Source: Nosocomiicoccus ampullae
GTDB taxonomy: Bacteria; Bacillota; Bacilli; Staphylococcales; Salinicoccaceae
NCBI RefSeq assembly: GCF_019357495.1
Contig: NZ_CP079110.1
Location: forward strand, 1 to 64,000
DNA length: 64,000 nt
Reading direction: 5' to 3'
In this document: positions 1 through 64,000 of the stretch, one piece after another
How positions within the stretch are numbered: the stretch's first letter is position 1
Layout: each line of letters starts with the position of its first letter
Program-made: the position numbers and the translations under genes
The notes under the pieces: model-generated
Told to the model about the DNA's origin: nothing
Database searches by the model: none
Seen by the model: the letters and a program-made list of their open reading frames with translations, nothing else

Positions 1-1323
1 ATGAATGGTTTAGAAGATATATGGAATAAAATATTAGAGAACATTGAAAGTAAAATTTCAAATGCTAGTTTTGGTGTATGGTTTTCAAATTCAAAATTAA
101 TTGAACTTTCGCAAGAAACTGCAGTTATTGAAGCTGGATCTGAATTTAACCGTAATTGGCTAGAAGAACATTATGTGGATCTTGTGTCTGAATCAATATT
201 TAAAGTCGTCGGAGAACAGCCTACTATTCATTTTGTTGTTGCTGGAGAAACACCGGCTGAAAAGCCAAAAGAAAAAGAAACAACTATAGAAGATAAAGAC
301 AATCAAATGTTTCATATCAACAATGAAAATACATTTGAAACATTCGTTATCGGAAATGGAAACCGCTTCGCACATGCTGCATCTCTCGCAGTCGCTGAAG
401 CTCCTGCTAAGGCATATAACCCTTTATTTATATACGGTGGGGTTGGATTAGGTAAGACTCATTTAATGCATGCGATTGGTAACTATATTCGAGAAACTCG
501 TCCTGAATCTAAAGTCGCTTACCTTTCAAGTGAACGGTTTACAAACGACTTCATAAACTCAATTCGCGATAACAAACCTGAAGCATTTCGAGAAAAATAT
601 AGAAATATCGATGTCTTATTAATTGATGACATTCAGTTTTTAGCAGGAAAAGAACAAACACAAGAAGAATTTTTCCATACATTTAACGCGTTACATGATG
701 ATGATAAGCAAATTGTAATTACAAGTGACCGTACACCTAAAGAAATTCCAACTTTAGAAGATAGATTACGTTCACGTTTTGGATGGGGGCTAACGACTGA
801 TATTACACCACCAGATTTAGAAACAAGAATCGCGATTTTAAAGAAAAAATGCGAAGAAGAAAATGTTGTCATTCCAAAAGAATCGATGATGTACATTGCA
901 AACCATATCGATACAAATATCCGTGAACTTGAAGGTGCATTAACACGCGTTGCAGCGTATGCAAATCTTACAAATCAAACGATGTCACCAGAAGTTGTTG
1001 CCGAAGCGTTAAAAGATATTGTTAAAGAACCAAAACAAAAGAAAATAACAATCGAAGATATCCAGCAAGTAGTCGCTGAATATTATGGTATAAAGATTGA
1101 AGATTTCGCGTCCAAAAAACGTACACGGTCAATTGCTTTTCCTAGACATGTTGCTATGTATTTATCAAGAGAACTTACAGATAACTCTCTGCCGAAAATT
1201 GGAGAAATATTTGGCGGTCGAGATCATACAACAGTTATTCATGCTCATGAAAAAATCTCAAAACTATACCAAGAAGACGATGAATTTAAAGATGACTTAA
1301 AAGAAATTGAAAATAAACTCTGA
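1..1323 (+). CDS. dnaA: chromosomal replication initiator protein DnaA
   Basis: Initiator that binds DnaA boxes, oligomerises with ATP and opens oriC for helicase loading. The protein is 440 aa, normal for Firmicutes. Domain I covers about residues 1-85, followed by a charged linker. The AAA+ domain has Walker A GGVGLGKT at 146-153 and Walker B ending LLIDD at 206-210. The C-terminal helix-turn-helix carries the family signature [10 protein letters not shown] at 405-414, which contacts the DnaA box. The window starts exactly on its ATG, so its promoter and ribosome site are not visible, and the sequence was probably rotated to dnaA. It is followed by oriC and dnaN, as in most Bacillales. Identification is secure. 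Confidence 0.99.
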
Positions 1324-1491
1324 TAATCTAATGTGAGTATTGTGGATAAATGGTACACTAATACCAACAGTTTATACACATGTGAATAACTTTGATAAAT
1401 CAATCTGTTTTACACTTATCCACATATTCACAGTGCCTACTACGACTTTTACTATTTATATATATAATATATAGAATAAGGGAGCGATAAT
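1324..1491. other. oriC: oriC: DnaA-box cluster, DnaA-trio-like tract and AT-rich unwinding region
   Basis: The dnaA-dnaN spacer holds two perfect 9-mer boxes: TGTGGATAA at 1341-1349 and, inverted, TTATCCACA at 1416-1424. One-mismatch boxes lie at 1372-1380 and 1381-1389, and a weaker ATATTCACA at 1424-1432. Just downstream, 1437-1457 reads in triplets CTA CTA CGA CTT TTA CTA TTT, the complement of 3'-GAT-type DnaA-trio repeats. A purely A/T stretch (TATATATAATATATAG) follows at about 1458-1473. This order (boxes, trio, AT-rich unwinding element) matches the incC side of Bacillus origins. A further box array upstream of dnaA is expected but lies outside the window. Confidence 0.92.
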
Positions 1492-2625
1492 ATGCATTTA
1501 GAAATTAAACGATCATATTTTACAGAACAACTTAATGACGTTTTAAAAGCTATTTCAAATAGAACTGCTTTACCTATTTTGTCAGGTATTAAATTAGAAG
1601 CAGACAATGACAAATTAGTACTTATTGGAAGTAATGGAGAAATATCAATAGAAATTACAATTCCAACTGAAGTAGATAACGAAGAAATTTTAACAATTAC
1701 TGAGCCAGGTGAAGCGGTATTACCTGCACGTTTCTTTACTGATATTGTCAAAAAATTAGCTGGAGAATATGTTCAATTAAAATCGACAGATCAGTATTCA
1801 ATTCAAGTAAGTGGTGGTAAATCTAATTTCGTCATTAGTGGATCTAACCCGGACGAATACCCATTACTTCCTGAAGTGAATAATGAAGAAAGTTTAAAAA
1901 TTGCCTCATCAGCATTAAAAACAATTATTAACGAAACGAATTTCGCTGTATCAAGTTCAGAGACTAGACCAGTGTTAACTGGTGTTAACTGGCAGTTCTT
2001 TGAAAACGAGATTCACTTTACAGCAACAGACTCTCACAGACTTGCGCTAAGAAAGTTAAAAGATAAAAGTCATGCGATTGAAATTAAAAATGCAATCATT
2101 CCAGGAAAAGCGCTACACGAACTTAATAAAATTATTGAAGATAGCGACGAAGACGTTGAGATTAACTTCTCACAAAATCAAGTATTATTTAAATATGGGA
2201 ATTTAAGATTTATATCTCGCTTACTTGAAGGAAATTATCCAGATACGTCAAGATTATTCCCAGAGAACTATGAAACGAATTTAGTGATTAATAATGACGA
2301 ATTTTTAAAAGCGATTGACCGAGTATCACTACTCGCACTTGAAAGTGGGAATAGTGCAATTAAAATGACAATCGACAGTAACCGCGTTGTATTGTCATCA
2401 AATAGTCCAGAAATCGGAAATGTTGAAGAAGAGGTTACTTCAGTAGATTTAGAAGGTGAGCCACTTCAAATTTCATTCAACTCAAGATATATGATGGATG
2501 CACTCCGTGCAGTCCCTGAGGAAGAAGTATCCATTGAGTTCTTTGGAACGATGAAGCCATTTACACTTCAATCGAATACTTCAAACGATGTGATTCAATT
2601 AATTTTACCAATTAGAACATACTAA
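1492..2625 (+). CDS. dnaN: DNA polymerase III sliding clamp (beta subunit)
   Basis: Ring-shaped processivity clamp that tethers PolC and DnaE to DNA and recruits repair and mismatch proteins through a hydrophobic pocket. The product is 377 aa, the usual length for the three tandem clamp domains. The N-terminal part carries the conserved NRTALPILSGIKLEA region and the C-terminus ends in the typical LPIRTY. The start ATG follows an AAGGGAG ribosome site (about 1478-1484) just after the AT-rich end of oriC. A strong terminator follows within ten bases, so dnaN is separated from the yaaA-recF-gyrBA transcript. Identification is secure. Confidence 0.98.
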   Translation: MHLEIKRSYFTEQLNDVLKAISNRTALPILSGIKLEADNDKLVLIGSNGEISIEITIPTEVDNEEILTITEPGEAVLPARFFTDIVKKLAGEYVQLKSTDQYSIQVSGGKSNFVISGSNPDEYPLLPEVNNEESLKIASSALKTIINETNFAVSSSETRPVLTGVNWQFFENEIHFTATDSHRLALRKLKDKSHAIEIKNAIIPGKALHELNKIIEDSDEDVEINFSQNQVLFKYGNLRFISRLLEGNYPDTSRLFPENYETNLVINNDEFLKAIDRVSLLALESGNSAIKMTIDSNRVVLSSNSPEIGNVEEEVTSVDLEGEPLQISFNSRYMMDALRAVPEEEVSIEFFGTMKPFTLQSNTSNDVIQLILPIRTY

Positions 2626-2631
2626 TTATTG

Positions 2632-2678
2632 GCCATATACCCTTTAAAATTTAAAAATAAGGGTATATGGCTTTTTTT
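2632..2678 (+). terminator. terminator after dnaN
   Basis: A 13-bp perfect stem, GCCATATACCCTT at 2632-2644 with its complement at 2659-2671, is followed by a run of seven T. It closes the dnaA-dnaN unit. Confidence 0.9.
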
Positions 2679-2805
2679 ATTATTTTCTAGTAGGTATATA
2701 GTATTTTTATTTAAAAGCGCTGTATGTGGCTTTAAAAGCGAGTGTAGATGAAAAAAATCATCAAATAATGTATAATAATATAGTAAATATAAGGAGGATA
2801 CGCTG

Positions 2806-3019
2806 ATGGAAATTGTTCGAATTAATGATGGAATTATTACGATTGGCCAATTTTTAAAACTTCAATCAATTATTGATTCTGGTGGAGAAGCTAAATGGTT
2901 TCTTGCAGAAAACGAAGTTTACTTAAACGATGAATTAGAAAATAGACGTGGAAAAAAACTCCATCATAATGATGTCCTCAATATAGGTGAATTTGGAGTG
3001 TATAGAATAGAGTATGTAG

Positions 3020-3033
<14 letters not shown>
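2806..3033 (+). CDS. yaaA: S4-domain RNA-binding protein YaaA
   Basis: Small 75-aa protein of the S4 RNA-binding fold, invariably found between dnaN and recF in Bacillales. The sequence shows the S4 pattern with a glycine-rich turn (IIDSGGEAKWFLAENEVYLN) and the basic NRRGKKLHHND segment. An AAGGAGG ribosome site lies at 2791-2797, and a TATAAT (-10 candidate) lies at 2771-2776 with no convincing -35. The 3' end overlaps recF by 14 bases, which implies translational coupling. It probably binds ribosomal RNA or a ribosome assembly intermediate, but the exact role is not fixed by the sequence. Confidence 0.93.
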
Positions 3034-6048
<3,015 letters not shown>

Positions 6049-6061
6049 GGAGGAAAATTAA

Positions 6062-8536
6062 TTGGCTGAGCGTAATAATATTGAACAAGTTAATATTAGT
6101 AAAACGATGAAGAGTTCCTTCTTGAGCTATGCAATGAGTGTTATCGTATCACGTGCGTTACCAGATGTTCGAGATGGATTGAAACCCGTACACCGTAGAA
6201 TTTTATACGGAATGTATGATAACGGAATGACTAACGATAAACCATTTAAAAAGTCAGCACGTATCGTCGGAGATGTAATGGGTAAATATCACCCACACGG
6301 TGACTCTTCAATTTATGAAGCGATGGTTCGACTCGCTCAAGAATTCTCAACGCGCTACCCACTCGTACACGGACAAGGAAACTTTGGTTCAATGGATGGT
6401 GACGGTGCAGCTGCACAGCGTTATACAGAAGCAAAAATGTCGAAAATTTCGATGGAATTATTAAGAGATATTAATAAAAATACGATTGATTTTGTTCCAA
6501 ACTATGATGAAACAGAACGTGAGCCAGTCGTATTACCCGCACACTTCCCTAACTTACTCGTAAACGGAGCTTCAGGAATCGCGGTTGGTATGGCAACAAA
6601 TATACCACCACATAACTTAACTGAATCCATCGATGGTGTCCTTGCTTTATCAGAAAATCCTGAAATTACGACTTTAGAGTTAATGGACATCATTAAAGGA
6701 CCAGACTTCCCAACTGCTGGGCTTATTATGGGTCGCGCGGGAATTAAAAAAGCATATGAGACTGGTCGTGGATCAGTAATTATGCGTGCAAGATGTACAA
6801 TAGAAGAAATGAAAAACGGTAAAGAACGTATCGTCGTTTCTGAAATACCGTATCAAGTTAATAAAGCACGTTTAGTTGAAAAAATTGCTGAACTCGTGCG
6901 CGATAAAAAAATCGAAGGTATCACAGATCTACGTGACGAAACGTCACTCCAAGAAGGCGTTAAAATAATTATTGAAATTCGTCGTGATCAAAATGCAAAC
7001 GTTATATTAAACAACCTATATAAGCAAACACCATTACAATTATCGTTTGGTGTAAATATGCTTGCACTAGTGAATGGTGAACCAGAAACACTGACATTAA
7101 AAGAAATGTTACATCATTATCTTGAACACCAAAAAGAAGTTGTAACAAGACGTACAAAATTTGACCTTGAACGCGCAAAAGCACGTGCACATATTTTAGA
7201 AGGTCTTATGATTGCACTTGACCATATTGACGAAATTATCGCGTTAATTCGTGCATCAGAAACTGATGAAGAAGCAAAACAGGGCTTAATGGAGAAGTTT
7301 AGCCTGTCAGATAAACAAGCCCAAGCTATTTTAGATATGCGTTTACGTCGTTTAACAGGTCTTGAACGCGATAAAATTCAGTCTGAATACAACGACTTAA
7401 TGAAGACGATTGAAGAACTTCAAGCAATTTTAAATTCTGAAGAAAAATTACTTGAACTCATTCGTAAAGAACTCATCGAAATTCGCGACAAATACGGCGA
7501 CGAGCGTCGTACGGAAATTACTGCGGGCGCAATTGATATTGAAGATGAGGATTTAATTCCTGAAGAACAAATTGTAGTGACACTTTCACACGAGAACTAT
7601 ATTAAGCGATTACCTGCAGACACATACCGTGCACAAAAACGCGGTGGTCGTGGTATTCAAGGAATGAATACAATCGAAGATGACTTCGTTGAACAAATTG
7701 TTGCGATGTCAACACACGACTACTTATTATTCTTTACAAATAAAGGACGCGTGTATCGTCTAAAAGGATACGAAGTCGCAGAATTATCACGTCAATCTAA
7801 AGGAATACCAATTGTTAATATGATCGAAGTCGACAAAGATGAAAAAATTACGACGATGTTATCTGTAAAAGATAAAGACGGCGCTACAGATGGTTATTAC
7901 CTACTCTTTGTAACGCGTAATGGTATTGTGAAGCGTACAAAACTTTCAGAGTTTAACCGTATTAATAGAAACGGTAAAATTGCGATCACGTTTAAAGAAG
8001 ACGATGAACTACTCGCAGTTAGATTTACTGACGGCAACTCTGAAGTTATTATCGGTTCAAGACAAGGTCAACTCATTCGTTTTGACGAAAATGATATTCG
8101 TTCAATGGGACGTACAGCAGCTGGAGTCATCGGAATGCGTCTACGTGACGGTGATGAAGTTGTAGGATTAGACGTGTTAAAAGAAAATCAGCACGTCTTA
8201 GCAGTGACAAATAAAGGTTACGGAAAACAAACTATTGAAAGCGAGTATCGTCAAGCAAGACGCGGCGGTCTTGGTGTTAAAACAATTAATCTAAACGACA
8301 GAATCGGTGAACTTGAATCAATTGCTGCTGTTGATGGTGACGAAGATATTATGGTTGTCACAGATGGTGGCATAATCATTCGATTCTCAATTAATGACGT
8401 ATCCGTCACTGGACGTAGTACACAAGGTGTACGTCTTATGCGCTTAGACGAATCACATGACGTTGCAACAGTTGCGGTTGTTAAAGACGTTGAAAAAGAT
8501 ATTGAAGATGAAGAACAAATCGAAGAAAATGAGTAA
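6062..8536 (+). CDS. gyrA: DNA gyrase subunit A
   Basis: Breakage-reunion subunit of gyrase. The start is a TTG at 6062, supported by AGGAGG eight bases upstream and by the usual N-terminus MAERNN...; no nearby ATG fits. The length is 824 aa. The catalytic tyrosine is Tyr121 in AQRYTEAKM. The quinolone-determining segment [10 protein letters not shown] keeps Ser82, Ser83 and Glu86, the counterparts of Staphylococcus aureus Ser84, Ser85 and Glu88, so the allele looks quinolone-sensitive. The C-terminal half is the beta-pinwheel, with the GyrA-box-like QKRGGRG. The tail is acidic. It ends the yaaA-recF-gyrBA operon at a strong terminator. Confidence 0.97.
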
Positions 8537-8540
8537 TATA

Positions 8541-8567
8541 AAGTTGGAGATTTCTCCAACTTTTTTT
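8541..8567 (+). terminator. terminator after gyrA
   Basis: A ten-pair hairpin AAGTTGGAGA / TCTCCAACTT with a two-base gap as written, followed by seven T. Confidence 0.9.
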
Positions 8568-8579
8568 GATTTTATAAAA

Positions 8580-8593
8580 TGTAAGCGCTATAC
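8580..8593 (+). promoter_or_regulatory. candidate CcpA cre site upstream of hutH
   Basis: TGTAAGCGCTATAC matches the core TGWAARCGYTWNCW of catabolite-responsive elements, with mismatches only at the last two positions. It lies about 35 bases before the hutH start. Histidine use is under carbon control in related bacteria, which fits. Confidence 0.55.
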
Positions 8594-8626
8594 TAAAAAT
8601 AAATATAGTATAAAGGGGGATATTTA

Positions 8627-10114
8627 GTGACTATTTTAAAATTAAATGGAAGCGATTTATCTATTGATTTAATTAAGCGCTTTTTAGAAGAAAAAGACTC
8701 CACTGTTGAAATTACAGAAGATGCTTATGCTCGTGTTAAATCATCAAGGCAGATTGTAGAAAACATTATTAACGATGGACAAACAATCTACGGAATCACA
8801 ACTGGATTTGGATTATTCAGTGACGTTTTAATATCAAAAGAAAAAACAGCACAACTTCAAACGAATTTAATTCGTTCGCATGCAGTGGGGGTTGGAAATC
8901 ATTTAAATGAAACGACTGCTCTACTTATGATGATTTTACGTCTAAATACAATGTTAAAAGGTCATTCGGGGGTTCGTGTCGAACTTGTCGAACAGTTAAA
9001 AACATTTATTAATAAACGTATTATTCCAGTAATTCCTGAACAAGGGTCATTAGGTGCTTCAGGAGACCTTGCCCCTCTTTCACATATGGCATTACCGCTC
9101 ATAGGTGAAGGAGAAGTGTTTAAAGATGGTAATATTGTTAAAACAAGACAAGTTTTAAAAGAATTATCAATCGAACCGATTGAGCTTGCTGCAAAAGAAG
9201 GCCTCGCTTTAATCAATGGCACACAAGCAATGACAGCAATAGGAACTATTACATATATCGAATCAGAGAAGTTGATGGAGGACAGTTTATGGATTTCATC
9301 ATTAACTCTTCAAAGCTTACGCGGTATTATTGACGCATTTGATGAAAAAATCCACCGAGCACGTGGCTATGATGAGCAAATTTACGTAGCAAAAAAGATG
9401 AAAGAGTACTTAGAAAACTCACAGCTTACGACACATCAAGGTGAATTACGTGTTCAAGATGCATATTCACTTCGTTGTATACCTCAAGTACATGGTGCGA
9501 GTTTTCAAACACTAAAGTATGTTAAAGAAAAATTAGAAATAGAAATGAACGCAGCAAATGATAATCCGTTAATTTTTAATGAGCGAGAAGTATACTCTGG
9601 TGGGAACTTTCATGGTCAGCCAATTGCGATTTCAATGGACTTATTAAAAATCGGTGTTGCTGAAATTGCAAATATCTCAGAAAGACGTATCGAACGTTTA
9701 GTTAATCCGGATTTAAATGATGGCTTACCTGCATTTTTAAGCCCTGAAGAAGGTCTTCAATCTGGTGCAATGATTTTACAATATATGGCAGCGAGCTTAG
9801 TTTCAGAAAACAAAACACTCGCCCACCCAGCGTCTGTCGACTCAATTCCATCAAGCGGAAACCAAGAGGATCACGTATCAATGGGAACAATTGGCGCAAG
9901 ACATGCACGAGATATTGTGAAAAATGTACGATATGTACTTGCAACAGAGTTATTTATCGCGTTAAGTGCAGTAGAAATCCGCGGATCAGACAAACTATCA
10001 CCAAAGACGAAAGAAAAATTCGACGAATATCATCAAATTGTGGACTTTATTAATCAAGATCGCAAATTTTCAGATGATATTAAACATCTAGCAGATGCCC
10101 TAGCTTTTGTGTAA
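8627..10114 (+). CDS. hutH: histidine ammonia-lyase
   Basis: First step of histidine breakdown: L-histidine to urocanate and ammonia, in the cytosol. The protein is 495 aa, typical of HutH. The Ala144-Ser145-Gly146 triad in [11 protein letters not shown] cyclises to the MIO electrophile. Other family marks are YGITTGFG near residue 55, [20 protein letters not shown], and the C-terminal [12 protein letters not shown]. The start is GTG at 8627 behind AAAGGGGG. It heads a four-gene run hutH-transporter-hutU-hutI between gyrA and serS. In S. aureus hutH also sits after gyrA, but hutU and hutI are elsewhere, so this compact arrangement is notable. Confidence 0.97.
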
Positions 10115-10129
10115 TTAAAATTTTAAAAA

Positions 10130-10143
10130 TGAAAGCGCTTAAA
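10130..10143 (+). promoter_or_regulatory. candidate CcpA cre site between hutH and the transporter
   Basis: TGAAAGCGCTTAAA matches the cre consensus except at one position. It overlaps the ribosome site AAGGAGGG of the following gene and an upstream in-frame ATG at 10129. It could act as an internal road-block or as an operator for a second promoter. Confidence 0.55.
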
Positions 10144-10155
10144 AGGAGGGGTTTT

Positions 10156-11493
10156 ATGCCGAAAAACTTTTCAGAAGTAAAAATCTCTAAAGAAACAATG
10201 GATCAACAAGAATCAAAAAAGATTTGGCGTTTTTTTGTCTATAGTTTAATCGGTATATTCATTTTTTTCATACCAATTACGATTGGGGAAAAGAATTCTA
10301 TTATACTCGATCACTTAGTATCTTTCATTCGTATGACATTCGCGGATATTGAAATGTACTATACATGGGTAGTAATTATAGTCGGGGCGATATTGCCTTT
10401 TATATTAAAACAGACAAAAACGATTTCAGATAAGATTTTTACTGGTATCAAACTGTTTGGACTCGTTATTGGAACTATGGTGGTATTTAATTTTGGACCG
10501 AGTGTTGTACTTCAAGATAATATCGGAAAGTTTCTATATAACTCGCTCGCAATTAACTTAAGCATTTTAATACCAATTGGTGGCGCGCTACTCGCGTTAG
10601 TAGTTGATTATGGATTACTTATTTTTATGGGTGTTTTACTTGAACCAATTATGCGACCGATTTTTAGAACACCTGGTAGGTCAGCAATTGATGCTGTTGC
10701 TTCATTTGTTGGAAGCTATTCTATCGGACTATTAATCACAAGTCGTGTCTATAAAGAAGGACTCTACTCTAAACGTGAATCACTCATTATCGCGACAGGG
10801 TTTTCAACAGTTTCTGTAACTTTTATGATTGTTATCGCAAATACGTTAGATATGATGGACCACTGGCTACTCTACTTCTGGTGGACATTAATTATTACGT
10901 TTTTAGTGACGGCAATTTCTGTGAGGATTCCTCCAATTTCTACAGAAAAAGATGAATTTTATGGTGGTGTCAATAAAAACGTTGTTGAACGCTTTGATAC
11001 AAATCGATTTCAATATGCTTGGTATAAAACTAAACAAGCCTCATTTGAATTTGAAACACTCGGAAAATCGATTTGGAAAAATTTTTTCGATGCATTACGT
11101 ATGATGACATCAATTGTACCGTCGATACTAGCGATTGGTTTTATCGGACTTGTATTAGCAGAATATACACCAATTATTCACTGGTTATCATTTATTTTTT
11201 ACCCAGTATTATTTTTCTGGCCGATTGACAATATTGCTTTAATTGCAGATGCTGCGACAATCTCACTTATTGAAATGTTCTTACCAGTACTACTTGTTAC
11301 TGAAGCGGCACTTCAAACGAAATTTATTGTGGCAGTTGTATCGGTATCTGCAATTATTTTCTTATCTGGTTTAGTACCAGCGATTTTAAGTACAGATTTA
11401 AAAATTTCATTTTGGAAACTTATGGTTATTTGGTTCATTCGTGTGGCACTTACATTAATCATTACAATACCAATATCCATATTACTATTTTAA
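10156..11493 (+). CDS. YjiH-family membrane transporter (nucleoside-recognition/Gate domains), probably for histidine or urocanate
   Basis: Integral membrane protein of 445 aa with about ten hydrophobic segments. It belongs to the YjiH-like proteins with two Gate (nucleoside-recognition) domains; the segment RPIFRTPGRSAIDAVASFVGS is the most conserved part. I start it at the ATG at 10156, which has AAGGAGGG at 10143-10150, not at the ATG at 10129 that lies inside the cre-like palindrome. It sits between hutH and hutU, so an import role for histidine or urocanate is likely, but this is inference from position. A paralogue with the same TPGRS/APGRS motif starts at 62919. Confidence 0.85.
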   Translation: MPKNFSEVKISKETMDQQESKKIWRFFVYSLIGIFIFFIPITIGEKNSIILDHLVSFIRMTFADIEMYYTWVVIIVGAILPFILKQTKTISDKIFTGIKLFGLVIGTMVVFNFGPSVVLQDNIGKFLYNSLAINLSILIPIGGALLALVVDYGLLIFMGVLLEPIMRPIFRTPGRSAIDAVASFVGSYSIGLLITSRVYKEGLYSKRESLIIATGFSTVSVTFMIVIANTLDMMDHWLLYFWWTLIITFLVTAISVRIPPISTEKDEFYGGVNKNVVERFDTNRFQYAWYKTKQASFEFETLGKSIWKNFFDALRMMTSIVPSILAIGFIGLVLAEYTPIIHWLSFIFYPVLFFWPIDNIALIADAATISLIEMFLPVLLVTEAALQTKFIVAVVSVSAIIFLSGLVPAILSTDLKISFWKLMVIWFIRVALTLIITIPISILLF

Positions 11494-11512
11494 ATTTAAG
11501 GAGTGTTTATAG

Positions 11513-13171
11513 ATGTCAAGAAATATTCGAGCTAAAAAAGGTTTAGAAATTGAGTGTAAAGGATGGGAACAAGAAGCGGCTTTACGCATGTTATACAATA
11601 ACTTAGATCCTGAAGTTGCGGAGCATCCAGAAGATTTAGTTGTTTACGGTGGAATTGGTAAGGCAGCACGTAACTGGGAAGCGTTTGATGCAATTGTTGA
11701 TACGTTAAGAGAATTAGAAGACGATGAAACAATGCTTGTTCAGTCAGGTAAACCAGTTGCGGTATTTAAAACACACGATGAAGCACCACGTGTACTTATT
11801 TCAAACTCAGTCATCGTACCTAAATGGGCAAATTGGAATCACTTTAACGAACTTGATAAAAAAGGATTAATAATGTACGGTCAAATGACTGCAGGATCTT
11901 GGATTTATATCGGATCTCAGGGGATTGTTCAAGGTACGTATGAATCATTTGCAGAACTCGCAAATCAGCATTACGGGGGTACCTTAAAGGGTACGATTAC
12001 TTTAACTGCTGGTCTCGGAGGTATGGGTGGTGCACAGCCACTAGCTGTATCGTTTTGTGAAGGTGTATCAATTAACGTAGAAGTTGATAAATCGAGAATT
12101 GAAAAACGTATCGAGACTGGTTACTGTGACGTCATGATTGAGGACTTAGACGAGGCATTAAAAGTCGCTGAAGAAGCGAGAGATGAAGGACGTAATTTAT
12201 CTATTGGATTATTAGGTAATGCAGCGGAAATTTTACCTAAAATTTTAAATAGTGATACGAGAATAGATGTCGTCACAGACCAAACAAGTGCACATGATCC
12301 GTTAAACGGCTATGTACCTAAGGACTATTCACTAGAAGAAGCAAGAAAACTACGTAAAGAAAACCCTGAAAAGTATGTAGAGTTATCTACAGCATCAATC
12401 GCTACACATGTTGAAGCGATGCTTGGATTTAAGGAGAAAGGTGCGATTGTCTTTGATTACGGAAATAACATTCGTCAGGTTGCGTATGATTATGGTGTGA
12501 AAAATGCATTTGACTTTGGAGGGTTCGTGCCACTATTCATTCGACCGTTATTCTGTGAAGGTAAAGGACCATTTAGATTTGCTGCTTTATCAGGAGACCC
12601 TAAAGATATTGAAGCAGCAGATAAAAAAATGCGTGAATTATTCCCAGATAATGAAAAGTTAATTCGATGGTTAGATATGGCTGAAGAACGTATTCACTTC
12701 CAAGGGTTACCGTCACGTATCGCTTGGTTAGGGTACGGTGAACGTGCGAAAATGGGATTGGCTTTAAATGAAATGGTTCGTTCAGGTGAAATTAGTGCAC
12801 CAATTGTTATTGGTCGAGATCATTTAGATTCTGGATCAGTTGCGAGTCCAAACCGTGAAACTGAGTCTATGAAAGATGGTAGTGATACAGTTGGTGACTG
12901 GGCGATATTAAATGCTTTAATTAACACAGCAGCTGGTGGATCATGGATTTCATTCCACCACGGTGGTGGTGTTGGTATGGGATACTCATTACATGCAGGA
13001 ATGGTCGTCGTTGCAGACGGAACTGATAAAGCAGCAAAACGGTTAGAAAGAGTATTAACTACAGATCCGGGTATGGGAGTAGTAAGACATGTTGACGCAG
13101 GCTATGATATTGCAATTGAAACAGCGAAAAAGAATAACATGAATATTCCAATGTTAAAGGAGAATAGATAA
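11513..13171 (+). CDS. hutU: urocanate hydratase
   Basis: Second enzyme of histidine use: urocanate to imidazolonepropionate, with a tightly bound NAD+ as electrophile. The protein is 552 aa, standard for HutU. Family marks are [19 protein letters not shown] near the N-terminus, the glycine-rich [14 protein letters not shown], the NAD-contacting GSQGIVQGT region, and [13 protein letters not shown] near the C-terminus. Start ATG 11513 follows AAGGAG by ten bases. Its TAA shares one base with the hutI ATG, so the two are translationally coupled. Confidence 0.97.
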
Positions 13172-14409
13172 TGTCGACAACAATTATTAAAAATATTGGT
13201 GAATTAGTATTACCGAAAAAAACGTCACACGCATTAAAAGGTAAAGAGATGGACGAATTATTAATCGTAAAAGATGCAATAGTCGTCATTGAAGACGGAA
13301 AAATCGTCTACAGTGGTGAAAAAACAGATGAATATGTGGCTGATAAAGAAATCGATGCGGAAGGTAAACTCGTTACACCAGCACTCGTTGATCCGCATAC
13401 CCATGTTGTTCATGGTGGATCACGTGAGCACGAACTATCTTTAAAAATTCAAGGCGTTGATTATTTAGAGATTTTAGAGCAAGGTGGCGGTATTTTAAAC
13501 ACTGTTGAAGCGACCCAGAAAGCTTCGTTTGATGAGTTACTAGATAAAGCATCTAAAAATATTATAAGAATGATTCAACATGGTGTACTAACAGTTGAAT
13601 CTAAAAGTGGATATGGACTCGACCAAGAAAATGAGTTAAAACAGTTAAAAGTATCACATGCACTTGAAGAAAAATTCCCAATTGAAATGAAACACACTTA
13701 TCTAGGGCCACATGCTGTACCTAAAGGTAGAGAAAACGAAGAATTCTTACAAGAAATGACAGATTTACTGAAAGATGAAGAAATTAAAAAGCTTTCTGAT
13801 TTTGCGGATATATTTACTGAAACAGGTGTATTCAGTGTTGATGAGTCTAGACGTTATATGGAATTAGCAAAAGAAGCGGGTTATGATTTAAAAATTCACG
13901 CCGATGAAATCGATCCACTCGGTGGTTTAGGCCTTGCCATCGAACAAGGTGCAGTAACTGCGGATCACTTAGTTGCCGCTTCAGATAAAGATAAGAAAGC
14001 ATTAAAAGATAGCAATACAATTGCTGTACTACTTCCTGGAACAACGTTTTACTTAGGCAAAGATGAATACGCAGACGCTCGTGGTATGATTGATAATGGA
14101 GGGGCTGTAGCACTTGCGACGGACTTTAACCCGGGAAGCTGTGTGACAGATAACCTACAAATGATTATGACAATCGGTGCAATTAAATTAAGAATGACAC
14201 CAAAAGAAGTATGGAATGCAGTCACAGTAAACGCAGCACACGCGATTAAAAGTAACCGTGGAACGTTAGACGCTGGTGATGACGCAAATCTTGTGATTTG
14301 GAACGCACCAAATCATGAATATGTACCGTATCACTATGGAGTGAACCATGCATCCAAAGTATTTGCAAATGGTAAACTCGTATTCGAACAACGAGGACTC
14401 AATTTATAG
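13171..14409 (+). CDS. hutI: imidazolonepropionase
   Basis: Third enzyme of histidine use: hydrolyses 4-imidazolone-5-propionate to N-formimino-L-glutamate. The protein is 412 aa. It is an amidohydrolase-fold metal enzyme with [10 protein letters not shown] (the HxH metal pair), the [10 protein letters not shown] substrate loop, [10 protein letters not shown], and the late Asp in [10 protein letters not shown] ribosome site AAAGGAG lies inside the end of hutU. No hutG (formiminoglutamate hydrolase) follows, so the last step must be encoded elsewhere. The next bases begin the promoter of the serS leader, and no clear terminator separates them. Confidence 0.97.
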
Positions 14410-14415
14410 TCGTTC

Positions 14416-14444
14416 TTGAAACTATTTTAAAAAGTTATTATAAT
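14416..14444 (+). promoter_or_regulatory. sigma-A promoter of the serS T-box leader
   Basis: TTGAAA at 14416-14421 and a perfect TATAAT at 14439-14444 are separated by 17 bases. The T-box leader begins a few bases downstream. Confidence 0.8.
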
Positions 14445-14450
14445 TAAGAT

Positions 14451-14675
14451 AATCAAATAATATTTACTTGTGAGATGCAGTAGCATCACCCCTACTTTTA
14501 GAGAGACTATGGTTGGTGAAAATAGTTAGTAGATGATGTGAATTTCTATCTCTAAATATGCAAGTAAACGAAGTTTACTTCGTTTTTAAATGAGATGCAT
14601 ACGTTAATCGTATGTAATTAGGGTGGCAACGCGTATATAACCACGTCCCTTTTGTATATTGGGACGTGGTTTTTT
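14451..14675 (+). promoter_or_regulatory. T-box riboswitch controlling serS
   Basis: The leader of about 225 bases has a stem I region with the usual AGAGAG (about 14501-14506), GGTTGGTGAAAA and GAA...A.CTC marks. The specifier triplet I read is TCT at 14545-14547, a serine codon followed by A. The T-box core TAGGGTGGCAACGCG lies at 14619-14633. An intrinsic terminator follows: ACCACGTCCC at 14640-14649 with its complement at 14661-14670, then six T. Uncharged tRNA-Ser should pair with the specifier and the T-box and prevent termination. Confidence 0.93.
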
Positions 14676-14689
14676 GTATCTTCAGGTAA

Positions 14690-15982
<1,293 letters not shown>

Positions 15983-15994
15983 TAAAAGTATTGA

Positions 15995-16024
15995 ATGCTC
16001 CTATTCTATAGGAGCATATTTTTT
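15995..16024 (+). terminator. terminator after serS
   Basis: Ten-pair stem ATGCTCCTAT / ATAGGAGCAT with a TCT loop, followed by ATTTTTT. Confidence 0.9.
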
Positions 16025-16046
16025 ATAAGTTTAGGGTGTGTAATTT

Positions 16047-16967
16047 TTGAAAGAAGATATACCTTATTTAAAAATTATTACAGCACTTGTAGTCAGTCTT
16101 ATACATTTTATTCTTACAGACTATACAATTGTGCTAGGATTTTTAATTATTCCTTTTGTCATATACTTATTGTTAGATATTAAATTACAATCTGACCGTT
16201 TGTTTTTTATGACGGTGTTTATTATATGGGTACCTACATTATTTGTATTTTCAATACTATCGTTTATTACGTTTATCGTGATAATATGTTCGGTCATGTT
16301 AATTGAAGCGACATTAAAGCAAAAATTTACTCAAGAAGTTACACTCACGTACTTAACATTTTTAATGGGGATTTTATCGTTAGCGAGTGTATTAATACTA
16401 CAAGCATTTAATGTCATTCCGTCATTTGACAAAGTGAGAATGTTAGTGACATCTTGGTATGAAGGTCAAATCGACGAGGTATCAAGTATTACTGGCCAAG
16501 AAGTCGATGTTGAAACGATCGTTTCAGCAATTCAGGATTTCTTTATATTAATACCTTCACAATTTTTTGTGATTGCATTTGTTATTGCGTTATATACGAT
16601 ATTAATGATTCGAGTACTCTCAAAAGATAAAGAAGAGTTATGGACATACTTACCATTTAGTAAGTGGCAATTCCCTAGAAACATTGCATATGTATACTTT
16701 GGTGTGATGATTTTAACACTATTTCAAGATTCGTTAAGTGATCCAATTTATTCAGTCGTTGTAAACTCAATGGTTATACTTGAATGGGTCATTTATATTC
16801 ACGGGTTAGCGTTTATTTTATTCTTCTTAAAAAGTAAAGAATTAAAAACACCGTGGATTGTAGTTGTTATGGTATTTTCAATATTACTTAAACCAATTAC
16901 GTTATTTGTTGGTTTTATCGATATGTTATTTAAATTTAGACAACGCATAGAGTCAGGAGGGAGATAG
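16047..16967 (+). CDS. yybS: YybS-like DUF2232 membrane protein
   Basis: A 306-aa membrane protein with about eight hydrophobic helices, matching the DUF2232/YybS family by size, topology and position before gdpP-rplI-dnaC. The start is a TTG at 16047 with an AGGGTG ribosome site at about 16034-16039; no suitably placed ATG exists. The family resembles the S-components of vitamin transporters, but no function is established. A loop between about residues 140 and 160 is acidic (EGQIDEVSSITGQEVD). It is separated from gdpP by three bases, so the two are co-transcribed. Confidence 0.82.
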   Translation: MKEDIPYLKIITALVVSLIHFILTDYTIVLGFLIIPFVIYLLLDIKLQSDRLFFMTVFIIWVPTLFVFSILSFITFIVIICSVMLIEATLKQKFTQEVTLTYLTFLMGILSLASVLILQAFNVIPSFDKVRMLVTSWYEGQIDEVSSITGQEVDVETIVSAIQDFFILIPSQFFVIAFVIALYTILMIRVLSKDKEELWTYLPFSKWQFPRNIAYVYFGVMILTLFQDSLSDPIYSVVVNSMVILEWVIYIHGLAFILFFLKSKELKTPWIVVVMVFSILLKPITLFVGFIDMLFKFRQRIESGGR

Positions 16968-16970
16968 CAC

Positions 16971-18944
16971 ATGTTCAAAGTACTCGATAAGAAGTTGATA
17001 TTAATACCGTTTGGTATTATCTTGTTGCATATTTTAATTTTGAGTACGTTTATATTTGTGAATCACTTTAGTTTCGGTGTCATTAGCTTTTTAGTGAGTG
17101 CGATTCTCTTAGCGCTTGTCTATATATATGCAAATAAGTGGCTGAGTTTATCTGAAGAAAATTTAAGAGTGTTAGCAGATGATATCGCGAAAGGTAAAGA
17201 ATACACAGTTGATCATATGCCAATTGGTATGGTCATGTTAAACGATGACGACGAAATTATATGGATGAACGAATACATGCAAGAGCACATGCCTGAAGAA
17301 TTTTATAATGAACCGATTAATACGACTTTTCCAAATCTATTAACGATGATTAAAACAAATAATCTGAATCAAACTGAAACTCAGTATGGTGATAAGTCGT
17401 ATAAAGTGTACTATGAAGAAGACTTATCAATACTTCACTTTATCGATATTACAAATGAAAAAGAACTTAAAGAAAAGTTAGAAGAAGAACGACCTGTCAT
17501 AGGAATTCTATTTTTAGATAACTATGATGACGTCACACAAAATATGACAGAAAACTTAAAAAGTGAACTAAATAATCTCATTACGTCGACAATTAATGAA
17601 TGGGCAGAAGAGCATCATGTATATATTCGTAGATTTTCTAATGACCGCTTCATGATTGCAATGAAAAATGTGAGTTTAGAAGAAGTCGAAGATTCTCGTT
17701 TCCAACTTCTCGATAAAGTACGTGAATCGACAGAAGAGATTGGAGCACAAATTACACTTTCAATCGGACTTGGTGAGGGTTCGACAGATTATATTGAAGT
17801 CGGCCAACTTGCCCAATCTGCTTTAGACCTTGCACTTGGACGTGGTGGTGACCAAGTTGCGATTAAATCAGTGAACGGCTCTGCTCGATTTTACGGTGGT
17901 AAAACAGATCCAATGGAAAAACGTACGCGTGTTAAAGCACGTGTTATGGCACACGCACTTCGAGATTTACTCCTCGAAGGTGAAAATGTCCTAATTATGG
18001 GACATAAAAACCCTGACGTTGACTCAATTGGAGCGAGTATTGGTGTTGCGAAAATCGCAAAATCAAACGGAATCGACGCACACATTGTTTTAAATGAAAC
18101 AGATTTAGATGATACACTTACACGTATGATGAATGAAGTAAGAGATCACGAACATATTTATGATACGTTTATTTCATCAGAAGATGCATTTGACTTGATG
18201 ACGCCTGGTACGACAGTTGTCGTCGTTGATACGCATAGACCTTCTATGGTACTCGACACAGATATTTTAAACAAAGCGACACGTAAAGTTGTGATTGACC
18301 ACCATAGACGTGCCGATGAAATGATCTCTAACCCACTTCTTGTGTATATGGAACCATATGCTTCAAGTGCGTGTGAACTTGTTGCAGAGTTACTTGAGTA
18401 TCAATATCAAGAAAATAAAATGTCACGCTTAGAAGCGACAATTATGTTAACAGGTATTATTGTCGATACGAGAAACTATACGCTAAGAACAGGAAGTCGT
18501 ACGTTTGACGCTGCAAGTTATTTACGTTCAAACGGTGCTGACCCAGTTCTTGCACAAACATTCTTAAAAGATGATATCGATACATTTATCGCACGTAGTG
18601 ATTTAATTAAATCTGCTGAAATTGATTCAGATGGTATCGCAATCGTTAAAGCAGACCAAACGATGACATATCACCCAGTGACAGTCGCACAAGCTGCAGA
18701 CTCATTACTGCAAATTGAAGGAGTGCGTGCATCATTTGTAATCGCAACGCGTGAAGATGATTCAATCGGGATTTCTGCACGTTCTTTAGGTGATATTAAC
18801 GTTCAAATTATTATGGAAGAACTCGGCGGTGGTGGTCATTTAACAAACGCCGCAACAAGACGTACCGACGTCACGATGGACGAGTTATACGATGAACTTA
18901 AAGGTGTAATCGATCAACTGAAAGATATTAGGAGTGAAGATTAA
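16971..18944 (+). CDS. gdpP: cyclic-di-AMP phosphodiesterase GdpP
   Basis: Membrane-anchored enzyme that hydrolyses c-di-AMP to pApA and so controls osmotic balance and beta-lactam tolerance. The protein is 657 aa. Two N-terminal membrane helices (about 10-30 and 35-55) lead to a PAS-like region (70-165) and a degenerate GGDEF domain (about 170-300). The DHH domain follows, with GHKNPDVDS (His345, Asp349, Asp351), VDTHRP and DHH at 443-445. DHHA1 carries [12 protein letters not shown]. The start ATG has GGAGGGAG upstream. Its stop shares one base with the rplI ATG. Confidence 0.96.
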
Positions 18945-19390
18945 TGAAAGTTATTTTATTAAAAGATGTAAAAAACATTGGTAAAGCTGGAGAAGTAAAA
19001 GACGTTGCAGCAGGATATGCACAAAACTTCTTATTCAAAAAAGGATTTGCTGAAGAGGCAACTCCAAGTAACTTACAAAAGTTAGAAGAACAAAAAGAAG
19101 CAAAAAAACAAGAAGCACGTGAAGAATTAGAAGAAGCAAAAGAGTTAAAAGAAAAATTAGAAGACATCGAAGTCACAATTAAAATGAAGTCTGGAGAAGA
19201 CGGACGTTTATTTGGTTCGGTCAGTACAAAACAAGTTGTTGAAGCATACAAAAAAGAGCATGACATTAAACTCGACCGCAGAAAATTAGACATGCCAGAA
19301 CCATTAAAAGCATTAGGATACCACAAAGTAGATATTAAACTACATCATGAAGTTACGGCAGTACTTAAAATTCACGTTGTTGAACAGTAA
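18944..19390 (+). CDS. rplI: 50S ribosomal protein L9
   Basis: Ribosomal protein of 148 aa, two globular domains joined by a long helix, binding 23S rRNA near the L1 stalk. The N-terminus [20 protein letters not shown] is diagnostic. The acidic and lysine-rich middle (about residues 45-80) is the connecting helix. The start overlaps the gdpP stop by one base, with a GGAGTG ribosome site inside gdpP. The gene is followed eleven bases later by dnaC. The order yybS-gdpP-rplI-dnaC is the Bacillales standard. Confidence 0.98.
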
Positions 19391-19401
19391 GAGGTGTAGT
19401 C

Positions 19402-20811
19402 ATGGAAAATAACAGTAATTTTCCGCGTCAAATGCCGCATAGTACCGACGCAGAGCAAGCTCTGCTCGGTGCTATTTTAATTGACCCAGAAATATTTTTA
19501 GATGTTGAAACGACTGTTGATGTTGAAGACTTTTACGAGCGCTCACACCAAATGATTTTTACGAGTATGCAAGATTTAACAAAAGAAAGTAAAAAGATTA
19601 GTCCGCTTCATTTAATGGAAGATTTTAAATCAAAAAATATCGTTAATGATATTGGAGGATTATCATACCTTACAAAATTATTTGATATGTCCCCGACTTC
19701 TTCAAATTGGGAAGAGTATGCTGAAATCATTCAGAGAAACTCACTCAGACGCACGATTATTAAAAAAGCAGAGCGTTTATCTACAGATAGTTTTAACGCT
19801 GAAACAGATATCGAAGACTTAATTGCAGAAGCGGAAACATCAATGCTTGATATCGAGCAAAATAAAAGACGTGACAGCTTTAAAACGATGAAAGATGTCG
19901 TAGTACAAATCTTTACAGAACTCGATGAACAGTCTGGTAAAGACAATACAGGTGTTACAGGAATTCCAACTGGTTACCGTCAGCTCGATAAAATGACGAG
20001 TGGCTTACAACCAAACGATTTAATTATTATCGCTGCCCGTCCATCGATGGGTAAAACTGCATTTGCATTAAATATCGCTGAAAACGTCGGAATGTCGAGT
20101 GCGAATGATTATACTGTTGCGATATTTTCTCTCGAGATGGGGGCTGAACAGCTTGCAACACGTATGATTTCTAGTGTTGGACATATTGATTCAGCTAGTT
20201 TACGTAACAGACAGTTAAATCAAGAAGAATGGGATAATTTAGCACACGTTACAGGTAAGTTATCTGATACGAATATTTTTATTGACGATACTCCAGGAAT
20301 TCGAGTCAATGAAATTCGATCAAAGTGTATTAAGCTAAAAGCACAACACGGTCTAGATCTAATCATCATCGACTATTTACAACTCATCCAAGGCACAGGG
20401 CGAAATCGCGGGGAAAACCGTCAACAAGAAGTATCTGAAATTTCACGTATGTTAAAAGCACTTGCACGTGAAATGGAGTGCCCAGTTATTGCGTTATCAC
20501 AACTCTCACGTAGTGTAGAATCACGTCAAGATAAGCGTCCAATGATGAGTGACTTACGTGAATCTGGTTCGATTGAGCAAGATGCGGATATCGTATCATT
20601 TTTATACCGTGATGATTATTATAACCGCGGTGAAGGTGAAGATGATGAAGGTACACAAAGTACACAAGATGAAATAGAAATCATTCTAGCTAAACATCGT
20701 AACGGACCAACAGGTACAGTAAAACTGATGTTCAATAAGCAACATAGTAACTTTATAGATCTCGCAGTTGAAAATTATGAAGAGGGTTATATCCCTCCAG
20801 AGATACCTTAG
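19402..20811 (+). CDS. dnaC: replicative DNA helicase (DnaB family, named DnaC in Firmicutes)
   Basis: Hexameric 5'-3' helicase that leads the replication fork. The protein is 469 aa. The N-terminal helical domain begins PHSTDAEQALLGA. The RecA-like domain has Walker A ARPSMGKT (Lys218) and Walker B LIIIDYLQLIQG. Later come SQLSRSVESRQDKRPMMSDLRESG and the arginine-finger region KHRNGPTG. A weak RBS (AGAGGTG) precedes the ATG. The gene closes the yybS operon; a hairpin follows directly after the stop. Confidence 0.97.
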   Translation: MENNSNFPRQMPHSTDAEQALLGAILIDPEIFLDVETTVDVEDFYERSHQMIFTSMQDLTKESKKISPLHLMEDFKSKNIVNDIGGLSYLTKLFDMSPTSSNWEEYAEIIQRNSLRRTIIKKAERLSTDSFNAETDIEDLIAEAETSMLDIEQNKRRDSFKTMKDVVVQIFTELDEQSGKDNTGVTGIPTGYRQLDKMTSGLQPNDLIIIAARPSMGKTAFALNIAENVGMSSANDYTVAIFSLEMGAEQLATRMISSVGHIDSASLRNRQLNQEEWDNLAHVTGKLSDTNIFIDDTPGIRVNEIRSKCIKLKAQHGLDLIIIDYLQLIQGTGRNRGENRQQEVSEISRMLKALAREMECPVIALSQLSRSVESRQDKRPMMSDLRESGSIEQDADIVSFLYRDDYYNRGEGEDDEGTQSTQDEIEIILAKHRNGPTGTVKLMFNKQHSNFIDLAVENYEEGYIPPEIP

Positions 20812-20813
20812 TG

Positions 20814-20844
20814 AAGCACTTCTCAATTCAACTGAGAAGTGCTT
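20814..20844 (+). terminator. hairpin after dnaC
   Basis: A perfect 12-pair stem AAGCACTTCTCA / TGAGAAGTGCTT lies directly after the stop. The T-tract is broken (TACTTATATT), so termination may be partial. Confidence 0.7.
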
Positions 20845-20861
20845 ACTTATATTGATTTTAA

Positions 20862-22205
<1,344 letters not shown>

Positions 22206-22210
22206 TTAAG

Positions 22211-22241
22211 AAGCTATCTCTTGATTGAGATAGCTTTTTTA
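22211..22241 (+). terminator. terminator after purA
   Basis: Ten-pair stem AAGCTATCTC / GAGATAGCTT with a six-base loop, then a T run. Confidence 0.9.
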
Positions 22242-22312
22242 TTAAAAAAATAATAAAAAACATGTATTTTACATTAAATTTAGAACATATTTAAAAAACT
22301 TTTAAAAAAGCC

Positions 22313-22340
22313 TTGCTTTAATTTAAGTAGATGCTATAAT
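22313..22340 (+). promoter_or_regulatory. promoter of the tRNA-Glu/tRNA-Asp unit
   Basis: TTGCTT at 22313-22318 and extended -10 TGCTATAAT ending at 22340, with a 16-base spacer. The tRNA starts 21 bases downstream. Confidence 0.75.
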
Positions 22341-22361
22341 AAGTTTTGTGTTCAGATATCT

Positions 22362-22433
22362 GGCCCCTTGGTCAAGCGGTTAAGACACCGCCCTTTCACG
22401 GCGGTAACACGGGTTCGAGTCCCGTAGGGGTCA
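22362..22433 (+). tRNA. tRNA-Glu (anticodon TTC)
   Basis: A 72-base cloverleaf. The acceptor GGCCCCT pairs with AGGGGTC (one G-U). The anticodon stem CCGCC/GGCGG encloses loop CTTTCAC with TTC at 22395-22397. The T arm is ACGGGTTCGAGTCCCGT. The CCA end is not encoded. The sequence closely follows the Bacillus tRNA-Glu. Confidence 0.97.
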
Positions 22434-22467
22434 CTTTTTTATTTTTAAAATTAAATTCATATCTGAA

Positions 22468-22540
22468 GGTCCCGTGGTGTAGCGGTTAACATGCCTGCCT
22501 GTCACGCAGGAGATCGCGGGTTCGATTCCCGTCGGGACCG
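22468..22540 (+). tRNA. tRNA-Asp (anticodon GTC)
   Basis: A 73-base cloverleaf. Acceptor GGTCCCG pairs with CGGGACC. The anticodon stem CCTGC/GCAGG encloses CTGTCAC with GTC at 22501-22503. The T arm is GCGGGTTCGATTCCCGT. The CCA end is not encoded. It shares the promoter and terminator of the preceding tRNA-Glu. Confidence 0.97.
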
Positions 22541-22545
22541 TATTT

Positions 22546-22577
22546 AACCTCTAGTGAAGTATCGCTAGAGGTTTTTT
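22546..22577 (+). terminator. terminator of the tRNA unit
   Basis: Stem AACCTCTAGTG / CGCTAGAGGTT (one G-U pair) with an AAGTAT loop, followed by a T run. Confidence 0.88.
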
Positions 22578-22626
22578 AGTATATTTTTTTATTTTTAAAA
22601 TAATCAGAATATTTTATTTTTCTCTA

Positions 22627-22677
22627 TTGACATAAAATTAAGAATATGATTAAAATATAGTTATGAAAACGTTTTAT
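22627..22677 (+). promoter_or_regulatory. oppA promoter with CcpA cre site
   Basis: A consensus -35 TTGACA (22627-22632) is followed after 18 bases by TAAAAT (22651-22656). Just downstream, TGAAAACGTTTTAT (22664-22677) matches the cre consensus with one mismatch. Its place at the transcription start suggests repression by CcpA. The identical 14-mer occurs before pepF. Confidence 0.72.
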
Positions 22678-22706
22678 AAAACGGTTTTTAAAAAGGAGGA
22701 TTTACT

Positions 22707-24332
22707 TTGAGAAATTTTAAAGCTTTAGTTTTGTTACTTGGCTTAACGCTTGTGTTAGCAGCGTGTGATTTCGGTGGAGATTCTTCTTCTAGTACAGGAG
22801 AAGACGGTGAAGCATTAAAAGAATTAAATGTTTCTATTAATGAAGATCCACCAGCATTCCACCCTGCTTTAGCAACAGACACAACTTCTGGGGTTATTTT
22901 AGCGAGTGTATTTGAAGGTTTAACTCGTTTAGATTCAGATGGTAACCCTGTTGAGGGTATGGCTGAAAATATTGACGTATCTGCAGATGGAAAAACTTAT
23001 ACATACACATTACGTGATGCAAAGTGGTCAAACGGTGACCCAGTAACTGCAGAAGATTTTGAATATGCATGGAAATGGGCATTGAATCCTGAAAATGCTG
23101 CAGACTATGCATATCAACTGTATTACATTCAAGGGGCAGAAGAATATAACTTAGGGGAAGGTTCAGAAGAAGACGTTAAAGTTACAGCAGTTGACGACAA
23201 AACGTTAGAAGTTGAATTAACTAATCCAACACCTTTCTTCGATGAGTTAACAGCGTTCTATACATATTACCCTGTGAACTCAAAAGTTTCAGAAGAAAAT
23301 CCGGATGCATACAAAAATCCTAACGATGACAACTATATCGGTAACGGACCATTTACATTAGATGAGTTTGCTTCATCAGATCACATTACTCTAAATAAAA
23401 ACGATGAGTATTGGGACAAAGACAACGTAGATGTAGATAAAGTAAACGTTCGTATGATTGAAAGTGAAGCAACAGCACTTAAAGAGTTTGATGCTGGTAA
23501 CTTAGACTACCTAGGCGCACCGTTTAACTCAGTGGATTTACACGCATTAGACCGCTTCAAAGAAGCAGATGAGTTACACGTTTCAGACATGGCTGGAACA
23601 TACATGATTACATTTAACACTGGAGATGATGTTCTTCAAAACAAACACATCCGTGAAGCATTAACAATCGCAATTGACAGAGAAGGTTTAATTGATAATG
23701 TTACTAAAGGTGAACAAGCACCAGCTTCGGGATTAGTTCCATTAACAATGGAAGGATTTGAAGAACAAAGAGACTACTTCGAGTCAAATGACGAAGAAGC
23801 AGCAAAAGAAGCACTACAAAAAGGTTTAGATGAATTAGGCTTAAACAGCGCATCTGACGTAAAAATTAAATTATCATACAACACGAGTGAAGCACACGCT
23901 GCAATTATGCAGTACGTCCAACAAAACTGGGTAGACAAACTTGGAGTTGATGTTACGTTAGACAACTCTGAGTGGCAAGTTTACTTAGAAGAGCTTAAGA
24001 GCTTAAATTATCAAGCTGGTCGTTACGGCTGGGTTGGAGACTTTAACGATCCGTACAACTTCTTAGAATTATACAAACGTAAAGGCGGAAATAATACAAC
24101 TGATTGGGAAAATGAAGAGTACAAAGACCTACTCGACAAAGCAACAGTTGAAACAGATGAGGCAACACGTACAGAGTTACTACAAGATGCGGAAGAAGTA
24201 TTCATGAACGATTATCCAATCGCTCCAATCTACTTCTATACAAACATTGCAGTAAAATCTGACCGCGTGGAAAACATGGAACCAGATCCACTCAGTAACT
24301 TACAACTTAAGTACGTGAAGATTAAAGAATAA
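22707..24332 (+). CDS. oppA: oligopeptide ABC transporter substrate-binding lipoprotein OppA
   Basis: Extracellular lipid-anchored receptor that hands peptides to the OppBCDF importer. The protein is 541 aa. The signal peptide ends in lipobox LAAC (Cys21 or nearby) and is followed by a Ser/Gly linker. The class C solute-binding fold shows the DFEYAWKWALNPEN segment and LTIAIDREGLI. The start is TTG at 22707, with AAGGAGG seven bases upstream. A cre-containing promoter precedes it. A hairpin between oppA and oppB probably keeps receptor levels above those of the permease. A paralogue on the other strand lies at 59066. Confidence 0.95.
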   Translation: MRNFKALVLLLGLTLVLAACDFGGDSSSSTGEDGEALKELNVSINEDPPAFHPALATDTTSGVILASVFEGLTRLDSDGNPVEGMAENIDVSADGKTYTYTLRDAKWSNGDPVTAEDFEYAWKWALNPENAADYAYQLYYIQGAEEYNLGEGSEEDVKVTAVDDKTLEVELTNPTPFFDELTAFYTYYPVNSKVSEENPDAYKNPNDDNYIGNGPFTLDEFASSDHITLNKNDEYWDKDNVDVDKVNVRMIESEATALKEFDAGNLDYLGAPFNSVDLHALDRFKEADELHVSDMAGTYMITFNTGDDVLQNKHIREALTIAIDREGLIDNVTKGEQAPASGLVPLTMEGFEEQRDYFESNDEEAAKEALQKGLDELGLNSASDVKIKLSYNTSEAHAAIMQYVQQNWVDKLGVDVTLDNSEWQVYLEELKSLNYQAGRYGWVGDFNDPYNFLELYKRKGGNNTTDWENEEYKDLLDKATVETDEATRTELLQDAEEVFMNDYPIAPIYFYTNIAVKSDRVENMEPDPLSNLQLKYVKIKE

Positions 24333-24343
24333 AAATAATTAAT

Positions 24344-24378
24344 AAAGGTGAGTCTAACCCGCTCACCTTTAATTTTTT
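24344..24378 (+). terminator. partial terminator between oppA and oppB
   Basis: Nine-pair stem AAAGGTGAG / CTCACCTTT followed by AATTTTTT. It lies inside the operon, 14 bases before oppB, so it likely attenuates rather than ends transcription. Confidence 0.75.
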
Positions 24379-24392
24379 AAGGGGGCTACATC

Positions 24393-25325
24393 GTGTTAGC
24401 ATACATAGGTAAAAGACTCTTATATATATTTATTGCATTGTGGTTAATTGTGACTGCAACATTCTTCTTAATGAGAATTGCACCAGGTAACCCATTTGCA
24501 TCAGAGCGTGCATTACCTCCAGAAATTGAAGCAAATTTAAACGCACAATACGGTTTAGATAACCCGTGGTACATTCAATATAAAGATTATTTATTTGATA
24601 CTGCTAAGGGTGACTTTGGTACATCAATGAAGTATAAATATCGTGAAACTAACGATATTATTAAAGAAAGTTTCCCGGTATCAATGACACTCGGTTTAGA
24701 AGCAATGTTTATTGCGGTTGCATTTGGTGTGTTAATCGGAGTTATCGGAGCGTTGTTCCATAATAGATGGCCCGATTATCTTACAACGATAATCGCTGTA
24801 CTCGGTATATCCATACCATCATTTGTAATGGCGACTTTACTTCAGTACTATTTAGCACTGAAATTAAATATATTCCCAATCGCAGGATGGAAAGGTTTTA
24901 TTTATTCGATATTACCTGCGATCGCTTTAGCAGCAACACCAATGGCATTTATTGCGAAATTGACGAGATCTTCAATGCTTGAAGAAACAAATTCTGAATA
25001 TGTAAAAATGGCAAAAGCTAAAGGAATTAAAAAAGTTGTGATTACTTATAAACACGCACTAAGAAACGCGTTATTACCAGTAGTTACTTATTTAGCACCA
25101 TTAACTGCTGGTGTTGTTACAGGTAGTTTCGTAATTGAGGAAATCTTCTCAATTCCAGGACTCGGTAAACACTTCGTAAATAGTATTTCAAACCGTGATT
25201 ACACGGTAATTATGGGTACGACAGTGTTCTACTCTATTATTTTATTACTCGCAGTACTCATTGTAGATATTCTCTATGGATTTATAGATCCACGTATTAA
25301 AGTCGGAGGAGGCAAATCGAAATGA
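24393..25325 (+). CDS. oppB: oligopeptide ABC transporter permease OppB
   Basis: First of two membrane subunits that form the peptide channel. The protein is 310 aa with six predicted membrane helices. The first begins at residue 8, and the N-terminal extracellular loop carries the family motif AQYGLDNPW. The EAA coupling loop [29 protein letters not shown] contacts the ATPases. The start is GTG at 24393 behind AAGGGGG. It overlaps oppC by four bases (ATGA), which implies translational coupling. Confidence 0.94.
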
Positions 25326-26251
25326 AAGAAATAGAATACGAAAAACTTTCTCCTGAAGACTTTGAGATTGTTGGAGTTGAAACTGATAAAGCAGAAAAAT
25401 TATCAAAAAAATCAATATCCTTTTGGCAAGAAGTGTTGATGCGTTTTCTAAAAAACAAATTAGCATTAATCGGACTTATTACGCTCGTTTTAATCATTAT
25501 AGGCGCGATTTTTGTACCGATGTTTTCAAATTTTACGTATCGTCAGCAAACTGGTGACTATAATATTGCACCTAACGGTACATACTTCTTCGGTACAGAT
25601 GATCTAGGACGAGATATATTTACACGTGTCTTTGTCGGTGCGAGAATTTCAATATTCATCGGATTTGCTGCAGCGATTATTGACCTGATTATTGGTGTAA
25701 CTTGGGGAGCGATTGCAGGGCTTAAAGGTGGCCGTGTTGACGAGTTTATGATGAGAATTGCAGACATTTTAACAGCAGTTCCATACTTATTAGTTGTTAT
25801 TATTTTACTTGTTGTAATGCAACCGGGGTTACTCCCAATGATCATTGCCCTATCTATTACAGGTTGGGTAAATATGGCGCGTATTACACGCTCTGAAATT
25901 TTAAAACTTAAAAACCAAGAATATGTGCTTGCAGCGCGTACACTTGGTGCTTCTACAGGGCATCTAATTATGAAGCACTTAATACCAAACGCATTAGGTG
26001 CAATCTTAGTAACAATGACTCTTACGATTCCATCAGCAATATTCACAGAAGCATTTCTAAGTTACCTAGGACTTGGTGTACCTGCTCCGCTTGCAAGTTG
26101 GGGTACGATGGCTAACGACGGTTATCCAGCACTTCAAAATGCACCGTGGAGACTGTTTTTCCCAGCGGCATTTATTAGTTTAACTATTTTTGCGTTTAAT
26201 ACTGTTGGAGATGGACTACGTGACGCACTAGATCCAAAGTTAAGGAAGTGA
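25322..26251 (+). CDS. oppC: oligopeptide ABC transporter permease OppC
   Basis: Second membrane subunit of the peptide importer, 309 aa. It has a longer cytosolic N-terminus, a first helix near residues 45-65, the extracellular [14 protein letters not shown] motif typical of OppC/DppC, and the coupling loop [25 protein letters not shown]. The ATG overlaps the oppB stop by four bases. OppD begins five bases after its stop. Confidence 0.94.
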
Positions 26252-26255
26252 TTGT

Positions 26256-27311
26256 ATGAAAAAAACAATATTAGAAGTGAATGGCTTAAAAGTAAATTTT
26301 AAAACATATGCTGGTAAAGTTCAGGCAGTTCGTAATGTAACTTTTGACGTTAAAGAAGGGGAAACACTTGCGATTGTTGGTGAATCAGGATCAGGTAAAA
26401 GTGTAACGTCACAAGCGATTATGCAATTACTTCCTATTCCACCAGCGATTTATGAAGACGGAGAAATTTTATTTAATGATACAAATCTTTTATCATTATC
26501 TGATAAAGAAATGGAAAAAGTACGTGGTAACGATATTAGTATGATTTTCCAAGATCCAATGACAAGTTTAAACCCGACGATGAAAATTGGTAAACAGATT
26601 ACAGAGGTAATGTTAAAACACCAAAAGGTTTCTAAGTCTGAAGCGAATCGTCGTGCGGTTGAGTTATTAGAACTTGTTGGTATTACAGAGCCTGAAAAGC
26701 GTGTAAAACAGTATCCACACGAATTTTCAGGGGGAATGAGACAGCGCGTAGTCATTGCGATTGCACTCGCTGCTAATCCGAAGTTACTCATCGCAGACGA
26801 ACCAACAACAGCACTAGACGTGACAATTCAAGCACAAATTTTAGAAGTAATGAAACGCGTGCAAAAGAAATTTAACACATCAATTATTTTCATCACACAT
26901 GACTTAGGGGTAGTTGCAAACGTTGCAGATAGAGTTGCTGTAATGTATGCAGGTGAAATTGTAGAGATTGGAACGGTTGAAGATATTTTTTATAATCCAC
27001 AACATCCCTATACGTGGGGCTTACTCGGTTCGATGCCAGATTTAGGATCTAGTCGAGAAGAAAAACTACGCACGATTCCTGGTACACCACCAGATTTAAC
27101 GGATCCACCAAAAGGTGATGCATTCGCAGCGAGAAATCCATATGCGATGCGTATTGATTATGAGAAGAACCCACCGATGTTTAAAGTTAGTGACACACAT
27201 ATGGCGAAAACTTGGAGACTCCATCCTAACGCACCAAAAACAGAAATCCCTGAAATAATTAAAGCGCGTTATAGTAAGTACAATCTAAAGGATGGTGAAA
27301 GTGTTGAGTAA
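26256..27311 (+). CDS. oppD: oligopeptide ABC transporter ATP-binding protein OppD
   Basis: Cytosolic ATPase, 351 aa. Walker A GESGSGKS is near residue 45, the signature FSGGMRQR near 160, and Walker [13 protein letters not shown] follows. The C-terminal oligopeptide/dipeptide domain has a [11 protein letters not shown] segment but lacks the obvious Cys cluster of some OppD proteins. RBS AAGGAAG precedes the ATG. The 3' end overlaps oppF. Confidence 0.94.
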
Positions 27312-28236
27312 ACCATTACTTGAAGTGAACCACTTAAAAAAATACTTTAATTCTAAGAGTAACGAAGTTCGAGCAGTCGACGACGTATCGTTTACAATTA
27401 AACCTGGAGAGACTCTCGGTTTAGTTGGAGAATCTGGATGTGGTAAATCAACTACTGGTCGTACGATTATCAACTTATACGAACCGACTGGTGGCGAAGT
27501 TATCTTTGACGGTAAAGATGTAACAAAGCTAAATAAAAAAGAGATGAAGCAATTTTATCAGAACATGCAGATGATCTTCCAAGATCCTTATGCGTCATTA
27601 AACCCGCGTATGACAGTTAAAGAAATTTTAAGTGAAGGTTACGATATTCATGGACTGTATAAAAATAAAAAAGAACGCAATGAACAAATCAACTACCTAC
27701 TTGAATCTGTTGGTTTGAACAAAGAACACGCGTCGAGATATCCACACGAATTCTCAGGCGGACAACGTCAACGTATTGGTATCGCACGTGCGTTATCATT
27801 TGACCCGAAACTTATCATCGCAGACGAGCCGATTTCAGCACTCGACGTGTCGATTCAAGCACAAGTCGTTAATATGATGAAAGAAATCCAAAAAGAGCGT
27901 GGATTATCCTACTTATTCATAGCGCATGACTTATCAATGGTTAAATATATTTCAGATAGAATCGCTGTAATGTATAAAGGTAAATTATTAGAGATTGGTG
28001 AAGCGGATGACTTATATAACAATCCTATTCACCCTTACACAAAATCCCTACTCTCTGCGGTTCCACAGCCAGACCCTGAGAGTGAGAAAACTCGTCAACG
28101 TATTTCTTATAAACATATTGAATATAGTGCAGAAGAAGAAAAAGATTTAAAACTTAGAGATTTTGGTGACGAACATCTCGTGTACTGCACGTCAAAAGAA
28201 TATGAAAAATGGTCCACACTTAAACCTACAGTATAA
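27301..28236 (+). CDS. oppF: oligopeptide ABC transporter ATP-binding protein OppF
   Basis: Second ATPase of the importer, 311 aa from the GTG at 27301. I prefer this start because AAAGGATG (27287-27294) is six bases upstream. The ATG at 27292 would lie inside that site. Walker A GESGCGKS, signature FSGGQRQR and Walker [13 protein letters not shown] are intact. The gene overlaps oppD by eleven bases. The stop codon lies in the loop of the operon terminator. The gene set oppABCDF is complete. Confidence 0.93.
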
Positions 28237-28253
28237 TTACTGTAGGTTTTTTC
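28222..28253 (+). terminator. terminator of the opp operon
   Basis: Twelve-pair stem AAACCTACAGTA / TACTGTAGGTTT enclosing the oppF stop, followed by a T run. Confidence 0.92.
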
Positions 28254-28346
28254 ATGATATAATTAGTAGAAATAGTATAATAATTGTATTAAGCTACGTA
28301 AATATAAAATAGAGATTTATTTATTTTCTCTAGAATGGAGGAAAAT

Positions 28347-29045
28347 ATGCCAACTAAAATAGTCGTTGTTGATGATGAAAAGCCAATCGCGGAAATATTA
28401 GAATTTAACTTACAAAAAGAAGGTTACGAAGTTTTAATTGCGCACGAAGGAAATGAGGCGCTAGATCTTATCTTAGAAGAAGTGCCAGATTTAGTTTTAC
28501 TTGATATTATGCTACCAGGTAAAGATGGTATGGAAATTTGTAGAGAAGTAAGAAAAAAGTACGACATGCCAATCATTATGTTGACTGCTAAAGATGATGA
28601 AATAGACAAAGTACTCGGTTTAGAACTCGGTGCAGATGATTATGTGACAAAACCATTTTCAGCACGTGAGTTAATTGCGCGTGTAAAAGCAAATCTAAGA
28701 CGCAAGACACCTTCAACTGAAGAAGATAAAACAGATGAGAATATTATGAAAATACGTGAAATTTCAATTGACTTAGATGCATACCTTGTTAAAAAGAACG
28801 ATGAAGAAGTCGAACTCACACAACGTGAATTCGAGTTATTAAAGTATTTAGCACAGTATCCAGGTCAAGTGATGACAAGAGAACATTTACTTGAGACTGT
28901 GTGGGGATATGATTACTTTGGCGACGTACGTACAGTTGACGTTACAGTACGTCGTTTAAGAGAAAAAATCGAAACAGATTCAAGTCATCCAGAATATATA
29001 CTCACGCGTCGTGGTGTTGGTTACTTTATAAAAGGTGACGACTAA
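28347..29045 (+). CDS. walR: essential response regulator WalR (YycF)
   Basis: OmpR-type transcription factor controlling cell-wall hydrolases. The ATG at 28347 (232 aa) is preferred because GGAGG stands at 28337-28341. An upstream ATG at 28335 would overlap that site. The receiver domain has the acidic pair in VVDDEKP, phospho-acceptor Asp in LLDIMLPG (about residue 53) and Lys in VTKPF. The winged-helix domain ends RRGVGYF. A TATAAT at 28276-28281 is a possible -10. It begins the walRKHIJ operon, and walK follows without a gap. Confidence 0.97.
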
Positions 29046-30893
29046 ATGTTTAAAGAATGGAGTCGAAATGTTAAATCTCTCCAAGTTAAACTTGTCGTCA
29101 TATATGTCTTACTCATCATTATTGGTATGCAAATTATCGGTCTCTACTTTACAAATGTATTAGAAAGAGACTTAACAAATAATTTTAAAAGCAATATTGA
29201 ATCACAAATTGATCTAATTGAAAGTCGCATCGTCGAGCTAGATAGTGAGTACGATACGAATCGTAGTAAGTTTCAGCAAGAAGTTCAAAAAGTTATCGAT
29301 GACTATGGAAATAGACTCGATATTAATGAAATTCGATATGTAAATAACGATCAAATACTACTTGCAACGAGTAAAATCACAAACGAAGGAACAGTAAATG
29401 CTCGGGTAAATATAAAAGATTTAAACGACGCATTAGAAACTGGTGTTCAAAACGATGAAATCTTCGTAAATCGAGCGGATGATAATAAGCGTGTTTGGCT
29501 TGTGAACTCTCCAGTCGTTTCACACGATAAGATTATCGGTGCAATTTACGTCGAATCAAATATCGAAACAGTCTATTCACAACTTGAAAAGATTAACAAT
29601 ACATTTATTATCGCGACTGCGATTTCTTTAATTATTACGACAGTACTCGGTATATTTGTTGCACGTACAATTACTAAACCAATCATTAGTATGAGAAACC
29701 AAGCGCTACTGATGTCTGAAGGAAACTATACATCTAGAGTACAAATTTATAGTGATGATGAGATCGGTCAACTCGCGGAGTCATTTAATATACTTTCTAA
29801 ACGTGTTCAAGAGGCACAAGCTAATACTGAAAGTGAAAAAAACCGTCTCGACTCAGTAATTACACATATGTCAGACGGAATTATTTCATCAGATAGACGT
29901 GGAGGTATTAGACTCGCAAACGACACAGCGTTATACATGTTAGACGTAGATTACGAAGATATATTAAACAAAAATATGATTACAACACTCGGCTTAGAAG
30001 ACGAATTAGAACTCTCTGACATCTTAAGTGATAGAGACACATCTCATTTAATTTTCTTAGAATCTAAAGAAGGGAACCGTATCATTAGAGTGAATTTTAG
30101 CGCTATAGTAAAAGATACGGGATTCGTTAGTGGATTCATTGCGGTAATGCATGACGTTACAGAGCAAGAAGAATTTGAAAGAGAACGTAGAGAATTCGTT
30201 GCGAACGTTTCACATGAGCTTCGCACCCCACTTACATCAATGCATAGTTATATCGAAGCATTAGAAGACGGTGCGTGGCAAGATGAAGAAATTGCACCTA
30301 GATTTTTAAAAGTAACACGTGAAGAAACTGAGCGTATGTCTAGACTTGTTGAAGACTTACTTCAATTATCACGTATGGATAGTGAAGTTGAAGAAATCAA
30401 TAAAGAAGTTGTGAACTTCAATATGTTCTTAGAAAATATTATTGAAAGATTTACAATTACGTTTAAAGACGAAGTTATATTTACGAAAAATATTCCAAAT
30501 AAACCAATATATGCTGAAATTGCGATTGATAAGATGATGCAAGTACTAGATAACGTTATAACTAACGCTATTAAATATCAGACAAGAACACCGAAAAAGG
30601 TTGAATTTCATTTACAAGAAAATACATTATATAACCGAATGACTTTACGTATTAAAGACCACGGATTAGGAATTCCAGGTAAAAATGTGAACCAAATATT
30701 TGATAGATTCTATAGAATCGACAAATCACGTACACGACAAATGGGTGGTACAGGACTCGGACTTGCGATATCTAAAGAAATTGTAGAAGCACATGACGGT
30801 AAAATATGGGCAAATAGTATCGAAGGAGAAGGTACGACAATATTCATAAACTTACCTTATTTAGATATTGAAGAGGATGAGTGGGATGCTTAA
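29046..30893 (+). CDS. walK: essential sensor histidine kinase WalK (YycG)
   Basis: Membrane sensor kinase of 615 aa that phosphorylates WalR. Two membrane helices (about 14-36 and 185-207) flank an extracellular PAS-like domain. HAMP (208-260), a cytosolic PAS (about 265-375), HisKA with phospho-His390 in NVSHELRTP, and the HATPase domain ([27 protein letters not shown]) follow. His274, Asp277, His369 and Glu373 occupy the spacing (HxxD, HxxxE) of the zinc-binding site described in the S. aureus cytosolic PAS. The gene abuts walR, and its end overlaps walH. Confidence 0.97.
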
Positions 30894-32196
30894 GGAACAT
30901 ATTAAAACAATATTTCTCACAGTTCTCATAATTTTAAGTTGTTTTCTGACGTATAAAACTTGGATTTACACACCAGAATTTGAGTCCATTGACACGACTT
31001 TATCTCTCCCGCCAATGTCTTCTCAAGGTGAAGTCGTATCGTTTAAAGATACGACTCGTGCGTATCAAGCAGTTCATATTAAAGATAATGAAGAAATTGG
31101 TACGATGAGTAAAGAGTTTTTAGACGAGTTTAGAGATCTCTTTCAAGGTAAAGAAGTAACCGAAGTTCAACAAGAACAGCCAATTAATCAATTAAAATCT
31201 GAAGCATTAATCGAAAGTAACGAGATACTCATTATCGATTATTATTCAGAAATGCCTGCACGTACATTTTTAACGATGTTTGAAATGGATACAGATAAAG
31301 ACCATATAGATTTTAATTTCGACCGTATCATTTTAGAAATGCGTGACGATGATACAATTTTAAATTTAGTCACCGAAGATCGTACGAGTTTTACTTCTTA
31401 TAAAATAGATATTCCTAAAAGTGAGATTGAAACAGTTATTAATAATCATAGTGACTTATTTATAGACTATTCGATGGTTATTTCAAATGCTGAAACATCC
31501 AATCGATTAACTGCGATATATGGACCAAAATCACCAGGAAAACAAAAGGTTCACCAGTTTATACCATCAACGCTAAGCGTATCGACGATGAACGAAACAT
31601 TATTCTCATCGTCAGATGTTGAACAAAAACAATCTAAAGATATTACAGTCTATGAATCAGATACCGAAATTGCGACGTATAGTGCAAATAACTATCAGTA
31701 TTCATTTATGAATTTAAAAGAAGCAGATAGTAATACACTCTCACCCTATCGGACAATCGAAAAATCATTTATCTTTTTAAATGGACATATGGGATTAACT
31801 GCTAAGGACATATTATTTGATTATGATGATGAAGAAAGTACAGTAATATACAAGCCAATGTTAAATGATTATGTCGTATTTAGTGATGAGATTATGAGTG
31901 AAATACTAGTCACAGTTAGAAAAGGAACAATCGCTGAATATAGTCGACCAATGATTCAAGTGAACGCAAATATTCCTTCTGATCTAAGTACGACGCTTGA
32001 TGACCTAGAAAAAGTTCGTTATAAAATTGTAATTGATGAAAATTATGACTTCTCAAAAGTGAGTAAAATTATACTTGCGTATGAATTAAAACACAATGAA
32101 GATCAAAGTGAATTAAACGTCGTTGACTATATACCATCTTGGTATATTCTTTACGACGGTGAATGGGTGAAATACGATATTGAGGATGAAAGTTAA
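30886..32196 (+). CDS. walH: WalK-associated membrane protein WalH (YycH)
   Basis: Auxiliary membrane-anchored protein that, with WalI, modulates WalK activity. The start is the ATG at 30886 (436 aa), behind GAGG inside walK. Upstream in-frame TTG and ATG codons are less well spaced. One N-terminal membrane helix (about 7-24) anchors a long extracellular part. The sequence is poorly conserved, as usual for YycH, so position carries much of the assignment. Its stop shares one base with walI. Confidence 0.92.
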
Positions 32197-32954
32197 TGGA
32201 TTGGAAATTAAGTAAGTCGATATATATTTTTGTGTTTTTAATCATTAATATCGTATTAATCATTGTGCTTTATAATCAGAATAAGACTTCTGATTCGATG
32301 GAAATTAAAACAAATAAAACAGTTCAAAAAAGTGATGACTACAAAACAAACGTTAATACGACAGAAGAAATTAAATTGACAGTATTAAATGGTACACGAA
32401 AAGAATTTCAATCAGCAACATCTTCAGAAGAATCAACAAATCAAGGTATGCTAAAAAGTATTAGGAAAGTTCAAAGCTTAGACTTTGAACCGTCACATGT
32501 TCAAGAGTATGTCAATCAAGAAATGTATAAAGGTAGTGAATATACGTATAATTCGGACACAAGTAACAAAGAAATATTATATTTCAACCAAATGCACAAC
32601 TCACTACCAATTTTTAATAATAGTGCAGCACGTATTAAAGCAGTAAATAAAGATGAGGGTATACAATTAGAACAAGGTTATATAGAGAATATCTCTGCCA
32701 ATGAATACTCTAAAAAAGAACCAGTTAACGATCCGTTGGAAGCTGTAGAAGAACTTATGAAAGAAAAAGAAATTTCAAAAGAGGCAATCATTCTTTCTTC
32801 AACACTTGGATATTACTTAGTACTTCTACATGATAATAGTAATCAAGTATTACTTCGACCAAAATGGAAGCTAATTATTGAAGAAAAAGATATAACTCGT
32901 GTAATATATGTGGATGCAATCAATGCATCAGAAGAAATAATTGAAGGTGAGTGA
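32196..32954 (+). CDS. walI: WalK-associated membrane protein WalI (YycI)
   Basis: Bitopic membrane protein of 252 aa, with one N-terminal helix (about 7-26) and an extracellular domain that pairs with WalH. The conserved YycI features are the QSLDFEPSHVQEYVNQ region and the C-terminal RPKWKLIIE segment. The ATG overlaps the walH stop by one base. Its own stop overlaps the walJ GTG start by four bases. Confidence 0.92.
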   Translation: MDWKLSKSIYIFVFLIINIVLIIVLYNQNKTSDSMEIKTNKTVQKSDDYKTNVNTTEEIKLTVLNGTRKEFQSATSSEESTNQGMLKSIRKVQSLDFEPSHVQEYVNQEMYKGSEYTYNSDTSNKEILYFNQMHNSLPIFNNSAARIKAVNKDEGIQLEQGYIENISANEYSKKEPVNDPLEAVEELMKEKEISKEAIILSSTLGYYLVLLHDNSNQVLLRPKWKLIIEEKDITRVIYVDAINASEEIIEGE

Positions 32955-33751
32955 AATCCACAATGAAAATGAGTGTACTTGCGAGTGGCTCAACAGGAAA
33001 CTGTATATTTGTAGAGTCAGATTCGGGTAGTATTTTAATCGATGTGGGTCTTACATGTAAGAGAACTGAGATTGCGTTAAACAAAATCGAACGCTCATTA
33101 AACGATATCGACGCGATTTTAATTACGCATGAACATAGCGATCACATTAAGGGGTTAAAAGTCATCGCGAAGCGTTATAACATTCCAATATTTGCTAATA
33201 AAAAAACGTGGGAAGCAATTGAATCTAAAAACATCCACGTTAACGAAGAACAAAAATTTGAGTTTAATGCTTTAAACTATAAAGAAATAATTGGCTTAGA
33301 CGTCGAGTCATTTAACGTCTCACATGACGCAGTAGACCCTCAATTTTACACACTATCTCAAAATGATAAAAAAATATCGGTAATTACAGATACAGGATAC
33401 GTTTCAGATGAAATGAAAGGTATTATAAAAGACAGTGATGTTTTCGTATTTGAATCAAACCATGATGTAGATATGTTACGTGCTGGAAGATATCCATGGC
33501 CAACAAAGCAAAGAATACTGAGTGATATTGGGCACGTATCAAATGAAGACGCAGCACACGCGATGAAAGACGTTATCACTGACCGAACAAAACGCATCTA
33601 TTTATCACACTTAAGTCAGGATAACAATATTAAAGAACTTGCAAGAATGAGTGTTGAACAAGTATTAAATCATCATGATATCGATACAATATCTCATGTA
33701 GCATTACAAGACACAGATAAAGACGAACCAACAAAAATATACACATTATAA
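32951..33751 (+). CDS. walJ: metallo-beta-lactamase-fold exonuclease WalJ (YycJ)
   Basis: Cytosolic metallo-hydrolase of the YycJ family, implicated in DNA 5'-3' exonuclease or mismatch repair functions. The GTG start at 32951 gives 266 aa and the same N-terminal spacing (six residues before MSVLASGSTGN) as staphylococcal WalJ. It overlaps the walI stop (GTGA). An ATG at 32963 is the alternative. Metal ligands are seen in THEHSDH, NVSHDAVDP, ITDTGYVS and YLSHLSQDN. It is the last gene of the wal operon. Confidence 0.95.
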   Translation: MKSTMKMSVLASGSTGNCIFVESDSGSILIDVGLTCKRTEIALNKIERSLNDIDAILITHEHSDHIKGLKVIAKRYNIPIFANKKTWEAIESKNIHVNEEQKFEFNALNYKEIIGLDVESFNVSHDAVDPQFYTLSQNDKKISVITDTGYVSDEMKGIIKDSDVFVFESNHDVDMLRAGRYPWPTKQRILSDIGHVSNEDAAHAMKDVITDRTKRIYLSHLSQDNNIKELARMSVEQVLNHHDIDTISHVALQDTDKDEPTKIYTL

Positions 33752-33759
33752 AAGAAAAG

Positions 33760-33803
33760 TTATCCACAAGTAAGTGTGTATAACTACTGAATACTGTGGA
33801 TAA
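33760..33803. promoter_or_regulatory. DnaA-box cluster between walJ and rlmH
   Basis: Within 44 bases there are two perfect boxes, TTATCCACA at 33760-33768 and TGTGGATAA at 33795-33803, plus the one-mismatch TGTGTATAA at 33775-33783. This resembles oriC in box quality but lacks a trio or AT-rich element. Bacillus subtilis has one of its DnaA-box clusters by yydA, the rlmH orthologue. Confidence 0.85.
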
Positions 33804-33808
33804 CTTGG

Positions 33809-33837
33809 GGACCAAGTGTGGAATACTTGGTCCTTTT
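33809..33837 (+). terminator. terminator of the wal operon
   Basis: Nine-pair stem GGACCAAGT / ACTTGGTCC with a seven-base loop, then TTTT. Confidence 0.85.
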
Positions 33838-33868
33838 CTGTGAATAAAATTAAAAATGAGGTGATTTA

Positions 33869-34348
33869 ATGAAACTGACACTTATAACTGTTGGTAAATT
33901 AAAAGAAAAATATTGGCGTGAAGCGGTAAAAGAATATGAAAAGAGACTCAGTAAATACGCGAGTGTCTCACTCATTGAAATAAAAGACGAGCAAGAACCA
34001 AATAACGCAAGTGCTAAAGACATTGAGATTATTAAAAATAAAGAAGCAGAACGTATTTTATCTAAAATAAAACCAAATCAACACGTCGTGACGCTGGAGA
34101 TCGGTGGAAAAGAACATTCTTCAGAAAGTTTTGCAAAACATTATAACAACTGGAAAACACAAGGCAAAAGTAATGTTGTATTTGTCATTGGTGGAAGTAA
34201 TGGAATTGGAGAAGAAGTATTAAAACGATCAAACGAAGCAATTAGTTTTGGAAAAATGACCTACCCCCATCAAATGATGAAAGTTATACTACTCGAACAG
34301 TTATTTAGAGTAAATAAGATATTGAATAATGAAAGTTATCATAAGTGA
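33869..34348 (+). CDS. rlmH: 23S rRNA (pseudouridine-1915 N3) methyltransferase RlmH
   Basis: SPOUT methyltransferase of 159 aa acting on the assembled ribosome. The N-terminus KLTLITVGKLKEKYW, the SAM knot VFVIGGSNGIGEEV and C-terminal MKVILLEQLFRVNKI...YHK are diagnostic. RBS GAGGTGATT precedes the ATG. In staphylococci the last codons are the insertion site of SCC elements. Here the gene is intact and followed by about 240 bases without a clear gene. Confidence 0.97.
   Translation: MKLTLITVGKLKEKYWREAVKEYEKRLSKYASVSLIEIKDEQEPNNASAKDIEIIKNKEAERILSKIKPNQHVVTLEIGGKEHSSESFAKHYNNWKTQGKSNVVFVIGGSNGIGEEVLKRSNEAISFGKMTYPHQMMKVILLEQLFRVNKILNNESYHK
34331..34348 (+). other. SCC-type attachment site (attB) at the 3' end of rlmH
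   Basis: GAAAGTTATCATAAGTGA resembles the staphylococcal SCC integration core GAAGCNTATCATAARTGA. I found no second copy downstream in the window, so the site looks unoccupied. Confidence 0.6.
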
Positions 34349-34587
34349 TACGATTTTTTAGAATTTATACATCGCTAATAGAGATCAATATTTCCTTTAT
34401 TTAATTTTATATATGTGATATCAGAAAAGATATAGCATTATGGTAAATATTAAGAATTAATTGGTTACTAAATATAAAATATAATTATGTATTGATAAAG
34501 GAGAATTTAAATGAAGGCGAAGTGCTCCTCAGCCCTTCGCCTAAAATTTATTCAAGAGAACTATTTATATTTTAATTGATTTATCAT
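34349..34587. other. rlmH-downstream spacer with a short ORF and hairpin
   Basis: An AT-rich spacer. A 22-codon ORF (ATG 34511 to TGA 34579) has AAGGAG upstream. Its first codons form the hairpin AGGCGAAG (34515-34522) / CTTCGCCT (34535-34542). The hairpin may be the terminator of the opposing dehydrogenase gene, and the ORF may be chance or a remnant. No similarity is recognised. Confidence 0.35.
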
Positions 34588-35322
34588 TTATAGTGCAGTA
34601 ATACCACCATCTATAACAAATTCTGATCCTGTAGAATAAGAAGCATCGTCAGACGCTAAGAAACATACAAGGTTAGATACTTCTTCTGACTGCGCCACTC
34701 TACGCATTGGAATTGTTTTTTCGAATTCTTTAACGGCTTCTTTAACATCTTCTTGTTCTAACATTGGTGTTTTTATAACACCTGGGTGTACTGAGTTAAC
34801 TCTAATATTGTATGGAGACAATTCTTTAGCTGCAGCTTTTGTCATACCTCTGACCGCAAATTTTGTATCTGTATAGCCAATTGCACCACCAACAAGACCA
34901 TTAATTGAAGAAATATTGATGATTGCCCCTTGTTTTTGACTTTTCATAATTTTAGATACAGTTTTGATGCCTAAAAATACAGATACTTGATTAATATTTA
35001 CAATCTTCATATAATCTTCTAATGATATTTGGTCAATTGTTTTATTGTATGTGATTCCAGCATTATTAACCAATACATCAATTCGATTCCATTTGTTCAT
35101 TACTTCTTGAATGACATGATTCCAATCTGCTTCTTTAGATACATCATGCTTGATAAATAAAACATCGTCTCCAAGAGAATTAGCTGTTTTTTGGCCTAAT
35201 TCATCATTAATATCAGTTATCACGACTTTTGCGCCTTCAGCTATCGCTTTTTTGGCATGAAGTTCTCCCATACCTTGTGCGCCACCAGTAATAACGACGA
35301 CTTTATCTTGTAATTTTCCCAT
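34588..35322 (-). CDS. short-chain dehydrogenase/reductase
   Basis: NAD(P)-dependent oxidoreductase of the classical SDR family, 244 aa. The ATG at 35322 has AGGAAGG upstream. A longer in-frame start at 35358 is unlikely. Motifs are the TGGAQGMG dinucleotide loop, VLVNNAGI, catalytic Ser in ISSINGLVGG and YTDTK (Tyr-x3-Lys), with C-terminal VIDGG. Overall it resembles hydroxysteroid/cyclopentanol dehydrogenase-like SDRs, but the substrate cannot be read from the sequence. Acetoin reductase is also an SDR, and budA is nearby, so that is an alternative. It appears to be a single-gene unit. Confidence 0.88.
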   Translation of the reverse strand: MGKLQDKVVVITGGAQGMGELHAKKAIAEGAKVVITDINDELGQKTANSLGDDVLFIKHDVSKEADWNHVIQEVMNKWNRIDVLVNNAGITYNKTIDQISLEDYMKIVNINQVSVFLGIKTVSKIMKSQKQGAIINISSINGLVGGAIGYTDTKFAVRGMTKAAAKELSPYNIRVNSVHPGVIKTPMLEQEDVKEAVKEFEKTIPMRRVAQSEEVSNLVCFLASDDASYSTGSEFVIDGGITAL

Positions 35323-35428
35323 TGTAAAACATCCTTCCTCTAAATTAATATTGTTCATAATGTTATTGTATATTTAACTCAATCCAGAAGCTAAAAAAGT
35401 CATTTATATTTATAAAGGTTTTTTTAAC

Positions 35429-37234
35429 TTAAATATATGACTCTGTCAGTTCTAAAAATTCTTCAATGTCTTTATGAACTGAATTTAATGCGTCTTGCCA
35501 GAAGTCTGGTTTGCGTAAATCAACGTTTAAATGCTTTTCAGCTAACTCTTCTGTTGTCATGCTCGCAGTATCGCGTAGAAGCGCAATATAGTCATCTTCA
35601 CTCAGGTTTCCATCTTCTAAGAAGCGGTTGTATATGCCTAAGCTGAAGAAGTATCCAAATGTATATGGGAAATTATAGAATGGTACACCAGTAATATGAA
35701 AATGTAATTTTGTTGCCCAGAACATTGGATGATATGAACGAAGTGCATCTTGATATGCTTCTTTTTGTGCTTCTTCCATTAGTTCTTTTAGTCTGTTGCT
35801 GTCTACAGTTGATTTTTGACGTTCATCATATAAGTTACGTTCAAAGATATAGCGTGCGTGGATATTCATCATAAATGCGACACTTCTTGAGAGTTTCTCG
35901 TCGATTAAATTAATTTTTTCTGCGTCTGAAGTTGCATTTTCAATCGTTGCATTTGAAACGACAAGTTCTGCGAATGTAGATGCTGTTTCTGCAACGTTCA
36001 TTGCGTAGCGCTGATTGAAAATAGGTAAATCACGCATCACATAACTATGGAACGCATGACCAAGTTCGTGCGCGAGTGTTGAGACGTTACTTGTACTACC
36101 AGCAAACGTCATAAAAATACGAGACTGTTCTGATTCTGGAAGATTAGAACAATACCCACCCGGACGTTTTCCAGGGCGATCTTCTGCTTCAATCCATTGT
36201 TCTTCAAATGCACGACGCGACATCTCTGCCATTTTTGGGCTGAATGATTTAAAATTCTCGATAATAAATTCTGCTGCTTCATTGTACGTATATTTTTTGC
36301 TTGTATAATCTCCTACGTCAACACTTGCACTGACATCGAGCCAACCTAATTGATCAACACCAAGAAGTTGTGCTTTTCTTTTAAAGTATTTTTTGAGTGG
36401 TGATTTATTTTTAGCTATCGTATTCCACATTGTATCGAGTGTTTCTTCATCCATACGGTTGTAGTCTAGTGGTACTTTCATATAATCTTTATAGTTGTGA
36501 AGTTGATAGTTATTTAAACGAAATCCTGATAAATGGTTTAACGTCGTAGAAAATAAATCAGCTTTTTTCTCCCATGTATCTTCCCAAATTTTTAACAGTT
36601 CTTCACGTTTTTCAGGATTCTCTTCTGAATTCATCTTATTTTCAAATTGACCTGCTGAATAATATTTAGTTTCATTATCTTCAGTTAATGGAATTTGAAT
36701 AGAAGCAACGAGTTGATTGTACATATTCCCCCACCCATGTAGACCATCGAGTGATAAATTGTTGATGATTGTTTCTTCCTCTGTGGACAATAAATCATTT
36801 TCTTTTTTTCGTATTTCTTCTAAAGGGAAACTCATTGCTTTAAAGAAGTCGTCCTCTAAAAATTTGTTAAATTGTTCCTCAGTAAGTGCACTGATTTTCT
36901 TATTTAAAATAATATTCTCTGATGAGAAATCTTTACGTAAATCCGCAACTTGATTTGAATTTTGTAATGCCTTTTGATCGTTAACATCTGCAGATACTAA
37001 TCCTGTCGTAAAGCTCCCCATCTCACCAAGCGCGTTTGAAATGTTTTCGTATTGCTGTAAGATGCTCTTTAGCTGTGTAAAATCATTAGAATTTCCTTCA
37101 GGATCCCAGTCCTCTAGTTTGTTAGAAAAATCAGTAATGCTATCACTCACTTCTAATAAACGTTCTTTGAAAGTAGAAGATTCACTCCCACCTGGAAACA
37201 CACTCTCCATATCCCAATTCTCTTTATACTTCAT
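35429..37234 (-). CDS. pepF: oligoendopeptidase F (M3 family)
   Basis: Cytosolic zinc metallopeptidase that cuts peptides of roughly 7-17 residues. The ATG at 37234 (601 aa) has AAAGGATGG upstream; a longer in-frame start at 37303 adds an unrelated hydrophobic leader. The zinc site is LAHELGHAFHS (HExxH), with the third ligand in NVAETASTFAE. The N-terminal helical PepF domain spans roughly residues 100-180. The upstream region contains a cre sequence identical to the one before oppA, so peptide import and cleavage are probably co-regulated. Confidence 0.95.
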   Translation of the reverse strand: MKYKENWDMESVFPGGSESSTFKERLLEVSDSITDFSNKLEDWDPEGNSNDFTQLKSILQQYENISNALGEMGSFTTGLVSADVNDQKALQNSNQVADLRKDFSSENIILNKKISALTEEQFNKFLEDDFFKAMSFPLEEIRKKENDLLSTEEETIINNLSLDGLHGWGNMYNQLVASIQIPLTEDNETKYYSAGQFENKMNSEENPEKREELLKIWEDTWEKKADLFSTTLNHLSGFRLNNYQLHNYKDYMKVPLDYNRMDEETLDTMWNTIAKNKSPLKKYFKRKAQLLGVDQLGWLDVSASVDVGDYTSKKYTYNEAAEFIIENFKSFSPKMAEMSRRAFEEQWIEAEDRPGKRPGGYCSNLPESEQSRIFMTFAGSTSNVSTLAHELGHAFHSYVMRDLPIFNQRYAMNVAETASTFAELVVSNATIENATSDAEKINLIDEKLSRSVAFMMNIHARYIFERNLYDERQKSTVDSNRLKELMEEAQKEAYQDALRSYHPMFWATKLHFHITGVPFYNFPYTFGYFFSLGIYNRFLEDGNLSEDDYIALLRDTASMTTEELAEKHLNVDLRKPDFWQDALNSVHKDIEEFLELTESYI

Positions 37235-37301
37235 TAAATTCCATCCTTTCTGAATAAAAATATTGATACTTTTATCATACAGAAAATATATGAATATTAA
37301 C

Positions 37302-37315
37302 ATAAAACGTTTTCA
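37302..37315 (-). promoter_or_regulatory. CcpA cre site upstream of pepF
   Basis: On the - strand it reads TGAAAACGTTTTAT, identical over 14 bases to the oppA cre, 68 bases before the pepF start. Confidence 0.68.
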
Positions 37316-37405
37316 TAATTTGAGTATAAATTTATTAGAGATGATAGAATAATATTTGTCAGTTATTTATTGATAAATGTATGTTAAAAATTTTGAGGTG
37401 ATTTC

Positions 37406-37933
37406 TTGAATTTAGGGCTTAAAAATAATGAAGTTAGATTAATAGAGTATTCGCCAAAGTGGAAAGATGAATTTAAAAGGTCTAAAAATTTAATATTAGA
37501 TCATACTCATATTCAAGAAAATAGAATTGAGCATATTGGCAGTACATCAATAATCGGTATGTCCGCAAAGCCTATAATAGATATTGTTATAGGAGTAGAT
37601 GATTTAGAAAAGGTTGATAAAACTTTGTTTAAAGAATTAGAAAACGCAGGGTTTTTTAGGTTAAAAGTGAATCGTCCTAATGAAATTGTACTTGCAAAAT
37701 TTTTAGATGAGTCTTATAAAGTAAAAACGCATTTTATTCATCTTGTGGAATATGAAAAAGATTTGTGGCATAATTTAATCTTTTTTAGAGATTATTTGAA
37801 TAATAACAAAGAAGCTAGAGAAAAATATCTAGATATTAAGAAGAAATATGTAAGTAAGTCTTCAACGGGAATCATCGATTATACAAATTATAAGGAAAAC
37901 TTTGTGAAGGAAATTTATAAGAAACGTAAATAA
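37406..37933 (+). CDS. GrpB-like nucleotidyltransferase-fold protein (UPF0157)
   Basis: A 175-aa protein of the GrpB/UPF0157 family. The marks are VRLIEYSPKWKDEFKR at the N-terminus, IEHIGSTSIIGMSAKPIIDIVIGV (nucleotidyltransferase-like GS...D.D core) and LIFFRDYLNNNKEAREKY. The start is a TTG at 37406 behind GAGGTGAT. Family members are uncharacterised or linked to CoA/glutamate-related functions, so no reaction is assigned. The gene is rather AT-rich and stands alone, 46 bases before budA. Confidence 0.85.
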   Translation: MNLGLKNNEVRLIEYSPKWKDEFKRSKNLILDHTHIQENRIEHIGSTSIIGMSAKPIIDIVIGVDDLEKVDKTLFKELENAGFFRLKVNRPNEIVLAKFLDESYKVKTHFIHLVEYEKDLWHNLIFFRDYLNNNKEAREKYLDIKKKYVSKSSTGIIDYTNYKENFVKEIYKKRK

Positions 37934-37979
37934 ATGATAGTATTATATATAATACACTGAATACAAGGAAGGTTTTATA

Positions 37980-38684
37980 ATGACTTCAACGTTATTTCAA
38001 CACGGCACCCTTGGTATGTTAATGGAAGGTTTTTTAGAAGGTACAATTTCTATTAACGAAATTCTTAAAAAAGGAAATTATGGACTTGGTACGCTTTCAG
38101 GTGCAGATGGTGAAGTTGTAATTGTAGATGGTAAAGCTTTTCATATGAATGGTGATAAGAGATTTATTGAACTAAATGGTGATGAAATGACACCATTTGG
38201 TATGGTCGCTCAGTTTTCTTCAGATAATAGTTTTAAGGTAAAAAATAAAACATCTGAGGCAGTACTAAAAGAAGTTGAATCTCATATGATAAGTAAAAAC
38301 TTATTTTCAGCTGTGAAGATCACTGGTACATTTAAAATGATGCACATTCGTACGATTCACGCTCAAGAAGAACCATATCAACGTTTAATAGAATCTGCGC
38401 GTGAACAAGTGGAGATTAAAGAAGAAAATATTACAGGTACGTTAATTGGATTTTATACACCAGAGCTATTTCATGGAGTGAGTGTTGGAGGATTTCATAA
38501 TCACTTTGTGGATGAAAATGAAAAATTTGGTGGACATGTATTAGATTTTGAGGTTTTAGATGGAACAGTTGAAATACAAAACTTTGAAACATTTGAGCAA
38601 CAACTCCCTCTGACTAATGAATCATTCAACAAATCAGAAATGGACAATGAGAAAATAAGAAAAGAGATTAGAGAAACTGAATAA
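37980..38684 (+). CDS. budA: alpha-acetolactate decarboxylase
   Basis: Converts 2-acetolactate to acetoin, diverting pyruvate overflow to a neutral product. The protein is 234 aa. The zinc site is seen in GFHNHFVDENEKFGGHVLDF (three His) together with the ATIHAQEEPY-like segment FKMMHIRTIHAQEEPYQ. RBS AAGGAAGG precedes the ATG. No acetolactate synthase gene is nearby, so its substrate must come from alsS or ilvBN elsewhere. It is 28 bases from mqo, and the two appear co-transcribed. Confidence 0.94.
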   Translation: MTSTLFQHGTLGMLMEGFLEGTISINEILKKGNYGLGTLSGADGEVVIVDGKAFHMNGDKRFIELNGDEMTPFGMVAQFSSDNSFKVKNKTSEAVLKEVESHMISKNLFSAVKITGTFKMMHIRTIHAQEEPYQRLIESAREQVEIKEENITGTLIGFYTPELFHGVSVGGFHNHFVDENEKFGGHVLDFEVLDGTVEIQNFETFEQQLPLTNESFNKSEMDNEKIRKEIRETE

Positions 38685-38711
38685 AAACTTTAAAGGAAAG
38701 GATTATATATT

Positions 38712-40208
38712 ATGACTAAATCAGATAATCAGCATAAAGATATTGTTGTTATAGGCGCGGGTGTGATTGGCACTTCGGTAGCAACTGTACTTTCAAAAGT
38801 GAGCCCGAACTGGAATATTGATATGTATGAAAGATTAGATGAAGCTGGAATCGAGAGTTCGAATGAGAAAAATAATGCAGGTACAGGACATGCTGCATTA
38901 TGTGAGTTAAACTACACAGTTCAACAAGCGGACGGAACTATTGACGCTTCTAAAGCTGAAGAGATTAATGAACAATTTGAACTATCTAAACAGTTTTGGG
39001 GCAGTTTAGTTAAAAATGGTGATATTTCTAATCCAGAGGAATTTATTCAGCCATTACCGCATATTAGTTTTGTAATGGGTCCAACTAACGTTGAATTTTT
39101 ACGAAAACGTTATGAAAAACTAAAAACAATTCCTATGTTTGACAACATCGAATACACTGAAGATATTGAAACAATGAGAGAATGGATGCCATTAATGATG
39201 CGAGATCGTAAGTCTAGTCAGCTAATGGCAGCAAGTAAAATCGATGAAGGTACCGATGTGAACTATGGTACTTTAACTCGTAAATTAGCAAAATATTTAG
39301 AGCAGAAATCTAATGTTTCATTAAAATATAATCATGAAGTGATTGATTTAACTCAACGAGAAGATGGCAAATGGGAAGTTATTGTAAAAAATAGAGCGAC
39401 TAAAGAAAAATTTACTAAAGTAGCTGATAAAGTATTTATCGGTGCTGGAGGTTACTCTATTCCATTACTTCAAAAAAGTGGGATATCTCAGAGAAAAAAT
39501 GTCGGAGGTTTCCCGATTACTGGTCAATTCTTAGCGTGTAAAAATAAAGATATTATTAAACAACATAATGCAAAAGTTTACAGTAAAGAGCCTCTAGGTA
39601 AGCCACCAATGACTGTACCGCACCTCGATACACGTTATATCAATGGTGAAAGTACGTTACTATTTGGCCCATATGCGAATATTGACCCTAAATTCTTAAA
39701 ATATGGATCGTTCTTTGACTTATTTGGCTCAGTAAAACCTTATAACATTACGACGTTATTATCATCAGCGGCTAAAAATATACCACTTATTAAATACTCA
39801 ATTGACCAAATGGTTATGACTAAAAAAGGTTATATGAACTATTTAAGAACATTCATACCTGATGCAAAAGATGAAGATTGGGAATTATACACTGCTGGTA
39901 AACGTGTTCAGGTAATTAAAGACGACGACGAATATGGTAAAGGATATGTTGCGTTCGGAACAGAGGTTGTGAACTCTGATGATAATTCTGTCATTGCAGT
40001 ATTAGGAGAATCACCAGGTGCTTCAATATCATTCTCTGTAGTTCTTGAAGCATTAGAGAAAAACTTTAAAGAAGATCGTGAACTCTGGGGACCTGCAGTT
40101 AAAAAATTAGTACCGTCATATGGTAAATCACTCATTAATGACGAAAAGCTTATGAGAGAAACTCGTAGAGAAACATCTGAAAACTTAAATTTAAATTATT
40201 ATAATTAA
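38712..40208 (+). CDS. mqo: malate:quinone oxidoreductase
   Basis: Membrane-associated FAD enzyme that oxidises malate to oxaloacetate and reduces quinone. The protein is 498 aa. The N-terminal FAD loop is DIVVIGAGVIGTSVA, followed by EKNNAGTGHAALCELNYT, typical of Mqo. Late segments RVQVIKDDDEYGKGYVAFGTEVV and LGESPGAS also fit. RBS AAGGAAAGG precedes the ATG. The gene follows budA and is followed by a 33-aa peptide gene before a strong terminator. Confidence 0.95.
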   Translation: MTKSDNQHKDIVVIGAGVIGTSVATVLSKVSPNWNIDMYERLDEAGIESSNEKNNAGTGHAALCELNYTVQQADGTIDASKAEEINEQFELSKQFWGSLVKNGDISNPEEFIQPLPHISFVMGPTNVEFLRKRYEKLKTIPMFDNIEYTEDIETMREWMPLMMRDRKSSQLMAASKIDEGTDVNYGTLTRKLAKYLEQKSNVSLKYNHEVIDLTQREDGKWEVIVKNRATKEKFTKVADKVFIGAGGYSIPLLQKSGISQRKNVGGFPITGQFLACKNKDIIKQHNAKVYSKEPLGKPPMTVPHLDTRYINGESTLLFGPYANIDPKFLKYGSFFDLFGSVKPYNITTLLSSAAKNIPLIKYSIDQMVMTKKGYMNYLRTFIPDAKDEDWELYTAGKRVQVIKDDDEYGKGYVAFGTEVVNSDDNSVIAVLGESPGASISFSVVLEALEKNFKEDRELWGPAVKKLVPSYGKSLINDEKLMRETRRETSENLNLNYYN

Positions 40209-40229
40209 TTTTAAAAAGAGGTTGTATTA

Positions 40230-40331
40230 ATGAAAAAAACAGTGATTATTTTCAGCGTTATTTCAGCGTTATTAGTAGCATTTAAATTATATCAAGATAA
40301 AGTCAACGAAATGCCTAATATAGAATATTAA
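40230..40331 (+). CDS. small membrane peptide downstream of mqo
   Basis: A 33-aa ORF with one hydrophobic helix (about residues 4-19, after MKKT) and a polar C-terminus (YQDKVNEMPN). An AGAGG ribosome site stands about eleven bases upstream. It starts 21 bases after the mqo stop and ends just before the operon terminator, so it is in a transcribed and probably translated position. It might be a small subunit or accessory of the quinone-linked enzyme, which is inference. No family is recognised. Confidence 0.6.
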   Translation: MKKTVIIFSVISALLVAFKLYQDKVNEMPNIEY

Positions 40332-40336
40332 TTAGT

Positions 40337-40377
40337 AAAAGAAGTCCGTGATACTAGTTTGGTCACGGACTTCTTTT
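40337..40377. terminator. bidirectional terminator after the budA-mqo unit
   Basis: A 15-pair stem AAAAGAAGTCCGTGA / TCACGGACTTCTTTT. It ends in T on the + strand and has A-rich sequence on the other side. It separates mqo from the converging MerR remnant. Confidence 0.92.
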
Positions 40378-40721
40378 TATATAAGACTTTCTTTATTTAA
40401 TTCTTCTTCAATGAGTTTAATATGTGAGTTGATAAGGTTTTTTTGATCATTTAAAAATTTTAAATGTGCTTTTAAAAATGTTTGAATTTCAATTTTATTA
40501 TCGTAAAGCATGTTTGTATTTTTCTTAATTTCCTTTAGGGGCATGTTTAAATTACTTAAACATTGAATGAATTTTATCATTTCAATATCATCTTTTGAAT
40601 ATCATCTTTTATTATTATGATCTCGCTTAATATTTTTTAGTATTCCTTTTTTCTCATAGTAGCGCAACCTACTTTTAGAAATATCACAATAATTCGCAAC
40701 ATATTCTATGACTACTTGCAA
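40377..40721 (-). pseudogene. MerR-family regulator, interrupted by an in-frame stop
   Basis: On the - strand a MerR helix-turn-helix reads EYVANYCDISKSRLRYYEKK, then a TGA at 40604-40602, then YSKDDIEMIKFIQCLSNLN and a coiled C-terminal helix. All parts are in one frame. The stop takes the place of a residue that is often Trp in such proteins (RWYS), so TGG to TGA is a simple explanation. The best upstream start is a TTG at 40721 with a poor ribosome site. Translation could restart at the ATG at 40580 and yield only the 67-aa dimerisation part. It lies downstream of a SAM-I riboswitch. Confidence 0.75.
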
Positions 40722-40733
40722 GGTTGTTTACTT

Positions 40734-40811
40734 TCATTTTTTTGCTTCCTCAAGCTGATCGTACAATTCTAGTACCCTATCGTAACTCTGTCTTTCATCA
40801 ATACATTTCAT
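40734..40811 (-). CDS. 25-codon ORF between SAM-I riboswitch and MerR remnant
   Basis: An ORF with AAGGAG upstream, starting ATG at 40811 and ending TGA at 40734. The product is charged and helical (ends YDQLEEAKK). Its stop overlaps an ATG (ATGA) that opens only an 17-codon frame. It may be a truncated remnant of the gene the riboswitch once controlled, or a leader peptide. No family is recognised. Confidence 0.4.
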   Translation of the reverse strand: MKCIDERQSYDRVLELYDQLEEAKK

Positions 40812-40863
40812 TAAATATAATCTCCTTTAATTAATTATATTCAATAAAATAGCCCTTCAAATT

Positions 40864-40985
40864 AAGAAGAGCGTCCAAGGTCTTCTTATCTTTCAGTACA
40901 AACTGTTGGAATTGGCACATCGCTAAAAGCTGTTGCCGGAGTTTCACAGGGCCAAATCCCTCCACTCACTCTTAATAAGAGAACT
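40864..40985 (-). promoter_or_regulatory. SAM-I (S-box) riboswitch
   Basis: On the - strand the conserved S-box elements appear in order: TCTTAT...AAGAG, GAGGGATTTGGCCCTGTGAA, CTCCGGCAAC, GATGTGCCAATTCC and GAAAGATAAGA. P1 pairs TCTTAT (40980-40975) with ATAAGA (40889-40884). A seven-pair hairpin (40887-40881 / 40870-40864) overlaps the P1 3' strand as a terminator stem would, but no T-tract follows, so the expression platform looks decayed. No methionine or SAM gene lies downstream. Confidence 0.9.
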
Positions 40986-41003
40986 ATTCTATTGATTACT
41001 AAT

Positions 41004-41009
41004 ATTATA
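41004..41009 (-). promoter_or_regulatory. -10 element of the SAM-I riboswitch transcript
   Basis: TGCTATAAT on the - strand is an extended -10, about 25 bases before the aptamer. The -35 is weak. Confidence 0.5.
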
Positions 41010-41106
41010 GCATACTATTTGTGATTTCTGAAGTTGATGATAACGCATAGCGATACATCTAAATTTAATGATATAATTAGTGTTGATAAGATATTTTAAC
41101 ATATAA

Positions 41107-41123
41107 ATAACGCTATGAATTAC
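41107..41123 (+). repeat. imperfect direct repeat, left copy
   Basis: ATAACGCTATGAATTAC. It matches ATAACGCTATGTGTTAC at 44447-44463 in 15 of 17 positions. The pair flanks mcrBC and the truncated cyclodeaminase tail. Confidence 0.45.
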
Positions 41124-41144
41124 CTTTAAAGATAGGAGGATTTT

Positions 41145-43016
41145 ATGGATAATGTAATTAAGGTACATTTAGTTGGATCAGATTATAATGCCTCTGGTGT
41201 TTATGATTTTGATAAAAAAACTATAATTATTTTTAAAGGAAGTAAAATTAAAAGTCATTTAAATGATATCATTAAAGAGGATTTTCCAGATATTATTGAA
41301 CTTAGGAAACGACTTTATGATGAAAATATACTCACTAATAATGAGTTTATTGAAGATTATGAGTTCGATGATATCAATGTTACTACTAGACTTATATCTT
41401 CGAATGATTCTTCTAAAGAAGTATGGAAATTAAGTAATAACTCTTCACTTCAAAAGTACGAAAACCAACTTTCTCATCAAAAGCAGTTTATTGAATTCTA
41501 TACGAGTTTTAAAGTTGACGATTTGGAAGAAAAAATAAAAGCTCAAGCAGAGGTTATTAAAAGATTTCAATCATTATATCCTCTACATAAGTTACCAAAT
41601 TTGACGTTAAAAGAATTCGATCAAAGAGGTTCGAATGAGAGTTTTATGTACTTAATAGAATTTGGAACTAGAGAAATAGCGTCAGGGTTTTTAGGAAATA
41701 ATAGAAATAAACTTTTCTTTCAGAATAAAGATGGAACTTATGATAGTATTAATTATTTTAAAAATAAGTATCCTAATGAAACAGTTGATGAACGACTGTC
41801 TTTATTTTTAAATCAGCTATATGAGATGATTGTAAATTTTGATAAAAATACTTATGTGAATCAACCACCTCGTAATATTAATACAATTCGTGGGAAACTC
41901 ATTATGATATATCGCCCAGGCGAGCTGATTACATTTAATTCTAAAAATAAGTATGATGCGTTACATAAGCATTTAGGTTTACCTTATGAAAATCTCGATT
42001 CGGTTGAACTTAATATCGAGATGCAAAAGTTCTTAAATAAGAATGAGATAAAGGTGAATGTAACGGAAGCTGCAGAAATTTTAGAGGCGTATTATCAAGA
42101 ATATATTAATTATAAAAATACTAATAAAGTAGTTGGAGATACGAACAATATGAACTCTATATCTGACGATATTTTTCTTTCTAAGGAGGAAATAAATCAA
42201 ATATTACGATTACTGCAACGTAAAAAATCAATAATATTTACTGGTCCTCCTGGCGTAGGTAAAACTTTTATAGCTAAAAATTTAATTAATAAATATTTTA
42301 GTGATGTTGCTGAGTCTAGTATTGAAATGGTTCAATTTCATCAAAGTTATTCTTACGAAGAGTTTATTGAGGGATTAAAACCTCAAATGGATGGTAGTTT
42401 TTCTACGGAGAAAGGTATTTTTTATAATATATGTAAGCGAGCTGAAAATGATCCGGAAAAAGATTATTTTCTAATTATTGACGAAATTAATCGTGGTAAT
42501 ACATCGAATATATTTGGAGAGTTATTGTTATTATTGGACAGTGATAAACGTTCTAATTATGAAATTCGTTTAACATACTCTAAAGAAACATTTTCGATTC
42601 CTGAGAACCTATATATTATTGGGACGATGAATATGGCAGATCGATCATTATCAATAATTGATTACGCGCTACGTAGACGTTTCGCGTTTTTTAACATCGA
42701 ACCTGCTTTTGATAAAAAGAAATTTGAAATGCATTTATGTAATGTTATGAATTTAACACAGAAAGATATTAATAATATTGTGTCAACAATGTCTAATATA
42801 AATTCAAAAATAGAAAAGACTATAGGAATAGATTTTGTAATAGGACATAGTTATTTTATAGAAAATGATGATATAGATGACGTAAAACAATGGTTAGAAG
42901 ATATATTTGAATTTGAGGTTATGCCATTATTAAGAGAATATTATTATGATAACAACGAAAAAATTAAAGAATTTAGATATTTTATTGAGGAATTATATGA
43001 AAAATATTCCGATTAA
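41145..43016 (+). CDS. mcrB: McrB-like GTPase of a type IV (McrBC) restriction system
   Basis: A 623-aa AAA+ motor subunit of a modification-dependent restriction system. The N-terminal about 90 residues (ASGVYDFDKKTIIIFKGSK...ELRKRLYDENI) look like a DUF4357 domain. A middle region (about 150-240, with SFMYLIEFGTREIASGFLGN) resembles McrB target-recognition modules. The AAA+ core has Walker A GPPGVGKT at 367-374, Walker B LIIDEINRGNTSNIFGELL and the McrB-type MNMADRSLSIIDYALRRRF. RBS AGGAGG precedes the ATG. A TATAAT lies at 41072-41077. The gene is clearly AT-richer than the wal or gyr genes. The 3' end overlaps mcrC. Confidence 0.9.
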   Translation: MDNVIKVHLVGSDYNASGVYDFDKKTIIIFKGSKIKSHLNDIIKEDFPDIIELRKRLYDENILTNNEFIEDYEFDDINVTTRLISSNDSSKEVWKLSNNSSLQKYENQLSHQKQFIEFYTSFKVDDLEEKIKAQAEVIKRFQSLYPLHKLPNLTLKEFDQRGSNESFMYLIEFGTREIASGFLGNNRNKLFFQNKDGTYDSINYFKNKYPNETVDERLSLFLNQLYEMIVNFDKNTYVNQPPRNINTIRGKLIMIYRPGELITFNSKNKYDALHKHLGLPYENLDSVELNIEMQKFLNKNEIKVNVTEAAEILEAYYQEYINYKNTNKVVGDTNNMNSISDDIFLSKEEINQILRLLQRKKSIIFTGPPGVGKTFIAKNLINKYFSDVAESSIEMVQFHQSYSYEEFIEGLKPQMDGSFSTEKGIFYNICKRAENDPEKDYFLIIDEINRGNTSNIFGELLLLLDSDKRSNYEIRLTYSKETFSIPENLYIIGTMNMADRSLSIIDYALRRRFAFFNIEPAFDKKKFEMHLCNVMNLTQKDINNIVSTMSNINSKIEKTIGIDFVIGHSYFIENDDIDDVKQWLEDIFEFEVMPLLREYYYDNNEKIKEFRYFIEELYEKYSD

Positions 43017-44016
43017 AAATATTTATTATATGGCATTATATGCATTAGATTTATTGGATTATAAATATGAATTTGATTATAAAAATTATGAAAAAGTTGA
43101 ATCTATTCATGATGTACTATTGAGTATGTATTTAAGGTCTTTAAAGAATTTAGAATCTAAGGGGCTAAGAAATGAATATATTCGAGAGGATCAAAAATCT
43201 TACTTTATAAAAGGTAAAATTAATGTTTTAGAAAGTTTACGGCAAGTTGATGGATCTTATATATCTGAAGTTGATAATTTTAGTGAAGACAACTTGTTAA
43301 ATCAAATATTAAAAGCACAACTTGTTTATCTAAGTCAATTTGATTCCAAATTCAGACGTGACATTGGACATTTACTACTAAAATTTCAAAATGTTAGGCT
43401 GATTAATTTAAAAGGTATCACCTATCCTAAAAACTTTAATCGCTTGAATAATCATTATAGATTTTCATTACAAATAGGAAAATTTCTATATGAAAGTTCA
43501 ATTCCCTCGGAGCAAAACAAAGACACATATTTTAAACAAATAAACGATAATGAAATTATGCACCAGTTGTTTGAGTCATTTATATTTAAATACTACTTAA
43601 AAGAACATCCGTATATAGTTAAAAAACGCAGTTACAGTTGGAATCTTAATCCACTTGCAGGTAGCGATATAGATTTAATACCGACTATGAATACGGATAT
43701 AGAAATTGAAACACCAAATAAATATTATGTTATTGATGCTAAATACTATCAATCAGCATTTAGTGAACGTTATAAAAGAAGATTTAAATCGGAGAATATG
43801 TATCAAATTTATGCATACATGAATCGGGTTGAATCGAAAAATAAGATTATACAAGGTATTTTATTATATCCAAGTAATGGATATGACTTTTTTGAGCAAT
43901 TTATACTGGAGGATGGTAAAATAATCTCCTTCAAAACAGTGAATCTGAGTGAAAGTTGGACTCGTGTGAAAAATGACTTAGATGAAATTTTTTGGGACAC
44001 TTACAATGATTACTAA
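42997..44016 (+). CDS. mcrC: McrC-like nuclease subunit of a type IV restriction system
   Basis: Partner of McrB, 339 aa from the ATG at 42997, which has TGAGG six bases upstream. The protein then begins MKNIPIKNIYYMALYALDLL, the usual McrC start. The earlier ATG at 42946 has no ribosome site. The C-terminal half carries a PD-(D/E)xK nuclease pattern: GSDIDLIPTMN, then IDAKYYQ, then a YQIYAYM helix. It overlaps mcrB by 20 bases. A long terminator follows. Together the two would cut DNA bearing foreign modified bases; which base is not predictable. Confidence 0.9.
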   Translation: MKNIPIKNIYYMALYALDLLDYKYEFDYKNYEKVESIHDVLLSMYLRSLKNLESKGLRNEYIREDQKSYFIKGKINVLESLRQVDGSYISEVDNFSEDNLLNQILKAQLVYLSQFDSKFRRDIGHLLLKFQNVRLINLKGITYPKNFNRLNNHYRFSLQIGKFLYESSIPSEQNKDTYFKQINDNEIMHQLFESFIFKYYLKEHPYIVKKRSYSWNLNPLAGSDIDLIPTMNTDIEIETPNKYYVIDAKYYQSAFSERYKRRFKSENMYQIYAYMNRVESKNKIIQGILLYPSNGYDFFEQFILEDGKIISFKTVNLSESWTRVKNDLDEIFWDTYNDY

Positions 44017-44076
44017 TAAATAATGGTTAACGTTACTAACAATTTATTTCTAAAACGATAATATTAAACCATTTAA

Positions 44077-44120
44077 AAAGCTAAAAATAACGCTGTTCGT
44101 TATTTTTAGCTTTATTTTAT
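44077..44120 (+). terminator. terminator after mcrC
   Basis: A 16-pair stem AAAGCTAAAAATAACG / CGTTATTTTTAGCTTT with loop CTGTT, followed by ATTTTAT. Confidence 0.9.
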
Positions 44121-44225
44121 AAACTATAGAGTTATGAATATCTTTAAAAGAAATTTCCGATTAAGCATAAAACAAAACATAGTCTAATTTTACGCCCAGT
44201 ATGGACTATCCCATACTTTTAAAGC

Positions 44226-44455
44226 TTATCTTAAGTTTTTCTCTTTTGCTGATTTATAGAGTTCGTATCCCCATGATATGTCTTCTACTGCCTTTCTTCC
44301 TGCGAGGAAGACGATTTTTTCTTTGTCATCTTTACGTCCCTTTTTGTTACCACTGACAACGTCACCGAGATCTGTGATGTTTTTTCATCGAGTTTTTCTT
44401 CTTTTACAAGTCGAAATACTTGTCCACCGATATCGTAATATTTATTATAACGCTA
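44226..44455 (-). pseudogene. C-terminal remnant of an ornithine cyclodeaminase/tyramine oxidase subunit B family gene
   Basis: On the - strand about 75 codons remain. YYDIGGQVFRLVKEEKLDEK is followed, after a one-base shift near the AAAAAA run at about 44381-44391, by DLGDVVSGNKKGRKDDKEK, VFLAGRKAVEDISWGYELYK and a stop at 44228-44226. These match the C-terminus of the ornithine cyclodeaminase/mu-crystallin family, especially the subunit called tyramine oxidase B in staphylococci. The 5' side is lost at the 44447-44463 repeat. It is non-functional. Confidence 0.65.
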
Positions 44456-44463
44456 TGTGTTAC
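44447..44463 (+). repeat. imperfect direct repeat, right copy
   Basis: ATAACGCTATGTGTTAC, paired with 41107-41123. The cyclodeaminase remnant is truncated within it. Confidence 0.45.
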
Positions 44464-44659
44464 TTAAATTAATGCACGTAATATAGATGTTTATAGAGTT
44501 TAAATAAATTAAAATAACGGGTAAATATTAAAAGTGTAAATTTATTTATTAATAAAATAAAAGCATTTACAATTAGATATATTTATTTTGTGTTACACTA
44601 AATTTGAATAAAAGATATCTTAAATTCATTAGATACTAATTTAATTTGTAGGTGAAGAA

Positions 44660-45814
44660 ATGAAGAAGTATTTTGACCAAGGGAATTTTGAACCGTTTGT
44701 ATACAAACGTCTTAATGAGGTAATTGATGAGTTTAAAGATGATCCAGATAGTTACGTAGTATTTGACTATGATAATACGAGTATTATTATGGATATTGAG
44801 GACAATTTGAACGTCTATCTAATGGAGCATCTTGAATATAAACTGACACCAGAAGAGTTCTATAAAACACTCACCAATGCTCATTATCATGAGGAATTAT
44901 CTAAAGTGTTTGATCAAAAATATGAGCACGCGACTGGACTGAATCTTGCGGAAGATATTTCAAAAGAATATGAATGGTTATATGATAACTACATTACACA
45001 TGAGAACCGTTCTGAGGCATTACTAAAAGAAGTAAAAGAAACAGCTCATTATCAAACATTCATCACGAAATTACGTATGTTTCATAAATTTGTAAACGGT
45101 AACTTACTAAGAGAACCATCTTATGGTTGGATGACTTATCTTTTTGCAGGTCATACTGTTGAAGAGTTTAGAGATATTTGTAAGCGTTGTATTAATGAAA
45201 TGAAAGATAGGCCATTTGAAGAAATTACGTTTACAAGTGCTGAAAGTATTCCTGGAAAATCTGGAGTTGTTTCATCAACTTTTAAGTCAGGACTTAAAGT
45301 ACCGGAAGAATTATTAAACTTATATGAAGCATTTAAGAAAAATAATATTACTCCATACATTGTAAGTGCGAGTCCGAGAGAATATGTAGATGTCGCAAAA
45401 GACTTATTTGGTCATGCAGTGGAATCAGAAAACATTATTGCAATGGAATTTAAAACAGATAATGGTGTCATTATTCCTGTAATGGATGACGACATGCCAA
45501 TTACTAAAGGAAAAGGTAAAACTGACGCAATTAAAAAATATATTATGCCTAAACACGGTGGTAAAGAGCCAGTAGCAATGTTTGGAGATAGCATCGGAGA
45601 TTATGACATGATGAAAACATTTAAAAACACACCGCTTTGTGTCATCTTTAACCGCCATTCAACAGATGATTTTAAAGAACTTATTAATTTAGCAATTAAA
45701 CAATATGATTTCAGTGATGCACGTTTTGTTTTGCAAGGTAGAAATGAAAACAAAGGTATATTAATACCGAGTCAACAGTCGATTGCATTTGGAGAAACGA
45801 AAGCTCACTTATAA
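44660..45814 (+). CDS. HAD-superfamily phosphatase, probable phosphoserine phosphatase
   Basis: A 384-aa cytosolic hydrolase. HAD motif I is VFDYDNTSI with nucleophile Asp36 and acid Asp38. Motif II is IVSASPREY. A Lys follows in the KGKGKTDAIKKY segment (motif III), and motif IV is MFGDSIGDYDMM. A large insert between motif I and II forms a helical cap. It is longer than classical SerB (about 210-320 aa). It lies 20 bases before serC and then serA, so a role as the last enzyme of serine synthesis (phosphoserine to serine) is likely but inferred. It could instead act on another phosphomonoester. Confidence 0.8.
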   Translation: MKKYFDQGNFEPFVYKRLNEVIDEFKDDPDSYVVFDYDNTSIIMDIEDNLNVYLMEHLEYKLTPEEFYKTLTNAHYHEELSKVFDQKYEHATGLNLAEDISKEYEWLYDNYITHENRSEALLKEVKETAHYQTFITKLRMFHKFVNGNLLREPSYGWMTYLFAGHTVEEFRDICKRCINEMKDRPFEEITFTSAESIPGKSGVVSSTFKSGLKVPEELLNLYEAFKKNNITPYIVSASPREYVDVAKDLFGHAVESENIIAMEFKTDNGVIIPVMDDDMPITKGKGKTDAIKKYIMPKHGGKEPVAMFGDSIGDYDMMKTFKNTPLCVIFNRHSTDDFKELINLAIKQYDFSDARFVLQGRNENKGILIPSQQSIAFGETKAHL

Positions 45815-45826
45815 TATAGAAGGGAT

Positions 45827-45842
45827 TGTTTCACGTGAAACG
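45827..45842. promoter_or_regulatory. parS: parS-like ParB/Spo0J binding site
   Basis: TGTTTCACGTGAAACG matches the parS consensus TGTTNCACGTGAAACA at every defined position but the last. The 12-base core TTTCACGTGAAA is a perfect palindrome. It spans the serC start codon, about 45.8 kb from oriC. Origin-proximal parS sites inside genes are normal in Firmicutes. Confidence 0.82.
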
Positions 45843-46914
45843 TACATTTAACTTATCAGCAGGACCAGCAATGTTACCTACATCAGTACTAGAACGCGCA
45901 CAAAAGGAACTTTTAGACTATAACGGTACGGGGATGTCCGTTATGGAGATGAGTCATAGAAGTTCTTATTATGATGAAATTATTAATGATGCAGAAAAAA
46001 ATTTAAGAAAACTTGTTAATATTCCAGATAACTATCGAATTTTATTTTTACAAGGTGGCGCAAGCCAAGCATTCTTTACACTCGTTATGAACTTAAAACA
46101 GTCAGGAAAAGTTGCTTATGTCGATAGTGGGAATTTTGCGCATAAAGCGATTCAAGCTGCTGAAGAATTAGAAAAAGATTTAAACTTAGACGTTGATGTC
46201 GTTGCATCATCTAGAAATAACGGCTATAAAAATATACCGGAATTTCCAGAAACACTTAAAAACTATGATTACCTTCATATTTGTTCGAATAATACAATTG
46301 AAGGCACACAGTTTAAAGAATTCCCAAAATATGACGACATACCGCTAGTGTGTGATATGAGTTCTGACATATTATCACGTCCAATTAATATTGAAGACTT
46401 TGGTATGATCTATGCAGGTGCTCAGAAAAACTTAGGTATCGCGGGACTCACACTGGTTATTATTCGTGAAGATTTACTTGGGTTAAATGAGGTACCGACG
46501 ATGTTTAATTACAAAGTATTTAGCGATAAAAACTCAATGTATAATACACCATCGACTTATTCAATTTACATTCATAAACTCGTGACAGATTGGTTATTAG
46601 AAATTGGTGGACTTGAAACTATTGAGACGAGAAACAAAGAAAAAGCAGCAATCCTTTACGATTATCTCGATCAGTCTAAATTATTTGTACCAACTGCAGA
46701 TAAAGACTCTCGCTCATTAATGAACGTGACGTTCAGTACAAATGATGATGACTTAAATAAAAAATTTGTAGAATACGCTCAAGAAAATGGATTTGAAAAC
46801 ATTAAAGGACACCGCTCGGTCGGTGGAATGCGCGCGTCAATTTACAACGCATTCCCTAAAGACGGTGTAGAAGCACTTGTAGAATTAATGAAGAAATTTG
46901 AAGAGGAGAATTAA
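45835..46914 (+). CDS. serC: phosphoserine aminotransferase
   Basis: PLP enzyme converting 3-phosphohydroxypyruvate and glutamate to phosphoserine. The start is a GTG at 45835 (359 aa), with AGAAGGGA nine bases upstream. The protein then begins KRTFNLSAGPAMLP, as in SerC. An upstream TTG at 45826 is less likely. Marks are MSHRSSYY, LFLQGGASQAFF, the PLP lysine in YAGAQKNLGIAGL and GHRSVGGMRAS. The start codon lies within the parS-like palindrome. It is followed by serA with one spacer base. Confidence 0.96.
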   Translation: MKRTFNLSAGPAMLPTSVLERAQKELLDYNGTGMSVMEMSHRSSYYDEIINDAEKNLRKLVNIPDNYRILFLQGGASQAFFTLVMNLKQSGKVAYVDSGNFAHKAIQAAEELEKDLNLDVDVVASSRNNGYKNIPEFPETLKNYDYLHICSNNTIEGTQFKEFPKYDDIPLVCDMSSDILSRPINIEDFGMIYAGAQKNLGIAGLTLVIIREDLLGLNEVPTMFNYKVFSDKNSMYNTPSTYSIYIHKLVTDWLLEIGGLETIETRNKEKAAILYDYLDQSKLFVPTADKDSRSLMNVTFSTNDDDLNKKFVEYAQENGFENIKGHRSVGGMRASIYNAFPKDGVEALVELMKKFEEEN

Positions 46915-46915
46915 A

Positions 46916-48115
46916 ATGTCTCATTTTAATATAAAAACTTTCAACAGTATCGCTATGGAGGGCCTTCAGCGCTTCTCTAAAGAGTATTATAAAATAAACG
47001 AGTCTGAAAATCCTGAAGCAATTGTACTCCGTAGTTATAACTTACATGACGAACCAATTAATGATAACTTACTTGCAGTAGGACGTGCAGGTGCCGGTTA
47101 TAACAATATTCCAGTAGAAAAACTATCAGAACAAGGAATTGTCGCGTTTAACGCACCAGGTGCGAATGCAAACTCTGTAAAAGAACTTGTTTTAACATCA
47201 CTTATTTCACATGCACGTAATACATTACCTGCTTCAAAATGGGCAAGTGAATTATCTGGAGACGACATTGCAACTCAAGTAGAAGACGGTAAAAAGAAAT
47301 TTAAAGGACATGAAATTAAAGGAAAGACATTAGGTGTAATTGGACTTGGACAAGTGGGCTTACTCGTTGCGAATGATGCAGAAAATTTAGGTATGGATGT
47401 TATTGGTTATGATCCATATATCAGTGTAGATGCTGCATGGAACATTAACCGTTCAGTGACAAAAGCTTCTTCAATTGATGAAGTATTACAAAAAGCCGAC
47501 TATATTACAATCCATGTTCCATTCTTAGATAGTACTAAAAATATGATTGACTCAACAGCAATACGCCAAATGAAAGCATCTGCAGTATTATTAAACTTCT
47601 CTAGAGCTGAAATTGTAGACGAAGATGCGCTTGTAAAAGCATTAAACCACAATAGACTCGGTCACTATATTAGTGACTTCCCAAATGAAACAGTACTTGG
47701 ACAAGAAAAAGTGACATTACTTCCGCATCTCGGTGCTTCAACAGGTGAATCAGAAAAGAACTCAGCAATCATGGTAGCTAATCAGCTTATTGATTATTTA
47801 GAAACAGGTAACATTGTAAACTCTGTAAACTATCCAAGAGTTAAAATGCAATTAACTTCACCTCTACGTATTGCGGTATGTAATCAAAATATTAAAAACA
47901 TTATTGCTTCACTTACAAAGCTTTTATCAGAAGAAGGATTAAATATCGATCACATTATTAACAAATCACGTGGAGATTATGCATATACTTTAGTTGATAT
48001 CACTGAAGCAGATGAAGAAAAGGTAAAAGAAATTATTGAGAGAATAGAAGAAAAAGAAGGAATTTTAAAAGTACGTCTCATAAAAAACTTAGAGCATGAT
48101 GCTTGGTATCAATAG
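46916..48115 (+). CDS. serA: D-3-phosphoglycerate dehydrogenase with ACT domain
   Basis: First step of serine synthesis: 3-phosphoglycerate to 3-phosphohydroxypyruvate with NAD+. The ATG at 46916 (399 aa) follows GAGGAG; the earlier in-frame ATG at 46898 lies in serC. The NAD-binding domain shows LGVIGLGQVGLLVA and IGYDPY. Catalytic elements are the Arg in NFSRAEIVDE, the Glu in DFPNE and the His in LLPHLGASTGE. The C-terminal 75 residues are an ACT domain (LRIAVCNQN...), the expected site of serine feedback. Confidence 0.96.
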   Translation: MSHFNIKTFNSIAMEGLQRFSKEYYKINESENPEAIVLRSYNLHDEPINDNLLAVGRAGAGYNNIPVEKLSEQGIVAFNAPGANANSVKELVLTSLISHARNTLPASKWASELSGDDIATQVEDGKKKFKGHEIKGKTLGVIGLGQVGLLVANDAENLGMDVIGYDPYISVDAAWNINRSVTKASSIDEVLQKADYITIHVPFLDSTKNMIDSTAIRQMKASAVLLNFSRAEIVDEDALVKALNHNRLGHYISDFPNETVLGQEKVTLLPHLGASTGESEKNSAIMVANQLIDYLETGNIVNSVNYPRVKMQLTSPLRIAVCNQNIKNIIASLTKLLSEEGLNIDHIINKSRGDYAYTLVDITEADEEKVKEIIERIEEKEGILKVRLIKNLEHDAWYQ

Positions 48116-48119
48116 TAAA

Positions 48120-48150
48120 AGAAGTAACGCATAGCGTTACTTCTATTTTT
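48120..48150 (+). terminator. terminator after serA
   Basis: Eleven-pair stem AGAAGTAACGC / GCGTTACTTCT with loop ATA, then ATTTTT. Confidence 0.92.
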
Positions 48151-48232
48151 ATTTTAAAATGATGTAAATAGTAAATAATTTTAAATATTAATATGATATT
48201 ATTTAATTATATACGTAATAGAGGATGATTCT

Positions 48233-49045
48233 ATGAAAAAGAAATTTGGATTCTTATCTTTAATAATGATACTTACACTAGTTGCATGTTCAAATGATAA
48301 CGATGCAGAATTAGTATCAGAAAACGTTGTAGAAAGAAAAGCAAGTGAAGACACCGAAGAAACAGATAAAGAAAAAGAAGAAGCAGAAGAGAAAAATACT
48401 CATGAAAAAGAAAATGAAAGAGATAACGCCAAAGAAAATGACGAGACCAAAGAACGTCAGCAAAAAGCAGAAAACAAAAAGGGACAAAAGAATAAAGAGA
48501 AAGAAAGCACTATAGCTGTAAAACAATATACTGATGAAGAAAAGCAAGAAATGACTGAAATATTCTATGAATGGGCAGTTGAGCGTGCTGAAATTGGTGC
48601 GATGGCTGTAACAGATTATTATTTTGGTCATGGTGCAGGGGGTCGTGGTGACTGGGCAGCTAGAACACCACATGGCATTGTACAAGCACAAGATTTAAAT
48701 AATCCTGGTTGGGAAGCATTTGAGCTACATGCGATTGGTGGTGTAGCATTCTATCAACCAATTACTGAGGACTATGGCAGAGATGAAGATCATCCAGATA
48801 TTATTATTGCATCAGGGTATAGTACAATTGCGAAACCAGATACTGATATACACAAATACATGCTAGTAGATAATGGTATTGTATATGAATTAATTGGTCC
48901 ATTGGGATTATCAACCGGATTTAGTGAATATACAGATGATGGTGAAATAACAGACATTATTAAATATAATATAGATGAATTTAAAGTTTCTCAAGATCAG
49001 GCTGCCCAGGAAGAATGGCGTAGAATTTTATCTTTATACGAATAG
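48233..49045 (+). CDS. DUF4767 lipoprotein
   Basis: A 270-aa lipoprotein. The signal peptide ends in lipobox LVAC (Cys19). Residues about 25-95 form a very acidic and lysine-rich, low-complexity linker. The folded part (about 97-270) has the DUF4767 pattern: FYEWAVERAEIGAMAVTDYYF, GHGAGGRGDWAARTP, NNPGWEAFELHAIGGVAFY. The family is surface-exposed and has no defined function. It is monocistronic, with its own RBS (AGAGGATG) and the serA terminator upstream. Confidence 0.82.
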   Translation: MKKKFGFLSLIMILTLVACSNDNDAELVSENVVERKASEDTEETDKEKEEAEEKNTHEKENERDNAKENDETKERQQKAENKKGQKNKEKESTIAVKQYTDEEKQEMTEIFYEWAVERAEIGAMAVTDYYFGHGAGGRGDWAARTPHGIVQAQDLNNPGWEAFELHAIGGVAFYQPITEDYGRDEDHPDIIIASGYSTIAKPDTDIHKYMLVDNGIVYELIGPLGLSTGFSEYTDDGEITDIIKYNIDEFKVSQDQAAQEEWRRILSLYE

Positions 49046-49121
49046 CACTTTATAAGTAATATTAAAAATGAAGTTTTGTTGTAAAGTTAAACCTCTAATG
49101 TTTTTTTAAGGAGGATATTTT

Positions 49122-49667
49122 ATGAAACACATTGATTTTAGACATTTCTCAAGTAAACTCACACATAAACATAATATTGGACTTAAATGGTTTAGATCCA
49201 TGAATAATAAAAATGGTGAGTTTTTTTATCAGCATGTTCCTAATATAGATGAAAAAGTGTCGTTATTTAGTGCAGAAGCGGGTCTTTATAAACCGAAAGA
49301 TTCTGATTATATTTTATCTATTAAAGAAACTACGGGTAAAAAACGTACACATACACATGAACATATTCCATTATTAAAATTAGATGATGGTTCTTCTATA
49401 TATTTATATCATCACGAACTAAATGAGGAATTAAATGCAGTGGAACGTGCAATGAAAAGAAATATTGAAGAAGAAGTACCTATAGGAATTGCGATTGAAG
49501 TAGAATCTCCAGATTCAAGATTACGCTATGATTATAAAATAGGTTTTGTTTATGGATGGTATAAAAATTATTATGTTATTCATTGTGTGAATGATGACTT
49601 AAATATAGAAGATGATTTATCTGATAAGAAATTATCTTCTATATTTGATAGAGTAAAGAAAAAATAA
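49122..49667 (+). CDS. hypothetical protein, unknown family
   Basis: A 181-aa soluble protein that I do not recognise. It has no signal peptide or membrane helix. Visible features are an N-terminal basic and His-rich segment (HFSSKLTHKHNIGLKWFR), a central RTHTHEHIPLLKLDDGS with three His, an acidic helix (ELNEELNAVERAMKRNIEEE) and a C-terminal strand-rich part (KIGFVYGWYKNYYVIH) ending in lysines. The ATG has AAGGAGG upstream, so it is very probably a real gene. It stands alone between terminators and converges on a GNAT gene. Confidence 0.7.
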   Translation: MKHIDFRHFSSKLTHKHNIGLKWFRSMNNKNGEFFYQHVPNIDEKVSLFSAEAGLYKPKDSDYILSIKETTGKKRTHTHEHIPLLKLDDGSSIYLYHHELNEELNAVERAMKRNIEEEVPIGIAIEVESPDSRLRYDYKIGFVYGWYKNYYVIHCVNDDLNIEDDLSDKKLSSIFDRVKKK

Positions 49668-49690
49668 AGCGTCTCTACTGAGACGCTTTA
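49665..49690. terminator. bidirectional hairpin between converging genes
   Basis: Eleven-pair stem TAAAGCGTCTC / GAGACGCTTTA with loop TACT. It includes the stop of the upstream gene and lies six bases from the end of the opposing one. Confidence 0.8.
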
Positions 49691-49695
49691 TAATG

Positions 49696-50157
49696 TTATG
49701 CGTTATTTATATTTTTAATATATTTATCCTTATAAAAGCTATAATTCATATGATTAACTAAGAAATTTTCAAGTCTTTCATTTTTGTTATTAATAGAAAT
49801 AATAACGCTGCTATAACGCTTCTTTTCTGCCCACTCTTCTTCTACATAAGCGAGTAAATGCTCTCCATATCCTTTACTTCTTTCATCAATTTGTGTAATG
49901 AAATCATGAACTGTAATTATATTGATATCGTTGAGTTTATCTAAAGAAAAAGTAATTACTGATAATAATTTCCAATCATTAAACGGATCATAGAGTCCAA
50001 ATATTCTATAGTTATTATCAGATAAAAAATTTTTAATTTGCTTTAGAGATGCTTCTGAAGAATTGTTGTGAAGTCCACTTAATAGTTGTGCGCAATCTTT
50101 TAAATTATCGGTTAATTTTATAGAGCGTACTTTTGTTTCCCAAATATCTCGTCCCAT
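49696..50157 (-). CDS. GNAT-family N-acetyltransferase
   Basis: A 153-aa protein of the GNAT fold. The acetyl-CoA loop is ERSKGYGEHLLAYVEEEW (R/Q-x-x-G-x-G/A pattern). The preceding strand is NIITVHDFIT and the following one YSSVIISINNKNERLENFLVNHMNY. The substrate cannot be predicted; small GNATs of this kind acetylate metabolites or protein termini. The ATG at 50157 has AGGGAT upstream. The last codons AAT AAC GCA TAA belong to the repeated AATAACGC motif of this region. Confidence 0.85.
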   Translation of the reverse strand: MGRDIWETKVRSIKLTDNLKDCAQLLSGLHNNSSEASLKQIKNFLSDNNYRIFGLYDPFNDWKLLSVITFSLDKLNDINIITVHDFITQIDERSKGYGEHLLAYVEEEWAEKKRYSSVIISINNKNERLENFLVNHMNYSFYKDKYIKNINNA

Positions 50158-50400
50158 AATATCCCTCTTTAATACATATCTTATAGTCTATTGTACATTA
50201 ATTTTTTCCCTCATAAATAACAGGTATGCCTATAGTAATTATGAAAGTTATATTAAAGAAATTATTCACTTGATGAAAAGCACTCGCAAAGTTGCGATTA
50301 AATAAAAAAGGGTTTATACTTCAGACGTCAAACTTAGTGGATTTGAAATGGTTGATGGTAAGCTAACAGTGACAAAACAGTAGTATATGGAGGATATAGA
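50158..50400 (+). other. spacer with a possible gene remnant (50273-50383)
   Basis: One frame from ATG 50273 reads MKSTRKVAIK, a TAA, then KRVYTSDVKLSGFEMVDGK... to TAG at 50383. It looks like a short degraded tail of a gene, but it is too short to identify. The RBS GGAGG of the next gene follows at 50389-50393. Confidence 0.25.
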
Positions 50401-51822
50401 ATGTTTAGTGTTGATGAATCTTTGACATTAAAAATAGTAATCACTATTTACTTTCTATTGTTATTAGTGATGACGATATTTCTAGGTCGTAAGGTTAAGA
50501 CTTACGAAGATTATAATATCGCAAGTAGAAATGTATCGATGTTTCCACTTATACTGACATTTGTTGGAACAGGGGTCGGCGGTGCGACACTTCTTGGGTA
50601 TACAGAAAATGGACGTGTACTCGGAATGGGACAAATGTGGATACATATAACAATGCTATTTGCGGTTATTGTACTTGCTTCATTCTTTTTAAAGAAAATC
50701 CGTTTAATCGGAGAAGAATATAATATGGTAACAATCGGAGATTTTACTGCGCTAAAATACGGTGAAGCGGCAAGAATCCCAACTGCAATTAGTTTCTTGT
50801 TTGCATATTGTTCAATGACAGGCATGCAGTTTGTTGCGATTGCATCTATTTTAAATTTAACAATTGGTTTAAATATGACTGTAGGAATTATTTTAGGGTG
50901 GCTATTCTTAAGCTTTAAAACATATGTTGGAGGATTAAAAGTCGTCGTATGGCAAGATGTTATACAAGGACTTTTACTTACAGCCGGTATTTTTATTTTA
51001 CTTATAGCAGTACTGCAACAATCAGATAGTTTTAGTCAGATGATTATAAACGCAGAGTCAATGGGCGAAAAAGCAATGCTTAGCGTTACGAATATAACGC
51101 CGAAAGAAATACTTGTTTACCTATTAACACTTGCATGCTATCAATTTATTAGACAAGATGTATGGCAAAGAATATGGGCAGCAAAAAGTTTAAATACAGC
51201 GAAAAATGCGTATTGGATCTCAATGATTATTGCAATTATTTTAGGTGCAATTACGATACTGATCGGTATTTATAGTAAATACGGATTAAACATAGAAGTA
51301 GAAGAAACATCACTGACATTCTATTATGTCGTACAATCGGTATTTCCATTTGCACTTGTTATATTTATGATTGTAATATTACTTGCAGCTGTTATCTCAA
51401 GTGCAGACTCATTCTTTATTGCAGGGTCTTCCTCTATTGCGAATGATATTATTAAACCGAATGTTAAAACAAAAGATGATAAAGAGATGTTGAAATACAG
51501 TAGATTGTCAGTTGTCATTGTTTCTGTAGTATCACTCATTATGGCCTTAACGATACCAGGACTTGTCAATTTAATGGTTACAGGTACAGCAATGTCAGTG
51601 TCAGGATTACTTGTTCCTGTTACAGCAGGATTATTTATGAAACGTGTATCAAAAGTAGCAGGACTTTACTCAATGTGGGCTGGACTCATAACTGCAATCA
51701 TTTGGCAGATACTTGGCCATCCATTTGAACTTCACCCAATTATGATAGGACTACCAGTATCGCTAATAGTATTTATATTAGCATCACAAATCAATAACAA
51801 AAATAACGCATACCATTACTAA
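50401..51822 (+). CDS. sodium:solute symporter family protein
   Basis: A 473-aa membrane protein with about 13 hydrophobic helices. It matches the SSF fold: the EDYNIASRNVSMFPL motif after helix 1, GTGVGGATLLGYTENG in helix 2, and the sodium-site helix LLAAVISSADSFFIAGSS. The substrate is uncertain: SSF members carry proline, pantothenate, sugars or acetate, and nothing nearby decides. GGAGG lies seven bases before the ATG. Its last codons form the left half of a 42-bp palindrome that serves as terminator. Confidence 0.88.
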   Translation: MFSVDESLTLKIVITIYFLLLLVMTIFLGRKVKTYEDYNIASRNVSMFPLILTFVGTGVGGATLLGYTENGRVLGMGQMWIHITMLFAVIVLASFFLKKIRLIGEEYNMVTIGDFTALKYGEAARIPTAISFLFAYCSMTGMQFVAIASILNLTIGLNMTVGIILGWLFLSFKTYVGGLKVVVWQDVIQGLLLTAGIFILLIAVLQQSDSFSQMIINAESMGEKAMLSVTNITPKEILVYLLTLACYQFIRQDVWQRIWAAKSLNTAKNAYWISMIIAIILGAITILIGIYSKYGLNIEVEETSLTFYYVVQSVFPFALVIFMIVILLAAVISSADSFFIAGSSSIANDIIKPNVKTKDDKEMLKYSRLSVVIVSVVSLIMALTIPGLVNLMVTGTAMSVSGLLVPVTAGLFMKRVSKVAGLYSMWAGLITAIIWQILGHPFELHPIMIGLPVSLIVFILASQINNKNNAYHY

Positions 51823-51843
51823 TTAGTAATGATATGCGTTATT
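51802..51843. repeat. 42-bp near-perfect palindrome at the end of the symporter gene
   Basis: AATAACGCATA (51802-51812) pairs with TATGCGTTATT (51833-51843), and the inner CATTACTAATTAGTAATG is a perfect palindrome. The only mismatch is C51813/A51832. It contains the symporter stop. It probably acts as terminator and could extrude as a cruciform. Confidence 0.85.
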
Positions 51844-51887
51844 AATATTTATTAAAAACATTTAAAAAATATAGTTGACATGGTCAA

Positions 51888-51914
51888 TTAAAATAACGGT
51901 TAGCGTTATTTTAA
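51888..51914 (-). terminator. terminator of the rib operon
   Basis: Eleven-pair stem TTAAAATAACG / CGTTATTTTAA with loop GTTAG. It overlaps the ribH stop and carries the same AATAACG motif as the neighbouring palindrome. Confidence 0.7.
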
Positions 51915-52370
51915 TATAGATTTTGATAGATGTGCCATCTCAATTGCTGCAACTGCACAATCCACACCCTTGTTACCAGATTTAGTTCCTGCACGTTCAA
52001 TTGCTTGTTCAATTGTTTCAGTTGTTATAACACCAAATATAACGGGTGTATTACCATTAATATTTGCTTGATTGACTCCGTTTGTTACAGCGCTACATAC
52101 ATAATCATAATGTGTTGTTGCCCCTCTGATTACACATCCTAATGTAATAATAGCATCGTAATCTTTTTTGTTAGACAAACGATTCGCAACATATGAAATT
52201 TCAAATGCACCAGGTACATTGAAAATATCGATGTCTGTTTCTTTTGTGCCGTGTTTAATTAACGTTTGTTTAGATCCTTCTAATAGACGACTTGTAATAA
52301 AATCGTTAAACTGCGCAACAACTATTGCAATTTTTAAATTTTCTCCGTTTAGATTACCTTCATACACCAT
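51906..52370 (-). CDS. ribH: 6,7-dimethyl-8-ribityllumazine synthase
   Basis: Penultimate step of riboflavin synthesis: condenses the ribityl-uracil with dihydroxybutanone phosphate, forming a 60-subunit shell in bacilli. The protein is 154 aa. Diagnostic parts are [51 protein letters not shown] (catalytic His) and [27 protein letters not shown]. Last gene of the rib operon, eleven bases after ribBA. Confidence 0.97.
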
Positions 52371-52381
52371 TTCTTTTCCTC

Positions 52382-53554
52382 CTACAGTAAATGTCCCATC
52401 TCTTTTATCTTGGTAATTAAGTAATGATTATTGTGTGGATTACTTTCAATTATTAGCGGAACTCTTTTTGATACTTCTATACCTAGATCTTTTATCTTAT
52501 TAATTTTATCTGGATTATTTGTAAGCAGTTGAATAGTATCGATATTGTTATATTTTAAAATATGAGCTGCGACTTCATATGTTCTTAAGTCTGCATCAAA
52601 TCCTAACGCGGTATTTGCACTAACAGTATCATAACCTTGTTTAATTAATTCATAAGCTTTTAACTTATTAACCAGCCCTATACCTCGTCCTTCTTGAAAC
52701 AGGTAAAGTATCGCACCACCGTTATTTTCTATATAACGCATAGCATTATTTAACTGTTCTCCACAGTCGCAACGTGCACTATGAAATATATCTCCAGTAA
52801 CACACGAAGAGTGTATTCTAACAGACATGTTATTTTCTTTTTTATTATAAATCATGAGATGTTCTGCACCATTAATATCGATGTACGCATCGAGTTTGAA
52901 TTCGCCATATTGTGTTGGCATATTTACAGATGCAACTCGATTAACATTCATTTCAGTTTTTTGTCTATACGCAACTAAATCTTTAATCGTAATTAACTTT
53001 AAATCATGCTTTTCTTTGTATTGAATTAAATCATCAACTCTTGCCATAGTACCGTCATCATTCATAATTTCACAAATCACACCGATTGGTTTTGCGTCTG
53101 TAAGTTTCGCTAAGTCTACAGCAGCTTCTGTATGCCCGACACGTTCTAATACTCCATTTTCTTTAGCGATTAATGGAAATACATGGCCAGGTTGATTAAA
53201 GCTATCTACTTTTATATCATCTTCAAGTAATTTTCTTATTGTAAGAGTTCTCTCATAAGCACTTATACCAGTTGTTGTGTCTTTATGATCGATACTTATT
53301 GTAAAGGCTGTACCGTAAGGGTCTGTATTATTTTGCACCATTGGTTTTAAGCCGATACTATTAGCGATACTTTTTGAAACTGGCGTACATATTAACCCTC
53401 GTCCATGTGTTGCCATAAAATTGACGGTGTCATCATTCATCCATTCTGCAACTGCAATTAAATCTCCTTCGTTTTCTCTATCTTCATCATCGACTACAAT
53501 TACCATTTTACCTGCTTTTAAATCTTGTAACGCTGCTTCTATTGAATCAAACAT
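52382..53554 (-). CDS. ribBA: bifunctional 3,4-dihydroxy-2-butanone-4-phosphate synthase/GTP cyclohydrolase II
   Basis: Two-domain enzyme supplying both precursors of riboflavin. The 390-aa protein starts at ATG 53554, overlapping the ribE stop by one base. The N-terminal RibB domain (about 1-200) has [25 protein letters not shown] and [25 protein letters not shown]. The C-terminal RibA domain has the zinc Cys set in [20 protein letters not shown] and the [14 protein letters not shown] loop. A fused ribBA is normal for Firmicutes. Confidence 0.97.
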
Positions 53555-54156
53555 CAAGCATGCACCTCACGATTCTTTAAAATATGATCGACATACTTCA
53601 TAATCATATCCGTTTCGATGTTAACGATATCTCCGATATTTTTATATTTTAACGTCGTGACTCTTAGTGTTTCTGGAATAATATGAATTTTGAATTCATT
53701 ATCTAATACGTCGAATATTGTTAAACTAATACCATCAACTGTTATAGAACCTTGTTTCATAAGATGTGATTTATAATTATCGGGAATTTTAATTGTGAAT
53801 ATATGTGTATTATCATTATTTTGTAATGCTGTTATAACGCCTGTGCAATCAACGTGTCCTGTTACAAAATGTCCACCGATTTCTTTATTAGCTGTTAGGG
53901 AGCGTTCAAGATTTACTTCGTTATTCAATTTTAATTCATCTACTGTCGTTATTTTTCTCGTTTCATTCATAACGTCAACGCTAAAAGTATTAGATGTAAA
54001 CGCAGTTACTGTTAAGCATGTGCCGTTTACACTAATTGAATCTCCAATAGAGATATGATCTAAGAAGTTTTCTGAATGGATAGTTAGAGTTAGAAGTTCA
54101 TCAGTCTTTTTAATATTTGCTACTGTGCCTGTAGTTTCTACAATACCTGTAAACAT
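53554..54156 (-). CDS. ribE: riboflavin synthase alpha chain
   Basis: Final step of riboflavin synthesis: dismutation of two lumazines. The protein is 200 aa with two tandem lumazine-binding barrels. The N-terminus MFTGIVETTGTV and the paired motifs (ISVNGTCLTV and ITVDGISLTI; GHFVTGHVD) identify it. The ATG is three bases after the ribD stop, and the stop overlaps ribBA. In older Bacillus naming the gene is ribB or ribE. Confidence 0.96.
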   Translation of the reverse strand: MFTGIVETTGTVANIKKTDELLTLTIHSENFLDHISIGDSISVNGTCLTVTAFTSNTFSVDVMNETRKITTVDELKLNNEVNLERSLTANKEIGGHFVTGHVDCTGVITALQNNDNTHIFTIKIPDNYKSHLMKQGSITVDGISLTIFDVLDNEFKIHIIPETLRVTTLKYKNIGDIVNIETDMIMKYVDHILKNREVHA

Positions 54157-54158
54157 AT

Positions 54159-55196
54159 TTAAATCTCCTTTTTAAAAATGAGTTTGAGATTATCATCAAT
54201 ATGTTCTGTATGTACACAAGAAAAATTTGGAAGTGAGTGAAGTGGAAATACATCATCTGTTTTAAAAAATTGATATTTACCACTTCCACCTATTAATTTC
54301 GGGGCTAAATATAGGATGAAGTTCGTAATTACATTTGAATTTAAAAATTGACTTGAAACATTAGGTCCTGCTTCAATTAAGACGCGTCCAAAACCTAAAA
54401 TGTAAAGTCTGTTTAAAATAGTCTCTACGTCGCAATTTTCAAGATGAATTAATTTAATATTAGAGTTTGGTGCGCGTAAATTATCGTTCTCAGTAAAAAT
54501 AATAACCTCGCGATTTTGTTGGTTAAAAATTTTTAATGAAAAATCAATGTTTCCTTTTCTAGAAAGAATAATTGGTGTTGGATCTTTGGCATCTGGAATA
54601 CGTGTAGTTAATTCTGGATTATCTTCTTGAATCGTACCATATCCAGTTATAATTGCATCGTGCGCATGTCTAAGTTTAAAAACATCTAACTTTACACTCT
54701 TATTTGTAATCCACTTACTCTCCTTAAAGTCATTCGCAACTTTACCATCTAGCGTACTAGATACTTTTACAGTTGTAATGGGTAACTGAGAGTGTTTAGA
54801 TTTAAAGAATGTATCGTAAAACTCTGTGAGAGTTTCATGTGGAACATGTTCAACTTCTACACCGTGTGCTTTTAATTTGTTCACACCGGAATTTAACGTA
54901 ACATCTTTTACTGCATAGACGACGCGTTTAATTTTTGCATCGATTATTTGGTCAACACAAGGCGGGGTTTTACCATGATGTGAACATGGTTCTAACGTCA
55001 CATACATAGTCGCATCTTGACAGTTTTCACCAGCCATTTTAATCGCTTCAATTTCAGCATGTGCGCCACCTTGTTTTAAATGTGCACCAAATCCAACAAT
55101 TCTTCCGCTTTTCAAAATAACTGCAGCAACAGGTGGATTTACACCTGTTTGTCCTTTCGTAATATGTACAAGATTCATTAAAAAATCCATATACAA
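54159..55196 (-). CDS. ribD: bifunctional riboflavin deaminase/reductase RibD
   Basis: Deaminates and reduces the pyrimidine product of GTP cyclohydrolase II. The protein is 345 aa. The deaminase domain has the zinc site HAEIEA and PCSHHGKTPPC. The reductase domain begins near residue 145 with TTVKVSSTLDGKVA. I keep the TTG at 55196 as start, because GAGGTGATTT at 55210-55201 is well spaced for it; an ATG at 55190 would be 13 bases away. The FMN riboswitch terminator sits just before this ribosome site. Confidence 0.95.
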   Translation of the reverse strand: MYMDFLMNLVHITKGQTGVNPPVAAVILKSGRIVGFGAHLKQGGAHAEIEAIKMAGENCQDATMYVTLEPCSHHGKTPPCVDQIIDAKIKRVVYAVKDVTLNSGVNKLKAHGVEVEHVPHETLTEFYDTFFKSKHSQLPITTVKVSSTLDGKVANDFKESKWITNKSVKLDVFKLRHAHDAIITGYGTIQEDNPELTTRIPDAKDPTPIILSRKGNIDFSLKIFNQQNREVIIFTENDNLRAPNSNIKLIHLENCDVETILNRLYILGFGRVLIEAGPNVSSQFLNSNVITNFILYLAPKLIGGSGKYQFFKTDDVFPLHSLPNFSCVHTEHIDDNLKLIFKKEI

Positions 55197-55213
55197 TTTT
55201 AAATCACCTCAAT

Positions 55214-55243
55214 AAAAAGCCCTTGAAAATAAATTTCAAGGGC
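55214..55243 (-). terminator. terminator of the FMN riboswitch
   Basis: On the - strand, ten-pair stem GCCCTTGAAA / TTTCAAGGGC with a five-base loop, then TTTTT. It lies four bases before the ribD ribosome site, so flavin-bound RNA should stop transcription here. Confidence 0.93.
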
Positions 55244-55302
55244 AGTATATCTAAAAAAGAATAGACTAAATAAGCAACTTAAATAAACATTAAGTTGTCG
55301 TT

Positions 55303-55426
55303 TTTCTTTCTCCCATCCAGACTTTAACTGTCGGCTCTAGATATTCACTAGATCAGCCGTATAATCACTTATACGGGTCGCAGGCTATTACTGCCGGTTT
55401 GGAATTTCACCAAGCCCCGAAAGAAA
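55303..55426 (-). promoter_or_regulatory. FMN riboswitch (RFN element)
   Basis: On the - strand the conserved RFN blocks appear in order: TTTCGGGGCTTGGTGAAATT, CCGGCAGTAATAGCCTGCGA, a variable hairpin (CCGTATAAGTGATTATACGG), AGCCGACAGTTAAAGTCTGG and ATGGGAGAAAG. P1 closes between TTTCTTTC and GAAAGAAA. About 60 bases separate it from the terminator, including a possible antiterminator (ACAACTTAA...TTAAGTTG). Confidence 0.96.
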
Positions 55427-55516
55427 CATATTTAACTGTATTCAATACAACATATTGAGGATGTCAGAAAATTTCTGACACTTATACAATATACAACTTT
55501 CTAAAAATATACAAGT

Positions 55517-56932
55517 TTACTTTTCTTTTACTTCTTCTAAAATATATCGATTTAATCGGTCGATTGTTTCTTTAATATCACTTTCTGTAGTTTCTGGATT
55601 GATTGTACACATACGGAATACTTTTTTATTGTTTAAAGTCGTTGTATATGCAACACCGTAACCTGAATCGGCAAGTTTTTTAGCTGCAAGATTATTCAAA
55701 TGATCGTTTTCTTCATCAGTAAATGAGTCGTTATAATATCTAAAGCTTAAAATAGATAGACTCGGCTGTGAGATAATTTCAAAATCGTCTAATGATTCTA
55801 CGTAATCTTTTGTGTATTCTGCAAGTTCCTGACCATAGTCGATACGTTTTCTAAATTCATCTTCACCAATTACTTGTAACGTTAACCATAATTTTACAGC
55901 ACGTGCTGGTCGAGTTAACTCGATACCAAGCATTTCTGGATCGATTACATCGTCATCTGACGTGATATCGTCGAGGTACTCTGCTTTTTCACCGTAACTG
56001 TTAATAAGGTTGTTTTTATCTTTTACAATAATCATTGCACAACTATACGTTTGGAATAGTAGCTTATGTGCGTCCCAAGTAACGCTATCAGAGCGCTCAA
56101 TTCCTTTAAATAATGATTTACCTTTTGTAGATAGTAAATGTGACGCTCCGTATGCCCCATCGACGTGTTGCCAAATATTATACGCTTCACAAATATCTGC
56201 GATTTTATTAAAGTCATCAACTGCACCTGTATTCGTTGTACCTGCTGTAGAAATAACGAGGGCCGGTATATATCCATTTTTCACATCTTTTTCGACCGTT
56301 TCTTTTAAATGTGAAACGTTCATTGTAAAGTCTTCATTATGGTCAATAATACGAATATTTTCAGATGGAAATCCTGCGACGTGTAATGCTTTACGACCTG
56401 AATGGTGTGTTTGAGATGTTAAATACACTGTCGTTTTAGTAAGTTTGTCTAGCGATACTTTTCTGTCACGTGCTGTAACGACGGCCGTTAGATTTGCCAT
56501 CGATCCACCAGAAACAAACACTCCACCACTTGGTTTTACCTCGTATCCAATTTTATCTGCAAGATAGTTAATTAAATTTCTTTCGATACTAATTGGTAGT
56601 GTCGCATTTTTAAAATTTGAGGCATGGATGTTATTTGCTGTTGTTAAAATATCCCCCAGCCAAGATAGCCTTGATGCAGGACCAGGAATAAATGAAAATG
56701 CACGTTTATGGTTAGGACGATATAAATAAGTTAATACTTCGTTGTTTAACTCCGAAAGTACTTCGTAAATATCTCTACCGACCTTAGGTATAGGCATTTT
56801 TTCGTATTTTTGAGTTAATTCTTTTGGTGCTTGTTCAGTTGCATTTAAGCGACTGACATCCTGATTTAAATATTTATTGACCTCATCACGAATAATTGTT
56901 TCTAGATCAATATTTTTCTCATTAAAGTTCAT
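55517..56932 (-). CDS. group II PLP-dependent amino-acid decarboxylase (aromatic/tyrosine type)
   Basis: A 471-aa cytosolic decarboxylase. The PLP lysine is Lys290 in TWDAHKLLFQTYSC, with Asp258 in HVDGAYG and a His pair at 176-177 in SQTHHSGRKA. The overall pattern and length resemble the staphylococcal aromatic amino-acid decarboxylase SadA, which forms trace amines from Phe, Tyr, Trp or DOPA; glutamate or diaminobutyrate decarboxylases are alternatives. The ATG at 56932 has AAGGGAG upstream. No amine/amino-acid antiporter lies beside it. Confidence 0.85.
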   Translation of the reverse strand: MNFNEKNIDLETIIRDEVNKYLNQDVSRLNATEQAPKELTQKYEKMPIPKVGRDIYEVLSELNNEVLTYLYRPNHKRAFSFIPGPASRLSWLGDILTTANNIHASNFKNATLPISIERNLINYLADKIGYEVKPSGGVFVSGGSMANLTAVVTARDRKVSLDKLTKTTVYLTSQTHHSGRKALHVAGFPSENIRIIDHNEDFTMNVSHLKETVEKDVKNGYIPALVISTAGTTNTGAVDDFNKIADICEAYNIWQHVDGAYGASHLLSTKGKSLFKGIERSDSVTWDAHKLLFQTYSCAMIIVKDKNNLINSYGEKAEYLDDITSDDDVIDPEMLGIELTRPARAVKLWLTLQVIGEDEFRKRIDYGQELAEYTKDYVESLDDFEIISQPSLSILSFRYYNDSFTDEENDHLNNLAAKKLADSGYGVAYTTTLNNKKVFRMCTINPETTESDIKETIDRLNRYILEEVKEK

Positions 56933-57162
56933 AAAAGTAGCTCCCTTCTTTGATCGTTAATTAAAGTATAACTAACATTATTCTATATAATCTATGAATT
57001 CCTTACATGTAGTATGGTAAAACGTTTTATTTTTTATAAAAACTATAGGATAGTTCGTCATAAAATGCTAAGATAGATGTAAGACTGTATATATAGTAAA
57101 TATGACTACTCAAATTTTAGTCTTATTTATTTTATCTAGTACTTTGTAAAGGAGTAATGAAA
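56933..57162. other. divergent spacer between the decarboxylase and a small peptide gene
   Basis: AT-rich, presumably with promoters for both sides. GTAAAACGTTTTAT at 57017-57030 is a palindromic, two-mismatch cre-like sequence. No other feature is clear. Confidence 0.35.
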
Positions 57163-57294
57163 ATGTTCGTTTTAGGTGCAGTAACAGATTGGCTGTTCAT
57201 GGGATTCTTTATCGCAATTCCAGTATTCATGCTCTTTTTCCTAGCATCGCTAGTGCTTGAGGAAAATAGTTACAATAAAAAGAAAAATAGATAA
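57163..57294 (+). CDS. 43-aa membrane peptide
   Basis: A short ORF with AAAGGAG (57148-57154) eight bases before its ATG. The product is nearly all hydrophobic from residue 4 to 32 (FFIAIPVFMLFFLASLVL) and ends in a charged tail rich in Lys and Asn. A 12-pair terminator follows at 57314, so it is a self-contained transcription unit. An ATG at 57157 is an alternative start adding MK. No family is recognised; possible roles are a membrane-embedded regulator or toxin-like peptide, but nothing in the sequence decides. Confidence 0.62.
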   Translation: MFVLGAVTDWLFMGFFIAIPVFMLFFLASLVLEENSYNKKKNR

Positions 57295-57313
57295 TCTGTC
57301 TAATGAATATTAG

Positions 57314-57370
57314 AAAATACTCCCCATAAAACATGCAGTTTTACTGTATTGCTTTACGGGGAGTATTTTT
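57314..57370 (+). terminator. terminator after the 43-aa peptide gene
   Basis: Twelve-pair stem AAAATACTCCCC (57314-57325) / GGGGAGTATTTT (57358-57369), then T. The long loop contains a smaller hairpin. Confidence 0.85.
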
Positions 57371-57396
57371 TACTAAATAACGGGAGAGTTATACAG

Positions 57397-59022
57397 ATGA
57401 GAAAACTGAGATTATCCATACTGATTATCATGATTGCTGGTTGCTCAAATCAGGTAGATCAAGCAACTGAGGATAAGGAAGAAAAGATTGTCGAAGAAAT
57501 TGAGGAAATCATCGAATCTAACGAGGAATTTTATAAACTAGATAATAACAAGGAAGTTATTAAAGAGATTAAAAAGAAAGATGATGAAATTAACGAAAAA
57601 TTTTACGAAGATACTTATACATATGATAATCCTTTTGTAGTCGTCAATCCTTATGGAAATAGTCCTTTATCAGCCTATGTATTATTTACAACGGATGAGC
57701 CAACACAAATCACATATACTGTAGAAGGAAAAACAAAAGATACGGAGTATTCTTATACCACAAAAAAATATTCTGTGCGTCACGAAATTCCACTGATGGG
57801 ACTTTACGCAGGACAAGTAAATAACGTTAAGTTGGAAGTTGAAAATGAAAATGGTGAAGTGTTAACGCACGACTTAGCCGTTGAAACGGAAGATATTGAC
57901 AGTGATTTTTATACTGCTGAAATAACGCAGAAAAATGAATTGAAAATTAATGATGGACTGACGTATATGAAGCCATCAAGCGGTGAATTATTTGGTGTAG
58001 ATAACGCTGGTGATATTCGTTTTCTACTCACAAATGAGTCATCGGAAATATTTAATTACAACGAAGAAACGGGTCATTTTATTTTAAATACAGTGTCAGA
58101 AACCGAAGAAGATACGAAACTCTTTAATGACTTGATTGAAATTGACCCAGTCGGAAGAATATATAAAGCATACACATATTCACAGTCTCATTATGACGGA
58201 GAGAAACCAATTCATAACGACATTATAACGCTAAATAATGGTAATATTTTAATGCTTGTTCATAACAATAAAGATGACTATATTAAAGACGCGATGATTG
58301 AAGTCGACTGGGATAATGGAAAAGTATTGAACGTTGTTAACTTTAAAGAAATACTCCCAGAATCATTTTACAAGTATACGGAAAGTAAAGACTGGCTAAG
58401 CCAAAGCAGTGTTTCACAAACAGAAGATGATACTTTAATTGTGTCATTTTTAAATCAAAACATTATCGCAGAAATTAAATATCCAGAGATTGAATTCAAC
58501 TGGATTATTGCAAATGAAGATGAATGGCCTAAAGAAGATGATGGACTTGGAGAAAAAATAATTGAATCTTCGGATGAAATTCCAATAAGTCCATATGACA
58601 TAGAGGTATTACCTGATCAAGATGATAACGCGTCGACGTTAGATATATTAGTATATGATGGTTATTTATATGAAAATGAAGCATACAATAGGATTGTACA
58701 ATACAGAATTAATCGTTCAGAAGAAAATCTAGAAGAAATCACATCATACCACAACATGTTACAAAAGAATTATCTTAGTGACAGTAGCGTACATCTCTCG
58801 TATGACAAAGCATCTGATAATGTTCTTGTACCATTTACTTTAGAAAATGAAGAAAGTACTGAATCTAAAATTATTGAATTAAACCGTGAAAAAAATGAAA
58901 AAATATCAGAAGTATATGTCCAAGGAATTAACGAATTACGTGGCCCAATTGACGGTATATATCGCTTGCCGTTATTGTCAGAAGATTACGTAGTAGAAGT
59001 GCTTAGAGATGAGGAAGAGTAA
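57397..59022 (+). CDS. aryl-sulfate sulfotransferase-like lipoprotein
   Basis: A 541-aa lipoprotein. I start at ATG 57397, which has GGGAGAG upstream and gives a signal peptide RKLRLSILIIMIAGC with lipobox IAGC; an earlier in-frame start lies inside the terminator. An acidic segment leads to an N-terminal beta domain (NPYGNSPLSAYVLFTTDEPT, RHEIPLMGLYAGQVNNVKLE) and a propeller-like remainder. This matches PLP-independent aryl-sulfate sulfotransferases (ASST), which move sulfate between phenols. Activity is not proven by the sequence. A bidirectional terminator follows. Confidence 0.75.
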   Translation: MRKLRLSILIIMIAGCSNQVDQATEDKEEKIVEEIEEIIESNEEFYKLDNNKEVIKEIKKKDDEINEKFYEDTYTYDNPFVVVNPYGNSPLSAYVLFTTDEPTQITYTVEGKTKDTEYSYTTKKYSVRHEIPLMGLYAGQVNNVKLEVENENGEVLTHDLAVETEDIDSDFYTAEITQKNELKINDGLTYMKPSSGELFGVDNAGDIRFLLTNESSEIFNYNEETGHFILNTVSETEEDTKLFNDLIEIDPVGRIYKAYTYSQSHYDGEKPIHNDIITLNNGNILMLVHNNKDDYIKDAMIEVDWDNGKVLNVVNFKEILPESFYKYTESKDWLSQSSVSQTEDDTLIVSFLNQNIIAEIKYPEIEFNWIIANEDEWPKEDDGLGEKIIESSDEIPISPYDIEVLPDQDDNASTLDILVYDGYLYENEAYNRIVQYRINRSEENLEEITSYHNMLQKNYLSDSSVHLSYDKASDNVLVPFTLENEESTESKIIELNREKNEKISEVYVQGINELRGPIDGIYRLPLLSEDYVVEVLRDEEE

Positions 59023-59034
59023 AATAATAACACA

Positions 59035-59065
59035 AAAACAACGCCTGTAAAACAGGCGTTGTTTT
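59035..59065. terminator. bidirectional terminator between the sulfotransferase and oppA2
   Basis: Thirteen-pair stem AAAACAACGCCTG / CAGGCGTTGTTTT with loop TAAAA. It has T on both exits and abuts the stop of the opposing gene. Confidence 0.93.
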
Positions 59066-60676
59066 CTATTCATCCTCTAATTTAACGTATTTTAATTGTG
59101 CTTTACCAAAGATATCTGCTGGCATTTCTTTCACACGGTCTTGTTTTACTGAAAGCTGAGTGTAGTGGTAAATTGGTGCAATTGGATAATCGTTTACAAA
59201 CACTTTATGAGCCTCTTTGTTTAATTCGAGTCTTTTGTCTGGATCTGTTTCTGTAGCAGATTGATCAAGAAGGCTTGCATATTCTTCGTTATGCCATCTT
59301 GTTTGGTTATTACCACCTAGGTTTTTGTAAATGTTTAGGAAGTACTCAGGATCGTTAACATCTCCTGTCCAACCAAGACGTCCTGCTTGGAAATCGCCCT
59401 CACTTAATTTTTGTAAATACACTTGCCATTCGTTATTGTCTAACGTAGCATCGATTCCTAAGTTATCTTTCCAACCTTGTTGGATGTACTGCATAATTGC
59501 AGCATGTGCTTCACTTGTGTTGTAAGACAGGCTAATTTTGATATCTTCAGGACCATTTAATCCTAATTCTTCAATACCTTTGTCTAAAGCTTCTCTAGCT
59601 TCATCTAAGTCGTTAGATTCAAAATATCCTGTAGGCCCTTCAAATCCTTTTACAGTTTGAGGTACTAATCCTGTTGCAGGAGTCTCCTCACCTTTTGTTA
59701 CGTTTTCAATAAGACCTTCTCTATCGATTGCAATCGTTAAAGCTTTTCGGATATTTTTATTATTTATAATATCTTCTTCCGTGTTAAACACAAGCATATA
59801 AGTCGCCACTTGGTCTTGAACGTCGAGTTTATCTTCTTCTTTAAAACGATCAAGTGCGTTTAAATCGATAGTATTATATGAACTTCCAAGATAGTCTAGA
59901 TTACCAGAGTCAAATTCTTTTAAAGCTGTTGCTGCTGAATCGATAATATTAATATTTGCAACGTCGAGATCAACGTTATCTTTATCCCAGTAGTCATCAC
60001 GTTTTTTTAATACAATTTTGTCTGAACTTTTGAATTCACTCACTTCAAAAGGACCATTAACGACGTATTCCTCTGTACCTATATTTTTATGCCAGTCTGG
60101 ATTTTCTTCAACGTACTTATGGTTGAGTGGTGTGTAAATTGTATTTGACACTAACTCATTAAAGTAAGGTGTTGGATTATTAAGCGTGACTTCTAACGTT
60201 TTGTCGTCTAAAGCTTTTATACCAACATCTTCTTCGTTCCCTTCGCCAGTGTTATAATCTTGTGCGCCTTCAATGTAATACAGTAAGTATGCAGAATCAG
60301 CACCATTTTCAGGGTTTAATGCCCATTTCCATGCGTATTCAAAATCTTGTGCGGTTACTTTATCTCCATTAGACCAGTTCGCATCACGAATTGTGTATGT
60401 ATATGTTTTTTTATCTTCACTTTCTTGAATATCTTCAGCTAACGCATTTGTTACTTCACCATCTTTGTCGATACGAGTCAGTCCTTCAAAAGCGTTTTGA
60501 ACTAGAATTTGTGAAGTCGTATCTGTAGATAATAATGGATGAAGTGCAGGTGGATCTGTAGCAATAGAAAGATTGATTACTTTTTCTCCATCATTTGAAG
60601 CACTATCTTCTCCAAAGTCACACGCGCTCAATAAAGCGGTGAATATCAGTAAATAAAACACGAATAATCTCTTCAT
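59066..60676 (-). CDS. orphan oligopeptide-binding lipoprotein (OppA paralogue)
   Basis: A 536-aa substrate-binding lipoprotein with lipobox LSAC. The start at 60676 has AGAGGAG seven bases upstream; the ATG at 60682 is too close to it. It is closely similar along its length to the OppA at 22707, sharing DFEYAWKWALNPEN, LTIAIDREGLI, LSYNTSEAHAAIMQY and the end LKYVK. No permease or ATPase is adjacent, so it probably serves the oppBCDF channel with a different peptide preference, or acts in peptide sensing. Both are inference. Confidence 0.92.
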   Translation of the reverse strand: MKRLFVFYLLIFTALLSACDFGEDSASNDGEKVINLSIATDPPALHPLLSTDTTSQILVQNAFEGLTRIDKDGEVTNALAEDIQESEDKKTYTYTIRDANWSNGDKVTAQDFEYAWKWALNPENGADSAYLLYYIEGAQDYNTGEGNEEDVGIKALDDKTLEVTLNNPTPYFNELVSNTIYTPLNHKYVEENPDWHKNIGTEEYVVNGPFEVSEFKSSDKIVLKKRDDYWDKDNVDLDVANINIIDSAATALKEFDSGNLDYLGSSYNTIDLNALDRFKEEDKLDVQDQVATYMLVFNTEEDIINNKNIRKALTIAIDREGLIENVTKGEETPATGLVPQTVKGFEGPTGYFESNDLDEAREALDKGIEELGLNGPEDIKISLSYNTSEAHAAIMQYIQQGWKDNLGIDATLDNNEWQVYLQKLSEGDFQAGRLGWTGDVNDPEYFLNIYKNLGGNNQTRWHNEEYASLLDQSATETDPDKRLELNKEAHKVFVNDYPIAPIYHYTQLSVKQDRVKEMPADIFGKAQLKYVKLEDE

Positions 60677-60808
60677 TAACATTCTCCTCTAAAGTTTATA
60701 TTTATTGATTATAATAAATATTCTGAAAATATCAACAACTTTTTAAAAATAAGCACAATTCTAAATTAATTGTTTGAAATCTAGTATATTAATTAAGGGA
60801 GTGATTAT

Positions 60809-61222
60809 ATGGATTGTGTATTTTGTGATCTGATTAAAAATAAAGATTACCATCTTGTAAGAGAAAGCATTTATAGCATCGCGATTTTAGATAAGTCTCC
60901 AGCATCTAAAGGGCATGTTTTAGTAATGCCGAAGATGCATTTTGAAACATTTGGAGATATCGATAATAAAGTCGTGCGTAATGATTTAATTGCTTTAATG
61001 CATAAAGTTGCGACGATGGATATGTTTAAAGATTATAATATTGTAAGTAACAACGGAAAAAGAGCGGGACAATCTGTGCCGCACGTACATTTTCACTTTA
61101 TTCCAAGAGAAGAATCGGACAATATTAACTTTGAGGTTCCTGCGGATGATTCTATCGATGTTGAAAAGTCTCTTAAAGAACTTAAAGAAAAACGAGCAGA
61201 GAAGAAAAAGAGAGAAGGATAA
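60809..61222 (+). CDS. hit: HIT-family nucleotide hydrolase
   Basis: A 137-aa histidine-triad protein that hydrolyses nucleotide conjugates such as AMP-lysine or adenylated species. The triad is seen in PHVHFHFIPR. The N-terminus CVFCDLIKNKDYHLV carries the zinc-type Cys pair common in bacterial HIT proteins. The C-terminal tail is basic (KEKRAEKKKREG). An AAGGGAG ribosome site precedes the ATG, and the stop lies inside a terminator hairpin. Confidence 0.94.
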   Translation: MDCVFCDLIKNKDYHLVRESIYSIAILDKSPASKGHVLVMPKMHFETFGDIDNKVVRNDLIALMHKVATMDMFKDYNIVSNNGKRAGQSVPHVHFHFIPREESDNINFEVPADDSIDVEKSLKELKEKRAEKKKREG

Positions 61223-61240
61223 TTTCCTCCTCTCTTTTTT
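61206..61240 (+). terminator. terminator after hit
   Basis: Stem AAAAGAGAGAAGGA / TCCTCCTCTCTTTT with one mismatch, overlapping the stop, then six T. Confidence 0.82.
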
Positions 61241-61244
61241 AATG

Positions 61245-61273
61245 TTGAAAATAGGAACATATGTTCGTATAAT
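61245..61273 (+). promoter_or_regulatory. LexA-controlled promoter of the YolD-like gene
   Basis: TTGAAA (61245-61250), a 17-base spacer and TATAAT (61268-61273) form a sigma-A promoter. The spacer contains GGAACATATGTTCG (61254-61267), an exact GAAC-N4-GTTC Gram-positive LexA operator. The gene should be induced by DNA damage. Confidence 0.88.
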
Positions 61274-61294
61274 AAAATCAAGGAGATGGTGGAG

Positions 61295-61681
61295 ATGATT
61301 CTTGATTATAGAAATATTCCTTATGAAGAACTCAATTCTAATATACCAGCTGGGCGTGGCATGATTAAATGGATGCCTTTTGCAACGATGCCTGAACAAT
61401 ATGAAAATGTAAATCAAATGATTCAGAGTCAACTGAAAAAAGATTATCCAAAGTTGACACAAGATATAATCGAACATAATGAACGTATAGTTCACGAATT
61501 ACTTGGTAAAACGGCGATTATCCGTTACTGGTCGAATGGACGAGAAATTATGATGGAATGTGATGTAGAAAGTATTAGTAAAGAAACGAACATGATTATT
61601 GTACGTAAGAACAATACGATTTTACCAATTTATTTTTATCATATTTATGAAATTCAAAAAGGCGGGAACTTATTTAAATGA
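61295..61681 (+). CDS. YolD-like family protein
   Basis: A 128-aa protein with the YolD pattern: GRGMIKWMPFATMPEQYENV near the N-terminus, then a beta domain with ELLGKTAIIRYWSNGRE and a final ILPIYFYHIYEIQ. YolD-like proteins are usually found beside Y-family polymerases (UvrX type) and are SOS-induced. Here no polymerase gene is adjacent. I start at ATG 61295, nine bases after AAGGAG; the ATG at 61286 directly abuts that site. The promoter holds a LexA box. Confidence 0.82.
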   Translation: MILDYRNIPYEELNSNIPAGRGMIKWMPFATMPEQYENVNQMIQSQLKKDYPKLTQDIIEHNERIVHELLGKTAIIRYWSNGREIMMECDVESISKETNMIIVRKNNTILPIYFYHIYEIQKGGNLFK

Positions 61682-61684
61682 AAA

Positions 61685-61706
61685 TGGCTAGACCGAAGTC
61701 TAGCCA
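61685..61706 (-). terminator. terminator of the aminotransferase gene
   Basis: Nine-pair stem TGGCTAGAC / GTCTAGCCA with a TTCG tetraloop on the - strand, then ATTTTC. Confidence 0.85.
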
Positions 61707-61712
61707 AATGTG

Positions 61713-62876
61713 TTATTTCTTATAATTTTTTAAGAAGTTTTCGAGTCGGTTGCATGCTTCAACAAGTTCTTCCATCGTTGCAGCGAATGATAAGCGAATG
61801 TGGCCTTCACCATAAGGTGAGAATGACGCACCGGGGACAACTGCGAGCTGTTCTTGTTCGATTAAATCTAAACAGAACTGGAATGAGTCGTTGCTATATT
61901 CACTAATATCAGGAAAGATATAGAATGCCCCTGTTGGCTTTTCTACGGGTAATCCCATGCCCGTGAGTCGATCAAATAAATAGTCACGTCGTGTTTTATA
62001 AGCATCATTCATCGCCTCTAAATCTTCTTTAGGAACATCTCTAAATGCTGCAATTGCACCGTATTGTGATGGTGTAGATGCACATATTGTGTTATATAAA
62101 TGTACCGTATTTACTAAATCTGAAAGTTCAGGTGTTGATAAAATATATCCAATACGTGCCCCCGTCATCGCATGTGACTTAGATAATCCATTCACGACGA
62201 ATAATTTGTTACGGATTTCTTCAAACTCCATAAATGAGTGGTGTTTACCTTCATAGACGTTGTCGCTATAAATTTCATCTGTCACGATAAAAATATCTTT
62301 ATCTTTTAATACTTCGACGATTTCTTTGATGTTTTCATATGAGAGTGACGTACCTGTTGGATTTGTTGGGTAGTTGAAAAGTACTGCTTTTGTTTTATCA
62401 GTAATTTTTTCTTTAATTGAATCTGCTGTTGGGACGAGATCTGTTTTTGTCGTATCGACGTAGACAACTTTTGCACCGCATAACTTAATAATTGGTTCAT
62501 AGCCTAAATATGATGGTGCAGGTAAAATGACTTCGTCACCTGGGTTTAAAATAGTTCTTAAAATATTATCTATTGCTTCAGAACCACCTGTCATAACGAC
62601 AATCTCTTCTTCAGGACTGTAACGTACATTAAAACGATCAAAAATATAATCAGAAATTACTTGACGTAATTCTAATAAACCACGATTATGAGTATAACGT
62701 AATTTATTATTATTAATTGCATCGACCATTGCTTTACGAATTGGCTCTGGTGTGTCAAAACCAGACTGGCCAAGTGTTAAGTCGACACTATCAGGATACT
62801 GATCAACTTTATTAGAGAATTGACGAGTACCAGGTACTTCGATGTTTTGGATGTTATTGTTTAATTGCTTTTCCAT
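61713..62876 (-). CDS. class I/II pyridoxal-phosphate aminotransferase
   Basis: A 387-aa aminotransferase of fold type I. Marks are LTLGQSGFDTPEPI at the N-terminus, VMTGGSEAIDNIL (PLP phosphate loop), FNYPTNPTG, FIVTDEIYSD, the PLP lysine in LSKSHAMTGARIGY and the carboxylate Arg in GEGHIRLSFA. It resembles PatA-type enzymes, which act in lysine, aspartate or aromatic amino-acid metabolism; substrate choice is not certain. The start ATG has AGGAGGTC upstream. It is divergent from the membrane protein gene at 62919. Confidence 0.92.
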   Translation of the reverse strand: MEKQLNNNIQNIEVPGTRQFSNKVDQYPDSVDLTLGQSGFDTPEPIRKAMVDAINNNKLRYTHNRGLLELRQVISDYIFDRFNVRYSPEEEIVVMTGGSEAIDNILRTILNPGDEVILPAPSYLGYEPIIKLCGAKVVYVDTTKTDLVPTADSIKEKITDKTKAVLFNYPTNPTGTSLSYENIKEIVEVLKDKDIFIVTDEIYSDNVYEGKHHSFMEFEEIRNKLFVVNGLSKSHAMTGARIGYILSTPELSDLVNTVHLYNTICASTPSQYGAIAAFRDVPKEDLEAMNDAYKTRRDYLFDRLTGMGLPVEKPTGAFYIFPDISEYSNDSFQFCLDLIEQEQLAVVPGASFSPYGEGHIRLSFAATMEELVEACNRLENFLKNYKK

Positions 62877-62918
62877 GAATTATGACCTCCTAGAAAAATC
62901 GGTAAGGGATGTTAAAGT

Positions 62919-64000
62919 ATGAAAGATAAGAAATACTCAACAAAAACGAAAGCGTTATCAATCGTTATGAACATTATCGGTGTTGTACTGTTTTTATTAC
63001 CTATACATATTGATGGTAAATGGACGATAATGCTAGGGGTAATCGCTGATTATATTATGAAATACTTTAGTGATTTTTTACCCCTGTTAGTTGTAACGAT
63101 TGGAATTGTTTCGACTATACTCTTCATTATACAGAAAATATTAAAAACTGAAATTCCATTTTTAAAAATGCTAGATGAAGGCTTTGTATGGACAACGATT
63201 AAGTTGATTGGATTTACGTTTTTAGTGATGGCATTTTTTAAAGTCGGCCCAGAATGGGTAGTTAATGAAGATACAGGACTCATGGTATTAAATGACGTAT
63301 TACCTGTTTTAATTGTATGGTTCTTTTTAGCAGGATTTCTAATGCCCATTCTTTTAAATTTTGGTTTAACAGAATTTATCGGTGTTCTTTTAAGTAAAAT
63401 AATCCGACCATTATTTAAAGCCCCTGGGCGCTCTGGAGTAGACGCTGTGGCTTCTTGGATGGGTGCAGCACCAATTGGAGTACTCATTACTCTTAGACAA
63501 TATGAAGAAGGACTATATACTCAAAAAGAAGCGACTGCAATCGCTACGAACTTTTCAGTTGTATCAATTCCGTTTAGTCTAGTCATGACGAAGATGATTG
63601 GTATGGAACATATGTTTTTACAAATTTACGGTGCAATGGTTGTAGCTTCGATAGTTACCGCGATTGTAATGGTAAGAATTCCTCCAGTTTCTTGGAAATC
63701 AGATGAGTACTTAGTAGATAGTAAAGTTGATCCAGATGAAACCATTCCAGAAGACTGCGGAATGATAGAATATGCAGTCGATCAAATGTTTGATCGTGCT
63801 GAAAAAGAAGAAAATCCGTTTAAATTAATTAAAGAAGGTATAGTTTCTGTATTTGAAATGTGGTTCAATTTAACGACGGTAATTATGGCACTAGCAACAT
63901 TAGCAATGATTGCAGTAGAATTCACACCATTATTTTATTGGTTAAGTCTACCACTTCAACCTATTCTTCAAGTGTTTGGCATGCAACAAATTGATCTAGC
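62919..64000 (+). CDS. YjiH/Gate-domain membrane transporter, cut by the window end
   Basis: The first 360 codons of a membrane protein run off the window. The ATG at 62919 has AAGGGAT (62904-62910) eight bases upstream. Hydrophobic segments alternate with the motif RPLFKAPGRSGVDAVASWMG and GLYTQKEATAIATNFSVVS, which align with RPIFRTPGRSAIDAVASFVG and GLYSKRESLIIATGFSTVS of the hut-operon transporter at 10156. The two are paralogues. It shares an intergenic region with the divergent aminotransferase, which might hint at an amino-acid-related substrate. Confidence 0.85.
   Translation, partial: MKDKKYSTKTKALSIVMNIIGVVLFLLPIHIDGKWTIMLGVIADYIMKYFSDFLPLLVVTIGIVSTILFIIQKILKTEIPFLKMLDEGFVWTTIKLIGFTFLVMAFFKVGPEWVVNEDTGLMVLNDVLPVLIVWFFLAGFLMPILLNFGLTEFIGVLLSKIIRPLFKAPGRSGVDAVASWMGAAPIGVLITLRQYEEGLYTQKEATAIATNFSVVSIPFSLVMTKMIGMEHMFLQIYGAMVVASIVTAIVMVRIPPVSWKSDEYLVDSKVDPDETIPEDCGMIEYAVDQMFDRAEKEENPFKLIKEGIVSVFEMWFNLTTVIMALATLAMIAVEFTPLFYWLSLPLQPILQVFGMQQIDL

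Follow-up and report, generated by a model that had tools for sequence, protein, structure and literature searches.

A SAM-I riboswitch that leads a transcription unit without any gene of methionine or S-adenosylmethionine (SAM) metabolism raises the question of what the switch controls. Here we examined such a locus of Nosocomiicoccus ampullae within a window of 64,000 nucleotides, the whole stretch of DNA analysed (contig NZ_CP079110.1, positions 1 to 64,000 of the forward strand). Two mutually exclusive answers had been offered in the original prediction, namely that the switch is the relic of a deleted methionine gene, or that it controls a small peptide or a regulator and would thus be a new SAM-I target. 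Our analysis indicates that each answer holds in part, the first for the window, where the locus is a relic, and the second for relatives, where there is a new target. We consider it very likely, with a probability of about 0.87, that the locus in the window is what remains, at its original place, of a single-gene unit comprising a SAM-I riboswitch, a small ORF and a terminator, and that this unit represents a new SAM-I target in relatives. The features on which this reading is built are as follows, in the direction of transcription.

41004..41032, minus strand: sigma-A-type extended -10 promoter, TTCAGA-17 nt-TATAAT with TG before it (10 of 12 consensus matches)
40883..40981, minus strand: SAM-I (S-box) aptamer, full length (Rfam RF00162, model 1-108)
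40863..40888, minus strand: putative antiterminator, UAAGAAGA (40888-40881) with UCUUCUUA (40870-40863), 8 pairs
40842..40872, minus strand: predicted intrinsic terminator GCUCUUC...GAAGGGC (40872-40852) with U-rich tail UAUUUUAUUG (40851-40842), from a terminator scan
40822..40828, minus strand: Shine-Dalgarno sequence AAAGGAG, at a position conserved in the leader alignment
40734..40811, minus strand: 25-codon ORF, read as the 5' part of a decayed small-protein gene (MKCIDERQSYDRVLELYDQLEEAKK); the ATG is placed as in relatives and ELYDQLEE matches the family
40709..40737, minus strand: probable further part of the small-protein gene, read in a different frame (..MKVNNLASS..) and broken off at the junction; from a frame-slipped reading against the family HMM
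40708..40709, no strand: junction, colinear with the sister species on its left side and not on its right (blastn of G001:C13 against the window)
40377..40709, minus strand: merR remnant with its native first codons lost and an in-frame TGA at 40604-40602 (PF13411; 92% identical to an intact MerR in sister species G001, MENYYIEYVANY...)
about 40340..40378, no strand: inverted repeat with T/A tails, a 3' terminator common to the mqo side and the merR remnant, also present in G001

The leader itself is complete. The predicted aptamer with its core elements (minus strand, 40981-40883) scored 76.5 bits (E 3.5e-16) over the full length of the RF00162 model, above the curated gathering score of 44.4, and the predicted extended -10 was found at 41032-41004. 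The leader aligns with those of relatives along its whole length, and as a single sequence it folds only modestly better than shuffles (z -1.34). The 5' strand of the antiterminator, UAAGAAGA, overlaps the 3' strand of P1, so that by sequence the locus has both the P1/antiterminator competition and the intrinsic terminator of a SAM-I expression platform. In a 14-sequence alignment 91% of the antiterminator cells and 98% of the terminator cells are paired, with zero compensatory changes in either helix, and the support for both is therefore conservation and not covariation. The 7 bp terminator was the sole terminator-like site that the scan found in the region (shuffles gave a mean of 0.1). It had been claimed that the terminator stem lacks a T-tract; this is wrong for the switch's own terminator, which is followed by the tail UAUUUUAUUG, and a U-rich tail is also kept in relatives.

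From what is established for SAM-I riboswitches and from the alignment, switching of this leader would depend on SAM. With SAM bound, P1 would be stabilized and the 5' side of the terminator freed, and the terminator would form; at low SAM, the 3' strand of P1, UAAGAAGA, would pair with the 5' side of the terminator, UCUUCUUA, and transcription would run on. Since no part of the leader is missing and its sequence is conserved, it should have remained an OFF switch, and the riboswitch in the window probably continues to switch, with no more than a 25-residue fragment left under its control. Elsewhere in the window, a T-box leader (14458-14653, plus strand) and an FMN riboswitch (55301-55428, minus strand) are both above their Rfam gathering scores. 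Divergent from the SAM-I riboswitch lies a McrBC-like pair (41145-44016, plus strand), in which the gene for an AAA ATPase of 623 aa overlaps a PF10117 McrBC-component gene of 356 aa; its GC content of about 0.25-0.28 is lower than that of its neighbours, and the pair was not seen in the compared part of the sister contig.

What follows the leader is best seen in relatives. A search with the leader DNA gave 15 related loci with 72-85% identity over roughly 150-195 bases, and most of these have an ORF of about 57-87 aa that starts at the position of the window ATG (e.g. MKTCRELYEELEYRENTPAKNWAGSMARVGRINQIKAEISQQIDVVKHKDAILKMLESSH); overall the conserved small ORF of relatives measures 53-100 aa. 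A protein-only profile of 12 small proteins, which contained no RNA information but whose members had been gathered via the leader, matched in 68 of the 157 genomes of the order. At 70 of its first 72 places an RF00162 aptamer lies directly upstream. The ATG stands 64-75 nt past the aptamer end in the 69 places with a readable ORF of at least 45 codons, and at the 70th aptamer-led place (L069) the ORF is interrupted by an in-frame stop. The two others are a metY operon in G107 and, in G102, a degenerate, stop-containing copy without a SAM-I riboswitch in the 10 kb examined, which we discarded. One profile match lay in another family of the class Bacilli. A broader profile of 29 sequences found seven further places in two genera of this second family, all with a SAM-I riboswitch directly upstream, and a profile built from the second-family members finds, besides themselves, only members from the Staphylococcales. 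Among the places examined, no intact family member was found outside a SAM-I-led gene series. Named records that carry the ORF belong to Jeotgalicoccus, Salinicoccus, Lacicoccus, Phocicoccus, Staphylococcus xylosus, S. coagulans and S. gallinarum, and the copy of S. xylosus (L064) is intact.

Two further matches were rejected: a weak one in G468, which is a false positive on a stretch of an apparent McsA-like protein, and the second one in G106 (3118-3219 of L207), which is a 3' fragment. Some genomes of genus g10 have two diverged SAM-I/small-ORF copies at separate sites (L081 and L090, L086 and L096, L082 and L101). In three genomes of genus g8 (L051, L053 and L055, at about 195-316), the SAM-I/small-ORF unit is preceded, at a distance of about 1 kb, by the Rfam sRNA sau-13 (RF02385).

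The substitution pattern indicates that the small ORF is under purifying selection and is a real protein, with a Nei-Gojobori pN/pS of at most 0.5 in 28 of 29 pairs of related copies and mostly of 0.1-0.35. AlphaFold2, run on 12 sequences, predicts three helices (4-16, 22-42 and 45-57) with a mean pLDDT of 90, the family core reads E-L-x-x-L-x-x-W-x-x-Y-x-P-x-x-x-x-S-S-M/I-x-K, and a C-terminal extension present in some groups may form a beta-hairpin. Pfam, NCBIfam and PHROG gave no match of weight and hold no family model for the protein. Among solved structures, sequence matches in the PDB were short and without weight, the best Foldseek match had an E of 1.3, and the best VIA-align Z of 6.6 is at a level common for small helical folds. 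Full-text searches of open papers turned up no small protein placed under the control of a SAM-I riboswitch; given this coverage, the description of the family as undescribed is provisional. No small protein was found among the SAM-I targets in two accounts of riboswitch regulons (PMC3766115, PMC2258182) and one on S. aureus (PMC3386247).

The copy in the window has the right start but not the right end. Its ATG at 40811 lies beyond the terminator and the Shine-Dalgarno sequence, counted from the aptamer end at 40883, as in relatives. The 25-codon ORF behind AAAGGAG (40811-40734) and the in-frame stop of the MerR gene that follows (TGA, 40604-40602) had both been recognized correctly; two features that had been missed are that merR has lost its native start and that the ORF continues recognizably in another frame. 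In its own frame the ORF aligns with the family only through ELYDQLEE. From a run of seven A residues (A7), the other frame reads ...KVNNLASS, which corresponds column for column to ...QPNNVSSS of the family. With one frame change allowed at any position, the family HMM gives 14.2 bits for the segment of 103 bases that starts with the ATG and reaches the junction, and the null maxima are 9.5 bits (best of 400 dinucleotide shuffles) and 9.4 bits (best of 398 real window segments). We take this alignment to mean that the ORF in the window is the 5' half of the small-protein gene conserved in relatives. Through frame slip and truncation, this copy lacks the intact core (E-L-x-x-L-x-x-W ... P-x-x-x-x-S-S-M ... 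second helix), and because of the frame slip at A7 and the TGA in merR the switch would drive no more than a fragment of 25 residues. Both the frame slip and the TGA may represent later decay or may be sequence or assembly errors; the missing 3' half of the ORF and the lost merR start could not be explained as assembly errors.

Where the small-ORF homology stops, at 40709, a stretch colinear with the sister species begins. By blastn, window positions 34331-40709 correspond to G001:C13 1399-7824 with 93.6% identity over 6.4 kb, ending inside merR. The PF13411 MerR-type HTH is recognized in the window with an E of 6.9e-15 on read-through, and it is not contained in a single intact frame with a start, given the TGA and the native start lost relative to G001. 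In G001, MerR is intact (MENYYIEYVANYCDIS..., 92% identity), and no riboswitch precedes its gene, which faces a DJ-1/PfpI gene and oxidoreductase genes; merR is also present as an independent gene in two other genomes of the family. In G010, from a related genus, the order is rib genes, riboswitch with small ORF, grpB, pepF, rlmH and walK, which is that of the window, and mqo, alsD and merR are absent between the switch and grpB. This shared order makes the site in the window most likely ancestral, and not the result of a leader insertion. We rejected a mobile origin, as the gene order supports an ancestral site and two family members had no match in phage or plasmid records.

Most likely, a single deletion in the window lineage would have joined the ORF's 5' half to merR, its leftward neighbour, at about codon 5, and would also have removed the merR start together with the DJ-1 and oxidoreductase genes that the sister retains. 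Such an event would explain jointly the truncated ORF, the lost merR start and the missing DJ-1 genes, and the frame slip at A7 and the TGA in merR would have completed the decay of the unit. The leader and the small protein had no match in two sister genomes (one of them 86% complete), and the deletion is hence deduced from the related genus and one sister, with no intermediate seen. The converging terminator predicted to end the unit is the inverted repeat with T/A tails at about 40340-40378. Between mqo and this shared terminator there is a 33-codon ORF with a hydrophobic stretch (40231-40332, plus strand, MKKTVIIFSVISALLVAFKLYQDKVNEMPNIEY), visible in the sister too. Beyond the DJ-1 and oxidoreductase genes of G001 there are second, broken pepF-like fragments (L131, contig C13, 10339-11071) that are 80-84% identical to the window pepF, in addition to the intact pepF at 2499-4349. 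They point to a duplication or rearrangement in this region.

The proposal that the switch is an orphan leader left by a deleted canonical methionine gene draws on the fact that the unit in the window holds the small-ORF relic and the merR remnant and no known methionine, SAM or sulfur gene, as had been predicted, while the four other SAM-I leaders of the same genome adjoin metN-type transporters and metK. However, relatives have the small ORF and no methionine gene directly after the leader, even where the surrounding gene order matches that of the window, and the window retains a recognizable 5' half of this ORF, which makes a lost methionine gene very unlikely. The relic part of that prediction stands, with a conserved small-protein gene in place of the methionine gene. 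The second option, a small peptide or regulator as a new target, stands for the small ORF of relatives and not for merR. A new SAM-I-to-MerR circuit, in which the switch controls a merR captured by the deletion, could be imagined because merR lies downstream on the same strand with no terminator-like site found between it and the switch. We regard such a circuit as extremely improbable: merR is without its native start and its frame is interrupted by a TGA, and its likely partner, the DJ-1 gene, is gone here and present in the sister. The comparison that had been suggested, for an intact methionine gene or an intact merR behind the switch in related genomes, gave the small ORF behind the leader and, in the sister, an intact merR that faces the DJ-1 gene without a riboswitch, which argues that MerR is not the target.

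Alternatively, the 25-codon peptide could itself be functional in the window lineage, as a shortened, selected small protein or as a leader peptide. Its promoter, switch, Shine-Dalgarno sequence and start codon are all intact, but P-x-S-x-x-S-S-M and the second helix behind it, which make up the conserved core, are either absent or not in frame, and the two sister genomes provide no match for a selection comparison; we think that such a function is unlikely. It is also conceivable that the RNA is the product, the terminated leader acting in trans as a small RNA, as the Listeria SAM riboswitch RNAs SreA and SreB reportedly do, with the ORF being incidental. This would fit with a leader that is intact while the ORF decays in the window, and with the in-frame stops in L069 and L145, where the aptamer is kept. 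Nevertheless, the purifying selection on the ORF and the paralogous ORFs inside operons, which have no leader of their own, make a role as a trans-acting RNA improbable. In these two loci the ORF has decayed and the leader has not, which suggests that the small gene is dispensable in some lineages. We favour the in-place relic of a SAM-I-controlled small-protein gene.

Most of the known targets of SAM-I switches are enzymes or transporters that act in methionine and sulfur metabolism, and the paralogs of the small protein that stand in other operons are the only members with a sulfur gene in their unit. Weak profile matches pointed to this second arrangement, in Staphylococcus-like genomes. 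In G031, G039 and G107 a SAM-I aptamer is followed by metY (O-acetylhomoserine sulfhydrylase; 679.5 bits for G107, with a TIGR01326 cut-off of 495.1) and then directly by a small-protein paralog, and in G080 there is a match just 3' of metY. In G030, G133 and G143 the series is SAM-I aptamer, NtaA/DmoA-type monooxygenase, transporter-like gene, tautomerase and small protein. The metY and monooxygenase units thus show that a family member need not be the first gene to belong to a SAM-I-led series. The loci L188, L187 and L189 of the same three genomes have two consecutive SAM-I riboswitches, one before metY and one before the NtaA/DmoA series, which ends in DJ-1. In one second-family genus (L147, L148, L150 and L156) the small ORF has 93-96 aa and a glycerate kinase gene stands a few bases on (PF02595 in L150).

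In relatives, the run-on transcript encodes the conserved small protein. By association with the switch and the sulfur operons, the protein would be made under methionine or SAM shortage. Its role would lie in the metabolism of methionine or sulfur, where it would most likely be a small helical protein that partners an enzyme or serves as its adaptor, rather than an enzyme itself. We tentatively propose, as a possibility rather than a probability, that this new three-helix family, found only in SAM-I-controlled units of the Staphylococcales and two genera of another Bacilli family, is the protein arm of the S-box response, made at low SAM and binding or tuning a methionine or sulfur enzyme, with MetY as the best candidate, or its regulator. 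A conserved small protein without a family model that was found intact only in SAM-I units offers an entry to an unknown step of methionine homeostasis in staphylococci and their relatives. The copy in the window indicates that an intact riboswitch can outlive its gene, which calls for caution when targets are assigned from a single genome.

Compared with the S-box units of Firmicutes (metK, metNPQ, metY and further genes; RF00162), the leader in the window has the same aptamer class and the same transcription-attenuation layout, whereas the gene under its switch is a small ORF without a family model, and broken. Like Listeria SreA and SreB, it is a SAM-I leader that could act apart from a methionine gene; the difference is that in relatives a conserved coding ORF follows the leader. 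The SAM riboswitch of S. aureus in the 5' UTR of SA0011, described as controlling homoserine O-acetyltransferase (PMC3386247), is likewise a SAM-I leader in Staphylococcus, but its target is not a small ORF. The SAM-I-metY operon of Staphylococcus (TIGR01326) has a small-protein paralog as its second gene, whereas the arrangement in the window and most relatives is a small gene that immediately follows a switch of its own.
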